Virus record (IMG/VR): IMGVR_UViG_3300046001_007283
Span: 1 to 37,302 of that record
DNA: 37,302 bases
Source: a virus
Reading direction: 5' to 3' (one strand)
The notes below the pieces were generated by a model. That model had not been told where the DNA came from. It ran no database searches and saw only the letters and a program-made list of their open reading frames with translations. Below are positions 1-37,302 of this stretch, piece by piece (position 1 is the first letter of the stretch; every line of letters starts with the position of its first letter). The translations under genes were made by a program, and so were the position numbers.

Positions 1-1958
1 CTCATTCTTTCTATATCCGTTGATCTAAATAAACTAATACTACCTGGAAATGGTTGTTCGTCACCAAATTGAGGTAAAGAAGATGGTTCATTAGGGACAT
101 TACCTAAAAATGTCTCAACATCAAATGGTATCCCATTATTATATATCGAACTATTGATAACAATAGAATTACTTGTTAGATTTGTTGGATTAATCAAATC
201 ACCTAATGTATGATTCGTAATCAAAGATGTATAGTCAATTATTTTCCAACCATCATGTGATGGTAATTCATCTAAATCTGTGATTTGAATTAGAACTTGA
301 AACCTATTAGCTATAAAACCTTCAACTATACCATCACATGAATTATTATGTTTCATAAATGGAAAACTATTGTCATCAAAATCAATATATAATTGTGATG
401 GTCTATTTAATACTGAATCATTAGGTGATATTTTAATTTTAGAATAATAATTACAAGGTAATCCATTAATAAAATTATTTACAGTGTGATTAAACATGTA
501 TGTAACCCATATTGTTTGACCGGATACTGACCCATTAAAAAATGAATCATTTATACTCACATTACTTGGTAATAATGAAACTTTAGGTGCTGGTAATGTA
601 TATTTTCTATTTGATTTATAATCAAGAATAGCAACCAGTTCTTGGTCATCAATAACTATTGTTTTATTATTTACAAAAATTTTACCTACTTTATATCCTT
701 GTTCATCTAAAAGATATCTAAATTTTAATAATTGTGATGCGTTTTTCAATGACTTAACAAAATAATCAACCGTATCCATATTAAATAATGCGCCAATGGT
801 TGTTCCAGTATTTCTATGATATTGAATAAAAGGAATGTAAACTTCAAAATAATTTAAATCTGTTATTAAATTTTCATCATCATCTTCCAATATAGCATCA
901 TTAGAAACATTATTTGTACTTATATAATCATCATATTTAAAAAATCTCTCAGGATCATTTTTTAAATCACCTAATTCTGAATAATGAATAATTGCAACAC
1001 ATCTTTGTTCTTCCGGTGTTACTATGACTTTCTCATTATATGAATCGTGATATGACGTTACACCAGTTATTGTTGATCCAGAAATATTAACCCATGTTTG
1101 TCCACTTGAAGTGGTATAACCTAAAAATTGTTTTGTTGAAACAAATTTATTAGATGTAAATCCTGTTAAATTTTCATCTGCAGATGGTGTATCAAACCCA
1201 ATTGGTTTTTTGTCCCAAACAACATTTAATGTCCATGGATTTAATTGTTGAGATGTTTCTATATCCGGTGGTATACAATTCGGGTCAATTATATCTGTTG
1301 GATACTCATTTTCACAAGAATTACAAATGACTTGTGCGTTACCATTACAACCAAAAAAGTTTGGTAAATTCCTGTCAACAGTAATAGTGTTACCACTTAT
1401 GTTCATTATTTTATAAATCAAACTAGATTTATTTTGAGAAATCACTGGGTTTGTTGGGTCAGTACCTGTAAATGTTGTAAAATATAACGTAATAAATTCA
1501 CATTCATTAAAAGTTGATCCAGTTGGTACAATTATATTTGTTGTTCCTGTTATTCCAGATAATGAGATTAATTGTGTTTTTGATTTTATAATTGTACCTG
1601 TAGAATCATTCTGATTATATTCTTTATAATTAGTTACAAATCCTGCAGGTCCCATTATATTCCTTAATGTTTCTGTTGTTGAAACTTGAACCGGTACACC
1701 GTAAGTTGTATTAGTCGTTGTATTATCTAATAAATATGGGTATTTTATACCATTTTCTTTATCTAACGGTGAAAAAACAGCTTGATGTGGTTTTCCATTC
1801 AAACCAGTAAACTCTGAAAACGGAGTTGTATAATCAAATTCGGAATCACCTATTTGAAAATAGGAAATCACAAAATTACCTTTAGATATCGAATTTCTCC
1901 CCTTTTGTGTTATCCTTGCAGATAGAAATTCTGAATTATTATTATGTAAAAAACTCAT
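1..1958 (-). CDS. Predicted virion structural protein, 5' part (runs off left edge)
   Basis: An uninterrupted reading frame of 652 codons starts with ATG at 1958-1956 and leaves the window before any stop, so the C-terminus is missing. The start is the first ATG after the stop-rich spacer 1959-2018 and has only A/T-rich sequence upstream. The protein opens MSFLHNNNSEFLSARITQKG and continues with GRNSISKGNFVISYFQIGDS, which reads like an N-terminal attachment domain of a phage particle protein. The rest is rich in Asn, Ser, Thr and Gly with many short beta-prone stretches, and includes a Cys-containing segment (CNGNAQVICNSCENE) near residues 212-226. I recognise no enzyme motif. It is the last visible gene of the all-minus fibre locus, 60 bases after the 1087-aa gene. 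A tail or fibre-associated structural role is inferred from position and composition only. Confidence 0.75.
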   Translation of the reverse strand, partial: MSFLHNNNSEFLSARITQKGRNSISKGNFVISYFQIGDSEFDYTTPFSEFTGLNGKPHQAVFSPLDKENGIKYPYLLDNTTTNTTYGVPVQVSTTETLRNIMGPAGFVTNYKEYNQNDSTGTIIKSKTQLISLSGITGTTNIIVPTGSTFNECEFITLYFTTFTGTDPTNPVISQNKSSLIYKIMNISGNTITVDRNLPNFFGCNGNAQVICNSCENEYPTDIIDPNCIPPDIETSQQLNPWTLNVVWDKKPIGFDTPSADENLTGFTSNKFVSTKQFLGYTTSSGQTWVNISGSTITGVTSYHDSYNEKVIVTPEEQRCVAIIHYSELGDLKNDPERFFKYDDYISTNNVSNDAILEDDDENLITDLNYFEVYIPFIQYHRNTGTTIGALFNMDTVDYFVKSLKNASQLLKFRYLLDEQGYKVGKIFVNNKTIVIDDQELVAILDYKSNRKYTLPAPKVSLLPSNVSINDSFFNGSVSGQTIWVTYMFNHTVNNFINGLPCNYYSKIKISPNDSVLNRPSQLYIDFDDNSFPFMKHNNSCDGIVEGFIANRFQVLIQITDLDELPSHDGWKIIDYTSLITNHTLGDLINPTNLTSNSIVINSSIYNNGIPFDVETFLGNVPNEPSSLPQFGDEQPFPGSISLFRSTDIERM

Positions 1959-2018
1959 ATATTTTTATTTGTTTTATTATTTTAATTATTAAATATTTTA
2001 TTACTGATTAACATTACA

Positions 2019-5000
2019 TTAGTTAGCAACAAAACGTACACTATTACTATACCCTATCGACACACCATTTATTGCATATGCTCTAGCGTAATATACCACA
2101 TTTCTAGTTAAACCAGTAAAGGTTTTATCAAATGAAACAGTTCCACCACCATCGTCTTCTTTAAATTGATAATTATTAATTGTTGGATTACTTGTGGCAT
2201 TTGATATTAACACCCCTCTTATAAAAATTTCACTTCCATTTTCTTTAATATTACTTACAAACGCTTGATTACTAGTTGCATTTATCAGTAAATCCAAAGT
2301 TGGTACCCATATTGTTGTAAAAGTTGTTATGACACCATATCCTGTTCCAGCACTATTTGTTGCATATGCTCTAACATAATATAGAACTGCAGGAATAAGA
2401 CCATTAATACTTGATGTGAAAGAACCAGTTCCTGATCCGTTAGTTGTATAAGAATTTGATATGGTTGGATTCGGATTTGTTGATGAATAAACAACTCCTC
2501 GTACAGTGACAGTTGCACCACCATCACTACTAACATTTCCCCCTGATTGTGCTGAATTAATATCAATATTAGAAACACCTAATGTTGTTACAGTTGGTAT
2601 GGTTGCAAGTAGTGGCGGTATGAATTCATGTACAGAAGAATAGTGTCGTGTTTCTGATTTATTGTTATTATACCAATTATCTTGACAATAATCAGTATAC
2701 ACCATAAATCTAACATAATTTTTTTGACCTCTTTTGAAAAGAGAATCGTTTATTGTCATATTAGTTCCTCTTATTAAGTATTCGTAACTATTTATATTTA
2801 GATCAGGGTTAATCGAACTAAATATTGTTGCAACAATAAGATTTGAACCAAAAGATTGGGGAATTAAATCCCCACTAACACTACCAGAAACCTGATATGT
2901 GTTGGCGTTTATAAATGAACCTTGTGGTCCACTAAAAATAACATTTCTATCCCTTGTTTTCAAAATGTCACCATTAATATCTTGTGGGGTAGGAACTTGG
3001 TCACTATAATGTGACGCCTTGATAGCATAAAACGTACAAACATTTAAATTATTAAACGTATAACTAACACCCGCTCTCGAAGCCGATAAAGTAACAGTTT
3101 CAAACACTAAACTTTGATCGTAACTAGCAACAATATCAATTTTAACTTTATGATTTGTAGTACAATTATTATATTCGTCATAAATATTAACATTATTATC
3201 ATCATAAAAGTTAACAGTTGCCGTTATTGATTTATAGTCACTAGCAACCGCAGTAAGTTTTGTTGGAGGTAAAACACAAGGTTTTTTATATGTTAAAAAA
3301 TTACCGTAACCAGTACCTATTCTATTTTTTGCATACGCTCTAAAATCTCTTGACTCCCCAAACTTAAAATCTATAACCTGGTCTGGAATAATTGTAAATG
3401 TACCTGTACCTCCTTGAATTACATTATTTACCCTATAAGGATATTCCGTACCTCCAATTTCTAAACCTTTAATAGTAATATCTGCAAGATTATCTTGAAT
3501 ATTATTTCCACCATACGTTGTTGTTGTTAATGTTGGTTTACCAGCAGGTGTCGGTGTTGGTGTTGGTGTTGGTGTTGGTGTACGTGTTTCTGTCGGTGTA
3601 GGTGTCGGTGTACTAGTTCTTGTTGGCGAAGGTGTTGGCGTTGGTGTACTAGTTAATGTCGGTGAAGGTGTCGGTGTTGGTGTTGGCGTACTAGTTCTTG
3701 TTGGCGAAGGTGTTGGCGTTGGTGTACTAGTTAATGTCGGTGAAGGTGTCGGTGTTGGTGTTGGCGTACTAGTTCTTGTTGGTGAAGGTGTGCTAGTTAA
3801 TGTCGGTGAAGGTGTTGGCGTTGGTGTACTAGTTCTTGTTGGTGAAGGTGTTGGTGTTGGTGTACTAGTTCGTGTCGGTGAAGGTGTTGGCGTTGGTGTA
3901 CTAGTTCTTGTTGGTGAAGGTGTTGGTGTTGGTGTACTAGTTCGTGTCGGTGAAGGTGTTGGCGTTGGTGTACTAGTTCTTGTTGGTGAAGGTGTTGGTG
4001 TTGGTGTACTAGTTAATGTCGGTGAAGGTGTTGTTGTTGGCGTTGGCGTACTAGTTCGTGTCGGTGAAGGCGTACTAGTTAATGTCGGTGAAGGTGTTGG
4101 CGTTGGCGTACTAGTTCGTGTTGGTGAAGGTGTCGGTGTAGATGTTTGTGTTGGTGTAGGTGTTGGTGTTCTAGTCTTCGCGTTTGGACAACTTAATAAA
4201 ATCACATGAGGGTTAAATGTTTTAAAACTAACAATAAAAAAATTTGGTACATTTGTTAATATTGTGAAATCAAAAATAACATTAGAACTTAAAATTTTAT
4301 GTTCTAAAATATTTTGATTATTATGTATAATTTTAAATTCATAAAAATTTCCCTGACTACTGTTTTGAAAATTAAATTTACCATATTGTTGTTCACCAAA
4401 TGTAAATGTATAATTATAAATACCGGATCTATTATCGTATAGTTCGTAATTGTTGCAATTAGCGTTTTTATTAATTACCGATAATGTTGTTTCTGTTGGT
4501 GTAGGTGTAGGTGTAGATGTGGGTGTACTAGTTAGTGTTGGTGAAGGTGTTGTTGTTGGTGTAGGTGTACTAGTTAGTGTTGGTGAAGGTGTTGGTGTCG
4601 GTGTACTAGTTAGTGTTGTTGTTGGTGTAGGTGTACTAGTTAGTGTTGTTGTTGGTGTAGGTGTACTAGTTAGTGTTGTTGTTGGTGTGGGTGTTGGTGT
4701 ACTAGTTAGTGTTGGTGTCGGTGTTGGTGTACTAGTTAGTGTTGGTGAAGGTGTATTAGTTAAAATAAATGTTCCAGTTAATGTTGGTGTGGATGTGGGT
4801 GTACCAGTTTGAGTGGATGTCGGTGTCGGTGTACCAGTTTGAGTGGATGTCGGTGTCGGTGTCGGTGTACTAGTTAGTGTTGGTGTCGGTGTTGGTGTAC
4901 TAGTTAGTGTTGGTGAAGGTGTTGGTGTCGATGTACTAGTTATAGTTGGAGTAGGAGTTGGTGTACTAGTTAATGTAGGTGTTTGTGTTTGTGTTGGTGT

Positions 5001-5282
5001 TTGTGTTGGTGTTAATTCAACATAATCACAACAGTCATCTAAGTTAACTTTAAAAATTTGTTCACAACAACCAGTACATGTTACTTTAACAAATACCTCT
5101 AATAAAGTTGGATCTATTGAATCTATTTTTATAGAACTCCCAACAAAAGATAAAAACACCACATCATTTGAAATTGTATTTTCAGTGATTCCAGTATAAA
5201 CAGAACAATTTTTATAATTAAATTTTGAATTTAATTTAATTAATATGCCTTTTGGTGTTGTAGTATTATTTATACAACTCAT
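2019..5282 (-). CDS. Modular Thr/Pro-linker tail-fibre or adhesin protein (1087 aa)
   Basis: This protein alternates globular modules with Thr-Pro linkers. Residues 1-90 form a small Cys-containing N-terminal domain ([16 protein letters not shown]) that resembles the N-terminus of the 2193-aa protein at 8371-14952. Residues 91-263 are a TP/TS linker. Residues about 265-368 form a domain opening [12 protein letters not shown] and closing LLSCP, homologous to one in the 639-aa protein. Residues about 369-578 are a second linker with a 12-residue period. The C-terminal ~500 residues hold several fibronectin-type-III-like beta-sandwiches; the clearest contains [20 protein letters not shown] and ends [16 protein letters not shown], a form common in Bacteroidota surface proteins. 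No signal peptide or membrane segment is visible, which fits an intracellularly assembled virion protein. A receptor-binding or fibre role is inferred from architecture. Confidence 0.85.
3548..4176 (-). repeat. 36-bp tandem repeat coding a 12-aa Thr/Pro/Ser linker unit
   Basis: On the coding strand the unit encodes [12 protein letters not shown] or close variants (TLTS in place of TRTS), giving a 36-base period that is clearest over 3600-4140. Third codon positions vary between copies, while nearly every Thr-Ser pair is written ACTAGT. Length varies by whole codons, so the frame is kept. It forms the second linker of the 1087-aa protein. Confidence 0.9.
4493..5012 (-). repeat. Degenerate Thr/Pro/Ser-coding repeat tract (first linker of 1087-aa protein)
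   Basis: Tandem hexamer-based repeats encode [12 protein letters not shown]-type sequence. Several 18- to 24-base sub-repeats are visible, for instance the [10 protein letters not shown] units at 4609-4690 and a doubled TSTQTGTP unit near 4800-4860. The tract joins the N-terminal domain to the NCNNYEL domain. Confidence 0.88.
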
Positions 5283-5534
5283 TATTTTTAATAATATATA
5301 AAATAAATAGTTTAAAAAATGTTTTTACCATATTATTAAGAATAATAAAAAAAAATATTACCATAATGAACTATATTTTTGTCATTTTTAATTAAATTAA
5401 AAATTTTTTTATTTAATTACATCTATTGTCCGTATTAATATAGTTATTTTAGATTTTTTTTTCTGATAATAACTATAGTAGTACTGAACCATATCTATGT
5501 AGTTCACTTAAAAAGTAATATTGTTTTTCATACA
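5283..5534. other. 252-base A/T-rich intergenic gap, no gene seen
   Basis: This is the largest non-coding gap in the window, lying between the 5535-6098 FISUMP gene and the 1087-aa gene downstream. It has no long open frame. It contains only A/T hairpins, such as the perfect inverted repeat 5384-5393/5395-5404 and a 7-bp stem around 5333-5349. A promoter for the 1087-aa gene or a weak terminator may lie here, but I see no motif strong enough to call. Confidence 0.6.
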
Positions 5535-6098
5535 TTATTCCTTTATTAATCTAATGGGAAAACCATCTTTTTTCCACATGCCACCTTTTCCAAATTCATA
5601 TCCAGAAAACAAAAATACATATTTGCATAAATTTTCATCAATGGATTCTTGCGTGAAATATGGCGATAATAAATCTGTTGCAAAGTTTCCATCCATATGT
5701 CTAAACCCTGTTGACTTTGCATTAAAACCAAATTCATCCGTTCCACCAACATTAATGGTCGTTTCAATCCCTTCCATATTCTGCGTCATTGCTGTCCATC
5801 CATTAATTGATTTTAATTTATGTCCGGCAACATCTTGATTTCCAACAAAATTAATTAATACATTCCAATCATTATCAGTTGGAACCCTCCATCCAGTAGG
5901 GGCAATGTTTCTATTATCTGTAATAACCCAATAATTATATAGATAATCATTGTTTTCATTGATGCTGTATGCTGGGGATGTTAATTCGCTCCATTCATTA
6001 ATGTTTGGTACAAATGGAATGTCATCACCATTTCTAAATTTTGTTATTGTTGCATTTTCTGCGGACCATATTTGAGATCCAATTTGAATTTCATTCAT
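5535..6098 (-). CDS. FISUMP-domain protein without N-terminal adaptor (187 aa)
   Basis: The whole protein is one FISUMP domain (Fibrobacter succinogenes major paralogous domain). It opens with IGSQIWSAENATITKFRNGD, matching the family signature IGxQxWMxENL..TxFxxG. It continues with GWRVPTDNDWNVLINFVG (signature GWxxPTxxEW..L), then GFNAKSTGFRHMDGNF, and ends DGFPIRLIKE, the counterpart of the family's GFSVRC tail, here lacking the usual Cys. Unlike its two upstream neighbours it begins directly with the FISUMP core and lacks the ~75-residue N-terminal domain. The ATG at 6098 follows the stop of the previous gene by 11 bases. FISUMP domains occur in Bacteroidota surface proteins and phage receptor-binding proteins; a role as a fibre-tip or particle adhesin is inferred. 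Confidence 0.88.
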   Translation of the reverse strand: MNEIQIGSQIWSAENATITKFRNGDDIPFVPNINEWSELTSPAYSINENNDYLYNYWVITDNRNIAPTGWRVPTDNDWNVLINFVGNQDVAGHKLKSINGWTAMTQNMEGIETTINVGGTDEFGFNAKSTGFRHMDGNFATDLLSPYFTQESIDENLCKYVFLFSGYEFGKGGMWKKDGFPIRLIKE

Positions 6099-6109
6099 AA
6101 TTTTTTATT

Positions 6110-6922
6110 TTAATTTTTTAGACACCTAACTGAAAAACCCCACCGAATATCTTGACTACCACCTTGTATACTAGAATTACTGATTAAAACATAATAAAAC
6201 GTAGAAACTGTTGTTGACCAAAAATAACCGTAAGAATTAAAAAGACTAAAAGCACCATCATCAGTTTTACGACCAGATAACAAAGCATTATACCCTGATG
6301 AATTTGTTCCATTACCACCTAAAGTTGTTGATTTTAATTTTGTAGCATTTTCACTTCCAAGAAAAGTAGTCAATGTTGAAAATTCTGTTGATGTTGGTGC
6401 ATGCCAACCACTTGGACACAAATTAACATTTGCCGTTGCCCCAGTTGTGCTCCCAGTAACTGCAAATTGATTATAAACCAATCCATAGGTTTGCGTATTT
6501 CCTGTTGTTCCATTCACCAATGCCCAATATTTGGTTGATCCAGTTGCACTTGCGGCAGCCCAAACAGCATTTGTTGTTTGACCTGTGTTATCCAATGGCG
6601 TTCCATCTTGAAATTTGGTTGTTTTCAAGTTTTCTGACATCCATATTTGATTTCCAATCTTTATTGTTTTATATCTATTCCCATCACCATCTGGTGGTGT
6701 TTGTTGATTTATAGTACAAGTTTTTGAATATCCTGTAAAATTACAATAAAACACACCATATTCATTGCTTATTGTTGATGATGAATAGGTAAATGGGATT
6801 GTTTGAACGCCAAGTGATATTGCGTTTGCATCTGTATATGGTATAGTATTACCTGTTGATGAAAATAAGGTCACATTTGCTGATTGACCATTATAATTTG
6901 TTGATGTTATTTGAACTGACAT
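6110..6922 (-). CDS. FISUMP-domain protein, paralogue B (270 aa), variable C-terminus
   Basis: Residues 1 to about 76 form an N-terminal domain (ITSTNYNGQSANVTLFSSTG) shared with the genes at 6934-7755 and 7759-8328. A DGDG joint at about residues 77-81 leads into a FISUMP core: IGNQIWMSENLKTTKFQDG, CPSGWHAPTSTEFSTL, and the tail GFSVRCLKN. The middle of the gene is almost identical in DNA to the 6934-7755 gene (compare 6409-6660 with 7228-7480). The last ~55 residues before GFSVRC align without gaps but differ at most positions. The gene is preceded by the same 11-base spacer (6923-6933) that follows it at 6099-6109, which points to tandem duplication of a whole cassette. Likely a receptor-binding or fibre-tip protein, by inference. 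Confidence 0.9.
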   Translation of the reverse strand: MSVQITSTNYNGQSANVTLFSSTGNTIPYTDANAISLGVQTIPFTYSSSTISNEYGVFYCNFTGYSKTCTINQQTPPDGDGNRYKTIKIGNQIWMSENLKTTKFQDGTPLDNTGQTTNAVWAAASATGSTKYWALVNGTTGNTQTYGLVYNQFAVTGSTTGATANVNLCPSGWHAPTSTEFSTLTTFLGSENATKLKSTTLGGNGTNSSGYNALLSGRKTDDGAFSLFNSYGYFWSTTVSTFYYVLISNSSIQGGSQDIRWGFSVRCLKN

Positions 6923-6933
6923 AATTTTTTATT

Positions 6934-7755
6934 TTAATTTTTTAAACACCTAACCGAAAAACCGTACAGAGAACTATACGTACTCTGATCGAAAACAGTA
7001 TTATTGAAAAGCAAGTACCGGGCGATATCAGAGGACGTAGCCCAAAAGAACCCGTAGAAACTGAAACCGACCCAACCACCATTAGTACCGCGGTAGCCAG
7101 GGGGTAGTCCATTGAATCCTGATGAATTTGTTCCATTACCTGGACTAGCCCATAATGTTGTTGATTTTGCTTGTGTTCCAGGATTTGTTCCAAGCGTTGT
7201 AACCAATGTTGCAAATTCTGCTGATGTTGGCACATGCCAACCACTTGGACACAAATTAACATTTGCCGTTGCCCCAGTTGTGCTCCCAGTAACTGCAAAT
7301 TGATTATAAACCAATCCATAGGTTTGCGTATTTCCTGTTGTTAAATACACCAATGCCCAATATTTGGTTGATCCAGTTGCGCTTGCAGCAGCCCAAACAG
7401 CATTTGTTGTTTGACCTGTGTTATCCAAAGGTGTTCCATCTTGAAATTTGGTTGTTTTCAAGTTTTCTGACATCCATATTTGATTTCCAATCTTAATTGT
7501 ATCATATGTATTTCCATCACCATCTGGTGGTGTTTGCTTATTAACAATGCAAGTTTTTGAATAGTCTGTAAAATTACAAGAAAAATGACCATATTCATTA
7601 CTTATTGTTGATGATGAATAGGTAAATGGAAATGTTTGAACTCCAAGTGATGTTGCGTTTGCACTTGTATATGGTATGGTATTACCAGTTGACGAATATA
7701 AGGTTATGTCTGCTGACCGACCATTATAATTTGAAGAAGTTAGTTGAATTGGCAT
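6934..7755 (-). CDS. FISUMP-domain protein, paralogue A (273 aa), candidate hypervariable C-terminus
   Basis: It has the same layout as its downstream paralogue: an adaptor domain (residues 1 to ~76, starting MPIQLTSSNYNGRSADITLY), a DGDG joint, and a FISUMP core with IGNQIWMSENLKTTKFQDG, CPSGWHVPTSAEFATL and a GFSVRCLKN end. The segment coding about residues 215-267 (6950-7110) is striking. It is A-poor on the coding strand, rich in NNC/NNT and NNG codons, and noticeably richer in G and C than the rest of the window, giving GGWVGFSFYGFFWATSSDIA. Aromatic, Ser, Gly and Asp residues there resemble FISUMP variable faces. The ATG at 7755 lies 3 bases after the stop of the 189-aa gene, so the two are probably co-translated. 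Adhesin role inferred. Confidence 0.9.
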   Translation of the reverse strand: MPIQLTSSNYNGRSADITLYSSTGNTIPYTSANATSLGVQTFPFTYSSSTISNEYGHFSCNFTDYSKTCIVNKQTPPDGDGNTYDTIKIGNQIWMSENLKTTKFQDGTPLDNTGQTTNAVWAAASATGSTKYWALVYLTTGNTQTYGLVYNQFAVTGSTTGATANVNLCPSGWHVPTSAEFATLVTTLGTNPGTQAKSTTLWASPGNGTNSSGFNGLPPGYRGTNGGWVGFSFYGFFWATSSDIARYLLFNNTVFDQSTYSSLYGFSVRCLKN

Positions 7756-7758
7756 ATT

Positions 7759-8328
7759 TTAAATATCTATAATTATTACATCACAAGGTAAGTTTATTGA
7801 TAAATCACAAGTAGGTGGTGTTGTTGGTGTTAATGTCGGTGTTGGCGTTAATGTAGGTGTTCTAGTTAATGTAGGTGTTGGTGTTGGTGTTGATGTTAAT
7901 GTCGGTGTTAATGTAGGTGTATTAGTTAATGTTGGTGTATTAGTTAATGTTGGTGTTAATGTAGGTGTATTAGTTAATGTTGGTGTTAATGTCGGTGTTA
8001 ATGTTGGCGTACTAGTTAATGTTGGAGTACTAGTTAATGTCGGTGTATTGGTTAATGTTGAAGTTAATGTAGGAGTACTAGTTAATGTCGGTGTTAATGT
8101 TAATGTCGGTGTTGGTGTTGGCGTTGGTGTTGGTGGAAGAACATTACAAACACAAAAAAACGAATTTCCAGTAATAATATAATCACCATATATATAATCA
8201 TTATTAAAAATATATGGGATTGTTTGTGATCCAATTATAACTTCAGTACCACCAGTAAATGGTTGAAATGTTATATGGGCGGTTTGTCCACTATAATTAG
8301 AACTTAATATTTTTATATTACTAGACAT
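7759..8328 (-). CDS. Adaptor-domain plus Thr/Pro-linker protein (189 aa)
   Basis: Residues 1 to ~64 ([20 protein letters not shown], then [11 protein letters not shown]) are homologous to the N-terminal domain of the two FISUMP proteins encoded just downstream. Where those carry a FISUMP domain, this protein has about 105 residues of [16 protein letters not shown] linker, followed by only ~16 residues ending [16 protein letters not shown]. It therefore looks like a linker with no globular head, or one whose head was lost by deletion. It may be functional as a short spacer, or it may be a remnant of a domain swap. The start at 8328 has a run of eight A residues directly upstream on the coding strand and no Shine-Dalgarno sequence. 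Confidence 0.8.
7812..8140 (-). repeat. Thr/Pro-coding repeat tract in the 189-aa gene
   Basis: Tandem units encode [12 protein letters not shown]-type sequence, with ACATTAAC (Thr-Leu-Thr) recurring on the coding strand. It belongs to the same repeat family as the larger tracts in the neighbouring genes. Confidence 0.88.
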
Positions 8329-8370
8329 TTTTTTTTTATTTATAAATATTTTAATTTTCTTTATTAATCA

Positions 8371-11300
8371 CTATGACCCACCACCTCCGATACAGTCACT
8401 ATCATTATTACAAGGATTAGATGTCGGAGATATGTCAACGGTTCCACTATTTTGACTTGGTGTAGTTCCGTAAGTTACACATTTATATATTGTTTCACCA
8501 ATGTCAATATTAGTTTGAGTTGATCCTAACCCACAAGCGTCATATGATACATTAGCAGTAGTTCCCCCTAAATTTTGGAAAGACCAACAAACACATTCAG
8601 GAGTTGACGGACTACTTAGTGTTGGTGTTGATGTTAATGTAGGTGTACTAGTAGATGTTAATGTAGGTGTACTGGTTAATGTTGGTGTACTAGTAGATGT
8701 TAATGTAGGTGTACTAGTCCTCGTTGGTGTTTGTGTACTGGTTAATGTTGGTGTTTGTGTTGGTGTTAATGTAGGTGTACTAGTCCTTGTTGGTGTTTGT
8801 GTACTAGTTAATGTCGGTGTTTGTGTACTAGTTAATGTTGGTGTACTAGTAGATGTTAATGTAGGTGTACTAGTCCTTGTTGGTGTACTAGTAGATGTTA
8901 ATGTAGGTGTACTAGTAGATGTTAATGTAGGTGTACTGGTTAATGTTGGTGTACTAGTAGATGTTAATGTAGGTGTACTGGTTAATGTTGGTGTACTAGT
9001 AGATGTTAATGTAGGTGTACTAGTAGATGTTAATGTAGGTGTACTAGTCCTTGTTGGTGTACTAGTAGATGTTAATGTAGGTGTACTGGTTAATGTTGGT
9101 GTACTAGTAGATGTTAATGTCGGTGTACTAGTAGATGTTAATGTAGGTGTTTGTGTTGGTGTTAATGTCGGTGTACTAGTCCTTGTTGGTGTACTAGTAG
9201 ATGTTAATGTAGGTGTTTGAGTACTAGTTAATGTTGGTGTTAATGTATGTGTTAATGTAGGTGTACTAGTCCTTGTTGGTGTACTAGTAGATGTTAATGT
9301 AGGTGTTTGTGTTGGTGTTTGTGTTGGTGTTAATGTAGGTGTACTAGTAAATGTTAATGTCGGTGTACTGGTTAATGTCGGTGTTTGTGTACTAGTTAAT
9401 GTTGGTGTTTGTGTCGGTGTTAATGTAGGTGTACTGGTTAATGTCGGAGCACTAGATGATGTTAATGTCGGTGTACTGGTTAATGTCGGTGTTAATGTTG
9501 GAGTTAATGTAGGTGTATTAGTAGATGTTAATGTAGGTGTTAATGTAGGCGTACTGGTTAATGTCGGTGTACTAGTAGATGTTAATGTCGGAGTACTAGT
9601 AGATGTTAATGTAGGTGTTTGTGTCGGTGTTAATGTCGGTGTACTAGTCCTTGTTGGTGTTTGTGTACTGGTTAATGTCGGAGTACTAGTCCTTGTTGGT
9701 GTTTGTGTACTGGTTAATGTCGGAGTACTAGTTAATGTTGGTGTTTGTGTTGGTGTTAATGTCGGTGTTTGTGTTGGTGTTAATGTCGGCGTACTAGTCC
9801 TTGTTGGTGTTTGTGTACTGGTTAATGTCGGAGTACTAGTTAATGTTGGTGTTTGTGTTGGTGTTAATGTCGGTGTTTGTGTTGGTGTTAATGTCGGCGT
9901 ACTAGTCCTTGTTGGTGTTTGTGTACTAGTTAATGTTTGTGTACTAGTTAATGTCGGTGTTTGTGTACTGGTTAATGTCGGAGTTTGTGTACTGGTTAAT
10001 GTAGGTGTTTGTGTACTGGTTAATGTAGGTGTTTGTGTACTGGTTAATGTCGGTGTTGGTGTACTAGTTAATGTCGGTGTTGGTGTTTGAGTTAATCCTG
10101 GTGTAACAGTTAATGTAGGTGTACTAGTTAATGTTGGTGTTGGTGTTGGTGTACTAGTTAGTGTTGGTGAAGATGTTGGCGTACTAGTTAATGTTGGTGA
10201 AGGTGTTGGTGTACTAGTTTTAGTTTGGGTCGCAGTTAATGTTGGTGTAGGTGTTAATATTTCAGGACAAGTTAACACAATATCCCATAAAGTACCTTCT
10301 AATGGTGTCGTTACAATAATTGTTATTATAGATGGTGTCATCGCAGATTTGGTAAATGATACCGTAATTAATCCGGTTCCAGAAATATTAGGATACCCTA
10401 ATGAATTTAATTGTGAATTATATATTTCATTACCTATAAAACCAGTGTCTATTACTTTATTTCCACCCCAATAAACTTCAAACTTATCAGGTGTGTTATA
10501 TGAATTTAAATCTAATGAAACAACCCCTATTGATAAACCAGTATCCACCATAATTGTTGTTAACGCCCTACCACCTAGTCCACCTAATAAACTAGAACTA
10601 ATTTGTTCCCCACAATATCCTGTATAATAAATTTGTTCAAATGATGTGGCGGTAGGTGTTAATGTCGGTGTTAATGTCGGTGTTGGTGTTAATGTTTGTG
10701 TTATTGTAGGTGTTGATGTAGGTGTTAATGTAGGTGTTTGTGTACTGGTTAATGTTTGTGTTATTGTAGGTGTTGGTGTTAATGTCGGTGTAAGTGTTTC
10801 AGTAGATGTTGGGGTTGATGTCTGAGTAGTTGTTGGAGTTGGTGTTGGTGACACTAATTCTAAAGTAAAATCACAATCAGATGTTTGTGTAGGATGACTA
10901 AGCGTGAAATTCCATAAAGAACCAACTAATGGTACTGTAACAACAATTAAAACTTGTGAAGGAAATGATTTTGTTTTACCAAAATATTCAACACCATTAC
11001 CTGGTCCTGAAATATTTGGTAATCCTATTTGATTTAATTGTTCATTATAAAATTCATCTCCTCTAAAACCAGTATCAATAACTTTTTTACCATCCCAATA
11101 AACTCTAAATTTATCTGGTGTAACTAACGAATTAAAATCAAATGTTACAATACCAATTTCATAACCCATATCCATATAAATAAGATATGTAACCATACCG
11201 TTATTTATACTTGAATATACAGTTTCTCCAGGTGAACCAAATAATACTATTTGTTCAAATTTTGTTGCGGTTGGTGTAAGTGTTGGAGTTGTAGTTAATG

Positions 11301-14300
11301 TCGGTGTAACTGTTAGTGTTGGTGTTAATGTCGGTGTACTAGTTAATGTCGGTGTACTAGTTAATGTCGGTGTTAATGTCGGCGTATTAGTTAATGTCGG
11401 TGTTAATGTCGGCGTACTAGTTAATGTTAATGTCGGTGTTACAGTTAATGTTGGTGTTAATGTTGGTGTTCTAGTTAATGTTGGTGTTCTAGTTAATGTT
11501 GGTGTTAATGTTGGTGTTGGTGTCGCTGTTGGTGTTGGTGGGACATATATTTCATAATATGTGTTTATATTGTTAGTGATAGGTGTTCTGTTAATCTCTT
11601 GGTTGGATGAATATAATATAAATTCATTAAATGTTATTTTTCCAGCTCTAAAAGAATTTGATGGTAAATAAGCAGATCTTGATGATGAGGTTAATGCACC
11701 TCTTGAACCTCTAAAAATATCATTAACATACATATTAGCACCAACTGAATAATTAGTATTAATATTTACTAAAAAAGGGGTATTTACAGTAAGCGCTGGT
11801 GAAAGAAAAATTCCAGCACCTTGCGTAGATACAAATTGATTAGTCCCATGTTCAAGCCACATATAACTACTACCATTTTCTAATAATATTGCATTATTAC
11901 CAATTGTACCATCTCTTTCATAAGTCATCCAAAAAGAAAAACTTTCCCCAATTGGTATATTAATAACACTATTAAATACAAAAAATCTTGTTGTTGTTGA
12001 TTCTATGTAAGGCTTTCCAAATCTTGTAATTAAACTTCCACTACTTATTATTTGAGGCTGATTCGCTTGAACTGATTGAGTTAAATTATTATTTCCACCA
12101 CTTTGGTCATACCACGTGGTCACAAATCCACTTCCAAATCCACAAAAAGTTGTTAATGCCGTTGTATCTAAATTTCCATTTACATCAAATCCAATGTCTT
12201 GCTCCGTATTATCTGATGTTCTTCTAACTCTTATTGCACTTCCCGAATATTCTATTCTAAGTTTACGCAAAGAATATGCTGCAGCTGCATTTGTGTAAAG
12301 GTCTAAAAGTAAAGCACCTGATGTTGGGGTAACTGTTGGTGTACTGGTTAATGTGGGTGTTACAGTTAATGTAGGTGTTAATGTTCTTGTACTAGTTAAT
12401 GTAGGTGTTAATGTTAATGTTGGTGTTTGTGTACTAGTTCTTGTTGGTGTTGGTGTTGTTGGTGTGTATATTTCATAATGTGTGTTTATATTATCACTAA
12501 TTACAGTTTTATTTGAAGATTGGTTTGAGTTATATACTATAATTTCTTGTAAATTTATATTTGCTATAAAAGTACTTGCACCCACTGCACCCATATTAAT
12601 ACCACTACCATTTTGTGTACCAGCACTAGCGGTAATAATAGAACCATCATTTAATGCTACCTGTGAATTTACACCATTACCTAATGAATACCATAATCCT
12701 TGATTAACATTACCTAAAATACCTGAATTAATATTATTACCATAATAAGAACTAAAATTAGGATTCATGTAATCTAAATAAGGTGTACTAGTTGTACTTA
12801 AGCTTACTCCAACATATGTGCCAGTTACATTATACTTTCTGACTACAAAACCAGTAATAGGTTGGCTTATAGTAAAATTAGTTGTACCTAATCTATCATC
12901 TAAACCATCAAATTTTATTGAAGGTTTAGTATTTGTTAAAATCACAACTCCACTACTCACTATTTGCGGTTGATTTGCTTGAGTTGTTTGTACCGCATCC
13001 CTTGCATTACCACTTTGGTCATACCATGTTGTTACAAATCCATCACCAGCACCACAAAAGGTTGTTAATGCCGTCGTATCTAAATTACCACCTACAAATC
13101 CAATATCTTGATCCGTGTTATCTGATGACCTTCTAACTCTTATTGCACTTCCATAGTATTCTGTTCTAAGTTTACGCAAAGAATAAGCTGCTGCCGCACT
13201 TGGGTAAAGGTCTAAAAATAAAGCACCTGATGTTGGTGTAACTGTTGGTGTTGGTGTCGACGTACTAGTTAATGTCGGTGTTAATGTTCTTGTACTTGTT
13301 AGTGTTGGTGTTAGTGTTAATGTCGGTGTTAATGTCGACGTACTAGTTAATGTTGGTGTTTGTGTACTAGTTAATGTTGGTGTTTGTGTACTAGTTAATG
13401 TAGGTGTATTAGTTAATGTTGGTGTTTGTGTACTGGTTAATGTTGGTGTACTAGTTAATGTTGGTGTACTAGTTAATGTTGGTGTCGGTGTTAGTGTTGG
13501 TGTCGGTGTCGGTGTCGGTATTAAAACAACATCAACAGAATTTCTATTAACACCTTTATCGTTTATTTTATAAATCATATTTATAAATGAACTAGTTAAA
13601 TAACCACCCACAATAATCTCGTTAGTATGTAATATTTCAATTGTGTTTAAAACACTAATTTCAGGTGTTACATCCATATTAAATGTCTCATCGAAAGACC
13701 CATCAGAATTTAACCTAACTATTTTATTTACAATAATTCCATTATACTGAGTAAAACGACCACAAATTAATATTTTACCATCTGATTGTATTTGAATATC
13801 AGTGACTTTTTCATTAAATCCTGTTCCAACGTCAAATGAACTATCAATTAAACCATCTGAATTTAACCTAATTATATTATTTCTTAATACCGATTGATAC
13901 CCCATGAAAGTACCTCCGACTAATATTTTACCATCGGTTTGTTGTGATAAACTATTTATTTCGGGTAAATCCCCAATTTCACTATAAAAACCATTACCCA
14001 CAATGAACGTGTCATCAATTGAACCGTCTGAATTTAATCTTACAATATAATTAACTAATTCACCATAATATGATGTAAAAGAACCCCCAACTAAAATTTT
14101 ATTATCTGATTGTAATGTAATATCACGAATATAACCATTTGTGAAAAACATATCTTCAAATCCTGAACCAATATTAAATGTGTCATCAATTGAACCATCT
14201 GAGTTTAATCTTATAATACCATTGTAAGGTACCCCCGAATAGGATGTAAAAACACCACCAATTAAAATTTTATTATCTGGTTGTAAAACAATTTCTTCCA

Positions 14301-14952
14301 CAAAATTATCAAAACCTGTTCCAATATTAAATGTATTATCAATAGAACCGTCTGAATTTAATCTTACAATATAATTAACTAATTCACCATAATATGACGT
14401 AAAAGAACCTCCAACTAAAATTTTATTATCTTGTTGTTCTTTAATAGTTAAAACAGAACTATTAAACCCTGTACCAATATTAAATGTATTATCAATTGTA
14501 CCATCAAATTTTAACTTAATTAACCCATTATGGCTGTCTCCAGAATAAAATGAATAGTTACCCCCAATTAATAAATTATTATTAGAAATTTCTATTATTT
14601 TATTAACACTACTTTCAAATCCACCACCACTATTAAATAAAAATTCATTTTCCTCAAGTATGGTTGGAAAACAATTATTAAGTCTTAAATCTAATAATAC
14701 TATTTGATATCCACCTTGTAATTTTTTAGTTGTATCTCGACCATCACAATGTTCAACAAATAAAAATGCTTTATCATATATTGAATCTATCGATAAATTA
14801 ATAACATATCCAAAAATTGATTGTTTTGAGATTGTTTCTACAAATGTCGAGTCACCAATATTATTGGTTAATCCAGTATATATTTTATACTCTGAACAAG
14901 GTGTTTTTTGATTAAAAGACGAAATTGTAACTTTATATTGTGATATTGACAT
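8371..14952 (-). CDS. Giant modular tail-fibre/adhesin with propeller, LamG-like and linker modules (2193 aa)
   Basis: Modules in order (approximate residues): N-terminal domain 1-105, similar to that of the 1087-aa protein. Delta-60 repeats 107-477, seven copies of the pattern [30 protein letters not shown], predicted to form a seven-bladed beta-propeller. Linker 478-571. Two LamG-like/arabinofuranosidase-type domains at 574-828 and 878-1135, each with [24 protein letters not shown]-type and [10 protein letters not shown] motifs. Two [10 protein letters not shown]-type domains at 1230-1365 and 1436-1564. A linker of about 550 residues (1568-2116). A small Cys-rich C-terminal domain ([17 protein letters not shown]) ending GGGGS. 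No catalytic residues can be assigned, so the sugar-binding-like folds probably bind surface glycans (inference). The stop codon is TAG. The long linker would put the last domain far from the particle. Confidence 0.88.
8603..10253 (-). repeat. 1.65-kb Thr/Pro/Ser minisatellite coding a ~550-aa linker
   Basis: This is the longest repeat tract in the window. The commonest units are 18 and 24 bases long and code TPTLTS and TPTLTSTS, interspersed with TPTLTSTQ and TPTRTSTP variants. Larger duplicated blocks are visible, for example the almost identical stretches 9660-9800 and 9790-9920. All changes keep the reading frame. Confidence 0.93.
10650..10856 (-). repeat. Thr/Pro-coding linker repeat between two [10 protein letters not shown] domains
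   Basis: The tract encodes [17 protein letters not shown]-type sequence and separates the two copies of the repeated globular domain in the 2193-aa protein. Confidence 0.85.
11272..11543 (-). repeat. Thr/Pro-coding linker repeat
   Basis: The tract encodes [15 protein letters not shown]-type units between the second LamG-like domain and the first [10 protein letters not shown] domain of the 2193-aa protein. Confidence 0.85.
12322..12462 (-). repeat. Thr/Pro-coding linker repeat between LamG-like copies
   Basis: A short tract encoding [13 protein letters not shown]-type units separates the duplicated LamG-like domains. The coding sequences flanking it on both sides are themselves duplicated (11550-12320 and 12470-13232). 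Confidence 0.83.
13236..13519 (-). repeat. Thr/Pro-coding linker repeat after the beta-propeller
   Basis: The tract encodes [15 protein letters not shown]-type units and joins the delta-60 propeller to the first LamG-like domain of the 2193-aa protein. Confidence 0.85.
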
Positions 14953-15021
14953 TTATAAAATAAATTTTTTAAAAAAAGTATATGGTCTAATTATAATAAA
15001 TATATCAATTTTTTTTATTTT

Positions 15022-16941
15022 TTAAAAATATGGATATCTATCCGAATCATATGCGTACGATACAACACCATCACCATTTATCACATAAAAATTATAAAAA
15101 ATACCATATGTTAATATTGGTCCATCAATAGTATGTGTACCATCTGTTGTACCTCCTTGTATTTTAATTGAATTATCTAACTTTACACCATAAGAATCTA
15201 TATTAGGACCTTCTTTATATAATAACCCCGCTTCTATTATGTTCGAACCAACCGCTTCACTTATATAATAACTAAACCTTAGTTGTCTTCTTATTGGATT
15301 AGGTTCGTTTATTAATACCACAGTTTTAGATAACCCAATACTTGGTATTTTATATGGATAATATATATATTCACTAATAGTATTATAACCCGATAATTGA
15401 ACACTAATTGTAATATATTGACCTCTCGCACCATTATATGATATTAACCGACTAAAATAGTATGTTCCTGCGGTTAAAGGATTACCGTTATTTATATAAA
15501 TTCTATCCGTATAATTATTATTGATATATAACGGTAGACCATCACTTATCACCCCACTACCATATACTGTTACAACACCATCCGCTCTAAAAGAATACCA
15601 TGTATCACTAACACTAATTGTTCCGACTATAGTGGGTTCTCTATTTGTGGTAAATGTGATTTGATTACCATATCCAACCCCAACACCGTTTAACGCATAG
15701 GCTCTAACATAGTATGTTGAAGTACTATTAATAGGTAAATTACTAATTTGACTATTAAAATTACCTAAACCAGACCCAACAATAATTTTTGTACCATTTA
15801 AAACTGTTGGAGTTGGTGAATTTGACCAAACAAATCCTCTTTGTGTTATAGGTGAAAAATTATCACTAATAATACTTGCACTAACAATAGCCGATGTTTC
15901 AGTTATAGATGATGCATTAATAGTAGATAATGTTGGTACATTAGGTGGTATTCTTGTTGGTGTCCTTGTTGGTGTTGGTGTTAATGTTCTTGTCGGTGTC
16001 CTTGTTGGTGTTGGTGTTAATGTTCTTGTCGGTGTTAATGTAGGTGTACTAGTTCTTGTTGGTGTTGGTGTTGGTGTTAATGTATTTAATAAAGGACATG
16101 TAACCCAAATATTATGTGAAGGTCTTGACACTATCTGAATGGTAAAATTATCAGTTAAATTAGATGGAATATTAAACGTTTTTTCTTGTGAAGGTGAAAT
16201 TGTTTCGTTAAAAACAATAGTAGAATTCCACGTAACTTTTACAGAATTCGAAAAATCTCCATTATTTTTTAAAATAAAATTACCAAATCTATTGGAGTTA
16301 AATGTAAAAAAATAATCATATATTCCTCTTACATATGAAAATAACTCATAGTTATCACAACTACCTGTACGATTAAATAATTGATATGTTGTTTCTGTTG
16401 GTGTCGGTGTTGGTGCGTTTTCTGTTTTAGTTAATGTTGGTGTCGGTGTTAATGTTGGAGTTCTAGTTAATGTTGGTGTTGACGTTAATGTTGGTGTGGG
16501 CGTACTAGTTCGTGTCGGAGTTAATGTAGGGGTACTAGTTAATGTCGATGTTGACGTTAATGTTGGTGTTGGTGTTGACGTATTATTTAATGTTGGTGTT
16601 AATGTTGGAGTATTAGTTGATGTAGGAGTTGGTGTGGGAAATGATTCAACACGTTCAACATTTACACTAAAACATATAGTGTCATAACAAGGATACGCTT
16701 TACTATCATGAGTAAAAATATTTTTTATTATATATCGATTTGTTAATTGGTCGGTCATCTTTACCCAATACTGTGTATCGAAAGTTAAACCAGTTATCTC
16801 AATAGATGACGCAGTTAGACCAGTACCATGAGTTGTGAAAGTACTATCATCATATTCTGGCCATGGATTTGTTCCACTTTTGAACCTTATAGAATATGGA
16901 CCATCTGAAATTATATCATATAAACGTATATTTAACCCCAT
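15022..16941 (-). CDS. Modular Thr/Pro-linker fibre protein with FN3-like domains (639 aa)
   Basis: Residues 1 to ~100 form an N-terminal domain (YSIRFKSGTNPWPEYDD, then ASSIEITGLTFDTQYWVKM) that looks FN3-like. A Thr-Pro linker covers about 103-183. The domain at about 186-287 opens TGSCDNYELFSYVRGIYDYF and closes WVTCP; it is homologous to the module at residues ~265-368 of the 1087-aa protein. A second linker (~288-330) leads to FN3-like sandwiches, the first with TETSAIVSASIISDNFSPI and YYVRAYALNGVGVGYGN. The C-terminal ~200 residues are further beta-rich sequence without a recognised family. The two proteins therefore share the order linker, Cys-bracketed domain, linker, FN3-like array and are probably paralogues. 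The gene lies 69 bases after the start of the 2193-aa gene and 33 bases before the end of the 2894-aa gene. Function inferred: fibre or adhesin. Confidence 0.85.
   Translation of the reverse strand: MGLNIRLYDIISDGPYSIRFKSGTNPWPEYDDSTFTTHGTGLTASSIEITGLTFDTQYWVKMTDQLTNRYIIKNIFTHDSKAYPCYDTICFSVNVERVESFPTPTPTSTNTPTLTPTLNNTSTPTPTLTSTSTLTSTPTLTPTRTSTPTPTLTSTPTLTRTPTLTPTPTLTKTENAPTPTPTETTYQLFNRTGSCDNYELFSYVRGIYDYFFTFNSNRFGNFILKNNGDFSNSVKVTWNSTIVFNETISPSQEKTFNIPSNLTDNFTIQIVSRPSHNIWVTCPLLNTLTPTPTPTRTSTPTLTPTRTLTPTPTRTPTRTLTPTPTRTPTRIPPNVPTLSTINASSITETSAIVSASIISDNFSPITQRGFVWSNSPTPTVLNGTKIIVGSGLGNFNSQISNLPINSTSTYYVRAYALNGVGVGYGNQITFTTNREPTIVGTISVSDTWYSFRADGVVTVYGSGVISDGLPLYINNNYTDRIYINNGNPLTAGTYYFSRLISYNGARGQYITISVQLSGYNTISEYIYYPYKIPSIGLSKTVVLINEPNPIRRQLRFSYYISEAVGSNIIEAGLLYKEGPNIDSYGVKLDNSIKIQGGTTDGTHTIDGPILTYGIFYNFYVINGDGVVSYAYDSDRYPYF
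15950..16080 (-). repeat. Thr/Pro/Arg-coding linker repeat
   Basis: The tract encodes TPTRTLTPTPTRTPTR-type sequence with two near-identical 39- to 45-base blocks (about 15955-16040). It is the second linker of the 639-aa protein. Confidence 0.82.
16394..16635 (-). repeat. Thr/Pro-coding linker repeat
   Basis: The tract encodes [16 protein letters not shown]-type sequence and is the first linker of the 639-aa protein. It is more degenerate than the other tracts. Confidence 0.8.
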
Positions 16942-16974
16942 TATAAAATATTAACATATTTATTTTTTCATAAT

Positions 16975-19900
16975 TTATGGACAATTGTTATTTGTCCCAT
17001 CTTTATTTATTCGATAAAAACTATTACCACTACTAACAAGTATTTGGTTATTAGATAGTGTTTTTATATTATCTACACCATTATTATTATACAAATCAAA
17101 TGTTGTGTCTATAGATCCATCTGAATTTAATCTTACTATACCATTCACGTCAATTCCATTATATCTTGTAAAACGACCACCAATTAATATTTTACCATCT
17201 GATTGAATGTTTATTTTAGAAGGAGGAATATCAAATCCTGTACCAGTATTAAATGTATTGTCTATTGACCCATTTGAACTTAATTTAATAATACCATTCA
17301 CGTCAATTCCATTATACCGTGTGAATTGACCAACAATAATAATTCCATTACTATTATCTAATTTTATATCATATATATAAACAGAAAAATTATTATTATA
17401 AAATCCTGTACCAGTACTAAATGTATTGTCTATTAACCCATTTGGATTTAATCTAACAATTCCATTTACACTATTTCCATTATAACTTGTAAAAAATCCA
17501 TCAACTAATATTTTACCGTCTGATTGTGTCCTAATAGTTGAAACATCATTATTAAACCCTGTACCAATGTTAAGTGTATTATCAATAGACCCATTTGAGT
17601 TTAATCTTGTAAAATAATTCATTCCGTTTCCATTGTAACTTGTAAAACGACCCCCAACTAATATTTTACCATCAGACAGTATTTCTATATCATTTACTTC
17701 GTTATTAAATCCTGTTCCAATATTAAGTGTATTATCAATAGACCCATTTAAATTTAATCTTGTAAAATAATTTCTACTATTTCCATTGTAACTCGTAAAA
17801 AGACCCGCAACTAATATTTTACCATCTGATTGTATTTCTATATCATTTACTTCATTATTAAATCCTGTTCCAATGTTAAGTGTATTATCAACGGAACCAT
17901 CTGAGTTTAATCGAGTAATATTGTTTACATTATTTCCATTGTAAACAATAAAACGACCACCAACTAATGTTTTACCATCTGATTGTATTTCTATATCATT
18001 TATTCTAGAGGAAAAATTATCAACATATGTTCCTGAAATAAAACATGATATTGGACATCCCATATTTACACTAAAATAACTACTAAATGGTGCGGTTATA
18101 ACAATTACAGCATAATTTGGTGTAGCACTTGATTTATAAAACGTGAAACTACCCGAACCTGGTCCTGAAATTGGTTCATATCCTTCATTAGCTAATTCTT
18201 CATTATAATTTAAATTATCCCCTCTAAATCCTGTAGTCACTAAAAAGTTATCACCTAAATAAAAATCATATTTTTCAGGAATCTGTCCTGAAGAATATGT
18301 TGTCGTCACATAACCAGTACTAGATCCTAATGGTACTGTCAAATAATATTTTCTTCTTTCAGATATTCCCTGTGTAAATGTATTATCACATGTAATATTT
18401 TGGTTAATTATATTGAATGGTGTTGTTGGACAATTTAATATAAAATCCCAAGCAGTACCATTAAATGGTGCGGTAACAACAACAGTCACTGTTGAAGGTA
18501 AACTTTTTGATTTATTAAAAGAAACACTACCAATTCCTGGTCCTGAAACTGAAGTATAACCTTCACTAATTAATTGTGAATTATATCCTGAATCTCCTCT
18601 AAAACCAGTATCAATAACTTTATTACCATCCCAGAAAATTTCAAATTTATCTGGTATATTGTATGCTTTGTAATCTAACATAATATCACCAACTTCTGTT
18701 CCGACTTCAAGATAGATTGTATGTGTAGACTTACCTCCCGTAACCGAACTAACTGTTTCTCCACAATTTTTATTTAAAATAATAGATTCTGGTGCCGATG
18801 TTGTTGGTGTAGGAGTTGGTGTTTGTGTTGGTGTAGGAGTTGGTGTTTGTGTAAATGGTGTCGGACAATTCACGAAAAAACTCCAAATAGTTCCATTTAA
18901 AGGTGCCGTTATAATAACTGTAATAGTTGTTGGTGATGATTTTGTTTTATTAAAAGAAACACTACCATTTCCTGGTCCTGAAACTGATGGATAACCATTA
19001 TTATTTAATATAGGATTAAGTGATGAATCACCTCTAAAACCCGTATCTATAACTTTATTACCATCCCAATATACTTCAAACTTATCTGGAATACTATACG
19101 CATTATAATTTAACACAACATCACCTATTTGCGATCCAACATCTATTGTTATTGTATATATCCCTCTACCACCAGATGAACCTACAGATGCTGATGTAAT
19201 TTCTTGATTACATAATCCATTCGTTGATATTAATTCAAACCCTGTAGGTGTAGGTGTAGGTGTAGGTGTGGGTGTAGATGTTAATGTTTGTGTTAATGTT
19301 GGTGTAGATGTAGATGTTATTGTTGGTGTAAGAGTTCTTGTTGGCGTGGGGGTTGGTGTAGATGTTGATGTTCTTGTAGGGGTTGGTGTAGATGTTGATG
19401 TTCTTGTCGGTACCGGTGTTACGTTTCCACAGGAACTAATATTTCTTATATATGTTTTTAAATCTGTAAATCTAGTTGTTTCATAACAATAACTAGTACC
19501 AGAATAATAAAAATAGGTTGGTGTTGAGGTCCCTGATGAACCATTTAAACAACTATCTATGTTATTGAATATTTCAACATTTTGCAATAAAGTTGGACTT
19601 TTTGAATAAATTTTAACTGTTATTGGTTCTACTGCATTATAATATTGACAGGTATTAAAACAACTATTAAACAAATTATAAATTGGTTCATTATTTAAAT
19701 CGTATGTAACATAACCCACAATTATATTAAATTCATGACAAATATTTGTTGGTGTTGGTGTTGATGTTAATGTTTGTGTAAGGGTTTGTGTTGGCGTAAC
19801 TGTTCTTGTTGATGTAAGTGTAGGTGTTTGTGTTGGTGTAGAAGTTAATGTTATAGTCGGTGTAGAAGTTAATGTCGAAGTTGGTGTTGGTGTTGATGTT

Positions 19901-22900
19901 GGAACGGGTGGACAATTTAAAATAAAATTCCAAACTGTTCCATCTAAAGGTGCGGTAACTACAACAGTTACTATTGAAGGAGAAACATTTGTTTTATTAA
20001 AAGATATACTATCATACCCAGTACCTGAAATATTAGGATACCCTAACGAATTTAAGACACCATTAAAGGTATCACTACCTCTAAAACCGGTATCAATAAC
20101 TTTATTACCATCCCAAAACACTTCAAATTTATCAGGTACATAATATGAATCAAAATCTAATGTGAAAAAACCAGTTAATGTGCCAGTATCAATTGTTATT
20201 GTTTGAATTGATTTTCCACCAGTCCCACCAGATGCGTCAACTTGTTCACCACAAGATGCTGTTTTATTAATTAATTCAAATCCTGTTTGAGTTGGTGTTG
20301 GTGTTGATGTTAATGTTGGTGTAGGCGTTGATGTACCCGTATTTGTTGGTGTTGGTGTTGGTGTGAGTGTAGAAGTAGATGTTGGTGTTAAAGTTGGTGT
20401 TGGTGTTAATGTAGATGTTGATGTAGGAGTATTAGTTAATGTTTGTGTTGGTGTACTAGTTAATGTTTGTGTTGGTGTTGGTGTATTAGTTAATGTTTGT
20501 GTTGGTGTAGGTGTTGGAGTACTAGTTAATGTTTGTGTTATAGTTGGCGTTGGTGTTCCACTTAATGTTTGTGTAGGTGTCGGTGTACTAGTTAATGTTT
20601 GTGTAGGTGTCGGTGTTAAAGTACTAGTCCTAGTTTGTGTGACAGTTTGTGTTGGTGTTGGTGTACTAGTTAATGTTTGTGTTAAAGTTGGCGTTGGTGT
20701 ACTAGTTCTAGTTTGTGTGACAGTTTGTGTTGGTGTTAATGTTGGTGTACTAGTTCTAGTTTGTGTGACAGTTTGTGTTGGTGTTAATGTTGGTGTACTA
20801 GTTAATGTTTGTGTTAGAGTTGGTGTTGGTGTTTGTGTTGGAGATAAAACACAACTACAAACTATAGACCAATTTGGCGTGAAATTTAATACCGAAGTAA
20901 CTTTAATTAAAACATCAGTAGATGATGAATTTTTACTAAATGAAAAACTACCTAAACCACCACCATTAACTGATGGATAACCTAAATTATTTAATAAAGA
21001 ATTAAACGTCTCATCACCTCTAAACCCTAAATCACTTATTAATATTCCATCAAAATAAACTTCAATTTTATCTGGAATACCACCAGTATTATAATTTAAC
21101 ATTATATTGCCAATATCTTCACCAACGTTAACCGTCACGTAATAAATAACTTTATTAGTTAAATTTCCAGTAGAATCTATTATTTCATCACAAGAACCTG
21201 TTTTATAAACTTCTTCAAATAATGTTTGTGTTTCAGTTAGTGTTGGTGTTTGTGTTGGTGTTTGTGTCTGCGTTGGTGTGGTAGTTAATGTTTGTGTTGG
21301 TGTCGATGTCGGAGTACTAGTTAATGTTTGTGTTTGTGTTTGAGTAGATGTTAATGTTTGTGTTGGTGTTTGTGTTGGTGTTTGTGTCGGAGTACTAGTT
21401 AATGTTTGTGTTAGAGTTGGGGTTGGGGTTATTGAAGGAATACAATCAAAAATAGATTTTTCAAGTTCTTGATTTGATGGAATAACGTTACAATTTAATG
21501 AGTCAATATAATATTGTCCTGATTTAAAACTAACATTAGGATGTTTATCATATAAATGTCTCATTAATAGTTGATGATTTAAATTACCACCAAATATTGT
21601 CAAAAATTGGTCAGAAAATATATTCCCATTTTTAGAAACATTTATATTATAATATAAACTAATATCACTATAATTTAAATCTACAGAAATAACTTCAATT
21701 AAATTACCATATTGGTCAATTAAAAAATCTCCATTATCATATGGTTCATCTATTGTTAACGATTTTATTTGTAATTCCTCGGGAAATCTGTCATCAAAAT
21801 GATAGATACCGTTTTTTATTAAACCAAAATTTTCAATATATTTATTTGTATATACACGTAATTCTGTATTTGGTAAAACTTCAAATATTTCAATATTACC
21901 ATTTTTTGTTTGACCTGTGATTATATTTTTTTTAACTGAACCTAAACATATTTTATCAGTTACCAATAATTTTGAATATTTGTAAATAAAAGATAAATCA
22001 CCATAATTACCATTAATAAATTGTTGATTAGTAAGTCCTGAAACAGGTAAATAATTTACAGATAAAATATAATCACCTATTTGTAAATCGTACACTGTTT
22101 TTTTATCTATTGTACCACCATATATATACGATTCAATTTCTTCTTTTGTTGTTGAATCATTAATTACAATATTTTGAGGTACAACTAAAACAAAACTATT
22201 TTCTTTTAATCCATAATTGTAATTTGAAGTATATTCTACATTAGGTTGTATTGTATAACACACATAATCATCACATAATGTAACACCAGAAATTTTAGAT
22301 ATAGTATTTCCAGTTGTTCCCTGATATGCAATTAATTCGAAAATTTCAATGTGACTTTTTTCATTTGATGTAGTTAATGGATCATATTCCATTTTAGGTT
22401 TTAACCCTACTAATTTAAATTTAACTTCATTATTTGCTGCATCAATAATATTGAAATCTATAACATCGTTTTCAGTAATACCTGTTAATTTGAATCTATT
22501 ATCGTACCCTTCAACTTTTTCAATAAAAATACTACTATTTTCACTATGTCCATTTATAGAATTAGTATATATATAAAATGGCCAGTTATTACCATTTTGA
22601 ATACTGAATTTTGTTCCAACAATATCAATAAAAATATCTGAAGATAAAAGACAATTTTCAGGTTCTTCACAATATTGTTCACCATCACCACTTAATTGTA
22701 CACTTAATCTATCTGTTAATTTAATTATTTGATAATCAGTTTCAAATCTATAACTAAAATAATCTTTTACTGAACAATCTTCAATACCGTATTTACAAGA
22801 TGAAAATTTAATCAATTCAATACCATTTTCACCTATTGTTATAGAATATGTTAACATTGGTAAAGTTTCAACACTATATGTTTGACCCGTTGTTCCTGTA

Positions 22901-25659
22901 AATGGTCCATAATTTTCATATCCAGACGTATTTCTAGATATTGTCATAGAATTAATTAAATTAATTAACGCCCTCACCCATAAACTTTTTATTTTATTTA
23001 AATCAGTATTTAAATAATTTTTATATTCAGAAATTAACGCAATGTTTATCGGATCGTTACTAATCAAATCAGTACTACCTGTCATCGGGAATGGGTTGAA
23101 TAGTTTAGCACTATTCGTTGTATTTGTTATTCCACTAACAACAACAACCATATCGTCAGTCAACATATCATAATTCGGACCACCAAATATTTTACTATCA
23201 ATTTCTATTACAGGATAAAACGTAACTCCTGTTAAATTAATTAAACCTCTAAAATTTTCTTCTTCACCAATTAATGTTTCAATATCTTCAATAATTGCAG
23301 ATTCAAAATCTGGATATACTTCTTCATAAAAATATTTAGGTTGACACCCAAATTTATACTGATATTTAGAACGACCAAATACATTATTTTCAATTAAATT
23401 ACCACCACTCCATAATGTTGTTGATGGTAATAATTGTTCAATTAATTTAACCCAATATGGACTAATTTTATTCACAAACTCTTGAGAATCAATAAAGGTA
23501 AAAGACGTAAATCCAGCCTTTGAAACATAATCTCTGTATATATCTTCAAGAACTATATAATTTTTCTTATACCTTATTATGTGTGAATTTTTCACTTGTT
23601 TGTGTATAAAATTATTCACAAATTCAGCAAAAGTAACACCTGTTTGTGGAGGTAAAGTAGCACTACCAAAAGAAATTCCTAAATCTCTCGATTTCCTATA
23701 TATGTCATAATTTATAGAATTAGACGCAGAAATATGTATTGAAATATTTTTTCTATTAAGAATTAATTTAGAATCACTATCAATATTATGTGCTTTTATA
23801 TTATCAATTTCAGATTTTAAACCGAAACCCGTATCTAATCCAGGTAATGTTCTGTATATATCAAAATAATCTTCACCATAAGTGTAATCCTTATTTTTTG
23901 TTTTAATAATTTTAGTTCTACCTGTTAAATCTGAATTTTCATTATCAATAACTGTTGGTGAACGATGGTCAAGAGTTACATCATACCACCCAGCACCTTT
24001 TTCAAAGAAAATATCATCAGATTCACTAAAAGCCCTTCTAGGTAAACCAGTATTTTCATCAACAGGATAACCATATCTACTGAAATTTGTTATACCATTA
24101 GTTTCAGATTTTGTATATGAATATGTGGTTGGGTTAAATTCAGCAACATAATATTTTTTTTCACCTGAAATAACATCATAAATGTCTTGTTCTAAATCAA
24201 AACTATTAGGAAATGATGTTACTTGGTAAACATATTCATCAATCTTTATTAATGGTTCAGGTGCACCTAAAAATTTTAAAAAAAATTCAATTGAAGATCT
24301 GGTTCCTTTAGATTTAAAAATAAAAGATAAATTTACTAACAACCTTTTATAAAATTCATATTCAGATTCTACTAAATTTAATCCTATTGGTGAACCTTCA
24401 TAAGATGAGATTGATCTAGTATATAAAACATCGTTTAATGTTTTTTCATCAAATAAATTAGTCGTCGAAAAACCTAAATTTTCTGATAAATTTTTTAATA
24501 AAATATCAGGTAAATTATTAATCCCATCATAACTTACATTTCTCATATAAGCTATATTATCAATATATTTTTTTACATTATCAAAACTTTGCCCATATAA
24601 TTGAAAAACATTTTGTGCTCTTTTATCTTCCGTATCAAATTCAAACAATTGAGGGGAGGATAAAAATCTAACCATAATGTTTGATTTATAGTTATCCACT
24701 TCATCTGATATTGTTTTTAAATTTTCAACATATGTTTCAAATTCTAAACCTGTAATAGCAATATTCCACCCATCACTAGATAATGGCCAATTATATTCAA
24801 CATTTTGTAATGTTATACTTGAACCATCATCACTATTTGAAGGTATTTCAAATCTAGAAGAATAAATTGGTACAGTTTCTCTATTCAAAAGAGATTCTTC
24901 AATATCATCTAAATCAGAAAAAAAATCTTCAACTATACCATCATTAGGCCGGATTATAAAATTTTTATTATATGATGTTTCTGAATTAAATGGATTTCCA
25001 TTGACAACTAAGATTATTTCATTAGATGAATTTGATTCAGTATAATTAATTATTGGATAATTTTCATTATTAACTAATATAACATATTTCGTATATGATG
25101 AATAAAAATTTCTTATCTCATTTTCTGTAGGTGACTTTATTAAACTATTAGGTGTGATTAATGAAATATCAAATGGATTAAAAATTTTACTTTCTTGAAT
25201 ATAAAAAGTTGTTCTATTTAAACCATAATCATATGTTATATTATATGCAGAATATGAATTATTCGAAATTGGACCAGATGCATTTATTTCAAATCCACTA
25301 GGAAATTTATTTATTATTTTAGTTATCGATACTAATAATCTTTCTTTTAATGAACCAAATAAAGATTTATCTGCATTTCTTTTATTTGTTTTAAAACGAA
25401 TTGAATTTTTTTTATTTTTTTGTCCTGTTGGTTCAATTACATCAATATTTTCTTTTTTATTGATGTCCTCTAAAGTTATAAATTCTGAAAATGGTTCAGA
25501 CCTAAAAGATTTTTCATCTTTTTCTGGTATAACTTTATCTATTTCAAATACAGTATTAGCAAGCGAAGGACTACCTGTAGTAATTTGTCTTCCAACTAAA
25601 TTATCATTAAATGTTTCTGACCCATTGGCCGCTTGATTTGGTACTTTTCTATTCGCCAT
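16975..25659 (-). CDS. Giant baseplate-fibre fusion: gpI/gp7-like N-terminal half plus fibre modules (2894 aa)
   Basis: Residues 1 to ~1408 are globular, linker-free sequence. Around 440-470 lies FYKRLLVNLSFIFKSKGTRS followed by SIEFFLKFLG, resembling the aliphatic-KGT..I...L..LG motif of P2 gpI-type tail proteins; this fits the W-J-I order of P2, since gp25- and gp6-like genes lie upstream. From ~1409 onward linkers alternate with modules: five copies of a ~120-residue domain around [20 protein letters not shown] (about 1480-1602, 1792-1915, 2140-2266, 2288-2408, 2414-2535), a unique Cys-rich domain at about 1972-2080, and six delta-60 repeats plus a degenerate seventh at 2537-2893, a predicted seven-bladed propeller. 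The ATG overlaps the previous stop as TAATG. Seen: the motif, repeats and fusion. Inferred: the N-terminal half anchors in the baseplate and the C-terminal half projects as a fibre. Confidence 0.88.
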   Translation of the reverse strand: MANRKVPNQAANGSETFNDNLVGRQITTGSPSLANTVFEIDKVIPEKDEKSFRSEPFSEFITLEDINKKENIDVIEPTGQKNKKNSIRFKTNKRNADKSLFGSLKERLLVSITKIINKFPSGFEINASGPISNNSYSAYNITYDYGLNRTTFYIQESKIFNPFDISLITPNSLIKSPTENEIRNFYSSYTKYVILVNNENYPIINYTESNSSNEIILVVNGNPFNSETSYNKNFIIRPNDGIVEDFFSDLDDIEESLLNRETVPIYSSRFEIPSNSDDGSSITLQNVEYNWPLSSDGWNIAITGLEFETYVENLKTISDEVDNYKSNIMVRFLSSPQLFEFDTEDKRAQNVFQLYGQSFDNVKKYIDNIAYMRNVSYDGINNLPDILLKNLSENLGFSTTNLFDEKTLNDVLYTRSISSYEGSPIGLNLVESEYEFYKRLLVNLSFIFKSKGTRSSIEFFLKFLGAPEPLIKIDEYVYQVTSFPNSFDLEQDIYDVISGEKKYYVAEFNPTTYSYTKSETNGITNFSRYGYPVDENTGLPRRAFSESDDIFFEKGAGWYDVTLDHRSPTVIDNENSDLTGRTKIIKTKNKDYTYGEDYFDIYRTLPGLDTGFGLKSEIDNIKAHNIDSDSKLILNRKNISIHISASNSINYDIYRKSRDLGISFGSATLPPQTGVTFAEFVNNFIHKQVKNSHIIRYKKNYIVLEDIYRDYVSKAGFTSFTFIDSQEFVNKISPYWVKLIEQLLPSTTLWSGGNLIENNVFGRSKYQYKFGCQPKYFYEEVYPDFESAIIEDIETLIGEEENFRGLINLTGVTFYPVIEIDSKIFGGPNYDMLTDDMVVVVSGITNTTNSAKLFNPFPMTGSTDLISNDPINIALISEYKNYLNTDLNKIKSLWVRALINLINSMTISRNTSGYENYGPFTGTTGQTYSVETLPMLTYSITIGENGIELIKFSSCKYGIEDCSVKDYFSYRFETDYQIIKLTDRLSVQLSGDGEQYCEEPENCLLSSDIFIDIVGTKFSIQNGNNWPFYIYTNSINGHSENSSIFIEKVEGYDNRFKLTGITENDVIDFNIIDAANNEVKFKLVGLKPKMEYDPLTTSNEKSHIEIFELIAYQGTTGNTISKISGVTLCDDYVCYTIQPNVEYTSNYNYGLKENSFVLVVPQNIVINDSTTKEEIESYIYGGTIDKKTVYDLQIGDYILSVNYLPVSGLTNQQFINGNYGDLSFIYKYSKLLVTDKICLGSVKKNIITGQTKNGNIEIFEVLPNTELRVYTNKYIENFGLIKNGIYHFDDRFPEELQIKSLTIDEPYDNGDFLIDQYGNLIEVISVDLNYSDISLYYNINVSKNGNIFSDQFLTIFGGNLNHQLLMRHLYDKHPNVSFKSGQYYIDSLNCNVIPSNQELEKSIFDCIPSITPTPTLTQTLTSTPTQTPTQTPTQTLTSTQTQTQTLTSTPTSTPTQTLTTTPTQTQTPTQTPTLTETQTLFEEVYKTGSCDEIIDSTGNLTNKVIYYVTVNVGEDIGNIMLNYNTGGIPDKIEVYFDGILISDLGFRGDETFNSLLNNLGYPSVNGGGLGSFSFSKNSSSTDVLIKVTSVLNFTPNWSIVCSCVLSPTQTPTPTLTQTLTSTPTLTPTQTVTQTRTSTPTLTPTQTVTQTRTSTPTPTLTQTLTSTPTPTQTVTQTRTSTLTPTPTQTLTSTPTPTQTLSGTPTPTITQTLTSTPTPTPTQTLTNTPTPTQTLTSTPTQTLTNTPTSTSTLTPTPTLTPTSTSTLTPTPTPTNTGTSTPTPTLTSTPTPTQTGFELINKTASCGEQVDASGGTGGKSIQTITIDTGTLTGFFTLDFDSYYVPDKFEVFWDGNKVIDTGFRGSDTFNGVLNSLGYPNISGTGYDSISFNKTNVSPSIVTVVVTAPLDGTVWNFILNCPPVPTSTPTPTSTLTSTPTITLTSTPTQTPTLTSTRTVTPTQTLTQTLTSTPTPTNICHEFNIIVGYVTYDLNNEPIYNLFNSCFNTCQYYNAVEPITVKIYSKSPTLLQNVEIFNNIDSCLNGSSGTSTPTYFYYSGTSYCYETTRFTDLKTYIRNISSCGNVTPVPTRTSTSTPTPTRTSTSTPTPTPTRTLTPTITSTSTPTLTQTLTSTPTPTPTPTPTGFELISTNGLCNQEITSASVGSSGGRGIYTITIDVGSQIGDVVLNYNAYSIPDKFEVYWDGNKVIDTGFRGDSSLNPILNNNGYPSVSGPGNGSVSFNKTKSSPTTITVIITAPLNGTIWSFFVNCPTPFTQTPTPTPTQTPTPTPTTSAPESIILNKNCGETVSSVTGGKSTHTIYLEVGTEVGDIMLDYKAYNIPDKFEIFWDGNKVIDTGFRGDSGYNSQLISEGYTSVSGPGIGSVSFNKSKSLPSTVTVVVTAPFNGTAWDFILNCPTTPFNIINQNITCDNTFTQGISERRKYYLTVPLGSSTGYVTTTYSSGQIPEKYDFYLGDNFLVTTGFRGDNLNYNEELANEGYEPISGPGSGSFTFYKSSATPNYAVIVITAPFSSYFSVNMGCPISCFISGTYVDNFSSRINDIEIQSDGKTLVGGRFIVYNGNNVNNITRLNSDGSVDNTLNIGTGFNNEVNDIEIQSDGKILVAGLFTSYNGNSRNYFTRLNLNGSIDNTLNIGTGFNNEVNDIEILSDGKILVGGRFTSYNGNGMNYFTRLNSNGSIDNTLNIGTGFNNDVSTIRTQSDGKILVDGFFTSYNGNSVNGIVRLNPNGLIDNTFSTGTGFYNNNFSVYIYDIKLDNSNGIIIVGQFTRYNGIDVNGIIKLSSNGSIDNTFNTGTGFDIPPSKINIQSDGKILIGGRFTRYNGIDVNGIVRLNSDGSIDTTFDLYNNNGVDNIKTLSNNQILVSSGNSFYRINKDGTNNNCP
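19243..19416 (-). repeat. Thr/Pro-coding linker repeat
   Basis: The tract encodes [17 protein letters not shown]-type sequence between the Cys-rich module and the third [10 protein letters not shown] domain of the 2894-aa protein. Confidence 0.82.
19748..19902 (-). repeat. Thr/Pro-coding linker repeat
   Basis: A degenerate tract encoding TPTSTLTSTPTITLTST-type sequence between the second PDKFEVFWDG domain and the Cys-rich module of the 2894-aa protein. Confidence 0.8.
20289..20842 (-). repeat. 555-base Thr/Pro/Gln-coding linker repeat
   Basis: The tract encodes [16 protein letters not shown] units and TPTPTQTLTS units. A 48-base block occurs twice back to back near 20700-20800. It separates the first two [10 protein letters not shown]-type domains of the 2894-aa protein. 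Confidence 0.88.
21223..21434 (-). repeat. Thr/Pro/Gln-coding linker repeat marking the end of the baseplate-like half
   Basis: The tract encodes [18 protein letters not shown]-type sequence. It is the first linker in the 2894-aa protein and marks the switch from linker-free globular sequence to fibre modules. Confidence 0.85.
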
Positions 25660-26576
25660 TATTCAGTAATAGTATCAAAATTTAAAGTTTCATCAATATC
25701 AGTTCTTTCTTCACGAATTTCATATAAAGTTTCATTTAATTCGTCCTTAACTTCATAAAGATTATACTGTTTATATATATTGTTATTATTATCATAAATC
25801 GTATAGATACCTTGAGACACCGCCTTACTTTGATTACCATATAACGCATGAGCTAATGTTGTGGTATCATGTTCAACCATTTCAACTTCAATTGTTGTTG
25901 GATTTAAAAAAGTGTTTGTTAATATAATTTTTTGTGAAGGTAATCCAATAAAAGGTACTGTATTAGGTTTATTCGAAGGTGCCGATGATGGTGTTACTGT
26001 TAAAAATAAAAAAGATGTGACTTGTTCACTATATTGATATCTTATAGATTTATCACTAGTACTATTTAAATTTGAAACTATAGGTGTACAATAAAACGAA
26101 GATGTAACTATTCTATAAAAATTAGGTATTTTTTTATTATCTGAACTGTTTATATATTCAATTCGATAACCTACTAATCCTTGTGATGTAAATTTATTTC
26201 TATCTGTTACTGAAACATTACTTAAATCAATAATTAATCCTCTAACAGAAGGTAATGATGCTAAAATACCACAATCAGTTATAGTTGTTCTTATTTGTTT
26301 AGGTCTAATATGTATTGTATATACACCTAATTCTGAAAAATCTACTGATGATAATTTTAAATTATATAATCCACCTAATATTTCAACATCCGGCGCGGAA
26401 GAATCATCTGTTGTATTCACGTTATGAAAAACAGGTGTTAAAACATCGGATGAATTTAATCTTTTTAATTCTGCGGTTACGTCACTAGTTCTTTCCGGAA
26501 CATAATGATAATATATTTCAACATCTTCCGGTGAAACATCTGATGGTCTAATTATTCCATATGATCCTTGTGCCAT
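25659..26576 (-). CDS. Predicted virion structural protein (305 aa)
   Basis: I do not recognise a family. The protein begins MAQGSYGIIRPSDVSPEDVE, has regular beta-prone segments, and carries an Asn/Glu-rich acidic C-terminus (DELNETLYEIREERTDIDET). There is no signal peptide, membrane helix or catalytic motif. It lies in the baseplate operon between the PKD-containing protein and the 2894-aa baseplate-fibre protein. Its TAA overlaps the ATG of the latter (TAATG at 25661-25657), which suggests coupled translation and perhaps a fixed ratio or direct partnership. The start at 26576 is preceded by an A-rich run and no Shine-Dalgarno sequence. A baseplate or tail-collar role is inferred from position alone. 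Confidence 0.8.
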   Translation of the reverse strand: MAQGSYGIIRPSDVSPEDVEIYYHYVPERTSDVTAELKRLNSSDVLTPVFHNVNTTDDSSAPDVEILGGLYNLKLSSVDFSELGVYTIHIRPKQIRTTITDCGILASLPSVRGLIIDLSNVSVTDRNKFTSQGLVGYRIEYINSSDNKKIPNFYRIVTSSFYCTPIVSNLNSTSDKSIRYQYSEQVTSFLFLTVTPSSAPSNKPNTVPFIGLPSQKIILTNTFLNPTTIEVEMVEHDTTTLAHALYGNQSKAVSQGIYTIYDNNNNIYKQYNLYEVKDELNETLYEIREERTDIDETLNFDTITE

Positions 26577-26615
26577 TTTTTTATTTTTTTTATATGTTAT
26601 TAATAAATATAAATC

Positions 26616-27728
26616 TTATTGTTTTTTTATGTTAAAATATCCATTACCATATATATTTAATTCACCAATGTTATCTATTTCAGATAATCTTAAAGTTTTT
26701 TCTAAAACACCTTGTTTACCTCTTTCAACAAATATATCAGAAAAAATCGTTGGTTCGTCAATAAAACCAATAAAATGTTCATTTCTAGTTAATACAAGAT
26801 TGATAACATCTTCTTTAGTATAACCTGATGTTGATCCTGTTATTACTGTTATACCATCACTAAAATCTTTATAGAAAAGACCATCTATTGTATAACCACT
26901 ATATGTTAATCCTGATTCAGTACCTGTTATCACACCAGAATATGTATTTGAACCATAAAGTTTTTTTTCATTAATTCTACTACTACCTATCGAAGCAAAA
27001 TTAAATGTTGTATTTCCTGTTATATTATTTCTTGTATGATCTAAATTATTTATATAATCTAACGTTTGATTAGTAATAGTTGTAAATGGTATCGTGAAAC
27101 CACTAAACGTACCCAAAGGATTTGAAATCGTTATATTTGATGGTACTGTTATATTTTTTGATAATTTAAAATCTAACCATGGTGTGTTAAGTGATATTGT
27201 GACTATTTTAACACCTGAAGATGAATATGTTTTAGTTACAGAATTTAGTGTTGTTCCAACATGTGATGTAAATGTACTTGTTGTTGAATCACCCCAATCA
27301 ATTGTAAAATTAATCTCATTAATTTCTGATACTTTACTTGTATCTACTGTGTTATATACTTGTACCGTGTTACCTGATTGAGTGTACGAAAAATTACATA
27401 CTTGTTCAACTTGATGTATATTTCCATCAAACCCAACCATAACACCCATTTCATCAACTGATGATTCTAAAAATATTGGAATCTCATGACTTCCTATTGC
27501 AGTTGATTCACTAATAGAAACCCACGTAGACCCTGACCATACATAATAACCTTGAGGTGGGTTAGTTGATATATTGTATACAAAATCCCCATTTGATGGT
27601 GGAAGATTTATTGAATCAGTCCAAGGAACTAAATTATTAAAATTATCATACCAATATTGTCCTGTTAAAGAATGTAATTTAATTTTTGGTATATTTTTTC
27701 TTAATAATTTATATGAGTTTTTTTCCAT
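26616..27728 (-). CDS. PKD-like-domain virion protein (370 aa)
   Basis: The N-terminal ~75 residues carry a phage-fibre-like segment with GYYVWSGSTWVSI. Around residues 138-190 there is a PKD-like beta-sandwich, with NFTIDWGDSTTSTFTSHVG and, after a short loop, VTKTYSSSGVKIVTISL; the WGD and Y..SG.K.VT positions are typical of PKD domains. The C-terminal ~70 residues include IFSDIFVERGKQGVLEKTLR and IDNIGELNIYGNGYFNI, probably a conserved assembly segment. The gene starts at the TAATG overlap with the 283-aa gene (27730-27726) and is followed 39 bases later by the 305-aa gene. PKD domains mediate protein or glycan contacts in surface proteins. A structural or adhesive baseplate role is inferred; no T4 counterpart is claimed. 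Confidence 0.82.
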   Translation of the reverse strand: MEKNSYKLLRKNIPKIKLHSLTGQYWYDNFNNLVPWTDSINLPPSNGDFVYNISTNPPQGYYVWSGSTWVSISESTAIGSHEIPIFLESSVDEMGVMVGFDGNIHQVEQVCNFSYTQSGNTVQVYNTVDTSKVSEINEINFTIDWGDSTTSTFTSHVGTTLNSVTKTYSSSGVKIVTISLNTPWLDFKLSKNITVPSNITISNPLGTFSGFTIPFTTITNQTLDYINNLDHTRNNITGNTTFNFASIGSSRINEKKLYGSNTYSGVITGTESGLTYSGYTIDGLFYKDFSDGITVITGSTSGYTKEDVINLVLTRNEHFIGFIDEPTIFSDIFVERGKQGVLEKTLRLSEIDNIGELNIYGNGYFNIKKQ

Positions 27729-28579
27729 TATAAAAATCTTTCATAAAACACTATCGGGTTATTAGATTGTCCTATTCTATTACCTAAAGAACCATTGAAT
27801 TCAAAAATTTCATAGGTATAGTTTGTTCTATCTATAATTACTTTATAATATAAATCATTTTCTTCAATTATTATACCGTTAGGTGTTTTTGTTTTATTTG
27901 TAAAATCAAATATATTTCCTGTTTTTGAATTATAAAATTTAGCAGTCATATAAAATGTGTTTCCAGTTAAATTAGTTTCATCAAACATTGTGTCATCCAT
28001 AAACCAAAAAAAATACATATTCTCTTTATTTTTATAATTAGACCCAAAAAAAACAGGAAAAAATATATAATCATTAAATGGAATTGATCCACCATTTGTA
28101 GTGCCTGAATAAAAAACTTTTTCACCTAATGGTACAGATAAATTTTTAGAAAAAACTAATCTTCTATTAGAAATATTTGGTGATTCATCATTAGATGTTT
28201 TATAAAATTCTAACCTAAAAAAACTTTCACTTAATTGTTTTAACATTAATGCATTTTCTTCTAATGAAATATCCATTAATCTATAATCTTGTTCGTATGT
28301 AACACCAGTTATAACTAAATCAACAGGACTTATTGTTTGATAAGAATACTTACCAAAATAAAAATAAAACCATATATCTGATTGACTAAAATTATTAGAA
28401 TTCATATATGGTTTATGAGAATACCTAATAGTTTCATAATTTTCAGTTGGATTAATAATTTGATATAATATTTCTTTTTCCATTATCTCAGCATTATCTG
28501 CCCATCCTAAATCAGTTTTAAATGTTTGTTCACTATTTAAAATTAAATTCTGATCACTATTTTTTCTTAATAATTTCAT
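27728..28579 (-). CDS. Predicted virion structural protein (283 aa)
   Basis: No family is recognised. The protein starts MKLLRKNSDQNLILNSEQTF and is rich in aromatic residues (for example WFYFYFGKYSYQTI near residues 70-83 and MYFFWFMDD near 188-196), with beta-prone sequence throughout. These aromatic clusters are too polar and short to be membrane segments. Its stop overlaps the next ATG (TAATG), and its own start lies one base after the stop of the 580-aa gene, so it sits within one translationally packed operon of baseplate genes. A structural role is inferred from context. Confidence 0.78.
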   Translation of the reverse strand: MKLLRKNSDQNLILNSEQTFKTDLGWADNAEIMEKEILYQIINPTENYETIRYSHKPYMNSNNFSQSDIWFYFYFGKYSYQTISPVDLVITGVTYEQDYRLMDISLEENALMLKQLSESFFRLEFYKTSNDESPNISNRRLVFSKNLSVPLGEKVFYSGTTNGGSIPFNDYIFFPVFFGSNYKNKENMYFFWFMDDTMFDETNLTGNTFYMTAKFYNSKTGNIFDFTNKTKTPNGIIIEENDLYYKVIIDRTNYTYEIFEFNGSLGNRIGQSNNPIVFYERFL

Positions 28580-28580
28580 T

Positions 28581-30323
28581 TTAACAATTAATTCTTATTA
28601 TTTTCTTTAAACCATCTTGTTTATTTGTGTATTGTTGTTCATTTCTTAAATAAAAATTAATATCATTTTTAACATAATGAATATTATTCATAAATGGATA
28701 ATTTGTACCATATCCTTCAGGGTCAATAAATCCATGGTCATAAAGGTCTCTCCATTTCCATAAACCCTCATTTTCAAAATATTTAGCATTTTGTGGTAAA
28801 CCATATATTTCATTCGTTACTGATGTTTCAATATATGGTGATAGTTCTCTAAGTTTTACTTTATAATGTGGTTGATAATATAACCCCACTTTATTATTAA
28901 TCGAAACACCTGAATACGTTGATGAATCATCTTGATTATGGTCAAAAACATTTAAAGGTGATGTTAATTTATGAAACGCTTCACTAATAACTCTTTCTTT
29001 TAATTCAGATTTGTTGTATTCAATAAACGCACCAATTAATGTGGTACCTGTTGTTATTGTTGAACCAGACGTGAAAGTTATTCCAGATTTAACAAATGTT
29101 CCGTATGGAACAGTTGTCTCCATTGAAGTACTACCACTAAAATGATTATCAACCCACGTATCATGAAAATTAAATTTATATCCAACTTTATATGGGTAAT
29201 CAAAATATCCATTTTTATTTTTAAAAATAATAGATACATAAACATCAGTAGGTAAATAACCTAAATTATTTGTTAAATTTGTTAATGAAAAAGGCGTTTT
29301 AAAATCATAAATTAAAGATTCCATTCTATTTCTAAAAACGACTTTATTATTCTCACCAGCACTATTTTTAAAAATCAATTTTTTTTCATCTTCCCAAATA
29401 GAAGATTCAAATCCTATATTATCAAGAACAAAACCATCACCCATTGTTAACACTTTATGTTTGTGTACATAATATTCTGATATAGTTTCATTTAATTTAT
29501 TTTTATTAACACATCGTTTACCTAAAATAACTGTAGATAATGTTTGACCAGTAGGTATTTCAGATTTATTAATTTCTAAAGTATAATTTTCAGAATTAAA
29601 TAAACCGTCACCAACCGAAATAACCGAAAAGGTTCTACCTGATAACGGTACCGAATTATTTAAAGTACCTCCCGATATCACAATGTATTCACCTTCATTA
29701 ATTCCATGATAAACAGGACTTGTAAAAATATATGTTTTCTTTGTTTCAGTTACTCTAAATGGTATCCCGTCTTGTGCCGTAAAACTATAAACAGTATTAC
29801 CCGTTAAAGTGTATTTCATAGGATATGTTGTATCACCATAGTAAACATATGATAAACAAATATTCCAATTATGATATGGTGCAGTTGATTGTGTTATTTC
29901 AACATGTTCATTTCCTCCATATACTATTATATTTTGAGTAAAAGCTGAAAGAACAGAAGTTGTTACAGGACTGTTAATTTCTCTTTTTACATCATTTCTT
30001 AAGAATGCAAATTCATTATATGGTATATAACCGTCAAAATTAATTGCATCGTCATTTATTAAATAAAGATTTTTTTTCAATGGTTGATATCCCGTAGACC
30101 CACTATATAAATTACGGAAAACCATTTTTAATTTTCCGTGAACCTTATAATATGTACTTTCATTTCGTTCTTTAGTAAAAAGAACTGACGTATCTAAAAT
30201 TGTAGTTCTTTCACCTTCTCTAAGTAAATTTTTAGTTTCATCTAAACTTATTTTTAAATTTAAATCTTCATCTGTTGACCCAAAGAATTTTTTAGATGGT
30301 AATATTATTTGTTTCTTTTCCAT
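28581..30323 (-). CDS. Predicted virion structural protein (580 aa)
   Basis: Unassigned. The protein opens MEKKQIILPSKKFFGSTDED and contains many Gly/Ser/Thr-rich loops between beta-prone strands. Near the C-terminus it has GLWKWRDLYDHGFIDPEGYG followed by TNYPFMNNIHYV, a compact conserved-looking segment that could be diagnostic in a profile search. There is no enzyme motif, signal peptide or membrane helix. The ATG at 30323 shares its A with the upstream TAA (TAATG, 30325-30321), indicating coupling to the 1280-aa protein. Its size and position among gp25/gp6-type genes suggest a baseplate wedge or peripheral protein; this is inference. Confidence 0.8.
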   Translation of the reverse strand: MEKKQIILPSKKFFGSTDEDLNLKISLDETKNLLREGERTTILDTSVLFTKERNESTYYKVHGKLKMVFRNLYSGSTGYQPLKKNLYLINDDAINFDGYIPYNEFAFLRNDVKREINSPVTTSVLSAFTQNIIVYGGNEHVEITQSTAPYHNWNICLSYVYYGDTTYPMKYTLTGNTVYSFTAQDGIPFRVTETKKTYIFTSPVYHGINEGEYIVISGGTLNNSVPLSGRTFSVISVGDGLFNSENYTLEINKSEIPTGQTLSTVILGKRCVNKNKLNETISEYYVHKHKVLTMGDGFVLDNIGFESSIWEDEKKLIFKNSAGENNKVVFRNRMESLIYDFKTPFSLTNLTNNLGYLPTDVYVSIIFKNKNGYFDYPYKVGYKFNFHDTWVDNHFSGSTSMETTVPYGTFVKSGITFTSGSTITTGTTLIGAFIEYNKSELKERVISEAFHKLTSPLNVFDHNQDDSSTYSGVSINNKVGLYYQPHYKVKLRELSPYIETSVTNEIYGLPQNAKYFENEGLWKWRDLYDHGFIDPEGYGTNYPFMNNIHYVKNDINFYLRNEQQYTNKQDGLKKIIRINC

Positions 30324-33300
30324 TATTCAGTTGATGGGAATGCACCTAAAGGTCCAAATCTTTTTATAAATTTATCAACACCTGTATTTCCTGGTCTTAA
30401 ACCAAAATAAAATAAAAAAGGTGTTGATAAAATTTGTTTATTTCCATTATAATAATTTTCAGTCTTTTTTATTAAAAAATAAATACTGTTATTCCAATTT
30501 GTTGTTTCCCATGTTCCCGCACTACCATATCTTGTATATAATATACCTGATGTTGGATTAGATTCTGTACCACCTGTTACCCATAAATAGGTAAATCCAG
30601 GATATTGTGTGTTATATGATGTATGATTATCCGTAAAAGTATCTTCAATAACATCAAATTCTAAAAAATTTTCTATTTCATCAGCAGGTATTGTTGATCC
30701 TGTTATTGTTAAACCACTAAATGTATATGTGATAGGTGGTAATAAATATTTATCTGATGGGTTATCCGTAACTCCAGTTAAATTATAACCATATGTCATT
30801 CCTTGTAATGGTTGGACTTGTATACTACTATAATCCCATGATTGATTATCTTTTGTACCATCATTATATGGACCAAACCCTGTCCCCTTTTTATCCCATA
30901 AATAAAAAGGTATTTGTTGTGAAGATTCTGTTAATCTACCCACATCATTTAAACAATATCTTACTTTAGTTCCATCATCATCAAATTGCATGGTAATTGG
31001 TAATGGACCCCAAATATTTGTACCCCCAGTAAATACATTTGAATATGTTTCAGGGTCTAAATTTTGATAAGAATACCCTAAGTATTTTTGATTTTGTAAG
31101 TTAAATTGTTCAATACCAACTTCATTATTTATTGATATGAGTTGAAGAATATCCCCATCTAATACTTGATTAGTAAAACCATAAAATAAAAAACCAGTGT
31201 TATCAAATAAATCATTTATACTAAAACCATCTTTAATTTCAACATCCATTCTATAATTAATAGCTAATCCAAGAAGTTCACCAAAATCTTGAAACGATGT
31301 TGGTCCAATTGATCTAACAACAGAGCAACTAGGATCTAACGTTTCATCGGTACAAACTTCTTTAATAAACTCATCTCTTGGTCCTAAATCAACCATTGTA
31401 GTTGGGTTACCTAATCTTTTTATATTAGAAAATGTAGTATTACCAACTAAAGTACCTGATGAATTAGCTATAGTTGAACGATAATAAAATCTTTTAACAG
31501 ATTCACCCGTTGTTGTCTCACTTACTTTATAGTATAGTAAATCTTTACAATAATTTGTTCTGTTAACATTTAATTCTAATAATGATTCGTTTTTCCATCT
31601 AACTTTTGATTTGAATTGGAAAAAATATAAAGAACCACTTAACCAATTGTCAATAAAACCATAATTAACTATTCCACCACAAAACAAAAGACCAACTCTT
31701 TTCCTTCTTCTATATTCTTTTAATATTTCGAAAATCCTTATTGAATTTTGTGTTCCAGGTATAAAATTGAAAACACCATTACTAAATTCCGTATACGCTT
31801 TACCATCAGTATCTGCGGGTGTGTTTGGTGAATATGTTTCACCATCATATGATGTTGGTAATCCGTAATCATCGTTGTTTGACAATCTTGTTGCAACAAT
31901 GTTAGCACCTAATGGTAATGTTCCTTCAGTATATGGTGTTCTTCCTTCACCAACATAATACGTTTCAACAATACTTTCATTATATGGCACATCATATAAT
32001 GAACAACCTTCTTCTATTTGTATTGTAGTGTCTTGTTCACTTTCAAATTTATTTTTATCTCTAATATCACAATTATATGTTGTGGTATTATTAAATATAC
32101 CTTGTGGGTCATTAAATGTTAAAGTATATCCAGTACAAATATTTGAAATATCTAAATATTTTGTTATTTGAAATCCAGTATCACTAGATGAATTTACTGT
32201 AGATAATCCAACATTTATTATTGTAGAACCCATAGTGTACGTTAACACATAGTTATTTTGATTATTAACAAAATTTTGAGCTTTATTACACTGAGAAGTA
32301 CCTGTAATTAATGTTGTACCACTACATATTGGTGAAGCATACTGAATTGTTTCATCATATTGGTCATTATTTACATTTAAAACCCTACCAGTTTCATTAC
32401 TTGTTCCACTAATTGTTATTGTTCCAACTTTACAATATTTAATATCATCATCTATTTCTCTAGTACCATATTCATTTTCACCATTACATTCTTCACATTC
32501 AGGATAGTTTATTAAATATAATTTTCTTTGTGTACTATTTTGAAAACGGTATGCGAATTTTCTTATAACTTTTGATAATGATTTTATTGGAAAAAAATCA
32601 ACAGCGTCTGATAATCCATGTAAAATATATGATACTGTATTAGTTAAAGAAAATGTAAGTAAATTTATCAAATGTTCAAATAATAATAAAACATCAGAAA
32701 TTAGTAACTGAAAAGAATAATTTTTAAATCCAAAATTTACTGGTGGTGTTAATGTGTTACTAGAACAATCATTTTCTTCTGTTGGAACTAAATCTTTTAA
32801 ACCAATAAATTTATTTTTAAATGATGATGATTTAAAATATGAACCTTGAAATGAAGAAACAGTATAAACTTTATTATAGTTTAATCTAAAAAAATAATCC
32901 TGTGGGTAATAAAAACCACCATCATTATTTAAAATATAGTTTTCAACTGCGTGTTGTGGATAATCATCGTAATTAGTTGAAAATGAATATGATTTATCTT
33001 TAAATGTATCATATTCTCTAATGTTTGGTACTAAATAACTAGCATTACCTCTAACTCTTTCAAGTCCTTCATTCGATAAACTAAATCTAAATCTATAACA
33101 AGCAGATGTTGCAATACCTTTGTTTGAATCATTTGTATATTCTTGTTCACCAAATTCATTAGTATAAAGATAATCCATGTTCATCGGAACTGAAAAAATA
33201 AATGAACCATCTTCATCAATTTCCCCGTTTAAATCGAAATTTTCAAGTATAGGTCTATACCCATTATCTTTCCTGTTTGTAAATCTAATAGATTCAACTA

Positions 33301-34165
33301 TACCTGTTTTTGTTGTTAAATCACATTTAGTTCCCATCTTCCCTCTTGGAGAACAATTTTTATTAACTGAATTTTTTCCTATATCTGTAAATGTACCACC
33401 AATAAGATATGCTTTTGGTTCAATTCTTATTCCCTTATTTGATAAATCAAAATCAGTTCTTGTTATACCAATTTCACATAATTCTTCATTACCCCAAAAT
33501 GGATATACATCTATTGTTTGGTCGAATGTAACAATTTGTGGTAGTGAGTCAATATCTTCAGATGTTTTAAACGTATATTCATTTTTAAAAGAATCAACAC
33601 CAATACCTTGACGAATAAAATCATCAGGTCTTAAAGAAAAACAACCAACATCAGAAAGGTCAGTATCAACATGAATTGTTTGTGTCCCAATAGGAACCCC
33701 CCAAATCATAAAATCACCAGAGTTATTAGTTTTTACTGTATATTTATAATACTTTTCATAAACTTCTAATATTTCTTCTCTATTTAAAACATCTTTTTGA
33801 TCAGGAAAAGTTCCAGTTGGTGAATGTCCACCATGTTGTTTTCTTGATGGTAGTAAATTGTACCTATATCCATTTTCGTTTTTATCTGAAATGTCTGTAT
33901 ATGGATATAATTGAGATATAACGGGGTCTTCTTTATCTTCCTCTGTAATGGGTATAAAAATAGAAACTCTAGCGTTAGGTACACCTAAACCATTGTTAAC
34001 TGAAATTCTACCTACAACAACTCCATAGTCGGAGCACATAGATGTATATATATCTGATTGCGTAAATTTAAGTGATAGAATTTCCAACAAATCAAAATCG
34101 TTTTTAAGTTCAACAATAATTTTTTGGTCAAATCCGATCCTTGTTGAAATTCTGTGTTTCTGCAT
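30323..34165 (-). CDS. Large baseplate-associated structural protein with carboxypeptidase-regulatory-like N-terminal region (1280 aa)
   Basis: After a ~45-residue lead, residues ~46-75 (YGVVVGRISVNNGLGVPNAR, then VSIFIP) and ~160-185 (NNSGDFMIWGVPIGTQTIHVD) together look like a carboxypeptidase-regulatory-like or related beta-sandwich fold, here split by a ~90-residue insertion. Further on are SPRGKMGTKCDLTTKTG (~265-283) and a distinctly hydrophobic stretch at ~484-525 (FQLLISDVLLLFEHLINLLT), then a Cys cluster CEECNG near residue 557. The C-terminal ~700 residues are beta-rich with several Cys. The gene lies 57 bases after the gp6-like gene. It could be the gp7-position partner of the wedge, but I see no specific gp7 motif. 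The hydrophobic stretch may be buried, or may contact the cell membrane during infection (speculative). Confidence 0.82.
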   Translation of the reverse strand: MQKHRISTRIGFDQKIIVELKNDFDLLEILSLKFTQSDIYTSMCSDYGVVVGRISVNNGLGVPNARVSIFIPITEEDKEDPVISQLYPYTDISDKNENGYRYNLLPSRKQHGGHSPTGTFPDQKDVLNREEILEVYEKYYKYTVKTNNSGDFMIWGVPIGTQTIHVDTDLSDVGCFSLRPDDFIRQGIGVDSFKNEYTFKTSEDIDSLPQIVTFDQTIDVYPFWGNEELCEIGITRTDFDLSNKGIRIEPKAYLIGGTFTDIGKNSVNKNCSPRGKMGTKCDLTTKTGIVESIRFTNRKDNGYRPILENFDLNGEIDEDGSFIFSVPMNMDYLYTNEFGEQEYTNDSNKGIATSACYRFRFSLSNEGLERVRGNASYLVPNIREYDTFKDKSYSFSTNYDDYPQHAVENYILNNDGGFYYPQDYFFRLNYNKVYTVSSFQGSYFKSSSFKNKFIGLKDLVPTEENDCSSNTLTPPVNFGFKNYSFQLLISDVLLLFEHLINLLTFSLTNTVSYILHGLSDAVDFFPIKSLSKVIRKFAYRFQNSTQRKLYLINYPECEECNGENEYGTREIDDDIKYCKVGTITISGTSNETGRVLNVNNDQYDETIQYASPICSGTTLITGTSQCNKAQNFVNNQNNYVLTYTMGSTIINVGLSTVNSSSDTGFQITKYLDISNICTGYTLTFNDPQGIFNNTTTYNCDIRDKNKFESEQDTTIQIEEGCSLYDVPYNESIVETYYVGEGRTPYTEGTLPLGANIVATRLSNNDDYGLPTSYDGETYSPNTPADTDGKAYTEFSNGVFNFIPGTQNSIRIFEILKEYRRRKRVGLLFCGGIVNYGFIDNWLSGSLYFFQFKSKVRWKNESLLELNVNRTNYCKDLLYYKVSETTTGESVKRFYYRSTIANSSGTLVGNTTFSNIKRLGNPTTMVDLGPRDEFIKEVCTDETLDPSCSVVRSIGPTSFQDFGELLGLAINYRMDVEIKDGFSINDLFDNTGFLFYGFTNQVLDGDILQLISINNEVGIEQFNLQNQKYLGYSYQNLDPETYSNVFTGGTNIWGPLPITMQFDDDGTKVRYCLNDVGRLTESSQQIPFYLWDKKGTGFGPYNDGTKDNQSWDYSSIQVQPLQGMTYGYNLTGVTDNPSDKYLLPPITYTFSGLTITGSTIPADEIENFLEFDVIEDTFTDNHTSYNTQYPGFTYLWVTGGTESNPTSGILYTRYGSAGTWETTNWNNSIYFLIKKTENYYNGNKQILSTPFLFYFGLRPGNTGVDKFIKRFGPLGAFPSTE

Positions 34166-34221
34166 TTATATTTATTTTTATAAAATATATCTATAATTTT
34201 TATATTATTAAATATATTTAA

Positions 34222-36054
34222 TTAAAATGTTGTTGATCCCAATACCTTTGTTCTAATTCTTATATTTTGATTTGGAAATCTAATCTGATAAATTTGATTG
34301 GATTTCATGAAAATTGTCATATCAGATTGTCTAATTTCTTTTGTTGAATTATCAATATAAGATTGTGAAACTTCAGCACTTGAATATTCACCACCAATTA
34401 AATTATATACTCTTGTATTAACAACATTAATTACACCGTTAATTTGTCCTATCGTTCTATTTAAATCACCAATAAATAATGGATCACCCATTTTACGTTT
34501 TTCTATACTAAAATAATCAATTATTTCTTGTATTGTGTCTGTGATTATTTCTGTTGCACTATTATTTTTATCTATTGCCAAGTCAACTTCAATTTTAAAA
34601 TCAATAACTTGTCCACTTTCAATATCAATAAAATCATTTATCATTCGATATTCAGATAAATAATTTAATATGTTATCTTTTAATGTATTAGAAACAACAT
34701 CGGATAAATTACCATTTTCATCATATGATAATAATTTAATTTTTATTTTATTATCTTCTTCCATTACATTAACTTTTGCCGGTGCTCCATAAGTTGAGGG
34801 CATAGTTTCTATTAATGACTTATAATCGTTTAATGTTACCGCTCTATTTTGTGCTGAAAAATTGAAACCAATCATATTTCTAATCTCTTCTATTGCAGGG
34901 ATATCAGCCCCACCAACTGCGGGTGTAATATTTGTAACAATTAATGATTGTGAAACTTGGGTATTAGTAGATATATTAGGACCATTAATTACAAAATCAA
35001 CATTATCTATACTTGTAATAACATTAACACCAAGATTAGTGTCTTTACCTCCACCAATTCTATATTTTATAAATAAAGTTGTTCCGACTTTAGGTATCAT
35101 ACCTAATGACATATTATTTAAATAGGTACTTAGATTAACTTTCATCGAACCTGTCATATAATCGTCTAAGTTACTTACTGGGTCAACATTACCACTACCA
35201 AAAGTTAAATAAAAATAATTTTCTGGTGTGTATTCTGTGATAAATTTATTTGTTACACTAATGTATTTACCTGCCCTAAAATTATCTCTATCTGAAACAC
35301 TAGTTGGGTCAGTTATGAATACTTTATCTTGTACTAAAGATTTTACTTCATACCATTTATTTGTAACATCTAAAAATTCTGAATTTGTTGGATTACCCCC
35401 AAAAGATGTTCCATCTTTATGAATTACCGATGTAACACCTAAAATATTTTGTTCGGGTAAATAAATTTTTAAAAATGGTTTTTGGTCAACTTCAGTAATT
35501 ACTTTTCTGAAAATTCTTGTCACTCCATTTATAACTGGTTCTCTTTTTATTATAGTATAAGATATTAGTGTATTATTACCATCAAAATTTGGTATCTTTA
35601 ATCTATTGGGTTCTCCTTTACTATTGAATGGATTTGAAAAGTCTATGTCTTCTAATGTTTCAAAAGATTGCCCACCACCTGAAACTTGTGCACCTGACTT
35701 TATTACTCCCAAATAACTTTCATTCTCTTTATCACCTTTGACAGGTACATTTATTGAAAAATCACATAACGCTACCGATGGTCTATTTCCAGGGATTTTT
35801 AATCCATATGTTTTTGCAATATGGAACAATGATTGTCTTTGTTGAGCAAAATCCAATATAGTTTCTTGCCAAACTCTATCAATATGAAAATGTAAATTAT
35901 CCGCAACCGCAGCATTTAAATCTAATAAAACAGAATAAATAGACGCATCATTAGTATTTTTAACTAAATCTGGATAATATTGTTTGGTTAAATTAACTAA
36001 TTCTTGTCTTAACCCAGCGAAATCTCTAGTCGCATATGAAATTTTCTTTCCCAT
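34222..36054 (-). CDS. Baseplate wedge protein, gp6 / baseplate J-like (610 aa)
   Basis: The protein opens MGKKISYATRDFAGLRQELV and continues with YPDLVKNTNDASIYSVLLDL and NAAVADNLHFHIDRVWQETI, the N-terminal pattern of T4 gp6 and Mu/P2 baseplate J-like proteins. A later segment, PAVGGADIPAIEEIRNMIGF then AQNRAVTLNDYKSLIETMPS, matches the conserved baseplate-J core (GG.D..S.EE.R......NRAVT..DY). The C-terminal third has alternating strands (VINVVNTRVYNLIG). T4 gp6 is about 660 aa, so 610 is the expected size. In the baseplate, gp6 dimers join wedges into the ring next to gp25. The ATG is one base after the stop of the gp25-like gene, in the W-J gene order known from P2. Confidence 0.93.
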   Translation of the reverse strand: MGKKISYATRDFAGLRQELVNLTKQYYPDLVKNTNDASIYSVLLDLNAAVADNLHFHIDRVWQETILDFAQQRQSLFHIAKTYGLKIPGNRPSVALCDFSINVPVKGDKENESYLGVIKSGAQVSGGGQSFETLEDIDFSNPFNSKGEPNRLKIPNFDGNNTLISYTIIKREPVINGVTRIFRKVITEVDQKPFLKIYLPEQNILGVTSVIHKDGTSFGGNPTNSEFLDVTNKWYEVKSLVQDKVFITDPTSVSDRDNFRAGKYISVTNKFITEYTPENYFYLTFGSGNVDPVSNLDDYMTGSMKVNLSTYLNNMSLGMIPKVGTTLFIKYRIGGGKDTNLGVNVITSIDNVDFVINGPNISTNTQVSQSLIVTNITPAVGGADIPAIEEIRNMIGFNFSAQNRAVTLNDYKSLIETMPSTYGAPAKVNVMEEDNKIKIKLLSYDENGNLSDVVSNTLKDNILNYLSEYRMINDFIDIESGQVIDFKIEVDLAIDKNNSATEIITDTIQEIIDYFSIEKRKMGDPLFIGDLNRTIGQINGVINVVNTRVYNLIGGEYSSAEVSQSYIDNSTKEIRQSDMTIFMKSNQIYQIRFPNQNIRIRTKVLGSTTF

Positions 36055-36055
36055 A

Positions 36056-36508
36056 TTATATATTGATAATTATAAAATCTGATGAACTAAATGGTTCGTT
36101 ATTAATGTCATAATCAATTCTAACCTTAGCAGTGTAAGGTTTTGTAGAATTACTTGATACTCTGAATAATCTACTATCACTTTCTTCGCTAACGCTTGAA
36201 AGTTCCTCAGTATCTTGATCAGCTTGTACTATTCTTATTTCTGTTATATCTAAATTTGGAATAAATTTTTTAACTGTTGTTCTAATTTCATCCTCAATCA
36301 TTTGAAATGTAACAGAATCGTTTGGTTCAAAAATATATTCATAGAGTCTTGTACCAAAATCAGGTAAATAATACCTTGTCCCTCTTCTAGTTAATATTAA
36401 ATGTAACAAATTCGCTCTTATTTCTCTGTCAGGCGTTTCAGTCATATTAAAAAATGTACCTCTTCTACTTTCATTAAAAGGAAAATCTATACCATACGTT
36501 TTTGCCAT
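36056..36508 (-). CDS. Baseplate wedge protein, gp25/GPW family (150 aa)
   Basis: The sequence MAKTYGIDFPFNESRRGTFF, followed by EIRANLLHLILTRRGTRYYL and PDFGTRLYEYIFEP, carries the GPW/gp25 signature: an N-terminal strand, then the R.NL..L..T..GER....FGT.L....FEP motif. Next comes IEDEIRTTVKKFIPNLDITE, the usual helix-strand close of the domain. T4 gp25 is 132 aa and P2 gpW 115 aa; the extra ~20 residues form an acidic Ser-rich loop (EELSSVSEESDSRLF). gp25 links the wedge to the sheath-initiating ring. This is the first gene after the nrdA terminator and probably opens the baseplate operon. Its leader has no Shine-Dalgarno sequence. Confidence 0.95.
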   Translation of the reverse strand: MAKTYGIDFPFNESRRGTFFNMTETPDREIRANLLHLILTRRGTRYYLPDFGTRLYEYIFEPNDSVTFQMIEDEIRTTVKKFIPNLDITEIRIVQADQDTEELSSVSEESDSRLFRVSSNSTKPYTAKVRIDYDINNEPFSSSDFIIINI

Positions 36509-36542
36509 ATAAAATATTATATTATTTGTTTATAAATATTAT

Positions 36543-36574
36543 AAAATAAAAAACCCAACTTTAAGTTGGGTTTT
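36543..36574 (-). terminator. Intrinsic terminator after nrdA and the structured element
   Basis: Arms at 36551-36559 and 36565-36573 form a perfect 9-bp stem (coding-strand AAACCCAAC / GTTGGGTTT) with a 5-base loop. On the minus strand it is followed by TTTTTTATTTTAT. This is the only GC-containing hairpin with a U-run that I found between genes in the window. It separates nrdA transcription from the baseplate operon, although read-through remains possible. Confidence 0.85.
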
Positions 36575-36594
36575 AAAATAATTCGTGTTTTGAT

Positions 36595-36672
36595 ATTCGC
36601 CCCCTGTATTTTCAAAACATAGAAGCTTAAGGTACGCCTTAACGACAGTATAGTACTTTGAGGGAGCCTCCC
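36595..36672 (-). ncRNA. Candidate structured RNA element between nrdA and its terminator
   Basis: This stretch is clearly richer in G and C than its surroundings and can fold on the minus strand. The closing helix is GCUCCC (36667-36662) with GGGGGC (36604-36599), including one G-U pair. An inner CUGU/ACAG pairing (36648-36645 with 36607-36604, sharing one base with the closing helix) and a perfect 6-bp hairpin UUAAGG-CGUA-CCUUAA (36642-36627) complete it. A terminator follows at once. It may be a small RNA, a riboswitch-like leader or a 3' UTR stability element of nrdA. I do not recognise it as a known RNA family; the fold is by eye. Confidence 0.4.
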
Positions 36673-36678
36673 ATATAT

Positions 36679-37302
36679 TTACGAACTACAACCTTCACAA
36701 TCAAATAATGAATCAGTTGGTTTAATGGGTTCTATTATATTAGTATCATTTTTTATTACAAATGTATTAACACTGGAAGTGTCAATACCTAAACCTTTTA
36801 ATGGGTCAACCGCTGACCTTGTTCTTAAATAATACATACCCGTTTTTAATCCAAGTTTCCACCCATAGATATGTGCTGCTAATAATTTTTGTTTTGTTAC
36901 ATTATCAATAAATAAATTTAACGATTGTGATTGGTCAATATATACTGAACGATTTGATGCCATCATAAGAATTCGTTTCTGTGACATTTCCCAAACAGTT
37001 TTAAATATTTCTTTTATGTCTGTTGGAATTTCAGGTATATTTTGTACTGAACCATTTTCAATAATTAATTTCTTTTTTATATCTTCTGACCATAAATCCT
37101 TTTCTAATAACATCTTTATCAAATGTTTATTTATCATTACAAATTCACCACTTAATGTTCTCCTCGTATATAAATTTGTAGTGAATGGTTCAAAAGCCTC
37201 ATTGTTTCCTAATATTTGTGCAGTGCTCGCTGTCGGCATCGGTGCAACTAAAAGTGAATTTCTAACACCATGTTTTAAAATTTCTTCCCTTAATGATTTT
37301 TT
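36679..37302 (-). CDS. nrdA: Ribonucleoside-diphosphate reductase large subunit, C-terminal part (runs off right edge)
   Basis: The open frame enters from the right edge and ends with TAA at 36681-36679, so only the last 207 residues are present. It begins KKSLREEILKHGVRNSLLVA, then PMPTASTAQILGNNEAFEPF and TNLYTRRTLSGEFV, the class I RNR alpha-subunit sequence of the eukaryotic RRM1-like type. TGMYYLRTRS carries the Tyr-Tyr pair (codons 36829-36834) of the radical-transfer path to the beta subunit. The tail CEGCSS supplies the C-terminal CxxC that re-reduces the active-site disulfide. The enzyme reduces ribonucleoside diphosphates to deoxynucleotides for phage DNA synthesis. The internal ATG at 37239 is not the start, because conserved sequence continues upstream of it. 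It is the only metabolic gene in the window. Confidence 0.97.
   Translation of the reverse strand, partial: KKSLREEILKHGVRNSLLVAPMPTASTAQILGNNEAFEPFTTNLYTRRTLSGEFVMINKHLIKMLLEKDLWSEDIKKKLIIENGSVQNIPEIPTDIKEIFKTVWEMSQKRILMMASNRSVYIDQSQSLNLFIDNVTKQKLLAAHIYGWKLGLKTGMYYLRTRSAVDPLKGLGIDTSSVNTFVIKNDTNIIEPIKPTDSLFDCEGCSS

Follow-up and report, generated by a model that had tools for sequence, protein, structure and literature searches.

The window analysed here is an entire IMG/VR record of 37,302 bases and is a fragment of the genome of a large tailed phage. Read along the minus strand, it begins with the end of a ribonucleotide reductase gene, followed by gp25-like and J-like baseplate genes (34222..36508 (-)) with 50-51% amino acid identity to those of G009, a 103-kb relative in which their order is kept; these genes assign the window to the baseplate/fibre locus. 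A series of long genes comes next, several of them with PT-rich repeats, then three FISUMP genes that we call g2, g1 and g3, and two more genes, the final one being truncated at the contig end. The first of the three, g2 (6934..7755 (-)), encodes a protein of 273 residues, g1 (6110..6922 (-)) is a FISUMP paralogue of 270 residues, and g3 (5535..6098 (-)) encodes 187 residues and shows 93% amino acid identity to its counterparts in L031-L034 and L026, handles that denote loci recovered in our searches. All three proteins scored above the curated cut-offs for PF09603 (Fib_succ_major) and TIGR02145 (FISUMP), so that the two adjacent FISUMP genes proposed in an initial annotation of this DNA are real and are joined by a third. 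The spacers between g2 and g1 (6923..6933 (-)) and between g1 and g3 (6099..6109 (-)) were recognised in that annotation as identical 11-base sequences, and both read AATAAAAAATT. Hundreds of short, imperfect PT-coding repeats occur at 2019-5282, at 7759-9500 and in further fibre genes of the window, and PT-rich proteins of varying length adjoin the same locus in related phages.

The bodies of g1 and g2, previously described as sharing long identical DNA stretches, are near-identical but not identical: nucleotide identity is 0.92-0.97 in five 20-codon windows (alignment columns 80-180), and the longest exact runs span 110 and 62 bases. Their 5' parts differ too, with an identity of 0.78-0.88. 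At the C-terminal end, 17 of the 55 residues before GFSVRC match (31%), in line with the earlier estimate of about one third, and only 11 are identical among the last 47 residues, which make up the variable part. This 55-residue stretch aligns without gaps, as had been stated, with a three-codon length difference just upstream, and the differences between the two tails hit all three codon positions, including the third positions to which the initial annotation had drawn attention.

A scan of viral sequences with g2 returned five loci, with a reverse transcriptase (RT) in two of the five records, and further scans with RT and g3 queries returned five and 28 loci, respectively. In four records, namely those of L001, L003 and L024 and the contig that holds L020, L025 and L034, a complete diversity-generating retroelement (DGR) adjoins the g3 orthologue. 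The order in these relatives is target FISUMP gene, Avd, template repeat (TR), RT, g3 and tail sheath gene, and g2 is the orthologue of the DGR target in L001, L003 and L024 (66-68% amino acid identity). Among the 28 g3 loci, seven carry RT sequence directly before g3 (L026, L033-L037 and L044); the contig begins within the RT gene in L026, L033 and L037, and Avd and TR are also present in L034, L035, L036 and L044. The tail sheath gene, identified as such by PF17482 in L003, comes next after g3 in all seven. The other 21 g3 loci, several of them short and some near-copies of one another, gave no RT match at E 1e-8 in the available stretch. Avd of the relatives matches PF22296 above the cut-off (L003 and L025) and their RT matches PF00078, while the score of the L003 Avd against NF033474 lies below the cut-off. 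The L003 RT contains the motifs IGNLTSQ and YVDD, which we take to fit DGR-type RTs.

Related RTs (56-59%) were also seen together with Avd in five loci, L063-L067, on MAG contigs assigned to Flavobacteriales, Crocinitomicaceae and other Bacteroidetes, with Avd upstream of RT, flanked by a repeat pair of 141-146 bases. The window FISUMP proteins found no match in these Bacteroidota MAG DGRs. Judging from the RT relatives in MAGs, the hosts of the phage group are probably Flavobacteriales or other Bacteroidota. At L002:10001-10840, another FISUMP gene is followed by a g3-like gene (60%); no RT was detected in the 61.5 kb of that record, and its W-rich FISUMP tail has no second copy there. The tails of L002 and L005 did not fit the TR either. 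L062, obtained in a pattern scan, was set aside as a chance match, since it is visibly G+C-rich and the queries with FISUMP, Avd, RT and TR all failed to match it.

We aligned the TRs of L001, L003, L024 and L025 with their own variable repeats (VRs) and with both window tails. Relative to the L025 TR, which fits best, the g2 tail is changed at 26 of 46 adenines and at 9 of 113 other positions (Fisher 1.9e-10); the corresponding counts were 27/46 and 12/113 for the L003 and L001 TRs (p 1e-9) and 28/47 and 11/112 for the L024 TR (p 1.8e-10), all of these p-values assuming independent sites. As a control, comparison of the TRs with each other revealed no adenine bias (p 0.72-1). Twenty-eight columns of g2 differ from all four TRs and 24 of them hold adenine in at least one TR, which is the case at 51 of the 159 columns overall (hypergeometric 1.1e-10). 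At the codon level, g2 recodes 13 of the 15 AAY codons as against 8 of 38 others, and 14 of the 15 keep their third base. Of the 51 non-adenine third positions, just 3 are changed with respect to the L025 TR. The relatives' own VR-TR pairs were changed at 21/46 (L003), 16/46 (L001), 22/47 (L024) and 20/46 (L025) adenines, and at 4/113, 0/113, 2/112 and 0/110 non-adenines, in the same order.

Measured against the TRs of four relatives, g2 therefore displays what is expected of a DGR product, a VR that differs from its TR mostly at template adenines. These adenine-specific differences, together with the lack of such a bias between TRs, argue that the VR core of g2 (6946..7104 (-)) is almost certainly a DGR-written variable repeat. 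Counting against this reading, the nine non-adenine differences from the best-fitting TR require a slightly diverged template. The DGR-type hypervariation suggested in the initial annotation is thus upheld for the g2 tail on the strength of its adenine pattern and not for the g1 tail, where about half of the sites differ regardless of the template base. Taken as a whole, our best explanation, in which we have good confidence, is that the FISUMP protein encoded by g2 is of the receptor-binding type, belongs to a large tailed phage and has a C-terminal face written by a DGR. Modelling of the target with AlphaFold2 (8 sequences) gave a mean pLDDT of 37, too low for use in judging a C-type-lectin fold, and no PDB match was obtained by profile at 0.01.

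That the window holds neither reverse transcriptase nor template repeat had been noted beforehand, and our searches agree: RT gave no match in this fragment, Avd had none at 1e-8, and DNA searches located no TR in the 37.3 kb. When the Avd-TR-RT cassettes of two relatives were compared with the window by blastn, a single strong match was obtained, that of the TR onto the g2 tail, and the remaining matches were weak, reaching E 4e-4 and 4.5e-5 at best. The g2 tail DNA has no second copy in the window, matching only itself. As to the reach of these searches, an RT search of the same kind was positive in 3 of 26 records and overlooked short RT ends in the L033 and L037 records that were seen by tblastn, and one of the two RT searches covering the window contained no RT-positive record. 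Because the contig is a fragment, the absence of RT and TR says little about the whole phage. In the window, the position taken by Avd-TR-RT in the relatives is occupied by g1. In all seven loci with an RT, the AATAAAAAATT bases precede g3 and form the end of the RT gene. We did not retain the spacer as the scar of a lost RT gene; similar AT-rich bases are shared by L043, in which no RT was seen, and by the leader of the L024 target, and the idea of an RT-gene remnant is suggestive only.

Evidence on DGR activity in this family comes from L001 and L003, which have ~11.4 kb in common. Leaving aside the 3' half of the target, six substitutions and one 1-base indel separate them in ~11.1 kb, the substitutions being distributed as one in 1144 upstream bases, none in 481 and five in 9490 downstream. 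The indel is a length difference in a C-run at the TR start (L003:7717-8871). Within the VR, 27 columns differ, 20 of them at TR adenines, and a 3-base insertion in L003 accounts for some of the other seven. A second hypervariable segment (L003:6686-6765) adjoins the VR on its upstream side, beyond TR coverage, in which 38 of 150 columns differ between the two records, including a 9-base indel. A blastn comparison of the whole pair counted 51 mismatches and 17 gap positions, the small discrepancy being due to alignment. The initial annotation had named a lack of excess substitutions in the segment among close relatives as one of two joint findings that would speak against its proposal; L001 and L003 differ almost only there, and the comparison of the two sequences indicates that the DGR is active in the family. 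The upstream segment was not produced by this template, and its simplest reading is a recombination tract from another allele. Divergence between L001 and L003 starts at CDS position 525 and that between g1 and g2 at 523, each in its own numbering, which places the two starts within ~8 bases of one another after allowing for a two-codon gap.

The surroundings of the block were compared with those in two large relatives. Counterparts of window proteins occur in G009 (103 kb), in unchanged order and with 27-55% amino acid identity, including three from the baseplate region: the gp25-like protein (51%), the J-like protein (50%) and the product of 25659-26576 (55%). In G010 (270 kb), the window gene at 3-1958 has a 30% match. 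In both G009 and G010, g3 is found elsewhere, adjoining a sheath gene, and shares 93% identity with the window g3; the fibre regions of these relatives hold other, more distant FISUMP genes. No sheath homologue was found in the window. The presence, in a fibre locus conserved at 27-55% identity, of a gene that shares 93% identity with one at the sheath locus argues for recent movement of the g2-g1-g3 block, and we consider it probable that the block came from a sheath-type locus. Across L031, L038-L043, L045-L048 and L052, different small genes occupy the interval from the PT-rich protein to g3, which thus looks like a site of modular exchange.

In the history that we propose, an error-prone reverse transcriptase would have copied a template repeat, with adenine positions being replaced in the g2 tail. 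The tandem paralogue g1, built on the same body, would most likely have received its other tail via homologous recombination. Since Avd-TR-RT is missing, g1 stands in its place and the block lies in a baseplate/fibre locus, the g2-g1-g3 block was probably copied from a DGR module at a sheath locus, the machinery being lost. Such copying would have left g2 behind as an orphan VR, probably frozen.

Whether g2 is still diversified was judged from its 3' end. The four DGR targets of the relatives end in CTCAGAAATTGA and have a stretch in common before Avd, whereas g2 ends in TTAAAAAATTAA and meets g1 after 11 bases, so that the bases conserved in all four targets are missing. In BPP-1, the target is reported to require an IMH and a downstream inverted repeat (PMC3240598). 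Folding revealed no hairpin better than shuffles in the targets of L003, L024 and L025, nor in the window, and we dropped hairpin loss as proof of a dead g2, as the folded targets of these three relatives likewise have no hairpin that beats the shuffles. Consequently, only the loss of the conserved 3' end counts towards a frozen state. This altered end is suggestive of lost diversification, and we lean towards g2 being an orphan VR on this contig that is no longer diversified.

It is possible, if on balance rather doubtful, that g2 is instead a live remote target, served in trans by RT, Avd and TR located elsewhere in the phage, most likely at a sheath locus outside the contig. Such an arrangement would be in keeping with the separation of sheath-type and fibre loci in G009 and G010, with the adjacency of RT to g3 and a sheath gene in 7 of 28 g3 loci, and with phage precedents reported for remote DGR targets (PMC8143477, PMC8008677). 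However, the g2 3' end without the conserved bases and the start of g1 just 11 bases on speak against a live target, as does the lack of an RT match in G009 and G010, large g3-bearing relatives that are both fragments or of unverified completeness.

The g1 tail (6140..6280 (-)) aligns with the VR. Compared with the L025 TR, it is changed at 30/46 adenines and 54/113 non-adenines (p 0.034) and hence differs almost throughout. On this basis we rejected g1 as either the template or a sister VR for g2, roughly half of all its sites differing from the TRs irrespective of the template base, and we are confident that its tail does not stem from the template of the g2 tail. This disposes of the objection that third-position differences argue against a simple DGR, because those differences arise when a DGR-written tail is set against one of other origin, outside this template. 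The import of a different tail cassette, already raised as an alternative, fits g1, and a comparable case is the L001/L003 segment upstream of the VR, also outside the template. Except at the conserved ends and for a single 26-base segment in the window, no copy of the g1 tail was found elsewhere in 19 records, and IMG/VR yielded no relative at the sensitivity used, in a scan that may omit near kin of the window.

A second, AAT-rich template might have written the g1 tail, making it a VR as well, which we regard as unlikely. Fourfold codons in the tail end in T more often than those in the body (17/26 vs 28/106, p 3.7e-4), an excess that another, AAT-rich template could give too, and the tail aligns gap-free with the VR. 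The codon test was nevertheless devised post hoc, after looking, FISUMP tails are rich in NNY-only residues, and in ten genes of the window, 51 of 1916 segments of equal size reach the same excess; the lack of a second copy in the 19 records and of an IMG/VR relative, near kin possibly left out, also weighs against a second template. Improbable to a greater degree is an assembly artefact, in which a mixed phage population contributed two alleles of a single gene that were joined as a false tandem: the record is metagenomic and the middle bodies, 92-97% identical, could mislead assembly, but the 5' parts diverge as well, both reading frames are intact and the spacers are identical. That no DGR was involved at all, both tails being ordinary diverged FISUMP tails swapped by homologous recombination, would suit g1 and the template-free, indel-containing difference upstream of the VR between L001 and L003, yet it is very hard to reconcile with the adenine-specific pattern of g2 against four TRs, missing between the TRs themselves, and with the preferential recoding of its AAY codons.

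Going beyond the history preferred above, one may envisage a scheme of two layers and two loci, to which we assign a slim chance, wherein the sheath-locus DGR writes VRs, and recombination both carries finished modules of target, paralogue and g3 to the fibre locus and exchanges C-terminal halves among alleles. If true, one phage would bear a DGR-written tip beside a different tip on the same body, and the template-free hypervariable segment upstream of the VR in L001 and L003 would belong to this scheme.

Our analysis illustrates that the templates of relatives allow a DGR-written VR to be recognised on a contig with neither RT nor template; a large RT-anchored survey states that remote targets are missed (PMC8144416). 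A further contribution is a group of large tailed phages whose FISUMP DGR adjoins the sheath gene, together with two near-identical records that show, in one gene, both DGR change and a second, template-free one. FISUMP proteins as DGR targets (PMC4159848, PMC8143477) and targets distant from the RT (PMC8143477, PMC8008677) are already published. The 'Bacuni' phage DGR of Bacteroides uniformis is reported to have a FISUMP target and a second target distant from the RT (PMC8143477); these phages are described as complete siphovirus genomes of ~40 kb with the RT present, whereas the window holds the target only, beside a paralogue with another tail. Quimbyvirus, in which one DGR target lies close to the tail-fibre genes and the other is distal (PMC8008677), is likewise a reported precedent for a distant second target, differing in that the RT lies within the genome. 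Tentaclins are phage receptor-binding proteins described as hypermutated by DGRs, with two targets (PMC10743442); they resemble g2 as receptor-binding DGR targets with more than one target gene, but are different proteins, with no mention of Fib_succ in the accessible portion of that report. In human-microbiome DGRs, the Fib_succ_major domain is listed in putative variable proteins (nine in Table 2 of PMC4159848), which occur together with their DGRs; neither an orphan VR nor a tandem paralogue is described in the accessible portion of that study. Also comparable to the window are the IMG/VR records 3300013126_002067, 3300013132_002829, 3300023179_004710 and 3300028569_001475, which share its template family and have g3 downstream as in the window; three also have the same target body, and 3300028569_001475 has the VR end only. 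These four loci retain Avd-TR-RT beside a tail sheath gene, in contrast to the window, where g1 stands instead and the block lies in a baseplate/fibre locus.
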